NCBI GenBank assembly: GCA_949126835.1
Contig: OX421495.1
Span: 5,596,011 to 5,660,010, forward strand
DNA length: 64,000 nt
From: Anisus vortex
Taxonomy: Eukaryota; Mollusca; Gastropoda; Planorbidae
Reading direction: 5' to 3'
A program made the translations under genes and the position numbers. Below the pieces are notes generated by a model. The model was not told the DNA's origin and did not search any database. It worked only from the letters and a program-made list of their open reading frames with translations. Each line of letters begins with the position of its first letter. Positions within the stretch are counted from its first letter, which is position 1. This document shows, piece after piece, positions 1 through 64,000 of this stretch.

Positions 1-1099
1 GTTAAAATTGTTAATTATTTGTTACATTAAATTTCTTTGTCATCAAAAAATAGGTAAAGGTGGAGAAGGTTAAAAAAACAATCATTTCATAGGATGTGAA
101 GTGGTGGTACATGTCCCAGTTTTTTTTTTTCTATTTTTGTGAACTCTAGACATTAAGCTGAGCTAATTGTGGTGATGGAATGTTGATATTCCCACTAATG
201 GACTCCACTAAGTGGTATGGATGAAAAAAAAAACAGTGCTTAATGTAGGCAGCTGAAAATCATTAACAATGTTCATTTATTGAAAGCATAAGATGGGTTT
301 TCAGCACAGTGAGGGCCATCTTGTTTCTGCTAAGAACCTAAAGAAAAAAAATGGTACAAAGAAAAGTTGCACCTGAAAATTAAAAAAAAAAATAAAAGGT
401 CAAATAATTAGATGAAGCAATACAAATTTAATGAGAATGATTTATTGACAATTTATTTTGGATTGAATGAGACCTGGTTCCACAACAGCACCTAAACAAA
501 TGAGGGGAAATCTATTAGTATATTTGTATAAATATCGTTGTAATAATTTACAAACAATTAACAGTATGTACAAAAACAAACACACACACACAAACATTGT
601 CCTTTAACCATAAAGCTTCATTGTGTTTTGTCTACTGTGTTGTAACTTTCTTCGTTAAGATACAGAAATTAAACTCAACTTTCAATGGAACAGGTTGCAT
701 AATACTTTTGCTATACAAAGTGGGGAATAAATGAAGTGAGGCTTAAAAAAAAAAATGTTTACAAAATAGTGATCTCCTAGATGTCTTGAAACACAACATT
801 CATTCTAGCATTACAAATAATACTGGGTGTTTATTACTTTTTAGTCAAATAATCTCTAATTGCAGAAACTGTGGATTTGTATCAATTCATTCTAGCTTTA
901 GATAACTACCCTTGGGCACATTTCCCACCTTTTTTATAAGTCCACAAACAATTTTAATTTGCCAAAAGTACAGACAGTGAAAAACATTAAACCTTTAAGC
1001 AGACGTAAATCTCTAGTTACTACCCATGGGAAAGTTCACACCTTTTTTTAACAAACAAATCATTTCAATCCAGCAGACGTAAATCTCTCCTAGCTTTAC
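1..1099. other. PLC-beta intron or 3' region; no further exon seen
   Basis: AT-rich, with no PLC-beta residues on the minus strand. Two diverged copies of a roughly 70-100-bp segment (around 893-960 and 995-1,060) resemble the sequence adjoining the donor of the exon at 1,100. A short (CA)n is at 580-591. Confidence 0.6.
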
Positions 1100-1266
1100 C
1101 TTTCTGAGCCATGCCAGTCTTATTTTCGTATTTGTGTATGAGCTGCTCCGCCTGCTTCACCGTGTAGTTTGGGTAGAGGATCTCGTTCAGCCGAGGATCT
1201 CTCTGCTGCTTGTTTAGAAAGTCACAGAACTGTTCCACTGTTAAATACGGCTTCTTCTTGGCTCCT
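1100..1266 (-). CDS. PLCB1: PLC-beta exon: EF-hand region, last visible exon
   Basis: The exon is 167 bp, starting after acceptor GTACAG. It reads [46 protein letters not shown] and then a split Gly codon at donor AAAG/gtaaag. [11 protein letters not shown]/F-P is a strong PLC-beta/delta EF-hand signature, and the KKG ending matches the position before the Q-L/I-S block that precedes the catalytic X domain. The next exon should encode that block and was not found in 1-1,099. Translation beyond the donor stops after a few codons. Confidence 0.94.
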
Positions 1267-1837
1267 CTGTACAATTAAACAAAAACTTGTCAACAAATCG
1301 TAATCAAGTGATTCAAGCCAATATTGTAAAAAAAAAAAAAGAAGAAAAAAGAGAGGACAAGACATTTTGCAACAATAAATATAAATTCACACTAAAACAA
1401 TACCGCAAACAAAAAATGAATATATATAAAAGTGAAAAGTATTTCTGTTAAACCAAATTGATCCACAGGGTTGCAGATGGAGCATTTTTTAAATTCATTT
1501 TTTTAAGTTGAAAGATTCAGAGAGAGAAACATCTCTGACCTATGAACACCAATGAGCTCTTCAATGTGTTTTGATCTCAGTTTAACCGTTTCCTCCTTGA
1601 AGTCACCGCATGTCCCTTCTACTGGCAAGTCACTTGCAGTCGCCGTGCGACACCGATTACTAGTTGTTTTGCTTCTGATCCCTATGCGAGTTTTTAAATG
1701 CCTAATTGGCCGATTATAAACTTTTACAATGAGAACAATAGTGACATTATTTTTACATTTTTAATTTTATTTTTAGCGCAATCATTCGGTTGGAGGGATA
1801 GAAGGCTAGCATCTGAATAAGGGTGAAACGGCTATCC

Positions 1838-1985
1838 ATCAAGCAGTAATGTATGACCACACCAGCCTAGCAGTAATGTATGACATGACAGCCTAGCAGT
1901 AATGTATGACGACACCAGCCTAGCAGTAATGTATGACCACACCAGCCTAGCAGTAATGTATGACATGACAGCCTAGCACAAATGT
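1838..1985. repeat. Minisatellite, ~25-27-bp unit, 6 copies
   Basis: The unit contains GCAGTAATGTATGAC followed by either CACACCAGCCTA or ATGACAGCCTA, alternating as two subtypes. It lies in the intron between PLC-beta exons at 1,266 and 2,328. Confidence 0.9.
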
Positions 1986-2327
1986 AAGACTGAGATCTAA
2001 ATTAAGAAAATGTATACTTGTGGTTAGTTACCGTAAGTGGCTACTGGATATATTTTGAAACAAAAAATAATATTCAACTTGGACAATGATAAACAAAACT
2101 TTTAGCCATTTATTTGTCTAAGTTATAAGAAAAAATCTTAGTGAAAAAAATTTAATACAAAAATCTATCTTGTTAAACACACACACAAAAAATATGCTTC
2201 ATGTAAAACTAGAAGTAAATTTTTAATAAATTGTTAAAACAACCAATGATGAAAATTTAAATGGTAAGGATTTAAACATTAAATTTTTAATAGTAGCACT
2301 TCAATAAATTCCAGCAGTGAAACTTAC

Positions 2328-2428
2328 AGCTCATCAAATATCTTGTCCACTTCTGTTCTACCAATCAGGTGTCGATAAAAATTAAAAAATCCTTCAAAGG
2401 TAAACTTCTGAGGGTTCAGGGCGTCTGA
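2328..2428 (-). CDS. PLCB1: PLC-beta exon: EF-hand region
   Basis: The exon is 101 bp, phase 0 in and 2 out: SDALNPQKFTFEGFFNFY, then RHLIGRTEVDKIFDE plus CT. The acceptor is CCTTCTAG and the donor GAGCT/gtaagt. CT joins to A of the following exon to make Leu, giving [12 protein letters not shown] as in PLCB1. Confidence 0.93.
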
Positions 2429-2639
2429 CTAGAAGGGTAAAAAGTCAACATTTACATTTCATGGGTAAACATTTCATACCATAAGATAAAGTGCCTAGTA
2501 ATGACATATTATTGTTTTTTTACACTTGTGTTTAATTTCTTTCAAAACAACAGCATGGGTATCTTACAAATTCTCTCTTCTATACTATACATAAGTTTAT
2601 TGCATTCCAAGCTTTTCCCGGGTCTTGTATTTTATTAAG

Positions 2640-2720
2640 GGTATATAAGAGTTGTTAAAACATGTTACTTGTCCTAAGTAGTTCAGGCAACCCATTCCAT
2701 GACTGGATGCCACTAAAATT
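2640..2720 (-). mobile_element. LINE 3'-end fragment (TAAGA-tail family)
   Basis: The plus strand reads TAGTTCAGGCAACCCATTCC, the complement of the family's coding WNGLPEQ segment. Only an internal part of the 3' end is recognisable. Confidence 0.65.
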
Positions 2721-2871
2721 AAACATGATGGCATTGTTCTTATACTTATTGTATTTACCCTAAAACCATGTGTTTTAAACAACAACAAAAATAATAAAGT
2801 TCTAAATGTGAATCCCTGGACTTAAGGCTGTTATTATTTAAAAAAAACATGCTAATGAATAAGTGTAAAAA

Positions 2872-3145
2872 AAGTAAGTAAAGTACTAGTCGGACCAAAT
2901 TAATCCATAGGGCCGGTGAAGCAGCGTTCAACAGTTTCTGCATTTCTGCATACTAGGTGATTGTGTGGCCAGCACTATGCACAGCCACCTTCACTTTACC
3001 CCAACTAAGGTCAGGTACCCATCAGAGCTGGGTAAACTCAGGGACACCCTTCAGACCCGGGAAAAAATCCTAGCCTAAACCAGGATTCGAACCCAGGACC
3101 TTCGGTACACCAACGGCTTCCGCGCCACTGTAATGAACGAGTGTA
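2872..3145 (-). mobile_element. tRNA-derived SINE (family 1), near full length
   Basis: On the minus strand it has a tRNA-like head with a B-box-like GGGTTCGAATCCTGG, a body including CTGATGGGTACCTGACCTTA, and a 3' end of GTCCGACTAG then ACTTTACTT. It lies in the PLC-beta intron just downstream of the exon at 3,171. Confidence 0.88.
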
Positions 3146-3170
3146 ACAAGTAATAAACTTGATAGCTTAC

Positions 3171-3255
3171 CTTCCCAGCATGGAATCCAACACTCTCTAA
3201 GGCTTTCTCCACTTTCTTTCTATCCTCTCTGTTGTTGGCTATTGTTTTGATAATG
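3171..3255 (-). CDS. PLCB1: PLC-beta exon: EF-hand region
   Basis: The exon is 85 bp. After completing an Asn codon it reads IIKTIANNREDRKKVEKAL and then ESVGFHAGK. The acceptor is CTATAG and the donor GGGAAG/gtaagc. The DRKKVEKAL block is characteristic of PLC-beta enzymes between the PH domain and the later EF hands. It ends in phase 0. Confidence 0.93.
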
Positions 3256-4087
3256 CTATAGTTGTAAGAGAAACAATTAGAGGCATTTAGTATGAAATCC
3301 CAGACTTTCAACTTGTGTAGAATGAATAACATTAATTGTATGCATGTGGATTTCTACCTTTCTGTCCACAATGCAGGGCAAGCATAGACATGGTTCACAT
3401 GTTTTGTGTTTATTTAACTACAGCATCCAAGAACATTGTGTGGCCTATCACATTATAGCTCGGATTCTTCTGTCAAGCATTGTCACTGGTACTATTCATG
3501 TTTTGGCATGGGTATAGCCCGAGCGCACTAGTACTGTTTACTTCGTTTTTCCAAGGGGATGGTGTGGCTAAGCACACCGAATGGTATTTAACTTTCCGCA
3601 CAAGCCAGACACCCATCAGACTCAACTGTTCTTAGAGAAACCAGTCATTTCAGTTTGGGGCTTACTACACTCATTGCCACTACTTGTATCCTTAAACATG
3701 TAATGCCTTCCATGCTCTTCCTACTTCCTTAATTAACCACAGTAGATTTGTAGAATCAAAGAGTGAGAGATTCAGGAACTTGTAAAGGGTTAACATTTAC
3801 CTAAACATTTTTCACAATATAAGGAATATATAATGAGGAGTTGCTTTTGGGTGTATTGTTTGTATAATTAGTTATTCTCCACTGACGCATGAAAGTTAGG
3901 CCCACCTACAATTATGTTCAGTTTGTTTACACTGACAATGTAATTATCCCATAGAGACGAACTTCAAAACTATGAGAGACCTAGTTATAAAGTATGACAC
4001 TAAGCCTGATTGAATACTTAGTTTTATTTTGTAATATATGGATGAATTCTATAGTCAATCTTCCTAATTAGATATTGCTTTGAATTT

Positions 4088-4512
4088 ACACACTTGTAGA
4101 TACACATGTAATGTGTGACACTGCTACACACTTGTACATACACAGGTATTGTGTGACACTTGCTACACACTTATGTGTGACACTGTTACACACTTGCACA
4201 TACACATGTCTTGTGTGACACTTGCTACACACTTGTACATACAGGTATTGTGTGACACTTGCTACACACTTGTATATACACAGGTATTGTGTGACACTTG
4301 CTACACATTTATGTGTGACACTGTTACACACGTGCACATACACATGTATTGTGTGAAACTTGCTACACACTTGTACATACAGGTATTGTCTAACACTTGC
4401 TACACACTTGTGTGTGACACTGCTACAGGCTTGTACATACACAGGTATTGAGTGACACTTGCTACACACTTATGTGTGACACTGCTACAAACTTGTGTGT
4501 GACACTGTTGAA
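4088..4512. repeat. Minisatellite of TGTGTGACACTTGCTACACA type
   Basis: Irregular copies contain ACACTTGTACATACACAGG and TATTGTGTGACACTTGCT, alternating with a shorter variant lacking the middle part. Open frames on both strands here (Cys/Val/Thr-rich) are repeat translations. Confidence 0.9.
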
Positions 4513-5451
4513 AATGCTTACAGTTTGTCTCTATAGCGAGCAGCCAGCAGTCACTGCTGACATGTCAAACATCTCACTTCCTGTTGGACCAATCATAGAG
4601 CAGACCAGGGGACAAGGTAATTGTAATAATAATAATAATAACAAGGCCATTGTCCATCTGGGTTGAAACAACAAACCTTATATTCCCATGCATCTTTTAA
4701 CAGGGCATTAACAAGATTGATTCCCCCCTCCCCACCCTCCTCCAACGTGTCTGCCTGTGCCACAAGTGAAAATGGAGTATGATTGATAACATCATTAAAA
4801 AACAAAACCACTAAGTGATGAATGCTGATTGCCCAGAGAGGATATACCAGATAACCTTTTCACATCACCCTGTTTTGCCCTAATTAGTAAAAGCCCCTAA
4901 TAGGCACAGTGTTGTCACAGGACACTTGAGTGTATTGTTGACATTTGGCTGTCACACAAAGTGATGGGACACCATGATATTTACAAATGTGGCCTTTCAC
5001 TTCCTATCAGATTTTTATCTGGGCTATTGTGGGAATTATGGGAATGATCCCTGGTATCTAGCTCATTGCATGGTTTATTAAGCAAAACAAAAACTAGCCC
5101 CATCAATTTTAACATTTATCAAGCAATCAATATTTCAAGGAAACAGGATATTTTTTTCCAATGAGGAAAAAAAAAAGGAACATAATACAACTATTTCAAC
5201 TACAGTGCTAGCAACATTTGCACAACTTTTACAGGTCAATAGAAGACATTCTTGAATATGAGAGACAACTCCTTAATGATATCCTTAGAAGTGAAGTGAT
5301 TTCCTCCCTTTGAATCTAACTGATCTCTAATGAAAATGAGCTAAATTACAAGACATCAAAGCTTTTTTTTTCCCCTATGAATACATGCTAAATTTGCTCT
5401 AATGGCAAATATGGAATAATGAATAACTAATTTTACATACAAATGTATGTT

Positions 5452-5763
5452 ATCTTATATGTTACAGATGCTCTTTCTATACCAAGATTATATGCATCCT
5501 ATGCTTATCCGAGGTTTGAGTCTAGTTTTGCATTTTGATTAGTGTTTTAAATGATGTTAAATTACAGGTTTTCCTGGCTAGTTCAGGCAACCCATTCAAT
5601 CCTGGATGACATTCAGGAAGAAAGAGTACTTATATGTATTTGTTCTTGCATATGGGACAAGAGAAATGTTTTTGTCCTTATGTTTATCTGAGCATTGCTA
5701 CAGGTTATTGTGTTGTATTTCTCAATTAGAGTTGAATGCTTTATGTATTATTATTACTTTACT
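5452..5763 (-). mobile_element. LINE 3'-end fragment (TAAGA-tail family), cut by a hAT insertion
   Basis: On the minus strand it ends in the family 3' terminus (GAAAGAGCATCTGTAACATA then TAAGA). The coding part holds the SFFP...WN-x-LPE motif common at the C terminus of CR1/jockey-type LINE proteins. The hAT element at 5,772 inserted immediately beside it. Confidence 0.8.
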
Positions 5764-5771
5764 CTATAGGC

Positions 5772-7389
5772 CAGCGATGGCGAACCTATGGCACGCGTGC
5801 CACAGCTGGCACGCAGAGCCATTTCTGTGGGCACGCGAGCAATTTCCAAAAATGGAACAGCTTAGTTATGGTCACACCGCTAGGGATGGGGTGGGCCAGA
5901 AAAAGTTGTTTCGGTTACTAGTGACGGGGCACCTTGCATGGTGGGGGACACATCTGGTTTCATATAGTTCTTTGTTAAAGAAGCAAAACACCCAGTCGTT
6001 CCGTGTCACTGTATTATACACTAAGAAACTCTTTGTGCCAGGGATAGCAGCAAGAAATTAGATGATATCCTTAAAGATGTCACAAAAATGGTCAATTACA
6101 TCATGGCTCGTGCTCTTAATTGTCGACAGTTTCACTCACTTCTTGATGAGGTCAAGGTGCAATATAATACTTTACTTATGTACAATAATGTCCGGTGGCT
6201 GGGCAGAGGTCGAGTATTGGAGAGATTTGTAGCATGCTTGGATTAAATAAGTCTTTTTATGATTCAAAAGGGGCAGGATTATCCACAGCCCAGTGATATG
6301 GTCTGCCTTATTAACCTCAAATTTTTTACAGATTTTACAGCACACTTCAATGAACGGAATAAAAAATTGCAAGGTTCAGAAAAAACAGCAGAAATAATGT
6401 TTGTGATATCAGAACATTTAAAAGAAAACTGCAGGTTTTTGAAAGATACCTACAAAGTGGACAGCTGAAATATTTTCCAAATGTAAAAATGCATTTACAA
6501 AATTGTGTAACATTTACCGACAATCCTTCAAGCAATCAGGAAATCTACAAGGAATGGTCTAGCATTGTAGCAGCTGCAAAGGAGAATAGATTTGCACAGT
6601 TCTGTAAGATGGAGACAACCCTCTGTTTTTTTACTTCCACGGATAAAGCCAAATTTGAAGACCTTGATCTTTCCTGCTAATTGTGGTTAGATTTAGGAAA
6701 TCTGGAAATGGAGCTATTGGAATTTCAAGAAAGCTCTATCTGAAAAAATTAATTCTATTATCTGCGTGAAACACTTGAGCAGATAGAGTGTGAAAGGATG
6801 GCAAATGACAGCATAGTTCGTAGCTCTGATGATGAAATCCTTAAAGTGTGGAACTCTCTGCCAAATAATTTCAAGTTGATGAAAGCACTTGGCATTGCAC
6901 TTCTTACTTTGTTTGGGTCATCTTATGCTTTTGAGCAGCTGTTTTCAACTTTAAATTATATCAAATCTAATACCAGAAACAGACTGGCAGATGACCTGAG
7001 TGCTGCATATGTCGCTCTTAAAGTTACGGGGCATGAGCCAAGGCTGGACAAAATATCATCATGCACACAACAGCAAAAATCACATTAATTATGCAAAATG
7101 CATACAATTAACTGAAATAACTGTAATTGTATTATATTTATAATTTGTTCATTTACTACAGTTCATGTTTTTTTTATAAGACTGTTGGTATCATTTAAAT
7201 ATCTGTTAATTTGTCATTCTTTTTTTTTTACAAAAGATGTTAATTAGTTCGGACAACTGTATGAGCTGTTGTTTTTAAATGTAAAACCTCAGTATTTTGT
7301 TTTAACTGCTGTGTTGGCACATTGAAAGAAATAAGTTTGTCTTGCATTGCACTTTGGGCACGCGGCCTCAAAAAGGTTCGCCATCACTG
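5772..7389 (+). mobile_element. hAT transposon, degraded but end-complete (1,618 bp)
   Basis: Imperfect terminal inverted repeats are CAGCGATGGCGAACCTATGG on the left and, read inward from the right end, CAGTGATGGCGAACCTTTTT. It is flanked by perfect 8-bp duplications CTATAGGC (5,764-5,771 and 7,390-7,397). The interior holds broken transposase pieces on the plus strand, including FGSSYAFEQLFSTLNYIKS near 6,918-6,975 (hAT dimerisation region; family pattern F-G-S-x-Y-x-C/F-E). Stops and frameshifts separate at least four pieces, so it is not coding-competent. It inserted into a LINE fragment. Confidence 0.93.
6798..7088 (+). pseudogene. hAT transposase C-terminal remnant
   Basis: A 96-codon open piece ends at a natural-looking stop. 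Residues about 25-75 read LMKALGIALLTLFGSSYAFE then QLFSTLNYIKSNTRNRLADD, the helical dimerisation domain typical of hAT transposases and domesticated relatives. Other pieces of the same protein lie upstream around 6,061-6,240, 6,259-6,468 and 6,489-6,680, separated by stops or frame changes. Confidence 0.88.
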
Positions 7390-7462
7390 CTATAGGCTAT
7401 GGATACATCTTCTTGGCCTGGGTTGTGGGCAGGGTGGGGTGGATTGGTTTTAATGTTGATTC

Positions 7463-7788
7463 GTTACACTGGATCTGATACACTGGATCTGATACACTGG
7501 ATCTGATACACTGGATCTGATACACTGGATCTGATACACTGGATCTGATACACTGGATCTGATACACTGGATCTGATACACTGGATCTGATACACTGGAT
7601 CTGATACACTGGATCTGATACACTGGATCTGATACACTGGATCTGATACACTGGATCTGATACACTGGATCTGATACACTGGATCTGATACACTGGATCT
7701 GATACACTGGATCTGATACACTGGATCTGATACACTGGATCTGATACACTGGATCTGATACACTGGATCTGATACACTGGATCTGATA
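7463..7788. repeat. 14-bp satellite, about 23 nearly perfect copies
   Basis: The unit is ACTGGATCTGATAC, almost without variation over about 325 bp. Three frames stay open because 3 x 14 = 42 carries no stop on the minus strand. The low divergence implies a recent expansion. Confidence 0.95.
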
Positions 7789-7794
7789 TATTCT

Positions 7795-7925
7795 GTGAAC
7801 TTTTGTTATTGCACATAGGACAAGAGAAATGCTTTTGTCCTAATGTTTATCTCAGCATTGTAATAGAGTGTTATCGTGTTGTATTTCTAAATTATAATAG
7901 TATGCCTTAAGTATGTTCTGATAGA
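7795..7925 (-). mobile_element. LINE 3'-end fragment (TAAGA-tail family)
   Basis: Matches the 5,640-5,745 part of the previous copy (AGGACAAGAGAAATGCTTTT, GTTTATCTCAGCATTG, GTTGTATTTCTAAATTA). It lies beyond the 14-bp satellite. Confidence 0.75.
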
Positions 7926-8210
7926 AATAAATAAAAGTAAAGGACATTTTTAAAAACATTTGGTGCATGGGGCTAATGGAGTGGACGGGGGGTGCCCATT
8001 GTGTACAAGAGGCTTGTGTAGCAAGCTCAATGCCAAGCTAATATACCGAAATTTGATCTTGACACCTGTTGAAACAATCCAATACTAAGACTAGACTATA
8101 CTAATGTGCCAGGTGCCAAGTGCCCAGGTCATTTACACAAGAATTTACAATTATAAAAACACGTAAGTGCTCTAACAGATCATAAAGCAGCCATTGGCAG
8201 CCATACTCAC

Positions 8211-8344
8211 TTCTTCATGGAGACTTTGCCTTCATTGTTCAGCACCAAACTGAACCTGGTGAAGATTTTACTCAAGTAGGTGAGGGCGCTGCTGTTCAGG
8301 GTCAACAGGTTGATGGAATACTTCAGGAGTTCATCCACCCACTC
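8211..8344 (-). CDS. PLCB1: PLC-beta exon: PH/EF-hand junction
   Basis: The exon is 134 bp, entering in phase 0 and leaving in phase 2. It reads EWVDELLKYSINLL and TYLSKIFTRFSLVLNNEG and ends KVSMK plus AA, which joins to C of the next exon to give the conserved KN-II-K. The acceptor is GAAACAG and the donor AAGAA/gtgagt. It corresponds to the helix leaving the PH domain and the first EF-hand helix of PLC-beta (family W-x-E/D-E/D-L-x-K/S). Confidence 0.93.
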
Positions 8345-8894
8345 CTGTTTCACAACAACACACAACAGCAAAACATTTATTTAATTCTAATTTAGTTTTC
8401 AATCAATTCATTAAAGCCAGGAAATCTCTCAATAATTTAAACAGCACCCCCAAAAAGAAAACAACTGTCAGCCATTAAGAGATTGACATGTTTGTTTTTC
8501 TCCAATTAATTGAATTTTTTTTTTTTTTTAATGCTTTTGTTGTGGATGATTTTATTTATACAAAGCTGCATGGACTTTTATTCTTTCATTTTAATTTCCT
8601 GAAAACAGTTATTAAGCCCATAGCTGAAACAGTCCCAATAGCCGTTAGCAATATGCTGCAATTGGACTTGCAAAGTTTAAAATTGTCAGCCACTAAATGG
8701 CTAGATCCAGAGAACCTTGTAATTCTCTACAAATCTTAAAAAAACATCAATTTCATCATCAGCATCAATAAAGACAGGTAATCAAGTTTTGGGAATAATT
8801 TGTATAATGAGCAAAGTATGCATTGGCATTTGATAATTATAAAAGTTTAGGAGGAAGGTATAAATGATTCACTTCATAAAGATTCATTGCAATT

Positions 8895-9696
8895 ACAGTG
8901 TGGATTGGTCAGTTTACTGGGCAAAGTCTTTATTGGGTGAAGCATTAACTTGAGCAAAACTTTCTTTGGTTGGAACAATAACTGGGGCAATAGTTTCATT
9001 GGTAGAAACAATTACCTAAGCAATATCTTTATTGGTGGAAACAATTACCTGGACAATAACTTTTTTGGTGGAAACAATTACCTGGGCAATATCTTTATTG
9101 GTGGAAACAATTACCTGGGCAATATCTTTATTGGTGGAAACAATTACCTGGGCAATATCTTTATTGGTGGAAACAAATACCTGGGCAATATCTTTATTGG
9201 TGGAAACAATTATCTGGGCAATATCTTTATTGGTGGAAACAATTACCTGGGCAATATCTTTGTTGGTGGAAACAATTATTACCTGGGCAATATCTTTATT
9301 GGTGGAAACAATTACCTGGGCAATATCTTTATTGGTGGAAACAATTACCTGGGCAATATCTTTATTGGTGGAAACAATTACCTGGGCAATATCTTTATTG
9401 GTGGAAACAATTATTACCTGGGCAATATCTTTATTGGTGGAAAAAATTATTACCTGGGCAATATCTTTATTGGTGGAAACAATTATTACCTGGGCAATAT
9501 CTTTATAGGTGGAAACAATTATTACCTGGGCAATATCTTTATTAGTGGAAAAAATTATTACCTGGGCAATATCTTTATTGGTGGAAACAATTACCTGGGC
9601 AATATCTTTATTGGTGGAAACAATTACCTGGGCAATATCTTTATTGGTGGAAACAATTACCTGGACAATAACTTTATTGGTGGAAACAATTATTAC
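8895..9696 (-). repeat. 33/36-bp minisatellite derived from a PLC-beta exon end and splice donor
   Basis: On the minus strand each unit carries TTTCCACCAATAAAG, ATATTGCCCAG and GTAAT: the last exon codons and the donor of the exon at 9,697-9,837. Units are 33 bp (VIVSTNKDIAQ) or 36 bp (VIIVSTNKDIAQ), so length variation never shifts frame. About 20 units read open to a TAG near 9,016. Copies become degenerate toward 8,895, which suggests growth from the exon side. One unit has lost its donor (CAG/ATAAT, near 9,210). Confidence 0.93.
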
Positions 9697-9837
9697 CTGG
9701 GCAATATCTTTATTGGTGGAAACAAAGCTGACAGTCTCTAGGTTGACCATATCTGTTCCATACACTATACTGACTATTTTATCTTCCAGTGGAATGTCCA
9801 TCTGCCCAATCTGTAGGGACTCTCTCAGTTTGTGATC
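9697..9837 (-). CDS. PLCB1: PLC-beta exon: end of PH domain, with amplified splice donor
   Basis: The exon is 141 bp, 47 codons, phase 0: DHKLRESLQIG, EDKIVSIVYGTDMVN and FVSTNKDIAQ. The acceptor is TTTTACAG. The end given here is the first possible donor, GCCCAG/gtaata at 9,697, which joins directly to EWVDELLK of the next exon as in the family. The last 30 or so bases of the exon plus the donor are repeated about 20 more times downstream. All the repeats stay in the same reading frame, so the true 3' end of this exon may lie up to about 0.7 kb further on (down to about position 9,030). The extent is the uncertain part; the exon identity is not. Confidence 0.9.
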
Positions 9838-9859
9838 CTGTAAAATCAAAACAAACAAA

Positions 9860-10427
9860 CACTGGAAAAAAAAAAAAATAATAATAAAAGAATGTTTGCC
9901 TTTGATCTTAGGATCTGTGAAGCTCAGAAGACCATGACTTGTGGGGAAGTAAGCCTGGTGGTTTCTTAGCCTGTTGATCTAACTACATAGACTGACAATG
10001 CTTATATAAAGATAAATACACTGTATCAAGATATGTGTACCTTAAAGCCTGTGTGTAGCTAACAATAACACTGACATAAAACATTTAGTTGTTGTTTTTT
10101 TTCAAAGAGAAAACTTCCTCCTAAGTTACCTTTTAACACTATCAAAAGAAATGCTCTGCAAAAAGGGAAATAATTACAGGTAAAAGCCTTATAATTGTTG
10201 ATAAAAAACTCTAACTATTCTATCCTAATGTTTTTATCTTACAAAATTTCAAACGCAATAGCTAAGTGATTCAACTAGTTTATTACATTTACTAACTTGT
10301 ATAGGTAAGTGAACATGTGCAACAAAAAGAGAGGGGAGAGACAGGGCGGCTGCATTCATTGGCTCCATCCTAAGACAATGTTCAGCCATCAGACTTTAAT
10401 AGATCTATAGTCTTATTTATGTGTGAG
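9860..10427. other. Intron sequence, nothing recognised
   Basis: AT-rich PLC-beta intron without repeats of the families described. 3,256-4,087 and 10,833-11,390 are similar. Confidence 0.6.
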
Positions 10428-10550
10428 AGAGAGAGAGAGATGGATAGATTGATAGATAGAGAAATAGATAGATACAGAGGCAGAAAGACAGACTGATGGA
10501 TAGATAGATAGATAAGATAAGATAAGATAGATAGATACTGATAGATATAT

Positions 10551-10585
<35 letters not shown>

Positions 10586-10683
10586 TAGATAGATAGATAG
10601 ATATATAGATAGATAGATAGATAGATAGATATAGATAGATAGATAGATAGATAGATATAGATAGATAGATAGATAGATATATC

Positions 10684-10727
<44 letters not shown>

Positions 10728-10738
10728 AAGATAGATAG

Positions 10739-10769
<31 letters not shown>

Positions 10770-10832
10770 TAGACAGCGAGAAAGACACAGAGAGAGAGAG
10801 AGTGAGTGAAAGAAAGAAAGAAAGAAAAAAAA
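10428..10832. repeat. GA and GATA microsatellite block
   Basis: A (GA)n stretch leads into long (GATA)n with an (AT)n core near 10,555-10,580 and ends in (GA)n/(GAAA)n. It lies in the 16-kb PLC-beta intron. Confidence 0.95.
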
Positions 10833-11392
10833 AGCTAAGTAGGTAAATCTAATAACTGTATGTGTATGAAGGATATATGGGTAAAGGCAGCATTTTAGTA
10901 CAGTATACTGAATGTTATGTAACAAGGCTGTTTCTCTATTAGGTTTTAGTCACAGTCTGAAAGGAATTAACTCTATCAACTGACCTCATGCCCAATAGAA
11001 TACATGTCTACCAATAGAATACATGTCTATTTGCCCCCGGACATGGTAAGAACTGAAGACTACACATGAAAATAACAATTGGATGCAGGGCCCCCCAAGG
11101 GATGGCAAGGGGGGTATCTCCAAATAGCAAGTCTCTGCGGGGAGGGGCAGGGCAAGGTAAAATCAATTAACTCTTTCACCGCCACATAGATTTCAGCCAG
11201 TCAACATAATCGAAATTAAAGCTTTGTTCAGCTTCTAGAAATCGATTACGTTGTTTTCTCTCCTTATTCCGACACACACACACACACACGTCTTCTTGTT
11301 GCTTTTTATGGAATCGAATATTTATATTGATGGTAAGACCACCGATGGCATGTGCTTATGGCAGATGTCTATGCGCATTCTGTGAGTTGGAT

Positions 11393-11612
11393 AACATGTT
11401 TGATGCAACAATCTGTATGTTACATATGATTGATACAACACTCGTATGTCCTTAAGTCAGATTTTGATTGATACAACACTCGTATGTCCTTAAGTCAGAT
11501 TTTAATTGATACAACAATCTTATGATTAAGATTGACACTTGATACAACAATCTTATGCTCTTAAGTGAGATTTTGATTGATACAACAATAGGTGTGCTTT
11601 GATACGAAAATC
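11393..11612. repeat. ~38-bp minisatellite, about 6 diverged copies
   Basis: The unit has TTGATACAACA(A/C)TC, a variable TATGTCCTTAAGT part and CAGATTTTGA. A (CA)n run lies just before it (11,274-11,289) and another just after (11,654-11,671). Confidence 0.85.
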
Positions 11613-11977
11613 TGTGTGTCGAATAAAACAATCAACAATCATACAGTTTAAAAACACACACACACACACACATTATAAAAACGGAACCGGAGACATCTCA
11701 ACAAACATTTACTGGTTTGTTATTGTCGCAATACAACAGAAAAAAACAACAAAAAGATCACATATCAAAAGGAAACACTCAACAATCAAACGCCATGAGC
11801 CCACCAATAAACACCAATCAGTTCTGCACTGAACATCAAAGCCCCCCCCCCCCCCCCCCCCCCGCCTAAAAAACAGCGACAACAAAGAACCAAACCAATA
11901 ACAAATGGAAAGAAAAAAACAACAACATTAAACTATCCCAGAGAATTAAAGACTCTTCAAAGACTCTCCTGCTAGAT

Positions 11978-12184
11978 CAGGTGTCGGCAACCTACGGCAC
12001 GCGTGCCAGACTTGGCACGCAGAGAAATCTGACAATGGCACGCAGAGGACTCCCAAAATGGCAATTCAGGTCTCTTCTACAAGAAAGTGAATACTAAAGC
12101 AGGATGACTTTTAGGCTTAAGGCACGCTGAATTAATTAGAAATCCTAATTTGGCACACCATTATGAAAAGGTTGCCGACCCCTG
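11978..12184 (-). mobile_element. hAT-like MITE (207 bp)
   Basis: The left end is CAGGTGTCGGCAACCTACGG and the right end, read inward, CAGGGGTCGGCAACCTTTTC. Flanking 8-bp duplications are TGCTAGAT and TGATAGAT (one mismatch). The interior is noncoding. Same family as the elements at 13.16, 14.0 and 15.3 kb, here in the opposite orientation. Confidence 0.9.
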
Positions 12185-12454
12185 TGATAGATCACTATCA
12201 ATGGTCACCAAATATAGTGTAAAATAATGTATTCATTGAAATAGTTACCGGGTAATTACTTTTCATGGAATATGTACAAAAGCCTAGAACAAGACGGTGG
12301 AGAACAAGAAGGTGGCCCCTCTCCGCTGCATTCTTCTGCATCCAGTGTGACTGTGCTTGTACCTCCAGGATTAACCTCTTTAGCCACACGAGAGCCTGAC
12401 TAGTTATGGTTCATAACTTTTTTTTTTTTTTTGGGGGGGGGGGTCTTCATAAAT

Positions 12455-12660
12455 CATATCATGCATATAAAGCACTCTTTCTTTCCGAGTGGCATCCTGG
12501 CATGGAATGGGTTACCTGAACAAACCCGGAATAAACCAGTAACTCAACATCATTTTAAAAACTAATAGAAATTCAGGGCTAGACTCAAACCGGGAATGAG
12601 CGTAGGACGCAATACTCTTCTTTAAAGATAAGCGTCTGTTATGTATAAGATATGATAAAA
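12455..12660 (+). mobile_element. LINE 3'-end fragment (TAAGA-tail family)
   Basis: The plus-strand translation gives HSFFPSGILAWNGLPEQTRN, the conserved C-terminal motif, followed by the 3' terminus TAAGCGTCTGTTATGTATAA and a GATAT/GATAA tail. Confidence 0.85.
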
Positions 12661-13162
12661 CGACAAGGGCCGATCCAGAAGAGATAACTATACCTTTCTC
12701 AAGATTTGAGAATCCCCCCTTTCTATAAATAGACATCAGTATCTCACCTTTACAGGAAATTATAATTCCAGTTTGGGGGCGAGGTCCGGGGGGGGGGGGG
12801 ATAATCGATACCGTAGCGAGTGTGTGTAATCGGGCAAAATAACTAGACAATATCCCTTCAGGTTTGTTTTGTTTTTCTTTAAATTTAATATATATTTTTA
12901 AAAAAGCAATAACGTTGTGACGATACCTGGGAATCGATATAGGGAGTGTCGGCTCTACAGTAGTTAGGTTGAGAGCTGTGAGGAAAACCACTGAGCTATA
13001 TATACATGGAGTGCTCATTCACTTCAAATAAAGCATTTAAAAAATGTCATGGAAAGTGTAGGCTTTAAAATATATAGATAAGTTTTACCTTAGTAAGATG
13101 GCCGATTTGACACTGACATACGTACAATTTTGAACACTTTCCGAAATGTATACAGTCTTTAG

Positions 13163-13370
13163 CAGGGGTCGGCAACCTTTTGATATTAGTGTGCCAAATT
13201 AGAATTTCTAATTCATTCAGCGTGTCAACAGCCTAGAAGTCATCCTGCTTTAGCGCCTAATTGTGTGTGTGGAAGATACATGAATTGCTTTTATGGGAGT
13301 CTTCCGCGTGCCAATGAAAAAGGCTCTGCTTGCCAAGTCTGTCACGCGCGTCATAGGTTGCCGATCCCTG
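13163..13370 (+). mobile_element. hAT-like MITE (208 bp)
   Basis: Ends CAGGGGTCGGCAACC and GGTTGCCGATCCCTG. Flanking duplications are GTCTTTAG and GTCTATAG (7 of 8 match). Confidence 0.9.
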
Positions 13371-14003
13371 GTCTATAGCTCAGAAGCAGTTCATGAGCCC
13401 ATGATGATATTGTCAAGCAGAACGGACCAATCAAACACTTTCGAATGCGCACAAGCATACGGAGCGTCGTTGTGTTTTTTTTTTTGTTGTGTTGTTGTTG
13501 TAATTTCAAGGGGCCCCCGGGGGGGGGGGAGGGTAAGTGCAAGTAAAGGGGGGCGGGGCATCACAACGGTGTATCCTCATGAGCGTGAGTGACATGGTCC
13601 GAAAAAAAGTAGGTCAGGTGTACGCGACTTCCTATAGGTGCAATGTTCCTTATCATTTTCCGATAGCTGTGTGAGGCGAATTATATTGGCTGTGCAGTAT
13701 AAATAAATGAGTTTCCTAAACAAAACGGTTTCAAATTAAAATAATTACATGAATAAGTAACCAACACTGTATAGTGTAAACTAATTTATTCATTGAAATA
13801 GTTAATTATGTTTCATGTACCATGTACAGAAGCCTACAAGGTAGAGAATTAGCGCATCACGTCATCTTTATCATACTAGTTATGGGTCACTACGTTGTTT
13901 TTTTGTCTGCATAAATCATATCAAGGTCTATTGATCCTCCATCTCAAGGGTGATTCTTAACACGCATCATTATTTTCAAATGCAGGCCTAACTTACTGTA
14001 GAC

Positions 14004-14165
14004 CAGGGGGGCGGCAACCTTTTGATAACATTGTGCCAAAGTAGGATTTCTAATTCATTCAGCGTGGCTAGATCGTAAAAGTCATCCTGCTCTAATTCTT
14101 AATATTCTGTTTGAAGATACTTAAATTGCATTTTTTAAAGCTTTTCCGCGAGCCATTCAGCAAAT
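14004..14165 (+). mobile_element. hAT-like MITE, right end missing
   Basis: Starts CAGGGGGGCGGCAACCTTTT and follows the 208-bp family through the TTCCGCGAGCCA block, then loses similarity. No paired right terminus is visible. Confidence 0.8.
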
Positions 14166-14569
14166 ATAGCACTAAACAAGCAGTTACAGTATGCAAGGGG
14201 TCGGCGCTGAAACTTTTGCCCTGGGGCGCCACATAAGCTTGCAAAGGCACTGATCGCAGCCATTCTGTAAACTTGCCCTAACTATTGATCTACAGACTAA
14301 GTCGAAGACATTGTTCTCTTTTTCATTAAAAGCGGAAATAACACGACACAAGTGTCACCTAAATAAATCAACCTACCGGTAAGCTAGCCCCCCCCCCCCC
14401 CCCCCCCCCGAGTAAAGCCAAATGTATGGCGCTAGTGCCTCCCTAAGTAAAATCACCCCTCCCCACCCACATAACACCCAATATGAAATCAATAGAATAG
14501 AGTATAGAGTATCTTTTCATAAACTAGAGTCGCGGTCAGTGATGAATTACTATGAAAATGAAACGTGTA

Positions 14570-14872
14570 ATATTCTCAAAACAACTCCATATACCTCACT
14601 AAACGTTCTCAAAACAACTCCATATACCTCACTAAACGTTCTCAAAACAACTCCATATACCTCACTAAACGTGTAATATTCTCAAAACAACTCCATATAC
14701 CTCACTAAACGTGTAATATTCTCAAAACAACTCCATATACCTCACTAAACGTGTAATATTCTCAAAACAACTCCATATACCTCACTAAACGTGTAATATT
14801 CTCAAAACAACTCCATATACCTCACTAAACGTGTAATATTCTCAAAACAACTCCATATACCTCACTAAAAAC
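14570..14872. repeat. Minisatellite with 32- and 40-bp units
   Basis: The core CTCAAAACAACTCCATATAC plus CTCACTAAAC is repeated. Early copies start GTT, later ones GTGTAATATT, giving two unit lengths. About 9 copies are present. Confidence 0.93.
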
Positions 14873-15307
14873 ATAATGTCAACCTTTTTCCACAGAGAGG
14901 CCTTGACGGATTTAAAACTCTATATCTTTGACTCATGTTACGTTATCATGTGGTAGTTCTCAGTTCAAGATGTGTGCCAATGCCGTGGGATGTTAATATT
15001 TCTACCGACCAAATAATATTGGTCACGTGTGTGTGTGTGTATATGACGGTAGGCCTGTTTTCACTTTCTCAATTACTGTGCTTTCTCTAAGTTACCTCCC
15101 CATTGGTGTAATTAAAATCACAAGCCCAGTGATTCCCAAACGGGGATCCAGGAAACAATAGCTTAAGTAAAGGGTACCGGGGAAATCGCGAGGTTTTTGT
15201 GACATGAGCTCTGACACCTATATAATATATTAATAATTTAACATATATAATTTCTCTCTAAAAAAAGACGGGCCAGCCGTCTGGCTGTTAAGTCTAGAAG
15301 TCTAGGG

Positions 15308-15514
15308 CAGAGGTCGGCAACCTTTTGATTATAATGTGTCAAATAAGGATTTCTAATTCCTTTGGCGTGCTAACAACTTGAAAGTCGTTCTGCTCTAGTA
15401 CTCAATATCTGGTCGATGAGACTTGAATAGCCCTTCTTTGGGGCATGCCGCGTGCCACTGTGAATCGATATGTGTGTCAAGTCTGGCACGCGTGCCGTAG
15501 GTTACCGACCCCTG
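15308..15514 (+). mobile_element. hAT-like MITE (207 bp)
   Basis: Ends CAGAGGTCGGCAACC and GGTTACCGACCCCTG. Flanking duplications are GTCTAGGG and GTCTAGGT (7 of 8). Interior matches the 13.16-kb copy. Confidence 0.9.
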
Positions 15515-15522
15515 GTCTAGGT

Positions 15523-16539
15523 CAAAAAGGGATGGGTCAATGGGGGGGGGGCTCACCAAGACCCTGTCCGGGGCCGCCGCATAACATAGGGTACGGTCTC
15601 CGCAGTCATACACACTACACTGTTCCACCTTGCGGAATCCCCATCGGATCATTAACGTTGCTGCATTGCTCGTATACTTGCACTGTCAACCAGTAGCTCA
15701 AATACAAGAACCGCACATCTCTTCCTCTCCACCGAATCTCAGCGGCTCTCAACGGTGCAATAAAATCTCGGACGCGCAACAGGGGCGATCCCACATGCGT
15801 TTGCCTAACGGGTGTACCCTTAATGGGAGCGTATCGGTGGTTTACCCACTTCGCCAGCTCTTTTGGCCCATGGGCACAGAAGTGACAACAGATATAGATC
15901 TAGTAACGTTTTCCTTTTCAGCCGAAGGATATTTTTAACATTTTAGCTAAAGAGTTAAAAGAGTGCCTATGGTTATATGTATGGTTAGGCCAAGAAAAGA
16001 GAATTGGACGTTAGTTTAACCACGAATCGAAAATCTTTGTTAAATTGTCATTATCGTGTTCCTCGCTTAACTGTTTTTAAAAAAAACGTATGAACTATTG
16101 AAAGTCTTTACGCTTTCACGTGTTGTTTTTTTTTTTTTTTTGTGAGTTGTTTTTTTATACTGTAGGTAGGTTTTAATTTTAGAGTTTCGGGAAAATAAAA
16201 CAGCTTGGGAAACACTGCGCTAGTCAAACCAAACCAATTACTGCCACACGCTGATCACAAGTTGAGATACCGAGAATGCTCAACATTGAAACAAATGTCC
16301 ATCCACTTGACTCCTGATAGGTTAGGATAACTTCCCCCCCTCCCCTCCCGGCACACTCGCTTTATAAAAAAAAAAAGGTGGGGAGGGGGGAATGGAGTTG
16401 GGTATACAGGCTGATTCGGCCACTGTGTCATTTCAATTAAGGTGCCCTGTCATCCCTAAATCACATCGTGTGTCCTTGTTAAACTACTTCAGATCTTCTT
16501 AAAGCTGGACAACTGATTCCACCCAGCAGTGTCAGTTTG
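15523..16539. other. No gene seen
   Basis: A plus-strand open frame at 15,630-15,938 has no recognisable motif or splice context. The rest is AT-rich with a T14 run near 16,126. Confidence 0.5.
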
Positions 16540-16547
16540 GTCTACAT

Positions 16548-17652
16548 CATAGGTTCTCAACGGGGGCGTTATCGCCCCCCGGGGGGCGGTGAGAGGCTTT
16601 GGAGGGGCGCTGACATTCCCGGGGGCGATTGGGGGGCGGTGAAGGGCAAGTGGGCGATACAAACGTACCCGAATTAATTGGAACGCCTAAGCTATTTGAA
16701 TCGATTTGTATTTGCAAGAAATATGATGTAAACGCAGGTGATGCTAATTATCGTATATCCCCCCAAAATAGGCATTCATATTATTAAACTAATAACAAAT
16801 AGGAATCGCAATGACTTTTCGATGAAGTACAGGTCAGTATTTGGCAAATATGGTGTCCGGCCGGCTGGTCTTATGGTTTGTTCACCGGACTGTCAACCCT
16901 GCTGACCGATCAATATCGCCCTAACATCTTCTAATATTAATGATATTTTGATCTCAGTTTTTACCGAGATGTCCTTTAATGCGTTTGATGTGGATATGAT
17001 CGCACACTGTCATTAAGCGGTATGGATGCGTAGTAATCATACAAACTGGGTAGTCATTATAGTGCTTGAAAATATACATATAAATTCTTTAGACATATAA
17101 TATTTATATAATTTTCAAATACGTTTTACGGTTTAATCATTTAAAAGTTATAAATGTAAGACATTTTTTTTTATTAAAGAAACAAAATACAGAAATAGCT
17201 CAAATGAGACGGGTTAATTATCTCCCTTTAAATAACAAATGTTTCCACATTTAATTAAATGGTGATGCCGAACAAGTTATGTTTTGTAATATAATACTGA
17301 TTATTATTATTTCTTTATATACATTCAACTTTATGGTACTCATTACAAGATTTAATTATTAGAGGATTAAAATAATTTACGGTCAAACAGTTATAAAAAA
17401 AAATTTCTGCATTAATTGTTTTGTCCATTTAAGGAGTTGTTCTTTTAAACATTAATAATTACAGAAATTATATAATATAGTGCTATTAAATAAGTCTCTT
17501 TTTTTTTCTAAATTAATAATACAAATAAATTTGTTTTAGAATTAATTATATTAATGTTTAATTAAAATTAAGTTGGGGGGGGGGGGGGGGGGCGGTGAGC
17601 GTAAAAAAATTGTAAATGGGGGCGGTGAGCCGAAAAAGGTTGAGAACCTATG
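16548..17652 (-). mobile_element. hAT element, noncoding (1,105 bp)
   Basis: Terminal inverted repeats CATAGGTTCTCAAC and GTTGAGAACCTATG with perfect 8-bp duplications GTCTACAT (16,540-16,547 and 17,653-17,660). G-rich subterminal blocks (GGGGGCGGTGAG) sit at both ends. About 16,920-17,565 matches, in inverted orientation, 56,520-57,175 in the larger hAT at 55.8 kb. A SINE fragment (about 16,855-16,912) is nested within it. No transposase is left. Confidence 0.92.
16855..16912 (+). mobile_element. SINE family 2, head fragment
   Basis: GCCGGCTGGTCTTATGGTTT and GTTCACCGGACTGTCAACC match the head of the 33.5-kb copy. Nested inside the 16.5-kb hAT. Confidence 0.65.
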
Positions 17653-17904
17653 GTCTACATTTCTTGCTCGAAGACACATTTGAAAACATTAAAGCTTTTT
17701 GAAAAGACACCCTCATCCCCCCCCCCCCCCCCCCCCCGGCCCTTTTTATTATTTTATTTTATTTTAAAGATGGCCATTTGTTTCTTTTCTGAACTTTGAC
17801 CCGGAAGTCGATGCTGTGCTGCCTAACGAGATTACCTTCATCACGTTCTGCCAAAATTATGTCCCCTATTGTGCTAGTCTTAGAGAGTTTGTGTCGAGCT
17901 CGTG

Positions 17905-18312
17905 TTTTCAATGAGGTCTATGCACAATTCCTTAGAGAAAGAAAATCGATCACGTGATGCTATGTAAACTAAAACAAAAATGGCTGATTTTACATCGATC
18001 TTAACGGCACCTATGCTTTTTACAAAAATTAATTTTTCACATAACCTTGAATATTTTGATATTATAAATGATGCTCACGGAAGCAACAATGATTATAGAC
18101 ATACATTAAAGAACAACACCTATTTGTTGATCTTTCAAAGGAAATCTATGAAAAGATTTTAGATTATTTGCATGATAATTTAGAGGTAGAATTTGCGCAC
18201 CCAACAGAAGCGCAGTAAGTGCCCATCTCATTCATTTCATTGTTTATCAAGTATGTCTAACAATGATCACGTGACCGGAAATGACTTCTGCATAGACCTC
18301 ATTTATTGATAT
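17905..18312. repeat. Inverted repeat pair enclosing the 18.0-kb segment
   Basis: AATGAGGTCTATGCA at about 17,911-17,925 recurs in complement as TGCATAGACCTCATT at about 18,288-18,302, each followed inward within 20-30 bases by a TCACGTGA palindrome (about 17,950 and 18,268). No target duplication was found. Confidence 0.55.
17980..18214 (+). pseudogene. Unrecognised coding-looking segment with a frame change and a donor-like end
   Basis: From ATG at 17,980 the frame reads MADFTSILTAPMLFTKINFS and HNLEYFDIINDAHGSNNDYR. In the region of about 18,090-18,110 the natural-looking sequence continues two bases over as EQHLFVDLSKEIYEKILDYL then HDNLEVEFAHPTEA, ending at a donor-like GCA/gtaagt (18,214). 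Composition is protein-like, unlike nearby repeat frames. It could be a first exon with an indel (or sequencing error), or a gene fragment captured by a transposon, since inverted repeats lie on either side. The protein is not recognised. Confidence 0.35.
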
Positions 18313-18342
18313 CTTCAAGTTGCCCCTTATACAGCCTCGTTA

Positions 18343-18500
18343 TCTTATCTTATATAGATCTATTACAGACGCTCCTTCTCTATAAAGAAGATTATTGTGT
18401 CCTACGCTCTTCCGTGGTCTGAGTCTAGTCTAGCATTTTAAATGATGTTAAGTTACTGGTTTTCCTGGTTTGTTCAGGCGACCCATTCCACTTTCTGTAA
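18343..18500 (-). mobile_element. LINE 3'-end fragment (TAAGA-tail family)
   Basis: Minus-strand translation includes WNGSPEQTRKTSNLTSFKML; the tail lies at the left edge as (TCTTA)n. Confidence 0.85.
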
Positions 18501-19802
18501 ACAAAGGTCGACATCAGGCTAGCGATTCTCAGAATGGGATCACTGGGAACATTGCGCTTGGGTTCCATGAGAAATCTCTCGATGGTTCCGCGATAAAAAA
18601 TTGCATGCAAAACGCTAATTTGTCTAACCATCATCAATCCATTGACCGTTGTGGTCGCTGGGAGGAGCGAATGGACACCTCAGCAGTCAACTTTCTCCAC
18701 TTTTTGCCTATCTTGAGCGGTTGAGTTAACCGCAGTCCTGATCAATATTTTATGTTGTCGAACCAGCATCTCCGCTGACGGCCTCTCCGACGTCCACCTT
18801 CTACCGTGCCTTGGAAGATAGTTTAATAATTAAGTCTAAAGCAGCCAAAGTCGATTGGTGAAGGCAGAAGCCGAGAAATGATTTTCTCTTGTCTTTGATT
18901 AAACCACACATGGAACATTTTTATTACAAAGGAAATCATTGCTCAATTAATTGATCTTGTTACAGTTTTATTATACATGTATTAACATTCGTTTCTTTAA
19001 AAAAAAATAATTTAACTGCTGAGGTTCAGACGAACAAAAAAAAGATGTGTAATTTTTGTTGTTGTTTTAGTAGTTTTACTGCAAGCGGTTGATCACTGCA
19101 AGTACAGGCGATGCGCTTTGGCCTTTCGTTTCTGGCTTTTTTCACTACATTACCGCGATGCACTGGTAAGTCACGTGCTTTTGATTTAGAACTTGAACTC
19201 GAGCCCACACTACACACACTACACACACTATTTAAATCTATACCTCAAACTGCAATAATTATTTATTTTCAAGGGCTTCATTATGTTTAATTACCTGGAC
19301 AACAGGGTTGGGAGTTGTGAGGGTGGGGGGAAGAGTAATTCCCACACCAATGCCACCATTGAAATATTATTTTCACATAGACACACAGAAAAAGGGGGGG
19401 GGGGGGGGTAAAGAAAAATCCTTTTTCAAACAATGTCAATTGAGGACATCCCGGACATCATCTAGCTCTCCCGCAACAAGGAAGCTTAAAGATTAAGGAA
19501 AGAAAGCACGGCTTGGCGGAGGCATTACTCGAGATTTAGCCAAAGAAGAGATAACACACAACCCCTTTCCTTCTCCCGATGAATGGCATTGTTCTGTTGT
19601 AAATTTCAATAATGCTCAGAAATGCTTTCATGACACTAGGCGTTTGTTTACATTTTAATAATTCAGTCAGCAAATAATATAACCAAGCAGTCGTTGGGGT
19701 CTCCAATAACCTTGACCGGGCATGAGATGTTGTGCTTTTAAGTCGTTGTACGAAAAAGTTTTCTCTCTCACGAGTTTTCACCCCCATACCCCCTCCCCCA
19801 AA
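18501..19802. other. No gene seen
   Basis: Short open frames on both strands lack motifs and splice support. A G11 run lies near 19,396. Confidence 0.5.
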
Positions 19803-20165
19803 TCTATTGTATCTTATCTTGTATATTACAGACGCTCCTTCTAAAAAGAAGATTATTGCGTCCTACGCTCATCCGTCGTCCGAGTCTAGTATTGCATCTT
19901 TATTCATGTTTTAAATGATGTTAAGTTACTGGTTTTTCTGGCTCGCCCTGGCAACCCATCCCATGCCCGAATGCCAATCGGGAAGAAAAAGTACTAATAT
20001 TTGTTTTCGCAGGAAAGTGTTTTTGTCCTCTATTGTGACCGGCTGTAATTGGGGTGTATTTCTAAATTTGTATTGCTTCATTGTATTTGTATTCATCTAT
20101 AATCTATATCTATGATATTTTGAGAACGATATATGTTTATGAGAAAAGCTAATAAATAATTTAAA
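19803..20165 (-). mobile_element. LINE 3'-end fragment (TAAGA-tail family), longest copy
   Basis: Starts with TATCTTATCTTGTATATTAC on the plus strand (tail complement), then the family's conserved blocks through GGAAGAAAAAGTACTAATAT to about 20,165. Confidence 0.82.
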
Positions 20166-20629
20166 ACTTTACAAACATAGGACAAGGCACACACAAAAAC
20201 GTAGCATTAACCGACTTAATATACAAGTAAAACAGTTCAAAAATGTTTAACGAAGGTAAATATTCAAATAATGTGTTTTCTGAACTTTAAAAACGTAAAA
20301 GTTATTAAACTCATGTGCAATATTTTCTAATGAAATCAACAAAATTGAAAAAAACAAAACTTTAATTAACAACGTTTTCGTACAGGTTTGCTTAACATCG
20401 TTTAGAACACTAATCAACATGAGTACCGGCACACTCGAACCACGTAAGACGCAATAATCTTGAACGTAACATAATAAATACATTAAAAAATAAGATGCCA
20501 AGAGCTTAAACATTACTGATCCTTCTGCGAAATGTCCAATGACTTGTTGCTTCTATTTTTTTTTAAATATATATATTTAGTCGACATGTTTGCAGAAAAT
20601 GTGCATGAGCTCTATTTGAGTTGAATCAA

Positions 20630-20905
20630 ATACCGGTACTATAATAAGATGGACCGCTTGCTTTGATATTTCTGCTATTTGATAACTTGAAAACACTTAG
20701 TTTCGGAAATTCCGATCACACTAAGTCCTCTGGACTTCCGCGTTAGTAATTCGCTGTGATTTTCTCAATGGAAAATTAAGATTAAAATCGAAAGTTGTTG
20801 AGAACGGAAACCTTGAATGCAATCGCAGGAGCGTAGAAGTCATTCAAGACAGCCTTATTGGTTGCGCACGGACGGTCCATCTTATTGTAGTCTTTGGTTG
20901 AATGC
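20630..20905. repeat. Inverted repeat pair, possible MITE
   Basis: ACTATAATAAGATGGACCGC (about 20,638) pairs with GGTCCATCTTATTGTAGTCT (about 20,874). A single related copy, GCGGTCCATCTTATTATAGT, is at about 30,256. No target duplication is evident. Confidence 0.45.
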
Positions 20906-21017
20906 TGTTCCTTCTGGGACCCCCAATTTATTCCCGAAATATACATCATATTATAAGCATTACATCATAAAAACAAATGAGACCCAAAAAAAATCGTTAA
21001 ATAATACGATTGATTTT

Positions 21018-21085
21018 ATAAGTAAAGTAAGTATCCCGCCAGACCAACTTGGTTCACAGGGCCGGTGAAGCACCGTTCACCAGGT
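21018..21085 (-). mobile_element. SINE family 1, 3' fragment
   Basis: AGTAAAGTAAGTATCCCGCC and GGGCCGGTGAAGCACCGTTC match the complement of the family 3' end. Confidence 0.75.
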
Positions 21086-21194
21086 TCATTTTTTAAAAAG
21101 AGTCTTCATTTACTAAATAATGCTTGACTCGAAGAAAAATTCGTTTATGGTTAACAAATCTTAAAGTGTTCATTTAGTTTGATCCTCAAGACCT

Positions 21195-21592
21195 TCCAGC
21201 ACCGCTCGCACCCCATCCATAAAGCGCGCACCCCATCCCTAAAGCGCGCACCCCATCCCTAAAGCGCACACCCCATCCCTAAAGCGCGCACCCCATCCCT
21301 AAAGCGCGCACCCCATTCCTAAAACGCGCACCCCATCCCTAAGACGCGCACCTTATTCCTAAAACGCGCACCCCATCCCTAAAACGCGCACCCCATCCCT
21401 AAAACGCGCACCCTATCCCTAAAACGCGCACCCAATCCCTAAAACGCGCACCCTATCCTAAAACGCGCACCCCATCCCTAAAACGCGCACCCCATCCCTA
21501 AGACGCGCACCCCATCCCTAAGACGCGCACCTCATTCCTAAAACGCGCACCCCATCCCTAAAACGCGCACCCCCTTCCCTAAAGCGTTCATT
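21195..21592. repeat. 19-20-bp minisatellite, about 19-20 copies
   Basis: The unit is CGCGCACCCCATCCCTAAAA with substitutions such as AAGCG, AAACG and AGACG. C-rich with CpG in every unit. It lies between repeat fragments in the 16-kb intron. Confidence 0.93.
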
Positions 21593-22659
21593 CTGGGGCG
21601 TTACTATTTCCCGTCAACTCCAGGGATGTCCAGAAGAGTCCTTCACGACCTCATCGTCTGTGACCGGAAGGCAAGACTGGTCAAGCACCGGGCCCCATTC
21701 CCAGACACGCAGCTAACGGCCAGTTTACAATTACCGTTCCCAATTAACCCGCCCATTAAATGACTGGGCCTCAAGTAAGGGGTTGGGGGTGAGGGAGGGG
21801 GGGGAGTGTTATATTTAGAACTGGGAGGCTCATGGCAACGATCGTTTTTTGTTTTTATCTTAGAGGACGTCTGACCCACTATAGACAGATTCCAGAACTA
21901 CTGCAAACAAAGCAATGAAGTACTAAAGACAGATTCCTGCCGGACAGGCAAAGGTTTGAATCATGAATGTCACGTTGACAGTCTTCGCTAAAAGTCACGT
22001 GAGAGTGGGCCACGAAGAATGTAATCCACAAAACACTAGCATCCTGGATAAACCTAGTGGATAAAATTAAATTTTAAATGGTCGTTTAATTTTAAATAAT
22101 CGCGAAAACGGGTCAAAATATTTTTAAAATATCTATACGGTATCACGCTCAACACAATATATGTGGGGATAGGGGGGGGGGGTCTAGTTAATTAACAATG
22201 TCCCCAACCCCCAAAACCAACCACTAACTTTGGGACTGGCAACCGGCACACATGTTTTTTTGTTAGGTCAGTGCAACAGATGCATATTATGTCACTAGGT
22301 AGGAGAGAGGTAGTTGTAAAAAAAAATAGCACTGATCTATACACACAATGGTCGTACTCAACCAACACCCCCCCCCCCCCAACACGCAATGACACCCGTG
22401 TTGGGCACAACTTAGTCCAGCATGAGACAGACAGTCAAGTCCAACTGTACTTCTTTAAACTTCTTATCAGCAGCCCCCCCAAAAAAACAACAACAGTAAG
22501 CCAAGTTTGTTTTGTTTTTCGCCCTGTGTTTGAGTTCATAGTTCACGATCAATGTCCGACATCGCCCTCCCCCATCCCCTCAATCTGACTTTGATGGAGG
22601 AACGGATAGTTCTAAATGCCACAGCAATTCACATATGCCTTGAAGCAATCGGGGTGAAG
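21593..22659. other. No gene seen
   Basis: Contains G- and C-runs (21,796; 22,170; 22,369) and short unsupported frames only. Confidence 0.5.
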
Positions 22660-22842
22660 GAAAGAGAGAGAGAGAGAGAGAAAGAGAGAAAGAGTAGTGA
22701 GAGAAATACAGAGAGTGCGATAGAGAGAAAACAGAGAGAGAGAGAGAGAGATAGTCTGAGAGTGAGAGATAGAATGGGAGTGATAGAAAGAGAGAGAGAG
22801 AGAGAGAGATAGTCTGAGAGTGAGAGATAGAATGGGAGTGAT

Positions 22843-22880
<38 letters not shown>

Positions 22881-23945
22881 TCTGAGAGTGAGAGATAGAA
22901 TGGGAGTGATAGAAAGAGAGAGAGAGATAGTCTGAGAGTGAGAGATAGAATGGGAGTGATAGAAAGAGAGAGAGAGAGAGAGAGAGAGATAGTCTGAGAG
23001 TGAGAGATAGAATGGGAGTGATAGAAAGAGAGAGAGAGATAGTCTGAGAGTGAGGATAGAATGGGAGTGATAGAAAGAGAGAGAGAGATAGTCTGAGAGT
23101 GAGAGATAGAATGGGAGTGATAGAAAGAGAGAGAGAGATAGTCTGAGAGTGAGAGATAGAATGGGAGTGATAGAAAGAGAGAGAGAGATAGTCTGAGAGT
23201 GAGAGATAGAATGGGAGTGATAGAAAGAGAGAGAGATAGTCTGAGAGTGAGAGATAGAATGGGAGTGATAGAAAGAGAGAGAGAGATAGTCTGAGAGTGA
23301 GAGATAGAATGGGAGTGATAGAAAGAGAGAGAGAGATAGTCTGAGAGTGAGAGATAGAATGGGAGTGATAGAAAGAGAGAGAGAGATAGTCTGAGAGTGA
23401 GAGATAGAATGGGAGTGATGGAAAGAGAGAGAGAGAGAGAGAGAGATAGTCTGAGAGTGAGAGATAGAATGGGAGTGATAGAAAGAGAGAGAGAGATAGT
23501 CTGAGAGTGAGAGATAGAATGGGAGTGATAGAAAGAGAGAGAGAGATAGTCTGAGAGTGAGAGATAGAATGGGAGTGATAGAAAGAGAGAGAGAGATAGT
23601 CTGAGAGTGAGAGATAGAATGGGAGTGATAGAAAGAGAGAGAGAGATAGTCTGAGAGTGAGAGATAGAATGGGAGTGATAGAAAGAGAGAGAGAGATAGT
23701 CTGAGAGTGAGAGATAGAATGGGAGTGATAGAAAGAGAGAGAGAGAGATAGTCTGAGAGTGAGAGATAGAATGGGAGTGATAGAAAGAGAGAGAGAGATA
23801 GTCTGAGAGTGAGAGATAGAATGGGAGTGATAGAAAGAGAGAGATAGTCTGAGAGTGAGAGATAGAATGGGAGTGATAGAAAGAGAGAGAGAGATAGTCT
23901 GAGAGTGAGAGATAGAATGGGAGTGATAGAAAGAGAGAGAAATAG
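22660..23945. repeat. ~50-bp purine-rich minisatellite, about 23 copies
   Basis: Each unit has GATAGTCTGAGAGTGAGAG, ATAGAATGGGAGTGATAG and a variable (GA)n spacer. The plus strand is almost all purine; the PLC-beta sense strand is correspondingly polypyrimidine. The 518-codon Ser/Leu-rich minus frame over it is a repeat translation, not a gene. Confidence 0.95.
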
Positions 23946-25754
23946 AAGAAAGAAGAAAAACAGAGGAAAGTGAGGGAGAAAATTTGACAGGAAAGAAGAG
24001 AGAGATTGAGAGAGAAGAGATGAAAGATAGAAGGGAGAGTGTAATGAGAGAAAGGGAGAGACAGAAAAGAAAGAGAACGAGAGAGAGAGAGAGTGAGAAG
24101 AAAGAGAACAAAAATAAGGGCCGGGATAGTGGAGGCAGCGCCTCTATTAAGGTCTCACTGACGCACACAGTCGTTATTATTTTCCTTCATTTTTTTTTTA
24201 TTTTGATCCGGGCAAAATCCGGGAATCAGCACAAGGTAGGCATAAGGGGGTGGGGCGGGGTGGGGGGAGGAGGAAGAAGTACCAATCAATAATATAAGAG
24301 GTAATCAATAAAACAGGCAGCAACGGGATGGGGTGCGGGACTTGTCGACTTGGCCCCAGGGATGAATCGGACGAGGGAAAAGAGAGAAAGAGAGAAGGGA
24401 GAGTGGCGGAACTACAATAAATGGATCAGAGAACAGAGTTGCTTCTTCTGTTTCTTAATTATGTTTTTTCTCGGGCTGTTAATGGTGATCTATAAGAAAG
24501 CAAGAGGAGAGAATATCGATGCAATCCTGATGCGTTAATTCCTTGATCTCGGAGAAGATGAAAAAAAAAAAGCAACCCTCTTACAGTGAAGCCTAAACGT
24601 TCCGCATATCGATAAATTAGCGGAGCACGCATGAAGCCGTCGATTGAATCAATAGCCTGAGACAAGAACCATGTACGCGATCTGGCAGATGTGTGTGTGT
24701 GTGTCGCGGCGGGTGGGGGAGGGAACTAATAGCGCCACCCTGGTTCACTTCATCATTCAAACATAATAAAACAAAACATTTAAAAAAAACGAATAAATGC
24801 ATTGCTGACGTCATCATTTTTTTTTTAAATGTTGGCTTTTTTTCTACTCCATAGTTCAACAATAAATGTTTCCCCATTGCCTGAAATAGTCAGCGCTTCC
24901 GCAGTATGATCGCGCACGCGCAAAGACTGGGCCAATCAACTTCTCAGCCTTCCGTGACTATGACGCTGCAGCACAACTGTTGGCTAAATTAGGCGTATTA
25001 AGACAGACCTGACATTTGTGTTTGAACGTGTGTGCGTAAGAATCGATACAGATTTATTGTACTAAGACAACTAGCAGTGAGCGAGCTTGCCCATTGTGCA
25101 ACCGTCAAAGTAAACGGACGCACTGTTGCCAACCTTGACAGTTTATAAAAGCAAATGAAATTACATTTTGAAACTTCGCTTGTGTCACGGGCGACGTTCC
25201 ATTTCAACATCCGGCAGCTTCCGCAAGGATCGCTAGATCCCTAATCACGAGGGGGGTGTGCATGTTGAGCCCCCTTACTCTGGTTATCCAGCAAATTTCG
25301 GCAGTACCCAGTAATTCTATTCATCCGAAAACGAAAAAAAAAAAAGGATGCCCAGGTCACGGTAAGGTTTTATCGAGGTGCCCATGGTCCATCGAGGTCC
25401 CCCGAAATTATAGTTATTATAAATTTTACGAAAGGGGGATTTAACAGAATTACATGAACCCAAACAAAGGACTAGTCTACGGCTGCTGGATACCATTTCA
25501 GAAAATGTCGCGGACATCTTCTCAGTCTACTCCTAACGATTATCCCGCCTAATGGGGAAATTGGGTTTATTGTTATAGTTATAGGTGTTCGGTATTTCTC
25601 GTTATTTGATACTTATACCAGACAGTCTGTTGAAATGCCGGACTGTCTCGCTCAAAACCGGAATCAAGGTAGTTGAAGAAGGAAGTGAAGGCTGCGAATA
25701 CCCCCATCCCCTCCCAAAGAAAAATTTTGACCTCAGGGTTCCAGGGCTATTTAC
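23946..25754. other. Intron sequence upstream of the 25.76-kb-side exon, no gene seen
   Basis: Purine-rich tail of the minisatellite to about 24,110, then mixed sequence with (GT)n at 24,690. No coding motif. Confidence 0.5.
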
Positions 25755-25823
25755 CTTGGGTACTTTGACTTGACTTCCTGTCCGCGTGTCCTTGATGAGT
25801 GAGATGTCCAGAAAGTCCATTTC
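25755..25823 (-). CDS. PLCB1: PLC-beta exon: PH domain
   Basis: The exon is 69 bp, 23 codons, phase 0 on both sides: EMDFLDISLIKDTRTG through VKVPK. The acceptor follows a tract ending TTTCAG and the donor is CCCAAG/gtaaat. The residues match the PH-domain segment of PLC-beta (family pattern E-x-D/E-x-L-D-x-S/A-x-I/V-K-D-x-R-x-G). The intron between this exon and the next is about 16 kb and is filled with repeats. Confidence 0.93.
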
Positions 25824-27354
25824 CTGAAAGTGAAACAAGGAATAAATGAGTTCAATTGGAGCACCGGAATACATACAACCGGAATACATTCAACCAGCGC
25901 CCAAATGCATGCAACGGATGTAAGAGTTATAGATATTACTTCTTAAGGGTAACGGACGGCTATTACCGTTTAACATGCAAGCCTCATTTCCCATTATTGT
26001 TTTTTTTTTCCAGTCAGTTACCCCGGGACCGGTGATTTCTGCTAATTAGCGATAGAACATGGGTTTGATTGATCGCCAACGTAGGAATGGCGTGTGAGTG
26101 TGTATGCGTGAGGGAGTGAGAGAGATGAGACCAGGTCGGGTGGTGGAGGGTAGGGGGGGGCAGGGAGGGGCGGGGGGAGAATCTGTGAGGAGGTCTAATC
26201 CCTAAAGAGCGTCAAATGTCAGAAGTTTGATCAACGACAACGCCCAGCACGATCCACTAATAGCAGAAGCCCGGTCTCGGGGAAAGCCACGAGTCACCTC
26301 CCTTTGGGACCAACGCCACCGGTGGGGGGAAGGGGGGAGGTGAAAGCATAATCTCCCCCCCCCCCCCCCCGTGTCCCCGAACCTCCGTTTGTTCTTCTGG
26401 CTCGTCAAACGTTGTTGCAAGCTGGTCGGTAACTAGCCCGGGCCCAGTTTTCGAGCACCGGTAATTACTCGTGTTTCCTCTGCCCGTTATTTGATACTGA
26501 ATGTTGTAAATGTGAATGCACGTCAATTATCATTGTCTGTGTGTGTGTGTGTGGAGGGGTGTGTGTGTGTGGAGAGATGTGGGTGATGTGTGGAGGGGGG
26601 TGTGGAGAGATGTGGGTGATGTGTGGAGTGGTGTGGAGAGATGTGGGTGATGTGTGGAGGGTTGTGTGTGTGGAGAGACGCGTGTTTGGTGTGTGGAGAG
26701 GGGTGTGTGTGAGAGGAGAGGTGTGTGTGGAGAGGGTTGTGTGTGAGGAGAAATGTTTTGTGCGCTTGCACTGGGACTTGGGACGCTGTCACTGATCTAT
26801 ATTTCCATTAACTGGAATAGTTATAGAAAATAATATTCTTTTTTTTTAACACTTGGTAGGACCAGCTCAACATGACATATAATATAAATTCATTAGCTCT
26901 ATACATATCGACTTACGTATTTAATACTTTTTAAACAAGTTTTATTGCGCCATAAGCATTGAAACTGCAAACTATAATATTTAATTTTATGAATATATAT
27001 ATATGTGTAATATGTATTATATTATTATATCACATTTCTTTTGTCTCCAACCGTCTCTCATTATAGGTGGATATTTTACTAGTATTGTTTTGTTTTGTTG
27101 TCTGATTAATTTTTGCGTATTTTTCTTTTTTTCAAAACCCATTCTGGAATCAGGCGTGTGTTCAGTCTAGATGTCTTGTGAAATGAGGTGAGGCTGGTCC
27201 TCTCCACCAACAACTAGCTCTACAAGTGGCTATGAAACTTAGGTGTTACACCTTTTTTTTTTTTAAAGTGCTGTCGAACGTTCTATTGAATTGTTACATC
27301 CTGGATCCAGGTTTATTCGGCGACATTTCACCCACCCGTTGTCTCTCTGATGCC
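25824..27354. other. PLC-beta intron, mostly low complexity
   Basis: G- and C-runs at 26,150-26,180 and 26,355-26,370, the GT/GGAGAG minisatellite, then AT-rich sequence. No exon seen. Confidence 0.5.
26535..26762. repeat. GT/GGAGAGATGTGGGTGAT minisatellite
   Basis: Irregular units combine GTGTGGAGAGATGTGGGTGA with (GT)n runs. Low-complexity open frames occur on both strands. Confidence 0.88.
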
Positions 27355-27600
27355 AGACTCACAAAATTCGGTGACTGCGTTGATAATTGTCTAAATTTGG
27401 TGACAGTGTTGATAACTGTCTTAATTTGGTGACAATGTCGATAAATGTCTAAATTTTGTGACGGTTTTGATAATCGTCTAAATTTGGGGACAGTGTTTAT
27501 ACATGTCTACATTTGGTGAGAGTGTTGTTAATTATCTAAGTGTGGTGACAGTGTTGATAATGGTCTAAATGTGATGACAGTGTTGATAACTGCCCCGCTT
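27355..27600. repeat. ~31-bp minisatellite, about 8 diverged copies
   Basis: The unit contains GGTGACAGTGTTGATAACTG followed by TCTAAATTT. It abuts the PLC-beta exon at 27,639 on its intron side. Confidence 0.88.
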
Positions 27601-27638
27601 TGTTCAATCTTACGGGACGTAGTGTCCACACCACTCAC

Positions 27639-27716
27639 CTTGTTTTGATCTCTCCAGTACAGTATCTGACCCTGTTCGTCAACTTTCAAGGTCACCGGCG
27701 TGCCCAGTTGTGAACT
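27639..27716 (-). CDS. PLCB1: PLC-beta exon: PH domain, first visible exon
   Basis: The exon is 78 bp, 26 codons, phase 0 at both ends, starting SSQLGTPVTLKVDEQ and ending LYWRDQNK. The acceptor is a pyrimidine tract ending CCCCAG and the donor is AAG/gtgagt. It corresponds to the first beta strands of the PLC-beta PH domain, just after the conserved KWD motif that the missing upstream exon should encode. The frame is fixed by joining in phase to the next exon (EMDFLDIS). Confidence 0.9.
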
Positions 27717-28344
27717 CTGGGGAGGAAAAACGAAATCATTTATTATTCATCAAGAGTTAGTTCTAACATTATTTTTGACACACAAGTAAGCAATTGATAG
27801 GAGAAAGAAAGAAAAAACGTGATAACATCGTGACGCGACACATGAGGCGAGATATGTGAGCTGATCGATAACGCTCTGGCATATACACGGGACAGTGTTC
27901 GTACAGAAAAATTGCCTCAAAATTCTAGGAGTTTTCCAGGAGTAAATTTTTTGAAAAGCCAAGCTGAGCTTTTGTCTTTGTTTTACGACATTACTGGGAC
28001 TTATATAGCCTACATCCCAAGTTTGGATCGAAAAAAAAAACCAAGATCTAGTTAAAAAAAAAAAGAACGATAGGGTGGCAACACTTGTGTCATCAACATT
28101 TGCGCGCGGAAATAAAAAGTGACAAAGAGGGTTAAATCCAATAGGGCTTTCTGGAAAAGTGAAAGTACAATCTAAGAGCAGTGATTACGATTATTTTATT
28201 AATAATTAATGTCCGTCGAAAAATAAGGAATTTTTAGTATTTTCCCCAGGACTAAATGCAGTTTTTCCAGGAGTTTTAAAGTCCTGGAACACAACTTTTT
28301 GTTTTCCAGGGGTTTCAAGGAGTTTCCAGGAGCTGTACGAACCG

Positions 28345-28560
28345 TGCGGGATAACGTAACACAATCTTGACAGATACACGGGATAACGTAACACAAGTGT
28401 GACGGACACACGGGTGACGTAACACAATAATCGTGATAGATAGACGGGTGACGTAACACAATCGTGACAGAAAGACGGGTGATGTAACACAATCGTGACA
28501 GATACACCGGTGACGTAACACTTGTGAGACAAACACGCGGGTAACGTGAACATGTCTGTG
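28345..28560. repeat. ~31-bp minisatellite, about 7 copies
   Basis: The unit has CGGGTGACGTAACACAATCG followed by TGACAGATACA, with substitutions. Every unit has a TGACGTAA-like core resembling a CRE/AP-1 site. That is noted only as sequence; no function is inferred. Confidence 0.88.
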
Positions 28561-30044
28561 TCACGTTGCACTTGTGTCTGACACATAATTTGTGACTAGA
28601 TATTTTGGCCAACATATAGGCTACGAAAGGGCGTGTCTTTAAAAAAAATGAAGATTCCAAAAATAGAAAGGAGGCCGGAAGGGAGGAAGATAAAATAATA
28701 ACAGCAACAAAACAAACAAAACTGGCACACAGGGGCGTATTTAAGCATGTTCCGCGTGTTCCATTGGAACAGGGCCCCCCACACCAAAGGCCAAACAAAA
28801 AGAATTTATTTAATGACATCCCCATACTTTCGTTGAAAATGTAAATAAAATTCATTTATTCCCCTACAATTTTAAATGTTCTAGTCCAATCAAGCTAAGT
28901 TGACGGTAAAGTAACCAACAGTGGGTGGGAAACGGTTTTAAAATAGCTTGGATCTATTTACGAGTACAGAAATGGATATTTAGCAAGAGACAATACGCTG
29001 TGAAGTTATGCAACAATTATTTTTTTCAGAAGAACGGGTGGTTAAATTAGAAGAATAACAACTGGGGGGTTCTGAGTTCTGAATAGCTCGGTTATGATAT
29101 CGTTTGACTTTGCAATTAGTTTGGCGTTGATTGACAGGGCATGTGTGTGTGTTGGGGGAGGGGGGACGGGGGAGTCACACTGACAATTGACATCGATACC
29201 CGATACATCTGATCATATTACCAACATTTGCCACACACAAAACTTTCTGAATCCAAGCTGTCTATGATGCAGGGCTCTATCATTTTTTTTTTTTACTTAA
29301 ATTTCTGAACAGTTGATCAAATTTTGTAAGGCATACAATTGAGTCGAATGAAATACACGGCACAGTGCCATTGGTGATGTGAAGACACCGCCTCATTTAA
29401 AATTTATATTTTCTAAATAGCAGGGAAAAACAAACAAGGGAAGTTTAAAGGCGGTTTGTTTTAAAACAATAACTCACAAAAAGAAAAGAAGAATACCCCC
29501 CCCCACACACACACACACACGCATAAGAATAACACCCCCCCCCCACACACACACACACTAACACAAGAGCAATAATTCGGTATGAAAATCAGTCAAGAAC
29601 AATAATCCCCACACACACAAGTGCAATGAACTCATATGAAAACAAGTGCTTTTTTTTAAAGGACAGTTATGTCACGTTCTGATTGTGTGCTTCCCTCCCC
29701 TTAAAACCCCCTCTCTTCCTCACCCCCTTCCTCCGTTGTTATTCGATTGAAAATGGATTGGGAGCCAGCCCGATCAATAATTCACAACACCACTACATTG
29801 GTCGGGCCACACAATGCCGTGACAATCATCTATCAGAAGGGGTGACTGTGTCGAAAACACTCACTTGACACGGTTTCCGTGTTTGCCGCTTGGGAATTCT
29901 TTTCTTCTTTTGTTTTTCCCCTCACAGATCTTTATGTCGGTGTCTCGGATTAGCTCGGTGTGTTATAGCTAGCCATACAACAGTTATGGTACCACGTGAC
30001 TATTACTGTAGATCTAATGGTCATTTTGTGGCCCACACCTTTCT

Positions 30045-30092
30045 GTATAAAAGGGGCGTCCGCAACATATAAGATATCATAAGATAAGAGGT
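30045..30092 (+). mobile_element. LINE 3' terminus only (TAAGA-tail family)
   Basis: TATAAAAGGGGCGTCCGCAA followed by CATATAAGATATCATAAGAT matches the family 3' terminus and tail. Confidence 0.65.
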
Positions 30093-30171
30093 TGGCACCT
30101 CAAAGATGGGTTACACCTGGGAATGCTCAGAAAAAACTGACCCACTCGGGAAATATGCAGTCTATGCATCT

Positions 30172-30225
30172 CATCTTATACATTACAGACGCTCATATAT
30201 AAAGAAATATAAACCCACGAAAAAA
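30172..30225 (-). mobile_element. LINE 3' terminus only (TAAGA-tail family)
   Basis: CTTATACATTACAGACGCTC on the plus strand is the complement of the family terminus. It faces the copy at 30,045 tail to tail across about 80 bp. Confidence 0.65.
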
Positions 30226-31487
30226 AAAAGAACATATAAGCTATAAAATAGAGCAAGCGGTCCATCTTATTATAGTCTTTGATTTTACTATACATATATT
30301 TACAAAATTAAGACTGTATACCTTGTAATAACTGTATTTGAAACATATGACTCTGTATCAGTCAGGGTAGCGGCCAATAAACATCTAACATTCTAGCATT
30401 CACGGAATTTCCTCTGTTGTAAACAAGGCCGGTCGCTTGACCAAAGCCTACGTAAATACTTCTATCAAGGTTCATGAGATGGTCTTGCCGTGACCACCCC
30501 TCCCCTTCCCCCTCGCCGACCTATGAATTGAGAACCGCTGCGGCCGAGGGAAACGATGGCAACACAAGACATGGCGCGGGTCTCTTGTTTATTTCTCCAG
30601 GGGGTGTCAACGGGGCGGCGAGAAAACAGATATGTGTGGCGCAGGGTGGGTGAAGGAGTTGTGTGGGGGAGGGGTATTGTTGCGTGTGATAGGTGAGAGC
30701 TAACAAGAGGTGTAGGTTCATCGAGTGTGAGAGATCAAGAGTGAAATGAATGGCGTGCGCAAGGGTTATCTAGTGCCTTCGCGCACAGTGTAGAAACTCC
30801 CCCCCCCCCTTGACGATACACTCGAGATCGTACGTAAAAAGCAAAGTATTATGAAGAGTGATATTCAGAGAAATGGGGATAGTGCACAAGGACTGTACAA
30901 AAAGAGTTCGGAAAAGTGAGAGAAGTAGAGAGAAAATAAGAGAAATAGAAATGGTGAAAGTGAAGACGAGAATGAATAGGATCAAGCAATGAATGACCCC
31001 TGAACTTTCTTTGACCCGTAATACCTTGCCACCAGACCACAGCGCCAATATTGCTCCTTTTAAAGACTACATTAACACATATAATTTTATAGATATTAAT
31101 ACATACACTGTTCTCTGCATGAGTCGTGTTTTCATGCACTTGTGGATTATAGACCTGGGCGAGACGTTTTCACGGGGGTGGGGGCAATGTTTTTTTTAGA
31201 AACATCTCTACAGTGAAAGAGCGGGGGGCGGGAGGGGGGGGGTCAAGAGCAATGGCCGAATGGTAAGCGATTGCTGAAATGTTTCAGTTCGGTCGTAGGT
31301 TTGGTCCTCATTAATTGTCCACAAAATGTACATTAGTGACAAGAAATATTAATTGGGCCCTAAAGGTAGAGATGTTGTCACTAGCCATCAGGGTGTAAAT
31401 GGACCTAACCTGACCGGTGGGTGGGTGACGGAGGGGGAGGAGGAAGGCCGTGGGGCTTGTGTACTACAAATATGCTGTCTGACAAAA

Positions 31488-31704
31488 ATGTATTTGATAG
31501 ACAGACAGGCAGGCATACATGATAGACAGACAGATAGATAGATAGATGGGGCTTGTGTACTACAAATATGCTGTCTGACAAAAATGTATTTGATAGACAG
31601 ACAGGCAGGCAAACATGATAGACAGATAGATAGATAGATAGATGGGGCTTGTGTACTACAAATATGCTGTCTGACAAAAATGTATTTGATAGACAGACAG
31701 GCAG
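31488..31704. repeat. ~93-bp tandem repeat, 3 copies
   Basis: Three copies run from TGGGGCTTGTGTACTACAAA through GTATTTGATAGACAGACAG to a short (GATA)n. They lead directly into the long GACA block. Confidence 0.92.
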
Positions 31705-32062
<358 letters not shown>

Positions 32063-32639
32063 TAGATAATTTGAGATGGAAATCGAACCGAACACACCGA
32101 ACTCGAACCACAGCGGAGTTTGATTCACATCTCTACTATATATTACGAAAAGCCTGGACTACGATAAACTATCATTCGAAATTAAAATGACCTAAACGTG
32201 GCAGTCATGGAGACGAACGCACTGTAAGTCACACCCACTCACGCGCAGGCAATAGTTTAGCTCTACAGCAATACACACGGCTAATGATGCTGTTTAATGT
32301 GGTGAGATTAACTTATTCTAGAACAAGTAATGGGGTGGTTCCACAAGCCGCACAAGTTCTCGTGTTTCAGGGCAAAGTTATCGCACTGTGTGTAAACAAA
32401 TGTGGCTTTTTTTTTTAATGACACCTTATATTAAATCCACATTCCTGTCGGTCCAATCGTCTCAGTAAATATACCTGCACATTTTAAAATACAATGGTGG
32501 TCTTCAAGATGTAAAGAAAAAATTCGTATTCCCTAAACAAGGATTAAACATAAGACTACGTGATATCTTTCTCTCAGGGTGGCGTAGGGTGAGAGGTCTC
32601 AACTAGTCCGGAAAAAAAAACATCAATGAAAACGTATGC

Positions 32640-32825
32640 ATATAAAAATAGTACTCTTTCTTCTCGAGTGGCAACCCAGGCATGGAATGGGTTGCCTGAA
32701 CAATCTAGGAAAACCAATAACTTAACCATCCAAAAACTAGACTCAAACGACGGATAAAAGTAGGACGCAAGATTCTTCTGTATAGAAGGAGCGACTGTAA
32801 CATTTAAGTTAAGAAAAGATAAGAC
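32640..32825 (+). mobile_element. LINE 3'-end fragment (TAAGA-tail family)
   Basis: Contains GGCATGGAATGGGTTGCCTG (WNGLPE motif) through AGAAGGAGCGACTGTAACAT and an AAGTTAAGAAAAGATAAGA tail. Confidence 0.83.
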
Positions 32826-33524
32826 TTAAACCACAGAAAATAGTAAAAACGTAATGATCTACGCCACCAGAAAGGATGAATGCCTGTCATTAATTAAGAC
32901 AAGATACCATAAACTATGCGTAGGCCGCAGGGCTATAAGGCGCTTCAGTGAATTATAGGACAAGTAACGTCCGTCTGAGAGCTATTACAATCGCCCCCAG
33001 TGGAATAACTAGCTTTTCTCTTAATGAGTTCTACACCACTTTTTTTTATAGTGAACAGTGGGGGGAAAATGTGACTCCGCGTCGCGTGCTCTTCATTGGG
33101 CAAAGTGCGGACCATGTTCAACATTAAAAGCTGTTTTTTTCCTTTCATGATTCACTTGTTCATAATATTTTCAAAGAAATATTTGCATCCTGGTAATTAT
33201 ATTTTCTTATCTGTTCACTTGACATAACACTTGAGACTTACGCCTTTGTACAATATTAATGTCATTTAATATGATTTGAAACAGTGTATTAAAATGTATG
33301 CTGTGTAATTATTGTGTGGCTCTTTATAATATGTAAAAAAAAAAAAATTTAAAGGAGGGCTGCTCTCCATGGCCCCATGCGTGCCCACCCCAGCTTAATT
33401 GCCATAAATTTGCAGTATTCCATATAGATACCCAATATTAATGTTTAATGAGACAGATATTTTCAGACAAGACTCTTCATTTGTTTGAAGTGGACAATTA
33501 AGTATAATATATGTGAAACCGGCT

Positions 33525-33722
33525 GGTCCCGCGGTTAGTTCACCGGACTGTCAACCAAAAACCAACTGACACGTCGCGGGTTCTATCCCGGCCACCGGCC
33601 ACCTGTCGCCCTGCAGGAGTTTTGGGCCTGTAAACATATTTGCGCCAGCAGGCAGCAGTGTGTTTACAGAGCGCACTGAGCATGCTTAAATAGCATGGAT
33701 AGAAGCGCTAAATAAATAACCA
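33525..33722 (+). mobile_element. tRNA-derived SINE (family 2)
   Basis: The tRNA-like head GGTCCCGCGGTTAGTTCACC includes a B-box-like GGTTCTATCCC. The body has TTGCGCCAGCAGGCAGCAGT and GTTTACAGAGCGC, and the end is AAGCGCTAAATAAATAA. A minus-strand 3' half lies at 47.0 kb and a head fragment at 16.86 kb. Confidence 0.78.
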
Positions 33723-34064
33723 ATTTTAATTTATAAACATTATCGTCTTTTAAAAGTCCTAAATGCATAAAGCCTCATCCCTCCCAAAAATTTAAAGTCA
33801 ACATCAAAATTTAAACAAAAAAAAAATATTTAAAGAGAGAGAAAGTAGGGACATCAAATTTAGAATGTATAGTTTATAAGCAAACGATGCTAGCCGGGGC
33901 ATCGAAATAGTTTGATTCTTGAACCTCACCTTTTCGCTCTGCTTGACAGGGCATGTGGATTTTCAAAGAGTCGAGAAGATGTTGAAATTCTGCCTTATTA
34001 AATGATGGCCGGCAAGACATTTCCCAACTGACACCACCATGCAGTCTCCTCCCCACAAACACCT

Positions 34065-34292
34065 CAGCATTGTGTTACACAAATACACACACACTAACAG
34101 GTAATGTGTCGCAAACACACACACACCAGCATTGTGTTACACAAACACACACACACTAACAGGTAATGTGTCGCAAACACACACACACCAGCATTGTGTT
34201 ACACAAATACACACACACTAACAGGTAATGTGTCGCAAACACACGCACACCAGCATTGTGTTACAACACACACACAAACACCGGTATTGTGT
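34065..34292. repeat. ~62-bp CA-rich tandem repeat, 3-4 copies
   Basis: The unit contains CAGCATTGTGTTACACAAA, (CA)n, and CTAACAGGTAATGTGTCGCA. Confidence 0.9.
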
Positions 34293-34914
34293 TCCTGACT
34301 TCTCGTCTCGTGCCTTACCCGCAGCAAGTGGTTTCATTCTATCGGAACACTTCAAACGATGACGTCAAACGTTCCCACCCCCTTCACTCACTCACTCACG
34401 CCCCACACACACACGCAGCCGGGTGAGTCGATGTCGCGTGCGTGAGCAGATAGGGAGGGCTCTCGTGCGATGGAATGCCCGGAGAACGTCGGGGAAAGAA
34501 GGTAAGGGGAGGAAAGAGGGGGTGGGGCAGACAAACCGGGGTAGAGTGGATAAATTTAGTAGAGAAAGAGGAGGAGGAGGGTGTGACAACAAGTTGACCT
34601 TTATACATAGTACTGTTAGCACGCTATGAGGGGGGTGGTGGTGGGTGGTTTAACTTTTTTTTTTTAAAGGAAAGGCGGGGAGGTAATTGACCCACTATGT
34701 TTGGAGGAAATAAGTTTGTTATTGTTTTGTTTTTTCTATCTATTGCATCGCCTGACTTCTGGATAGGGTAGGACTCGAAATGACATCATGAATGACAAGT
34801 GGAACGGGAGTCAGGCTGGTTCTCTCAAGTCTCTGGATACTCCGAGTAGGAAGGGAGAGGGGAGAGGGGAGGCGGGGATAATAAAAATAAATAAATTGCA
34901 TCTTGTTGTAATTT

Positions 34915-35200
34915 GTATGTCCTGGGTGATAGGCAAATCGTATGTCAGTGTGATAGCCAAACCCTATGTGGGTGTGGTAGAAAAAAAACGTATGTCCGTG
35001 TGATAGGCATATTTTATGTTCCTGTGGTAGGCAAACCTTATGTAAGTATGAGAGGCAAACCTTATGTAAGTATGAGAGGCAAACCTTATGTAAGTGTGGT
35101 AGGTAGGCAAACCTGATGGTAATGTGGTAGGCAAACTTTTAGTCAGTATGGTAGGCAAACGTCATGTCCGTATGGTAGGCAAAACGTATGTCAGCGTGGT
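34915..35200. repeat. ~30-bp minisatellite, about 9 copies
   Basis: The unit contains TAGGCAAACCTTATGTAAGT and TGTGG/ATGAGAGG variants. Several units contain a GTAAGT string, which is a chance donor-like motif on the plus strand. Confidence 0.88.
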
Positions 35201-35633
35201 CAACACAAACGAGCAAAGCGGCGGTTTGTGCTGCAGTCGGCGCGGCGTTGTCCTGCGAAGGCCAGATCCGAAGAGGTCATTGAATCATTAGTGTAAAACA
35301 TAGCCACGGGCCAGCGTGGATATCTCGTCGCAAGATAGAATTTTATCAGCGAGTGTGAAACGTACACCGGCGATGTAGAGAACAGCCTTGTTAGATAATC
35401 CCCCATTCAACCTTTTTTTTAATGTATCGGATACAAAACAAAATCTCTTCTTATACCCAGTACAGTTTACTTTAGATGTTAACCCTTTCACGGAACACAG
35501 ACACACTTTGCTCGAAGAATATTGCCCGTCTCATAACTACATGAAGTTGGGCGCAGGAGTTAATTTTGTTCAAAGTCGTTTATCATTTGCATGTCAGTCT
35601 GCACAGACTCCAATGTACGATGGCCTTTTTCCT

Positions 35634-36112
35634 TACAAAGCCAAATTTACCCACAAGTTTAGTAAGTTTTCCGAAACTGTCACAAACTTTCCAACAAAGC
35701 CAAATTCACCTACAAGTTTAGTAAGTTTTCCGAAACTGTCACAAACTTTCCAACAAAGCCAAATTCACCTACAAGTTTAGTAAATTTTCCGAAACTGTCA
35801 CAAACTTTCCAACAAAGCCAAATTCACCCACAAGTTTAGTAAGTTTTCCGAAACTGTCACAAACTTTCCAACAAAGACAAATTCACCCACAAGTTTAGTA
35901 AGTTTTCCGAAACTGTCACAAACTTTCCAACAAAGCCAAATTCACCCACAAGTTTAGTAAGTTTTCCGAAACTGTCACAAACTTTCCAACAAAGCCAAAT
36001 TCACCCACACGTTTAGTAAGTTTTCCGAAACTGTCACAAACTTTCCAACAAAGCCAAATTCACCCACACGTTTAGTAAGTTTTCCGAAACTGTCACATTC
36101 TTTCCAAACCCC
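35634..36112. repeat. ~59-bp minisatellite, about 8 copies
   Basis: The unit has AAAGCCAAATTCACCCACA, GTTTAGTAAGTTTTCCGAA and ACTGTCACAAACTTTCCAA. It is highly uniform, implying recent spread. The plus-strand open frame that starts at 35,388 runs into it. Confidence 0.93.
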
Positions 36113-36312
36113 CATGACTCATGCTTTTGTCCCGTGGCAGGATTGATCAACAAGACCCAAAGACATCGGCTGGCTTTTAACCTAGATGCATTACAACTTC
36201 ATCAGGAATCTACGCTCAAGCCTTAAGCTCATTGTAATCTGGCCTTATCAAATTCCGATACCCGGGTTGACGCCTTGTCAACGCCAACACAGTCGCCAGA
36301 AAGAAACAAAAA

Positions 36313-36450
36313 AAATGATATTAAGTTACTGGTTTTCCTGCTTTGTTCAGGTAATCCATTCCATGCCCGAATGCCACTCGGGAAGAAAGAGTACTTATAA
36401 GGGATAGGGAAAGTATTTTTGTCTTTATGCTTACATAAAAAAAAAAAATT
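36313..36450 (-). mobile_element. LINE 3'-end fragment (TAAGA-tail family)
   Basis: Minus-strand translation reads YSFFPSGIRAWNGLPEQSRK then TSNLISF, the clearest copy of the C-terminal motif. No tail is seen. Confidence 0.83.
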
Positions 36451-36732
36451 TAAAAAAATCGCCAATAAAAAGCTCTTATAATTATTATAAACGCAAACAC
36501 GGTACTGACCATACTAGATTGTGGTTGTGTTTGAAATGTCATTTCCCTGTATCGATTATAATTTTTTCTTAAAGAACAACGCTAACGGCATCAATTCCAC
36601 TGGTATAAATTATGAATAGTCATGACATTTAGCTTTCCTTAATGTCAACAACAACAAAAATTCACAAACACTTTTGTTCTCTTCTAATCAAACCAACAAA
36701 CGGAAATAAAAAAATATATAATTCGTGGTTTT

Positions 36733-36992
36733 AGCAATGGGGCACAGTAACCGAGCCGTAGCGCGTTCGACGGGCGATCCGAAGGACCTGTGTTCGAATC
36801 CTGGTTGAGCTTAGGATTTTTTTCCAGGACTTGGACTGAGTCTACCCAGCTCTGATGGGTACCTGACATTAATTGGGGTAAAGTAAAGGCGGCTGGACAT
36901 TGTGCTGGCCACACATCCCCTAGTATGCCGTGGCAACAAAAACTGGTGAAGGCTGCTACACCAGCCCTATGATCCGTTTGGTCCCTTAGCGT
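36733..36992 (+). mobile_element. tRNA-derived SINE (family 1), near full length
   Basis: Head CCGAGCCGTAGCGCGTTCGA with B-box-like TGTTCGAATCCTGG, body CCCAGCTCTGATGGGTACCT and GGCTGGACATTGTGCTGGCC, 3' end CCGTTTGGTCC. Confidence 0.88.
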
Positions 36993-37464
36993 CATATAAA
37001 AGCTTTGAATGGGTAAAATATTAGAGTAAGGAATAACATGCTAGTTAGGAAAAATTTAAAAAAAAAGAAAAACGAATACGTGATCATGAAATGAAATCAA
37101 ATAACTATTCAACAAATAACTATTAAAATACAAAAGACCTCTTCAGTGTTTTCATTGAATTTTAATTTTATTAAATTTGGTTGTTTTTGTCTCGCAATTT
37201 TTTCGTTTCAGGTTCAATGTTCACACTAAATTGGAAGCCGATGATTGGCATTGTTTGCTGGGTTAAGGTCACGCTCGATTAGACGCTCACGAGTGGCTTG
37301 TTTTCTGGGTCAAGGGTCACGTCTATTACGATGTCCACCACGTTTCGTGGGTCCAATAGGATTTGAGAGCAAATTTACCATCAGCCGGTTGCCACTAGCC
37401 ACTTCGAACTACTCTGATGGAAGCCAACGATTTCAGAACTTGATCAGGGTGAAAAGTAGAGAAC

Positions 37465-37586
37465 GAGTAGAACAGTAGAACAGTAGAACAGTAGAACAGT
37501 AGAACAGTAGAACAGTAGAACAGTAGAACAGTAGAACAGTAGAACAGTAGAACAGTAGAACAGTAGAACAGTAGAACAGTAGAACA
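37465..37586. repeat. 8-bp tandem repeat, about 15 copies
   Basis: Perfect or near-perfect AGTAGAAC units. Confidence 0.95.
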
Positions 37587-37773
37587 TCCCTCAATGTGAT
37601 CTTACATCAATGACACTACTAGCAGCCTCAAAATAGCGAAATACACCAGAAAGAAACTTTAAAAAAAATAATAAAAAAAATAAGGTAACGAAAATGTTTA
37701 AATGGACAGCATTTCACCCCAAACAACAAGTTTTCTGGAGTTAGCACTCATTCTCTTGCACTTCTTAGGGATT

Positions 37774-37809
<36 letters not shown>

Positions 37810-38284
37810 CTCCACCCTTTAACGGAAACCAACAATATATATCACGAAAAACGAAAACCAAGGATGGGCAATGAGAGGTGGGTGTCACCATAGGGGGAAG
37901 AACAGTCGCACCCAAATGCCATGTGGCATCTGCCAAACTGCTGCCGCCCTTATTATCACCCCTTAGGACCGTCATCGCGTTAACTCGAGTGGTTGAATCG
38001 GAACATTTTCTTCCTACCCAGCTATAAAAACAAGACAACACTGAAGTCACGTGTGTAAAAGGGGGAGGGGGGGATAAAAGCAATTTGCATTGATCAATGC
38101 CCCGCCCCCCGCCTCACCCGTTTGATTGCTGACCACGCCCTAACATGGTGGGATATAGTGTACGGTCAGAACCTGCAGGAATCGATACAAATCTGGTCAG
38201 ATATCGAATAATTGCCCGAACCGGACAAGCCGTGTAAACAAGGAGGATGTATATTACTTTATTATTATATTACTTTAAAGTGGC

Positions 38285-38572
38285 AGCAACTAGCTATGGT
38301 GTTTGTCGGCAAGAAAACGGGCACTGGCTGTGGTGTTTGTCGGCAAGAACAAGCGCTGGCTGTGGTGTCTGTCGGCAAGGACAGGCGCTAGCTATGGTGT
38401 CTGTCGGCAAGGACAGGCACTAGCTATGGTGTTTGTCGGCCAAGAACAAGCGCTGGCTATGGTGTTTATAAGCAAGGACAGGCGCTAGCTATGGTGTCTG
38501 TCGGCAGGGTCAGGAACTGGCTATGGTGTTTGTCGGCAAGGACAGGAACTGGCTATGGTGTTTGTATTAGCC
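38285..38572. repeat. ~32-bp minisatellite, about 9 copies
   Basis: The unit has GCTAGCTATGGTGTCTGTCG followed by GCAAGGACAGGC, with variants. Confidence 0.9.
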
Positions 38573-38764
38573 TCAACCATCTTGGGTAAAAGAAAACGAC
38601 ACACCCACCCCGGCTACACTTTTGTTCAACTCAATTTAAAATAATATGATTAAATCTTTCATTACTTGAAGAAAAATAATTAGCCCCACGGGCAATTTCT
38701 GGGATTCAATTCTAATCAGTCAATACAAATTTAACGATCGATTTTTTAAGGCCCCATTCAACCA

Positions 38765-39366
38765 CACACACATGTATACAACCCACACATACATACATAC
38801 ATGCATACAACACACACACACGCATACAACACACACGTAGGCTATACAACACACACATACACCTTTAACCCACACACAGACCTACAACACACAGACCTTG
38901 AACACACACAGACCTACAACACACACATAACCACAACACACAAAGACCTTGAACAAACACAGACCTACAACACACTCAGAACAACAACACACATAGACCT
39001 TGAACAGACACAGACCTACAACACGCAGACCTACAACACACACAGAACTACAACATACCCACGCCTACAACGTACACATACTAACAACATACACAGACCT
39101 ACAACATTATCTACGCCTACAAAGTAGACCTACAGTAGACACAGACCTACAATACACACAGAACTACAACACACATAGAACTACAACACACATAGACCTT
39201 GAACAAACACAGACCAACAACACACACAGACCTACAACACACACAGACCTACAATATACCCACGCCTACAACGTACACGTACCAACAACATACACATACC
39301 TACAACATTCCCACGCCTACAAAGTAGACCTACAGTAGACACAGACCTACAACATACACAGACCTA
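38765..39366. repeat. CA-rich repeat, CACACAGACCTACAACA type
   Basis: Irregular 10-17-bp units cover about 600 bp. Within it, a longer block from about 38,998 to 39,130 is repeated at 39,190-39,345, a higher-order duplication of about 190 bp. Confidence 0.88.
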
Positions 39367-39774
39367 TAGCCTATAAGTGATAGTATAATTGTGGTTAAAT
39401 CGAGTCGCAGTACAGAACTGACATTTAGCTAGGTGCGACTGCCATGGTTGTTGACGCTAGCAACCAGTCCACAAAGGGATGTAACTCAAATCTCCACTCG
39501 TTGCTTGTGGTGCTCCCAGTGGGGATTGGGTGATCTAATGACCTAATTATTTGATTGATTTGTAGATCTTGCTCCGGGAAGGGGGGGGGCGTCACACCTA
39601 CCGCCTCCCATTTCATAATAAAATAAAAATACGGAATAGCACGATTCTAATGAATTCGATTCACCATTTTATTAATTAGCTTCTTCGTAGAACTGTTGGG
39701 CATTCCACTACAGGCCAAGTAGTTCAGTCACCTTTTAGTTGTATATACCAGGATGTTATTAACACTTTCTTCTA

Positions 39775-39910
39775 TCTACCATGTACTCTGACGGGTACCT
39801 GAGCTTAGCTGGAGGAAAGTAAAGGCTGATGTGCATAGTGCTGGCCGCACAATCCCCTAGTATGTACAGATGGATCAATTTGGTCAGACCGGATATTTTA
39901 CTTTACTTAC
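39775..39910 (+). mobile_element. SINE family 1, 3' half
   Basis: TCTGACGGGTACCTGAG, GTGCTGGCCGCACAATCCCC, GATCAATTTGGTCAGACCGG and ACTTTACTTAC. Confidence 0.78.
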
Positions 39911-41544
<1,634 letters not shown>

Positions 41545-43426
41545 TTATGTGGCTATAGGTTCTTGTTCTTGACAGTAAAATTAAATACAAACCTGTCACC
41601 GTTATTTAACTGCGAAGCAGGACTAAGAGAGGGAGAACATCTGAGCCCTCTATTATTTTCTATGTTTATTAATGACTTAGATTCTTATTTAGAACTAAAA
41701 GGCGCAAGTAGCTTAACTATCAGCAACGATAACAACGCAGATTTACTAAAAATATTCACATTATTATATGCTGACGACACAACAATCCTAGCTAAAACCG
41801 CAAAAGAATTACAGAAAAACTTAAACATTTACAGTAACTATTGCAAGGAGAACCACTTAAACATAAATGAAGATAAGACCAAAATAATGATATTCGGTAG
41901 AAAGGGTAGGGTAGGAAATCAGAAATTTGTACTAAATAATAATATAATAGAAATAGTTTCTAAATTTAAATACCTGGGAATAATCTTCTCAGCTAACGGT
42001 TCTTTCTCAGAACACAGGAAATATTGTAAGATGAAAGGTACTAATGCTATGTTCAATCTTCTCAGAAAATGCCATACACTAAGCTTGCCCATAGATAGTC
42101 AAATTGATCTATTTGATCAAACAGTACTACCTATACTAACCTACGGTTGCGAACTATGGGGTATGGAAAATTGTGACATTTTAGAAAATATTAGACTAAG
42201 ATATTTTAAGATGATTTTAAAATTGAACACAAAAACACCAAATTATGTAGTCCTAGGCGAAACAGGCAAACTTTATATAAGATCATTTATTTAAAAAAGA
42301 ATGTTACACTTCTGGATCAAAATAGCGACCGGCAAAGAAAGCAGGATTTCTAAAATAATATATAACATTTTACTTAAAGAGCACCTGGTTGAAAAATGCA
42401 AATGGTCCGCCAATATAAAGTTACAACTGGAACAACTAGGATTAGGATATATTTGGTTAGAACAAGATATAATAGATACTAAACTTTCAAAATCAATAAT
42501 TAACTTACGTATAAATGATCAAAGTAAACAAGAACTTTATGAGAGTATGCAAATAAGCAATAAAGGTAAATTATATAGCGCTCTAAAATATAAATCTGAC
42601 TGGGAAAATATTCCACCCTTTTTAAATAAATTACATCTGAAAGAAGCTATCTATATAGTAAAAATACGAACAAGTAACAATAATTTCCCTGTTGAACTGG
42701 GTCGCCACTCCAGAATAGATTATAATTTAAGATTATGTCCCCTTTGCTTAAAAGATATAGGAGATGGATTTCACTATTTACTCCAATGTGTGCACTTCAA
42801 TGCCCAACGAAAAATGTATCTAAAAAAATATTACTATAACAGACCTAATGTAGAAAAAATGTCGGACCTGCTTAATTCTAGCTCTCTAAAAGAACTTAAA
42901 AAACTAAGCATATTTTCAAAAATATTAGTATCTGCTTTTAAAAAATGAAAAAAAGGTTAGAAATGTTTAAGTATTTTAACTTGTTGGTTTGTCACTATGC
43001 TAATGAGAGATAGTCGTAGAAGAAATGTAATATACTAAGCCGCAAGAAAAATTGTGAATGATTTCTTAAATGTTTGTTCTCACTATGTTAATGCTGTGCA
43101 GGTCTAATGAAAGTGATTTACCTGTATGTCTATGTTAGTAAATTAAGTTGTTGTTTTTTTTGTTTTTTTTCTTTGTTAGTTTTTTCCCCCCAAAAATTGT
43201 ATTATAAACTAAATTATCCCCCCTGAATTTTCTTTTAGGATACCTTTAATTAATAAATTTTTTATTACTTTCATTTTTATTACTAATATTGGTATTACTA
43301 TTATTGTTCAATTTATTATTCACAAATGCTATAATTTTCTTATGTTTTTGACTATGCCTTTATTGTACCTATGTACTATGTGGCAAATAAATATTGTTCA
43401 TTGTTCATTGTTCATTGTTTTCAACT
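41545..43426 (+). mobile_element. LINE (non-LTR retrotransposon), 5'-truncated
   Basis: It begins inside the reverse transcriptase domain, continues through the C-terminal part and an AT-rich 3' UTR, and ends in a short (ATTGTTC)n tail. 5' truncation and a microsatellite tail are typical of target-primed reverse transcription. A second copy of the last 70 bp is at about 52.7 kb. The clade is not assigned. Confidence 0.92.
41563..42948 (+). pseudogene. LINE reverse transcriptase, C-terminal half with one in-frame stop
   Basis: One reading frame is interrupted only by TAA at 42,292-42,294; the same frame resumes at once and runs to a terminal stop at 42,948. Visible motifs are GLREGEHLSPLLF, the catalytic YADD (41,767-41,778) in LLYADDTTILAK, and LNINEDKTKIM and FKYLGI after it. 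Further on are a YGCELWG thumb-like segment and a zinc-knuckle-like C-x2-C-x9-H-x4-C (42,736-42,789) of the kind found at the C terminus of several LINE proteins. The endonuclease and first RT motifs are missing, so it is non-functional. Confidence 0.93.
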
Positions 43427-43559
43427 GTCATCAGGGCGTGGAATGGGTTCCCTGGCAAACCAAAACAACATTTAAAAAAACAACAACATTATTTTAACAA
43501 CATAAAATCAAAACGAAAAAAAATGCAAAAGACTACATCCCTAAATATGGATAAGCGCA

Positions 43560-45425
43560 TGACTCAATAATCAATAACAGGATGAAGATCTCTCAGCCGG
43601 CCTACAGTCACAGCTAAGGCAATTAAAATGCAAACCACGATCTTAAAGTAAACAATAGACACCCCCCACACACACAAGATTACAGCACCCACGCCCCTTA
43701 ACCAGAGACACAGTACCAATACGATATGTAAAACAACTAAATCAAATAACAATAAGGGTGAGAAAGGAATAAATATTATATCTTCATGTTTTTTTTTCGG
43801 AGAATAATTATATTGAATCCTGTCTACATTTCTTGGAAGACCAATTTCCATTGGCAACGACAGACCTACCACAGAACATGAAAATCTTTACTCTAATATG
43901 TTCATTTGTGGACGTAAAAGTAAAGTAGGCCAACCCGTCGGACCAAGCTGATCACGGGGACAGTGAAGCAGCATTCACCAGTTTCTGTGGCCACGCCGCG
44001 GCACGCTAGGGGATGTGTGGCCAGCACAATGCCCAGCCGCATTTACTTTACCTCAACTAGTATCAGGTGCCCATCAGAGCTGGGTGGTCTCAGGGGCACC
44101 CTCAGGACCAGACTCGGGAACATATCCTAGCCTTCACTAAGGATTCGAACCCGGAACCTGCGGTACGCCAGCCGAACGCGCTGCCACTCGGCCACCGTTT
44201 GATAGACGTAATTAATTTAGCATTCTTCGGTAGTTTGACCCTCTTACTATCAGAAACAAAACACGGGCGGCAAGGTAAAGAAAGAAAGCCGACTTTGTGT
44301 GAACATCCACACGTGTGAAGTTATATGGGTGGAAGAGGCATGATTTGAAGTGTGTTTTTTTTTTTAATCTAGGTTCGTTGTTACTTGCCGGTAGATATAA
44401 ATGATGAAGAGCACAACACCCCCCCCCCGGGCGGATTACTGCACCCCGCCCCGAAACAGAGACACAGTGCTCATGTGATATGTAAATCAGCTAAAGCATC
44501 CACCGCCACCTCACCACCGCCACCCCCTTTTCACTGAACAATAAAGGTGAGAAAAGCAAGAAATGTCGAGAAATGTCGTTTTGGTTTTCTGTGAATCGTA
44601 ACCCGTCTGCGTTTCTTGAAAGAACACACAAAAAAACAGAACATTTCCATTGGCAACCGCAGACATACCACAAAACATTAAAATCTTTGATAAAATATAA
44701 TACGTCCATTTATAGGCACACTCTGTGTAATTAACTTTACATTCTTCGGTAGTTCGACCCTCATATTACCACCAGAAACACAACACTGGATCCAAGGAAG
44801 AGAATCCAAAATTTGTGTAAATATTTACAAGTGTATATTCATTTGGTTTGAACTGGGGGAGGGGGGGGGGGACATGATTTATGAGCATATTTCCTAATCT
44901 AATTTTGTAGAATGTATTCCTAAGCATATATTTACAAAAAAACAAAAAAAGAACTTGCTGGTCGATCTAAAGGGTGACCCCTGCTTTTTTTTAGATTACT
45001 GCGCCCCGCCTCCCCCCTTTGAATCCTAAACATGTCCTTAAAAACAACTACCCCCAGCCCCCCCCCCACCAGAAAAAAAAACACAAGGGTGAGAAAAATA
45101 ATAAATGTCCACAAATTAAATGTCACAATGGTTTTCTCAGAATTGTGACCCGTCCACAATTCTAGGAAGACCAATGATAATAGAACAATTCCGTTGGCAA
45201 CCACATACGCACCCATACCATACAACATTAAAATCTTTGGTGTCTAATATGTTCATATTATGTAGATGTTATTCCATGTAAATTTACTTTGCATTCCTCT
45301 TATAATTAGAAAAACAACGCGGGGGCGAAGGTAAAGAATACCAAATGTATGTGAATATATCCAATATCCATACGTGTTGATTAATTTGGGGGAAAAGGGA
45401 TGGGGGGATGATTTAAGAGCTTCTT
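43560..45425. repeat. Diverged threefold tandem duplication (~510-550-bp unit)
   Basis: Shared landmarks recur in order: AGAGACACAGT, GGTGAGAAA, TTCTTGGAAGA, TTCC(A/G)TTGGCAAC (about 43,845, 44,645 and 45,190), AACATTAAAATCTTT and CATTCTTCGG. Spacing is about 800 bp with a 290-bp SINE in the first copy, then about 545 bp. Confidence 0.8.
43913..44203 (-). mobile_element. tRNA-derived SINE (family 1), full length
   Basis: Minus-strand head GGTGGCCGAGTGGCAGCGCG (A-box-like) and GGGTTCGAATCC (B box), full body, and a GTAAAGTAAAAG complement tail. It interrupts the first copy of the local triplication. Confidence 0.9.
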
Positions 45426-45485
45426 TCTTTCCTAATGTATGTTTGCTGTTTTTCTTTGTCATGCAATGTCTATGTTTTCAAGTGA

Positions 45486-45785
45486 GGCCTTGCAGCAGAT
45501 GACAAAACAAGACCCCATCAGCCAACAGATAGCAGCTATACGGAAAAAGAGATTAGCAACGCCTCAGCAAGCCAGCTGAAGACATCACGAGACAAGCTCT
45601 CCAATGGAACCCACAGGGCCAATGAAAAGCTGGGCAGGCCCAGGACAACGCGGAGAAGATCACGCGAGGAAGAAATGAAGCAGTGCGGCATGACGTGTGG
45701 TGAACTAAAGAAATCCGCTCCAGAACCGAGTGCGTAGGAGACATGTTGCTGAGGCACTTTGTTCCATAAGGAATGCAAGGAAAAC
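45486..45785 (+). pseudogene. Frameshifted C-terminal remnant of another LINE polyprotein
   Basis: Short overlapping frames read ITRQALQWNPQGQ then, one frame over, KLGRPRTTRRRSREEEMKQC and GMTCGELKKSA, then NRVRRRHVAEALCSI-like residues. The G-R-P-x-T-T-x-R-R block followed by E-x-M-K and G-x-T-x-G-E-L is the familiar C-terminal end of many animal LINE endonuclease/RT proteins. At least two frameshifts and one stop are present. Confidence 0.75.
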
Positions 45786-46799
45786 AGTCAATCAGACGCC
45801 TCTATATTAAGAACTGAAAAAAAAGGGCTTGGACCAAACAGCCTCTCAAATGATAGCCCTGAGTGAACTGCAGGTGCATCAGAATTTCTGGCAAGCTTGG
45901 CGTACGCGATGACATAGAAGCAGACACACTTCGTCCCAGTAAAAGAGAAAAAAAGTCCGGGCGAGTCTTGACCGATTTTTTTTATGTCCAAGCGGCCTGA
46001 ATTCCAACCACCAGCTCGATTCCCCCGCTGATCCTGATGGAACATTTTGCGTCAATCATATGTCAGGCGTCAAATCTGATGTCTTGCGGTGCACGACATT
46101 CTTTTACTAGAGGGAGGGGGGAAAAGTGAAAGAGAGAGAGAGAGAGAGAGAGAGATGAGACATTTAAAGTCACACATTAAAAACAAGAATAGAACGAGAA
46201 TGTCCATACAGCCTATTCCCCCAACTTTCCTCCCAAAACCAACGTCAAAATAAGAAAGAAAAACCAATAAGCCCACATAATGTGAAATATCACGCCAATA
46301 AAATACCAATAAATCCAGAGAAATGGGACAAGAAAAAAAGTAACCGGCCTTGGCTCAAAACGAGGTTCGCGTGCAAGCAGCGCGATGCGTGTCTTTTTTT
46401 TTAAATATAATATATAAGACGATTATCTATACTATTCTATAACATTACTCGTGACGAAACTATAGGCATTGGGCACAGAGAAAACACACAATCACGCCGG
46501 TACGGTAACCGGGCGCTCTGGAGGACCGGTGACCCCGGGAGGGGCGGGGAGGGATGGCACATTCTCAAGGCTTTTGTTCCAACCATCACATTGACACACA
46601 CTAAGTAAAATGATGTGTAGTAAGTCAGAGCGAGTTTTTACCAAGTAGGCCTGCTAATGATACGTAGTGTTACGCTGCCGTAATCTATGTCTCAGACGCG
46701 CGGTTTAAATGCCCCTAACAATACTCAAATCATCATCATCATAATGGTCCTCGTGGCACGAAAAAACATCGTTCGCAATCTTTCGAGGCAAGGTATATA

Positions 46800-46982
46800 A
46801 GGGAATTATGTGGCCGGCACAATGCACATCCACTTTCAGTTTACCCAAACTAATGTCTGAGCTTGGTAAACTCAAGTGGCATTCTCCAGACCCGGGTGAA
46901 CAAAAAAATCATGTTGTTCACAAAGATTCGACCAAGGGGACCTTTCAGTACGCCATCTGTAAGGCCGCTGGACCAAGACCAT
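46800..46982 (-). mobile_element. SINE family 1, diverged partial copy
   Basis: GTGGCCGGCACAATGCAC, TTTACCCAAACTAATGTCTG and CTCCAGACCCGGGTG match the family complement; the head is degraded. Confidence 0.72.
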
Positions 46983-47009
46983 TGTATTAACCGGGCACCA
47001 TATTATGTA

Positions 47010-47128
47010 AAAGGATAATAAATAAATAAATAAATATGAGACTTATATAGCGCATATCCCTTTCCCGTTGGGAACAGTTCTATGCGCTGCTGTAAACATA
47101 GTGCTGCCTGCTGGCACAAATAATAAGG
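47010..47128 (-). mobile_element. SINE family 2, 3' half
   Basis: The minus strand reads TTTGTGCCAGCAGGCAGCAC, GTTTACAGCAGCGCATAG and a GCGCTATATAAG end with an (AAAT)n-type tail complement (AATAAATAAATAAATA on the plus strand). Confidence 0.75.
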
Positions 47129-47657
47129 GAATCCATCTTTTTTTAAAAACATATTTCTCTTGTTTGTTTTTTTATTTCCCATTTTCAAACAAGAAGCAGC
47201 CAAATGAAACACTGAGCTCACAAACATCACATAGGGGACTTGTGGGATATGGCCTCGCGCCAAACTGTCACTGTTGGGCCCAGATTGTGTGTCAGCTTTC
47301 TCAAGTGACGGGAAAAGACCACACACACACACACTCTCCCCACACCCAAAGTCCAACATTTGCATAGAATTCGCCGCCTTGTCACTTTTTGAACAGAACA
47401 GAGAGTCAGTCGGAAGCCTTTATTTTTGTCTCTGTACGACTCTTTCTTCAATGCAATGATGATCTCGAAAACCTTGTATTAGCAACAGTAATCATACAAC
47501 CCGTCGTGGTGTCACCATTTAGAGACAAAGCAAAAGCCAATAATTGATACATTCTATCTTTCGGTCATGTCAGTTGTTGTTTTTTCAGAAGAAAAAAAAA
47601 TGTTTTATGAGCTTAAGGCTTAAGGAGTATGAGAGGTGACGAGGAACTGTTACTCAC

Positions 47658-47697
47658 TCTCCCGTGTAGGTTGCCCTGCCTAGTGTGTGTTGCGTCA
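47658..47697 (-). other. Candidate alternative short exon upstream of the PLC-beta PH exons
   Basis: A 40-bp segment is bounded by a strong-looking acceptor (run of T then CAG) and a consensus donor (GGGAGA/gtgagt). Read in the frame that would join in phase 0 to the exon at 27,716, it gives 13 residues, DATHTRQGNLHGR, with no stop. The first base would complete a codon such as GAT after a KWD motif. No homology to PLC-beta proteins is recognised and a 20-kb intron would be needed, so it may be chance. Confidence 0.15.
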
Positions 47698-48241
47698 CTG
47701 AAAAAAATTATTGAAATCCAAATCAGACAATAAACTTGTATAAAGCATGACCCTGAGTAACCCATGGGTACAGAAGTGCCAAGTTATACCAGAAGCATGC
47801 GATCAGGACAGGGGGGGGGGGGGCGAAACCAGGATATCTGTGGAGGGGGGGGGGGGGCGGGGGGGGATTTCGAGTGAAAAACTTTTACTAAATATTTTTC
47901 AAATTAAAAAAAAAAGTCTATCATTAACTAATTGTAAAATTATTTTTTCTCCAAATTGTCAAGAAAGAGGCTTAGCCACACACACACCCCTTCCCCCGGG
48001 CTCCCACACGGATTCACCCTTGGATCAGGCTTACACGTGGATGTTAAAATGAAGCAAAGACAAAGAAACAAAGAAGATGTCACGCATTATACATTATACG
48101 GTGAATTTTTTTCTTTTCTAAGCAAGTCGCTGCGGCCTTTTAAGTGTCAGTCACTGGATCCCAAGCTTTTCTGTAACCTAAACAATGACGTGTGGCTTAT
48201 GCAACGCTAATGCGGTATGGCTTATTATGCAACGGGGGGGG

Positions 48242-48500
48242 GGGGGAGGTGGCCGAGCGGCAGCGCGTTCGTCTGGCGTACGGAAGGTCCTCGGTTCAAA
48301 TCCTGGTGAAGGTTGGGATTTGTTTTTCGGGTCTGGGGGGGGGGGGGTCGCTGAACCTACCCAGCTCTGATGGGTACCTGGCAATTTAGTTGGGGGTAAA
48401 GTAAAGGCGACTGGGCATTGTGACGGCCACACAATCACCTCGTATGCCGTTGCCAAAGAAACTGGTGAACGCTGCTACACCGACCCAATGGTTTCTCTAC
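48242..48500 (+). mobile_element. tRNA-derived SINE (family 1), near full length
   Basis: Head GGTGGCCGAGCGGCAGCGCG and CGGTTCAAATCCTGG, body through GGGCATTGTGACGGCCACAC and AACTGGTGAACGCTGCTACA. A G12 run immediately precedes it and a G13 run lies inside. Confidence 0.88.
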
Positions 48501-49284
48501 CTTGATAGCTAATTCAGCAAAATAAAATGTAACGGAACAATAAAATGGTAAGATCAAGGGCAGATAGCACAACAGGGGCACAATCTAAGTAAGACATTCA
48601 GTTACAAATACTTCTAGTATTCACTGTGCCGTGAAGACACCCTGATCAGGTTGAGATAGACAGAGCAGGTGGTAGATAAATATACCTTCAAACTGATAAA
48701 CTGTGGGTCATAGATGTATGTATTCAGAAAAAGAAAAAAACAAACTAAAGACTAGACGAAGTGCGACAGACCAAGATTGGATGGTCATCCAGCACTCAAG
48801 CCTGACCATCAGACTTACTACAGCATTTTTTAAAGTTATATGATAACAAGCACCGAAATAGAATTAGATACTAGATGCTTAATCCACATACACCCCAAAA
48901 CCTACTTTGTATAATATATGAATCTTAAACAATGACAATTTTTAAACCATTAAAACATAGATCTATGTGGAAAAACAGATAACAGTGTATGGTGGACTCA
49001 CGCGCACATACATACACACACACACACTGTGTGCCAATTAACCTGTTCTCCAGAAAGCACCGAAGCGTTCTAAAAATGAAGCAGGGCATGACCATTTTGT
49101 TCTCTCGATCGACTCGGAAACTAAAGATAAGAGAACTGCTGTAAATTATGGCTGGATATGTAGTAATAAGCTTATTAAGGGGGGTGGGGGGTATGTAATG
49201 TCACGACGAATCAGATTGTCTTTCAAATTCGGATTTAAAAGCATCTATTGTTTACGGTAGCTTCTTTCAAATGTGAAAATTGTG

Positions 49285-49785
49285 TGTACGTTTTGTAAGG
49301 CTGTCCAAACAAAATAATAATTGTGTCGCCAACGTTGCGTATTATAATTTTATAAATTTGTATGGCTCTGCCCCTGGATAATATTTTTAATTTGAGCGCA
49401 GGAGAAGGATGACCGAGTCGGCAGCGCCATCGGCTGGCGCACCGAAGATCCTGGGTTCGAATCCTGGCTAGGATTTTTTTTCCCCCGAGTCTGGAGGGTG
49501 TCCTCTGAGTCTCACAGCTCTGACACGGTACCTGGCATTAGATGGGGTAAAGTAAAGGCGGTTGGGTATATTGCTGGCCACACACCCCCTAGTATGCCGT
49601 GGCCACATAAACTGGTGAACGCTGCTTCACTGGCCCTGTGATCAGTTTGGTCCGACGGGTACTTTACTTAATCTACGTTTTGTTAGGCTGTCCAAACCAA
49701 ATAATAAGTGTGTAGCCTACGCTACATATAAATATGTATGACACAGACAATATTTTAAAATTTAAGCGTAGGAGAACAATTTTAG
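49285..49785. repeat. ~110-bp direct duplication flanking a SINE
   Basis: ACGTTTTGTAAGGCTGTCCA through AGCGCAGGAGAA (about 49,290-49,405) is repeated, diverged, at about 49,675-49,785 (ACGTTTTGTTAGGCTGTCCA through AGCGTAGGAGAA). The SINE occupies the space between. Confidence 0.85.
49406..49672 (+). mobile_element. tRNA-derived SINE (family 1), full length with tail
   Basis: Head ATGACCGAGTCGGCAGCG with GGGTTCGAATCCTGG, full body, end GTTTGGTCCGACGGGTACTT then TACTT. A roughly 110-bp sequence is duplicated on either side of it. Confidence 0.88.
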
Positions 49786-50214
49786 CTATTTACGATCTTT
49801 TATTTCCATTAGCAACCCGACCAACCCCGAATTGCTGGGAAAAGTGTGTGTGTTGGGTGTGTGGGATGGGAGGGGGGGTCATAAGCAGCACATTTAAGAA
49901 TACACATTAACTTCATATGTTATTATGCGTGTGTGTGTGTGGTAACTATTTTTTCATCGCAGGTTAGAAATGGCGTATTGCGCAAACTAGTGGTGGAAAG
50001 AGAGAACGTGGGGAAAGGGAGAAGCTAGATTTATGTACTCGGGAATGTGGGGAGGGAGGGAGGCACAATATGAGCAAATGTTGAGAAATATCATCAGGTG
50101 CCATAAAAGGATTTCATGGGATGGCCTAAATTTCATCAATAATTCCTACTGGTTAGATTTCACTTAGACAAATCTAAATGATTTCACTGGATAGCTTAGT
50201 TTTCATGAATAAAA

Positions 50215-50710
50215 AATGAAGTACCCGCCGGACCAAATTGGTCATAGGGCCGGTGAAGCAGCGTACACCAGTTTCTGTGGCCACGGCATACTAGGAACAG
50301 GGGCGAAGCCAGAAGAATTTTTTTCCGGGGGTTGGGGGGGCTGAACTTTTGTTTGGCAAACATTTACCAAATTCCAAGAGGGAGGGGCTGAACTTTCGCA
50401 TTAAAAACATTTAGCCTACTAAATTTTTAGCGAATTTAGTACATATTTAAACAAACAACTGTTGCAAAACATATTTTTCACTAATTCCAGGGGGGGGGCT
50501 TAGCCCCCTCAGCCCCCCTGTGGCTTCGCCCCTGCTAAGGGGACGTGTGGCTAGCACAATGCCCAGCCGCCTTTACTTTACCCCCAACTAATGTCAGGTA
50601 CGGTACCAATCAGAGATGGGTAGACTCAGGGACACCCTCGAACCCCGGGTCAAAAATCCAAACCTTTACCAGGATTCGGCCCTTCGGTAAGCTGCCGCTC
50701 GGCCAGCGTA
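50215..50710 (-). mobile_element. tRNA-derived SINE (family 1) split by a MITE
   Basis: 3' half at 50,215-50,297 and 5' half at 50,535-50,710; the two halves join across the nested 237-bp MITE. Confidence 0.85.
50298..50534. mobile_element. hAT-like MITE nested in a SINE (237 bp)
   Basis: Inverted ends are CAGGGGCGAAGCCAGA and, inward from the right, CAGGGGCGAAGCCACAGG. It splits a minus-strand SINE copy between CTAGGAA and CTAAGGG, an imperfect target duplication. Confidence 0.85.
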
Positions 50711-52699
50711 TCCCTTTTCTATTAATAAACCAACTGATAATATTTCAAATAATTTTAACATATTGAGAATGTAATAAAACTGCTATACATTGAATACGGT
50801 ACTATTATTGAAATGTTAATGATAATGCAATAGTAAATATATATTAAAAAAATCCGTGTAAATTTTATATTTATCTTAATACATCAATGATTTTGATTTT
50901 AAATTTTACTTGTTTGAGATAAATTTTATTTCATCCATAATAAACCTATATGTTGAATATGAGGTTAATTAATGATTGTGCAAAGCAGTTTCCTTATAAT
51001 AATGCGCTTTAATTTGTTCAAGCAGTGTCACGTGGTTCGATAATATGTTCGTTTTCAAATGTGTCTACGCATGAATATATTACCTAATAGGTACATCGCT
51101 TATCTGGGAAGGCCACGACTGTTTAGCACTAGGTAATTCGTGACCGAATATCACACACCAACCCAACAGAAAGATACTTCCCACCCAGCTTTATGACTAT
51201 TCTAACTGGACATGGCCTTTTCCAGCCAACATCACGACTCACGACTATATCAAGGCCAAGTGTTAGCGCAGGGTTACTGAAAACAAAATGAAAGAGACAC
51301 GACACGCCCTACATTAGGTCACAGCATCTGTGACCTTCACCCCTTTGGAGTACAAGGTGGCTAGATTTGACCCAGGGCACCTTTACCGCTAGATTGAGGG
51401 GTTGAGGGGGGGGGGAGTTGAGAGAATTCCAAATACGATTTACGAAGTTTGTTTACAACTCTATAAACATCGCAATGACGCAATCGTAACTCGGAAACGC
51501 AAGGAAAAATTCACAAGGAAATTAACCCTTCCTGTACCGACCTACTTTCTATCTATGATCTTCAGTCCCGCTATATACGCGCCCGGGACTGTAAGGGTTA
51601 AAGGAGACAAGTGATGAAAGAGCTATTAGGAACTATAGAGCTAAAAACTATTGACAATTGACATTGTTGCGATCAATAGTACAGATATCTCAGTGCACAT
51701 ACGACACCCATGATAAAAAGGCCGATTCGCTGCTTCTAAAAATAGCCTTAGGATGCTGGTTAAAAGAGCAGGGTGTGGCAGTCAATCGCAGATGAACTGA
51801 ACGTGATGTCAAAGGGCGGGGAGTTTAACGGGGCTGCAGTTTCCAACGCGAGCAGATTTTTTTTTTTTTGGAGCCGGGGGAGGGTGGGGAAAGCTGATGG
51901 GTGAAGGCAGTTGGGAAGGGGGGGGGGTTGCACGAAGCTCCACAAGCTCATCACGACAGCGTGACTGCGACACACCCCGTGGCGGTGGGGTTAGAGGGGG
52001 TGGAAGGAGAGGGGAAACCCCAAGAAAAGTCTGATTAGACGCTCGCCGTATCACTTGCGCGCCTGTGTGTGTGTGTGTGTGTGTGTGTATCTGATCATGC
52101 TGTTGCACAATCGCCCCTAGTCTCATCATCAAGCTGATAAGAATCTTTAAAAAAAAAAAAAAAGAAACGACAACAACAAATAAGAAAAAAAACAAAAATG
52201 ATGAGATAACGACGGTTGTCACGGGCAACATTGATACGAATGACCACGAAGGATTGCACGGAAGAGAGACAGAGAGAGAGAGACATGAGAGAGATCGAGT
52301 GCCTCCACTTTAGCATCCCAGCACTCCTTCAATCAGGGTATCAATACGGTGCGTGGGGACAGATAAGGAAAAACTCAGCAATGCTCAACAACGCAAGGAA
52401 AACAACAACATCTAGAACACGAGCCTCGCTTCTTTTCAAACAGCTAGCTTGGAGTCTTATGAGTAGGGTAGGGGGCGTATGGGAGCGGGGGCGGAACTGA
52501 TAAAATCACACACAAAAAAACAACAAACATTCTATCTGTGTCACGAGTCACAAGTGTTACAAAAGGAATCTGGAGCAGCAACGTTTCTCAAAATGTGCCA
52601 AAAATACAATGCTAGAAAGTATACTTTTCTTAGAAGTTTACAGACGTTCCTCCTTCTGGAGAGAAGTGTGCATGATTTACCTATTTATCTAGTAGTTGT
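50711..52699. other. No gene seen; one piggyBac-like MITE inside
   Basis: AT-rich to about 51,000, then mixed, with (GT)n at 52,066-52,088 and A-runs near 52,150. Open frames are short and without motifs. Confidence 0.5.
51526..51597. mobile_element. piggyBac-like MITE flanked by TTAA (72 bp)
   Basis: Inverted ends CCCTTCCTGTACCG and, inward from the right, CCCTTACAGTCCCG, flanked on both sides by TTAA (51,522-51,525 and 51,598-51,601). TTAA duplications and CCCTT-type ends are characteristic of piggyBac elements. A near-identical copy lies at 60.64 kb. Confidence 0.85.
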
Positions 52700-52772
52700 G
52701 TCTTTGACTATGACTGCCTTTATTGTACTTATGTACTATGTGGCAAAAAAAAAAGATCTATATTGTTCATTG
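52700..52772 (+). mobile_element. LINE 3' tail, second copy
   Basis: TTTGACTATGACTGCCTTTA, TTGTACTTATGTACTATGTG and the ATATTGTTCATTG end match the last 70 bases of the LINE at 41.5-43.4 kb with small differences. Only the extreme 3' end is present. Confidence 0.82.
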
Positions 52773-53089
52773 TGCTTTGTACTAGATAAAATAGTATTAC
52801 GTCCTGCATGGGCGGCACGGATTGGACGGCTGCATGGATGGCACACGGGTCGGGATGTCAACAACCGCAGAACTCACTTTATCACAGGGCGTCCCATGCA
52901 TGCACGTTAGAAGGAAATAACCCAGACTAGTACTTTGTTGTTTTTTTTTTGGAATAGAGGAAACACGAAGTTTGACTCGAAAATGGTTGCACGCGGTATA
53001 GCCCAATAGCACAGTAGATAAATTGATTGACCCTAAGATAATGGTAGCGAAGATAACAAGACTCAGTGATGACCGTTGATAAATCAAAA

Positions 53090-53515
53090 CTTTGTCTTGC
53101 TGACCAATGGATAGATAAAATGAAAACATTGTGTAAATTGACCAATGGATAGATAAATCAAAACATTGTGTAAATTGACCAATGGATAGATAAATGAAAA
53201 CATTGTGTAAATTGACCAATGGATAGATAAATCAAAACATTGTGTAAATTGACCAATGGATAGATAAATGAAAACATTGTGTAAATTGACCAATGGATAG
53301 ATAAATGAAAACATTGTGTAAATTGACCAATGGATAGATAAATCAAAACATTGTGTAAATTGACCAATGGATAGATAAATGAAAACTTTGTGTAAATTGA
53401 CCAATGGATAGATAAATGAAAACATTGTGTAAATTGACCAATGGATAGATAAATCAAAACATTGTGTAAATTGACCAATGGATAGATAAATGAAAACTTT
53501 GTCATTTACTGCTGT
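53090..53515. repeat. 37-bp minisatellite, about 11 copies plus diverged tail
   Basis: The unit has TTGACCAATGGATAGATAAA, then TGAAAACATTGTGTAAA or TCAAAACATTGTGTAAA. Diverged copies continue to about 53,690. Overlapping minus-strand frames are repeat translations. Confidence 0.93.
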
Positions 53516-54184
53516 ATAGATTAATCAAAACTTTGTCATTGACTGATGCGTAGATAAATCAAGACTTTGTGTAATTGATCAATGCGTAGAACGGTAGATA
53601 AATCAAAACTTTACGTTGTTTACCAACGGCTTGGCCAAATCCGAAAACTCTTTTTTGTGTATGTAAACCAACGCGCAGATAAATGAAATATATTATCATT
53701 TTGTTGTTACTGTCCAAGCATCTGATAACTTGAGAAACATAAATCTGTAAACACATCTTTTATACCCGTGAATCGACCACCAGCCTTTTGTGCGCACGGG
53801 GGATTGTGGGTCAATCTCCCCCACCCCCACCATTGCCTAACGATACAATGCCCCGCCCAACACTGATCAATCTATCGCCTGGGTGCAAATTACAATACAA
53901 GAAAGCATTGATCCGGCAGACACAAATAAAGGTTTCTTTGGGGAGGGGCGGGGCGGATTGAGACGAGGACGGGACGTTAATCTTAAGAACACAGATGGTA
54001 ACACTGATTATTGATGACTTGGCGGCGGGTCTTTGTGACCTGAGGCCTGAGACGTAAAGTTACACACATTCCGGCGATTGGGCGTCCATACGCAAATCGA
54101 TAACGCCCCACACACCCTATCGAGATCAAGGTCATGGGAATTATATGCCACACACACAGAGATGTGAAGGTGAAAGCTCGGGCC

Positions 54185-54255
54185 ACGGATGAGCGTAGAA
54201 AACAATAATGTTCTTTATAGAAGGAGCGTCTGTAATATACAAGATAAGATAAGAA
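54185..54255 (+). mobile_element. LINE 3' terminus (TAAGA-tail family)
   Basis: GATGAGCGTAGAAAACAATA, TATAGAAGGAGCGTCTGTAA and a TAAGATAAGA tail match the family terminus. Confidence 0.78.
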
Positions 54256-54694
54256 AGCCTTTGGTTATTTCTCCCCCCCCCCCCCCATCCAGCAGATATT
54301 CCATATGTGGTAACGCTTTTTTTTTTTCAGATGAAGAACATACTAATCGGAAACAGTGAGAGACCCTAAAGCGCTGTTACCAGAACCCCCAAAAACAAAG
54401 GAAGAAACTGTGAGCTGTTTTGGACAAGAAAATGAAACATCTCCAAATAAAATTGTAAAGGCGAGATGGGCAAATAATTAAGAAGAAGAGAACATTGAAA
54501 ATTGCGTTCATTGGTCAACGTTTAGGTGGGAAGTAATGCGTAAGTAAGTAAATTAGAGCAGAAAGAAAAGCAGCAGAAATATGAATAGCATGATGGAACT
54601 GCCAGAAGCCCAAACATCTTGACCAACCAAGGCCATCTGGGCCGCTAAGTGGCCTAATAGAGACTGCGAGCATTGGGGATGACGTTTAATTATA

Positions 54695-54925
54695 CGGGGT
54701 ACGGTGGCCTAGCGGCAGCGCGTTCAGCCTGTCGTTCAGAGGATCCTGGGTTTGATTTGTGGTAAAGGCTAGGACTTGTTCCCAGGTGTTGGGTGTGTAT
54801 CTCAGCTTTTATGAGTCCCTGACATTAGTTGGGGATAAATAAAGCGCCTAGGCATCTCGCTGGCCACACATTCCCGTGAGCACAGAAGATTTCGAACGAC
54901 GCTTCACTTGATCAAACTGTCTCGA
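54695..54925 (+). mobile_element. tRNA-derived SINE (family 1), diverged
   Basis: Head ACGGTGGCCTAGCGGCAGCG, body TGACATTAGTTGGGGATAAA, degraded 3' end near TCAAACTGTCTCGAAGGG. Confidence 0.8.
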
Positions 54926-55761
54926 AGGGATAATTACTACAATGCTTATAGTATGGGGCATACCATGGGATTGTGTGGCTCACTAAACGCTCTCAAAATT
55001 CCCCCGTCGCAATTCGGCAGATTTAAACGAAGTATCTCCGGGACAACAAACAACAAAAAAACCTTTACAACGTGAACACCAACCGCTTCCAATCCACTAA
55101 ATGCCATGCGTGTTAGTTGTTGACGAGCCAGCGGTTTTAAATTCTAGACAACAAAAACATACACAAAAAAATCCCAGACACCGCCGAGAAGTATTGCCAT
55201 CGAAATCTATCGCGCGTGTTTGAAATTCCCAGAAAATAACGAGGCTCTGTATTTTGCCCAAGGGAACAAAAAGAGATTCCAACCCAGTAGAAGGACGGTC
55301 GGTGAAATCGGATTGAATCTCGTCTTAAATGTGCGTAGACGTCATTGTTGCTGTTGTTTTTAATTGCACCAACGGAAATGTTGACATTGGCTCTTTTTAC
55401 TTTATATATTTTGTTTGTTTTTCCTATCAACCAACTATCAACACAATTCAATGTCCGACTCGTTTCTGCGATGGCCGTAGTCAACCCGTGGCATTTGAAC
55501 TGTTCCAGTTCTGTCAACAGTAACAGCCTTGCTTTCCGGTCTTCTTTGTAATGGGCAATGATGGATCTATGGCTATTCCCACCAAATACTTTGTTCGGAT
55601 AATCACGCCACCCATTTGGACCTTACATTACTCCCATTGCAGTGTGTGGTAGCCTACCCAGGTTAAATTATGGGATCATTTTCGGAAGTAGAAGAAGGGC
55701 ATTGTTCTCCTTTTTACCAAGTCTGCAGCACGGGACTTAGCGGCAGCGCGATCAACTAACA

Positions 55762-57511
55762 CAGGGGTTCGGCAACCTAAGACACGCGTGCCAAACTTGG
55801 CAATTGTCAATGACACGCGAGAGATCTCCAAGAGATGTTTTTTATGGATACAAAAAATACATTTTCCGGTTTTGAATGAGGAAAACTGACTGTTGAAGCC
55901 GCTGTTTCTGAATCATATTGCGACTCATTTCCGTGAGCTGAATGTACATTTACAAGGACCACTGGACTGGATTTGGATTGAAATTGGACATATCTTGCCT
56001 TGAAATCCATTTCAAAACATTTAACTACATGTTACACGTATATCCCTATATTATGGCATATATTAAGGTAGATAGTTGGGCTATTTCAGAAGTACATCGA
56101 AGCACTCAATGCGGAGTTTTCAAATCAAAAGCAAGACTTTCAAATTGATGGACTCATTTTTTCATACCACATCAAGCCTAACTGGTTTGATATTACTAGT
56201 CTACAACCTTCCTAGATGTAGATCTTTTTTTTTTAAAGTGGAGAAATGTTGGCGATTTTTAAATGCAGCAAGTTGAATTTTAAACATTTAATAAATGGTA
56301 ATCAGAAATGATGTGCCCGTTTGCGGAAACAATTCTGGAAGGAAGATGCTTAGGAAAGTCATCTGCTATTCTCAACTGCTAGGCATTCGCTCTTTTTTAC
56401 TTTCAGCTTTTGGTTCAACTTACACGTGTGAACAGATTTTATCGCACATGAAAGCTGTTTTAAGCATACACTTGACCGCTCATTATTTGATACAGACTGA
56501 TTACATTTAAAAGAGTGTTTATGCTCATCTTCTTTATTTAAACATAACTATAAGTAATTCTAAAACAAATTTTTTGAAGCCTATTATTAATTTAATAAAT
56601 ATTAGAGAATTATTTAATAGCACCATATTATGTAATTTCAAATATAAACTCCTTAAATGGATAAACAATTAATGTATGAAATATTTATGTACAACTGTTT
56701 AACATAAATTATTTAAATCTTCTAATAATTAATGAATACCATAACGTTGGATTATATAAAGATTATTACAAAACATAACTTGTTTGGCATCACTATAGAA
56801 TCAAACGTGAACACGTTTTTTAATTAAAGGGAGGTAATTATCCCGTTATTTTTGCGCTTATATTTCTAATAATGTTTTTTTTTCCTTTCATAAAAAAATA
56901 AATAGCTTTCAATAGCCTATATAACTTTAGAATTATCAAACTGTAAAAAGTATTTGAAAATTAAACAAATATCTATGGCTAAGAATTTATATGTATATTT
57001 TTTAACATTACATTAACTACCCAGTTTGTATGCTTACTGCATATCTATTCCGCTTAACGACATTAATTTGCATTGTCTATGGCATGAACTAAAACACATT
57101 AAAGGACAACTCAGTTAAACTGAGATCAATTATAATTATTAAATAATTAATATTAGTAGGTGTTAGATCATCATCTTGGCTAACAAACGATTATGTTTAG
57201 ACAATAATTACATATTGTGAAAGTTTAGTAATAAAATATTGTATTAGATATAAATGCAAATAACAAGGATGATAATCACAAACACGTTATTTTTGTATTA
57301 AATATAAAACGCTTTAACGATTTTCTCTATAAATAATAAAATAATCTCCTTTGCTTTTTGGCCTTGGTCTTGCTACAGAGTAAATTAATTGTCCCATAAA
57401 AATAGTTTTTAAAAAGTATAATAGAGTAGGTTGACTTTTAGGCTGTCGGCACGCTGATTTATTTAGAAATGCTAGTTTGGCACACTGTTCGCAAAAGGTT
57501 GCCGACCCCTG
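55762..57511 (+). mobile_element. hAT transposon, degraded (1,750 bp), inserted in a SINE
   Basis: Ends are CAGGGGTTCGGCAACCTAAG and, inward from the right, CAGGGGTCGGCAACCTTTTG. Flanks are AACTAACA and AACTAGCG (6 of 8), and the two flanks are consecutive parts of one SINE copy, confirming the boundaries. A transposase remnant near 56,295-56,510 reads SAFGSTYTCEQILSHMK (hAT dimerisation region). The AT-rich 3' third matches the element at 16.5 kb, although the outer termini resemble the small MITEs. Confidence 0.88.
56295..56510 (+). pseudogene. hAT transposase C-terminal remnant
   Basis: A 71-codon open piece has LLSAFGSTYTCEQILSHMK in the second half, the conserved C-terminal hAT motif. 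It lacks the RNase H-like catalytic region and has no open continuation upstream. Confidence 0.85.
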
Positions 57512-57784
57512 AACTAGCGTACTGAAAGTGCGGGGTTCGAATCCTGGTGAACGCTAGAATTTGTTTCCTGGTCTGGAGGGTGTCCCTTAGTCTACCCAGC
57601 CCTGAAAAGTACATGACTTTAGTTAAGGTAAAGTAAAACCGGCTGGGCATTGTGCTGGTCACACTGTCCCTTAGAATGTTGCGGCACAGAAACAGGTGAA
57701 CGCTCTGCTGCTTCACCGGCCATATGGATCAATCTGGTCCGAAGGGATACTCTACTTTACTGATGGTTATCTGACATGTGTACA

Positions 57785-57906
57785 GTCGTATCTAGCATTA
57801 GTTGGGGCAAAGTAAACGCTGCTGTGTATTGTGCTGACCACATAATCCCCTAATATACATTTTTTTAAAAGCTGCTTCAGAGCCCTATAGATCAGTATTT
57901 GGTCTG
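57785..57906 (+). mobile_element. SINE family 1, 3' fragment
   Basis: TAGCATTAGTTGGGGCAAAG, ATTGTGCTGACCACATAATC and a final GTATTTGGTCTGA follow directly after another copy. Confidence 0.72.
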
Positions 57907-58344
57907 ACTAACATTACTACCTCACGATTGCTGCAGATCAACTTTCTGAGCGTGTCTTTAAAAAAAAAATGACGATGATCATCGAATTATAAAAGCCTTG
58001 ATTAGTTTAAAAGAAGTACCCATTACTGTTAATATAATATCTCAGTGATATTATCTGATTAACTAACTCTTCTTGGTCCATCGTTCAAGTCTAAACTTGC
58101 ACTTTGATGGGGCTTTTAAATGAGGTTAAGTTGTTGGTTTTCCTCTAATAGTTTGCTACTTTTTTTTATATATTTGTTTTTACAAGAAATTGCAATATCT
58201 TGTCCATCTGAAACTCTTTTATATTTCAGATAGATCGATTCAGTTGGCTAAGGTAAAACTACAAACTAAAGTAATAAGAAAGTAGATCAATGAAATAGAA
58301 CTTGGCATACTAACATGAAATAAATGTATGGAATTTATAAGATA

Positions 58345-58572
58345 TCTTATATCTTATACATTACAGATGTTCATTCTCTAAAGAAGATTATTGCGTCCTA
58401 CGCTACTCCGTGGTCCGAGTCTAGTCTTGCATTTTTATTAATGTTTTAAAAATGATGTTAAGTTACTGGTTTGTTCAGGCAGCCCATTCCATGCCCGGAA
58501 GAGAGAGAGAGTACTTATAATTTATATGCATTTGTTCTCACATAAGGGATAAGGATATATTCCTATAAATGA
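58345..58572 (-). mobile_element. LINE 3'-end fragment (TAAGA-tail family)
   Basis: The plus strand begins ATCTTATATCTTATACATTA and continues with the family complement through CAGGCAGCCCATTCCATGCC. Confidence 0.83.
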
Positions 58573-58989
58573 ACAGTGGGGCTTCTCAGAACTGTTTCAC
58601 CAGTGCTTAGATTTAGCGCACTCGTGTGTCGGATGTCACACTGAACGAGTGGAGCACGAGTGCTGAAAATACGGCGTCATTTGTCTGACCGAAACCGAAC
58701 TTAGGTGAACTCTTTTCTTTTTACCGTTCGTTCTTCCAGACGTTGATGTGTACCGGCGGCAGTGTTGTTTAACACGCGACCAGGCAGACATAGAAAAAAA
58801 TGCTGATTCCACACACAAGACCTGCGGTTTGTCAGAGGGGACTAGACTTGGCGTGTCGATCTGGTCAGTAGTGAATTGATGGAAGTTACGAAGGTATTGG
58901 GTCGCCAGAAGGACAGGGGGAAAAATGGGGAGATACATAAATAGTTATAATATGATAGGAAGATTTTAACATGAGAAGATAGATAGAAA

Positions 58990-59186
58990 AAAGAGTAAAG
59001 TATCGGGGCCAGGGAATCTGCGTTTATGGCCACAGCATACTAGGGAATTGTGTGGCCAGTACAATGTAAGGTACCCATCGGAGCTAGGTAAACTCAGGGA
59101 CACTCTCCAGACCCGAGAACAAAATCTAACCATCACTAGGATTCGAACCCAGGACCTTCGGTACGCCAGCCGAACAGTACTGATTT
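58990..59186 (-). mobile_element. SINE family 1, internally deleted copy
   Basis: Complement of the family with AGAGTAAAGTATCGGGGCCA at the 3' end and ATTCGAACCCAGGACCTTCG in the head; the region between the ACAATG and GGTACC blocks is shortened. Confidence 0.8.
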
Positions 59187-60182
59187 GATAGGAACACGGA
59201 TAAATATATAGATAAATAGGTAGATATATATAATATTAATATGTAGGCCTAAATTATATATAGATAAAATACATATTTAATAATAATAATATATAGATAT
59301 GCCTACTAAATTAATATGGATACAAATATAAATATAGATGTAAAAATTTAAAGATATCGATAAAACCAGAGGTATAGATTTACACAAACATAGCTATAGA
59401 CTATTATGTGTGTAGTCGAGAGCGATCGATACAAGCGAAATAAAAATAGATTTGAAAGAGAGAAACGGGAGGGTGTGTCTTGCTAAGAGAATCGATACCA
59501 AGATTTGCAGCCGGCACGGGGGCGCGTGATGCTGGAAAGGGAAATAATCGACTACCCTGATTTGCATGACGGACACGCCGTGGGATTCAAGGCAGCCGAT
59601 TCTTCGATTATCACACCCTAACCCTTCTCTACACAGACGCACACACACACCCGGGAGTTGTATAATCCGAGCCGCGGCGGCTAAGCAAACAGCGGCGGCG
59701 CGAGACCCAGAGAAGGATGAGTGGGGGTGGAGGAGGGGGAAGGCGAAACTGAGAGCGGATTAGTATTAAGTCGAGCCCAACAAAGTAACAGTACCCTATC
59801 GGCGGCGAAGAATCCAGTAGAAGTCAGGGGTATTAGCGAGAGATGATGAAAGAATAAAAAAAAAAACAGAGAAAATTAAGTATGCCTACAGAAAGAGAGA
59901 CGATGGGGTGGGGTGATTGGAGAGAGAGAGAGTGAGAGAGAGAGATGGACAGAGCGAGAAAGAGTGGGGGCATATTCAAACAAAGTGAGGCAAACATTCC
60001 AAGACTCTTGACTCCCGAGAAACACCCAGAAGCGATGTTACGGCATTTAGCGTTCCAGACAGACTGTCCTCAACAACTGCCCATGCATGCTCCGGGGGGG
60101 TCCGTGTAATTTAGGAAAACTGTGCAAATGTACGGGTGACGTGGGAGCGAGTTGCTACAATGTTTGAAACTACATCTTTTTT

Positions 60183-60414
60183 TGCCGAGCGGCAGAGCGT
60201 TCGGCTGGGTCCTGGGTTCGAATCCTGGTGAAGGCTAGGATTTTTGTCCCCGAGTCCACCCAGCACTGATGGGTACCTGACTATAGTTGGGGTAACGTAA
60301 AGGCGGCTGGGCATTGTGCTGGTCACACAATCCCCGATTATGCAATGGCCAAAGCAACTGGTGAACGCTGCCTATTGATCAATTTGGTCCGACGGGTACT
60401 TTACTTATGTAAAA
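60183..60414 (+). mobile_element. tRNA-derived SINE (family 1)
   Basis: Head GCCGAGCGGCAGAGCGTTCG with GGGTTCGAATCCTGG, body, end TTGGTCCGACGGGTACTTTA then CTTA. Confidence 0.87.
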
Positions 60415-60639
60415 ACAAAAATTTAATTAAACAAACAATAAATGAATTAAACTAAATTTATCACGATCTATGTAAGTGATGAAACAGGGGAGGGCCGATA
60501 GAATATAAGTCATCAATAATTAGCATGGAATCAAATTCAAGCTCATCATATAGGGCTAATCAGAAACGAATTCATTAAACAAAGAATGATATACTGAAGC
60601 TAATCCATCAATTATGAATACACACGTAATCAATTTTAA

Positions 60640-60712
60640 CCCTTCCCGTCCCGACCTACTTCTATCTATGCTGCCTTCAGTTCCGCTATATACGCGCCCG
60701 GGACTGTAAGGG
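60640..60712. mobile_element. piggyBac-like MITE flanked by TTAA (73 bp)
   Basis: Same family as 51,526-51,597: CCCTTCCCGTCCCGACCTAC start, CGCGCCCGGGACTGTAAGGG end, TTAA on both sides (60,636-60,639 and 60,713-60,716). Confidence 0.85.
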
Positions 60713-60914
60713 TTAACTATCAAATCAATGACAAGCGAGAAAAGCCCAAATTCAGTCGTTATGGTCATCAAGCCCAGATCCACTGTGTTACATGATAGAA
60801 CAAGGAAATAATATGTGGTAGATTTCTCTAGAAAATAATCAAACATTCATTATATGTAGAGATAAAACATACAATTACAATCATTATCATTCTCTAATCA
60901 CTACTGTGAACACG

Positions 60915-61190
60915 AATATAACTATTACATTACTTTTTTCGTGGACAAGAATATAACTAATATTTTCTAGATGATAAGAATACTACTGTTACTTTTTTAG
61001 ATGACAAGAATATGGCGCATTACTTTTTTAGAGGACATAAATATATCTATTACTTTTTTAGAGGACAGGAGTATAAATATTACTATTACTTAGTTCGATG
61101 ACATGAATATAACTATTACATTACTTTTTTAGTAGACCAGAATATATCTTTAATTTTTTAGAGGACAGGAATTTAATCATTACTGTTTTT
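60915..61190. repeat. AT-rich tandem repeat of about 33-44-bp units
   Basis: Units contain TTACTTTTTTAGAGGACA, an AGAATATA part and ACTATTAC. About 8 diverged copies. Confidence 0.82.
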
Positions 61191-61299
61191 TTAGAACTAT
61201 TATACCATCTTTATCATGTTCAAGACGCCTCAAAATGAATCACTGTGATGTAGAGAACTAATATTCAGTAGGTTAAAATTTTTTGACAACAATCACTGC

Positions 61300-62072
61300 T
61301 GAGTAGAGAACAACCAAACCAGCATTGCAACCTAGAATACAACCATACTATCATTGCAACCAACCAAACTATCATTGCGGCCTAGAATACCAACAAACTA
61401 TCATTGCAACCTAGAATACCACCCTACTCTCATTGCAAGCAACCAAATATCATTGCAACCTAGAATACAACCATCCTATCATTGCAACTAATCAAACTAT
61501 CATTGCAAACTAGAATACCACCTTACTATCATTGCAACCAACCAAACTATCATTGCAACATAGAATACAACCATACTATCATTGCAACATAGAATACAAC
61601 CATACTATCATTGCAACTAACCAAACTATCATTGCTACATAGAATACAACCATACTATCATTGCAACTAATCAAACTATCATTGCAACATAGAATACAAC
61701 CATACTATCATTGCAACTAACCAAACTATCATTGCTACATAGAATACAACCAAACTATCATTGCAACATAGAATACAACCAAACTATCATTGCAACTAAC
61801 CAAACTATCATTGCTACCTAGAATACACCACAAACTATCATTGCAACCTAGAATACCACCCTACTCTCATTGCAACCTAGAATACCACCATACTATCATT
61901 GCAACATAGAATACAACCATACTATCATTGCAACCAACCAAACTATCATTGCAACCTAGAATACCACCATACTATCATTGCAACATAGAATACCAGCATA
62001 CTATCATTGCAACATAGATTGCAACCTAGAATACCACCATACTATCTTGCAACCTAGAGAACAATCCCACTC
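61300..62072. repeat. Composite ATCATTGCAAC repeat array
   Basis: Two linked subunits alternate: CAAACTATCATTGCAAC followed by CAAC or TAAC, and ATAGAATACAACCATACT followed by the same ATCATTGCAAC. More than 25 ATCATTGCA cores are present over about 770 bp. Confidence 0.9.
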
Positions 62073-62987
62073 ATACCATGATAAGAACAACCACACACAT
62101 TTATCAACTAGAAACACAATAAGTCAGTCCTCATTAAAAGTATCAAAGTAGCTGCACACAAAATAAAACAACTAAACTAATGAGTTCTTTTCTTTCCTTG
62201 ACAACCAAAAAGAAACCAAACTTATTTGTAAATATCACCAATGAGTAGGATTGTGATGAGCCTATGGGGTTTTGTGGAAAAATAATTTAAGAGCTTTTTG
62301 AAAATAATATTAACAATGCTTGTGGTGTTTGTATTTTTGTTTCTTTGTCCACCAGTAAAACTTCTTTGGTGTCACTACCATGTCACTCTCTCACAGTTAT
62401 AAGCATGGAAGCAGTAGGCTTTTGTCATTTTTCTTCAGATTTGCATTTACGCTAAGGTAAATAAAATCAAAGTCATGTTAACATTAAATTTGTATTGACT
62501 ATGATTAAATTAATAATGATCGTTCAAAAACATAGATCTATTACAATGTCTACCAGAAAGTACATATAGAATTAGAATGATAAAACAGTTTTTTTTATTA
62601 TTATAACTGAAGAGTATATCTACACTTCAACAATATGTGGAAACACTATCAATCACTATTACTATATTCCTTTTAGATTTACATTCAATAAAAGCCTAAT
62701 ATAGAATAGGGACGGATCAATTACATTGCGATAGAACATTGCTTTTTAATTATTTTTTTTATTGGAAGTGCACATGATTAAAATTGAATAATTAGCTGGA
62801 TATATTTTTTTACAAATTACACATTTATACAGCACTGTTTGGGAAACAATTACTCTTCAAATGACAAATGCACTTTACATGAACACTATATTTTTTTAAA
62901 GTATAATTTAAATTTTGATTTTAAACTGTCAAATATTGTCAGCTTGTATTATAATAGTGTTTGGGTGTTCATTCCACCACTGATGTG
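62073..62987. other. AT-rich, nothing recognised
   Basis: No repeats or coding motifs seen. 63,703-64,000 is similar. Confidence 0.6.
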
Positions 62988-63226
62988 CTGCAACACTGTA
63001 AGAGCGTGCTGCAACACTGTCAGAATGTGCTGCAACACTGTAAGAGCGTGCTGCAACACTGTAAGAGCGTGCTGCAACACTGTAAGAGCGTGCTGCAACA
63101 CTGTAAGAGCGTGCTGCAACACTGTAAGAGCGTGCTGCAACACTGTAAGAGCGTGCTGCAACACTGTAAGAGCGTGCTGCAACACTGTATGAGCGTGCTG
63201 CAACACTGTAAGAGCGTGCTGCAAAG
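62988..63226. repeat. 21-bp minisatellite, about 11 copies
   Basis: The unit is TGCTGCAACACTGTAAGAGCG, cut to 20 bases here as GCTGCAACACTGTAAGAGCG plus T. Because 21 is a multiple of 3, several frames on both strands stay open (LQHCKSV plus; VAARSYS minus). No gene structure surrounds it. Confidence 0.93.
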
Positions 63227-63334
63227 TTTTTTCTTTTACTGTTGGTATCTTGAGTTGTTGACATATATTTTATTTCAAATTTAAAGCATTTAGTATTTTG
63301 GAGATTGTCTTTGATGGCTTTTATAAACGTTAAT

Positions 63335-63430
63335 AAGATACAAGACTAGACTCGGAACCACGGATGAGCGTAGGGCGCAATAATCTTCTTTATAGAAGGA
63401 GCGTTGGTAATATATACATAATAAGATAAA
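63335..63430 (+). mobile_element. LINE 3' terminus (TAAGA-tail family)
   Basis: CACGGATGAGCGTAGGGCGC, TATAGAAGGAGCGTTGGTAA and an ATAATAAGATAA tail. Confidence 0.8.
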
Positions 63431-63502
63431 CCATGGTCAAAACTTAGAATTTCATTCTCAGTGTCATTGGTAACCAATCCCTAGTTTCTTTAGCCAAGTG
63501 AT

Positions 63503-63694
63503 CAGTGCGGTTGCTAGGGATTTGGGGGCCCGGGAGCTTGGCCTCTTTGGGGTCCCTTTGATTTTGACATTCGACATTATGACATGAGAAAAAAACAATT
63601 CGGACACTCCTTTGGGGGCCCCCTCAAGAAGGGGCCCAGGGGGTCTTTTGAATTAGGACCCCACCTCCCCTAGCTAGGCCACTGTAGGCCACTG
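63503..63694. mobile_element. hAT-like MITE (192 bp)
   Basis: Starts CAGTGCGGTTGCTAGGG; the right end, read inward, is CAGTGGCCTACAGTGGCCTA then GCTAGGGG. Flanks CAAGTGAT and CAAGTTAT match at 7 of 8 positions. The right end appears to carry a 10-bp internal duplication (GTGGCCTACA). Confidence 0.75.
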
Positions 63695-64000
63695 CAAGTT
63701 ATTGAATTTCTATTTATTGTTTAGCTACATTTTTGCAGCGATGTTTTCAATTGTTTGTAATTTTTAAAGATCACACTTTGGCATTACTAATGTCTCACAT
63801 GCCTATCACATGTAAAAAAAAATGTTTCTTATACTTTTTATTTGCTGTAGATTCCTAATTGCAGATTTAATTTTTATATATTTTTTTAAATCTTTAAGCA
63901 CAAGATTTTTGTCTAAATTAATACAGAGATATTTGATGTGTTGCATATAATTGAATAACCTTATCTGTTTATTTACTAATTTATTATATGCCATAAAACA

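Follow-up and report, generated by a model that had tools for sequence, protein, structure and literature searches.

A PLC-beta exon in the window, the stretch of 64,000 nucleotides analyzed here from contig OX421495.1 of Anisus vortex, has its end and its splice donor repeated many times into the following intron. This raises the question of which of these donors joins the exon to the next one, and whether the repeat lengthens the encoded protein or is removed with the intron. We consider a tolerated junction minisatellite, in which the exon-proximal donor is dominant, to be the probable answer.

With the first donor taken as the splice site, the exon and its successor together align without gaps to residues 84-174 of PLC-beta3, for which solved structures exist, and match Pfam PF17787 (E = 1.1e-13), bearing out the assignment to PLC-beta in the earlier note as well as its phase 0 connection to the EWVDELLK exon. 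In a tblastn search, a Biomphalaria PLC-beta (P0121) is matched by exons along almost its entire extent, spanning C4:5623738 to 5570634, with identities of 55-97% per block. The gene continues past the window to about C4:5570634, with the PH, EF-hand-like, X, Y, and C2 regions in order and PLC-beta relatives as the best matches (coordinates of features in Table 1).

Read on the minus strand, the final 27 nt of the exon recur together with 6-9 nt of intron as 23 further units, 33 bp long in 16 cases and 36 bp long in 7. The unit parse yields 24 units, that is, unit 0 at the exon end and the copies reaching position 8917, and TRF places an array of 23.9 copies at 8917-9725 (score 1175). The repetition of exon end and donor in 33- or 36-bp units described in the earlier note is confirmed, although the array stops at 8917 and does not extend to 8895. 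The copies stand head to tail with copy-to-copy variation, as in a minisatellite, and the repeat spans a splice junction, its unit being composed of the exon end and the donor of a junction set by homology, with unit 0 lying within the TRF array. The exon's last 27 nt are unchanged in 13 of the 23 copies, and the distal units 21, 22, and 23 carry 6, 9, and 5 mismatches in 27, respectively. A genome search with the array found only its own place, the weaker matches being other minisatellites, and a dispersed element was rejected accordingly.

The native donor, CAG/GTAATA (the slash marks the junction), follows ...FVSTNKDIAQ, and the donor part of the copies is GTAATT or GTAATAATT. We find CAG/GTA after 19 units (0-13 and 15-19), in keeping with the "about 20" potential donors proposed earlier, and TAG/GTAATT after unit 20. 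The accompanying statement that nearly every unit recreates the donor stands for these 19 units but not for unit 14, where an internal donor is lost, or for the three distal units 21, 22, and 23; after all four, the donor is gone or no longer donor-like. The exon frame stays open for 678 nt past the exon, up to a TAG at the end of unit 20, confirming a frame open through about 20 units, and 18 copied CAG/GTA donors lie in frame ahead of this stop, on top of the native one. Use of the last productive donor, that of unit 19, is predicted to add 648 nt, or 216 residues. The intron lies outside the array and has an acceptor of its own at 8345.

Table 1. Features of the PLC-beta locus in the window.
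Feature	Coordinates	Strand	Basis
Exon coding for part of the PLC-beta PH domain (141 nt, DHKLRES...STNKDIAQ), ending in phase 0	9697..9837	-	Homology to PLC-beta3 and to Elysia, Lottia, and Biomphalaria PLC-beta
Unit 0, final 27 nt of the exon (VSTNKDIAQ), from which the array derives	9697..9723	-	Unit parse; Biomphalaria VSTNKEIAQ, then EWVDELLK
23 tandem copies of exon end and donor, 33 bp (16) or 36 bp (7)	8917..9696	-	TRF, unit parse
Open-frame stretch that would be added if the unit 19 donor were used (at most 648 nt, 216 residues)	9049..9696	-	Frame and unit parse
First in-frame stop, TAG, end of unit 20	9016..9018	-	Frame and unit parse
Three decayed distal units, 21-23, each still 33 bp	8917..9015	-	Unit parse
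Next PLC-beta exon (EWVDELLKYSINLL..., EWVDELLK...)	8211..8344	-	Homology
Three following PLC-beta exons: 3255-3171, 2428-2328, 1266-1100	1100..3255	-	Homology
Preceding PLC-beta exon (EMDFLDISLIKDTRTGSQVKVPK)	25755..25823	-	Homology
PLC-beta exon (SSQLGTPVTLKVDEQGQILYWRDQNK), 5' end approximate	27639..27716	-	Homology

With respect to donor strength, an ad hoc score gives 11.5 for CAG/GTAATT and 11.0 for CAG/GTAATA, both above the median of 10.0 for 27 donors of the PLC-beta gene. Under a generic donor matrix, 17/19 copied donors score at least as high as the native donor, and 11 copied donors match CAG/GTAAGT at 8/9 positions versus 7/9 in the native donor. Donor sequence alone therefore does not account for use of the first site.

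The comparison with related species covered 157 different PLC-beta relatives, obtained by merging the best 120 of 6052 and the best 120 of 5539 matches from two database searches. Among these best matches, the junction is ungapped in all 157, and neither the repeat nor any insertion at the junction is present in a single one. Biomphalaria is the closest of the listed relatives, with Lymnaea and Physella next (source names retained), and the Biomphalaria protein reads VSTNKEIAQ/EWVDELLK at the equivalent position. This indicates that unit 0 is the ancestral exon end from which the array is derived and that splicing at the first donor yields the conserved length; judging from the aligned relatives, the exon-proximal donor is the ancestral one.

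The earlier note found it unusual that the repeat keeps the frame, a view that is weakened by the local background. In 310 kb around the window, TRF reports 126 arrays with a period of at least 10, and among the 65 with at least three copies, 25 have a period divisible by three; the in-frame period of the array is near chance. Moreover, the distinct changes in units 1-20 comprise 7 replacing, 3 silent, and 1 stop, close to the 74:23:2 expected from all single changes of the 33-bp unit, indicating nothing that suggests selection on the encoded residues. No excess of silent over replacing changes was found in these units (Fisher P = 0.72, computed for 8:3 versus 76:23). Given these periods and changes, frame-keeping as a sign of selection is unsupported.

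We observe that the PLC-beta array is not unique and that junction copying recurs in this genome, at donors as well as acceptors and often out of frame. PLC-beta is followed on its strand by a gene matching TMEM260 (PF11028, E = 9.6e-25), and in one exon of that gene the acceptor and exon start are repeated in 42-bp units over 5.3 kb (G000:C4:5555815-5561080; L005, L006). CAG is kept in 125/125 units of this array, the frame is open for 1806 codons and in frame with the exon, and the last 12 nt (TCTTTGTTTCAG) are identical across all 125 units. None of its 16 variants, 9 replacing versus 7 silent (P = 0.12), falls in these last 12 of the 42 positions (0.0046 if independent), which is suggestive of constraint on the acceptor. 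An upstream TMEM260 exon likewise has its acceptor duplicated, in 32-bp units with 2.5 copies. Behind a bZIP exon (PF07716, E = 9.1e-8), a 30-bp unit starting with the exon's donor GTGAGT occurs in 132 copies, which fill the start of the intron (G000:C4:5502677-5506606; L010); of the 111 further donors, none as strong as the native one, 75 are in frame, 6 of them ahead of the first stop.

In a gene without a Pfam match (array sites C4:5524938 and 5525802), two arrays copy junctions, one of 23 bp with ATACAG/GTGAGA and one of 44 bp with an exon end and GTAAGT; both are out of frame, with the exon frame reaching a stop at 1 and 36 nt, respectively. The last bases and donor of a kinase exon closest to MAP kinases recur in 31-bp units with 18.5 copies (C13:19274313-19274886; L049 with L070), where 6/17 further donors are in frame, all 6 behind a stop; two copies of this array have the stronger donor GTGAGT. 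At another acceptor array (L056), the pyrimidine tract is copied in copies without AG. As a separate observation, a 28-bp minisatellite in another gene lies a few bases past a likely donor, GTAAGT (L004, 1485-1700), although this was found by DNA likeness to the array and is not an unbiased case. If the genes with out-of-frame arrays work, their exon-proximal donors must be used.

To place these cases in context, we considered 119 junctions in the 310 kb, 77 from codon-bias exons, 38 more of PLC-beta by homology, and 4 of TMEM260 by eye, with the exons outside PLC-beta being mostly codon-bias predictions without a homology check. With the PLC-beta junction array left out, a junction lies inside 6/125 arrays (1.9 expected under uniform placement, P = 0.01; 3.3 under same-intron placement, P = 0.10), one of which (22 bp x 2.8, C4:5792320) is doubtful by eye, and 15/125 lie within 52 bp of a junction (uniform null 4.3, 0 of 500; same-intron null 7.4, P = 0.001). 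A kinase sample was drawn from 140 listed matches, of which 60 with at most one internal stop and outside tandem clusters were chosen and 40 were obtained regardless of arrays. An array lies within 300 bp in 14/40 of these exons, in 6 of the 14 within 52 bp of a junction (P = 0.023, distances by eye), and a donor-copying array is found in 1/40. The closeness of arrays to junctions is thus supported, and better survival near exons, where deletions cost, could be the reason for it. An enrichment specific to spanning arrays is not proven, with P = 0.01 against the uniform null but P = 0.10 within the same intron.

These observations fit an account that builds on the established anatomy, open frame, orthology of unit 0, and recurrence of such arrays. 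The minisatellite would have begun at the exon-intron junction, where a tandem duplication took in 27 nt of exon and 6-9 nt of intron, and from there it would have expanded into the intron. The original exon end would still join the next exon through its own exon-proximal donor, presumably the one mainly used, and nearly all of the array would be removed as intron. That the unit length is a multiple of three would be chance; the units would change without visible constraint on the encoded residues, the distal ones having decayed, and the array would be nearly neutral. The locus would then be one case of a recurrent event in a minisatellite-rich snail genome, with junction-spanning arrays at donors and acceptors. 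Exon-proximal use is supported by the conserved length in all listed relatives and by the out-of-frame arrays at other exons.

The strongest rival reading, which we regard as rather unlikely, is that the downstream donors are really used. The protein would then carry n x 11 or 12 extra residues (at most 216) in the C-terminal helix of the PH domain, forming a ladder of isoforms and, should animals differ in unit number, length variation as well. Three points count against exon-proximal dominance and in favor of this reading, namely, the frame open over 18 in-frame copied donors, the scores of 17/19 copied donors, which equal or exceed that of the native one, and a human precedent. In human MSH6, c.3936_4001+8dup is a 74-bp tandem duplication of 66 nt of exon end and 8 nt of intron, which gave no normal transcript from the allele; in an allele-specific test, the downstream donor prevailed over exon skipping at a ratio of 7:1 (PMC9818763). 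The two cases are alike in that the exon end and first intron bases are duplicated and the donor is present twice, but the MSH6 allele as described there has one extra copy, out of frame and disease-linked, whose downstream donor is used, whereas the snail has many in-frame copies in a gene that otherwise looks intact.

The TMEM260 acceptor array, also in frame, points the same way, and so does the amount of exon copied: this is 27 nt in PLC-beta, about 24 nt in TMEM260, about 18 nt in the 44-bp array, and 8 or 9 nt in the kinase array, and the arrays copying most coding sequence are the in-frame ones, with the 44-bp array as an exception. The amount of exon copied may decide whether a copy competes. 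Against downstream use, none of the 157 listed relatives has an insertion here, nothing suggests selection on the encoded residues, and some other junction arrays of the genome are out of frame. A broader version, on which we look with more doubt, holds that arrays copying enough exon survive if the unit keeps the frame, since splicing moves among the copies, such that the length of PLC-beta, and of TMEM260, would be set by the chosen site and the copy number and the junction would be a length-variable coding minisatellite.

It is very unlikely that the array acts in splicing with the protein unchanged, either because U1 binding at the copied donors strengthens or slows exon recognition, or because splicing within the array removes units piecewise at their CAG/GT ends. 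Every unit does end in AG/GT, and tandem AGGT segments are an accepted route of intron birth, with multi-copy 24-bp AGGT segments carrying introns across copies reported in fission yeast (PMC4974935). The 18 nt ahead of CAG (ACCAATAAAGATATTGCC), however, are pyrimidine-poor and would make weak acceptors, and the losses after units 14, 21, 22, and 23 give no sign that donors are preserved by selection. An assembly artefact, with a wrong copy number or a non-existent array, is highly improbable: although the array is known from a single assembly, its copies differ in the order of 33- and 36-bp units and in point changes, its unique flanks match PLC-beta on both sides, and long reads easily span lengths of 0.8 kb.

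Tandem alternative donors and acceptors (GTNNGT, NAGNAG) usually consist of two sites some nucleotides apart. The array resembles them in its adjacent sites of like strength and in the in-frame differences of few residues, with 19 donors at a spacing of 33-36 nt in the snail. Variable internal tandem repeats at exon-intron boundaries have been described in human genes in segmental duplications. These are alike in having units of about 30 bp that are sometimes retained and sometimes spliced out, the coding cases being mostly in frame, but they average four units and are read as new introns or longer exons (PMC2812944), whereas the snail array has 23 copies of one exon end and donor running into an existing intron of a conserved signaling gene. 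The AGGT-segment route of intron gain shares tandem copies each with AG/GT but creates a new intron inside an exon (PMC4974935); in the snail, an old intron had its own donor multiplied. The literature searched contained no multi-copy junction array in a mollusc, nothing resembling a twenty-fold donor ladder, and no genome rich in arrays of this kind.

How the true splice site is chosen over equal or better adjacent copies is an old question, usually put to engineered duplications. This genome offers natural replicates, namely, PLC-beta with 19 in-frame donors, TMEM260 with 125 acceptors, and the kinase exon with out-of-frame donor arrays next to it. Exclusive use of the exon-proximal site would mean that the choice depends on exon context and not on donor sequence; use of downstream sites would mean that a Gq effector owes its length to a minisatellite. 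That a single duplication ruins splicing of MSH6 makes the apparent tolerance in the snail more interesting.

Elsewhere in the PLC-beta gene, an array lies within 52 bp of 5/54 junctions, the array junction itself excluded. The gene also has a 29-bp minisatellite located 50 bp past another of its donors (window 27364-27589) and, in an intron, an array of 23 copies of a 14-bp unit at 100% identity (window 7465-7788), which is very young or kept uniform. Reading frames at window 41500-42948 look reverse-transcriptase-like, and those at 6025-7088 resemble a hAT-type transposase.
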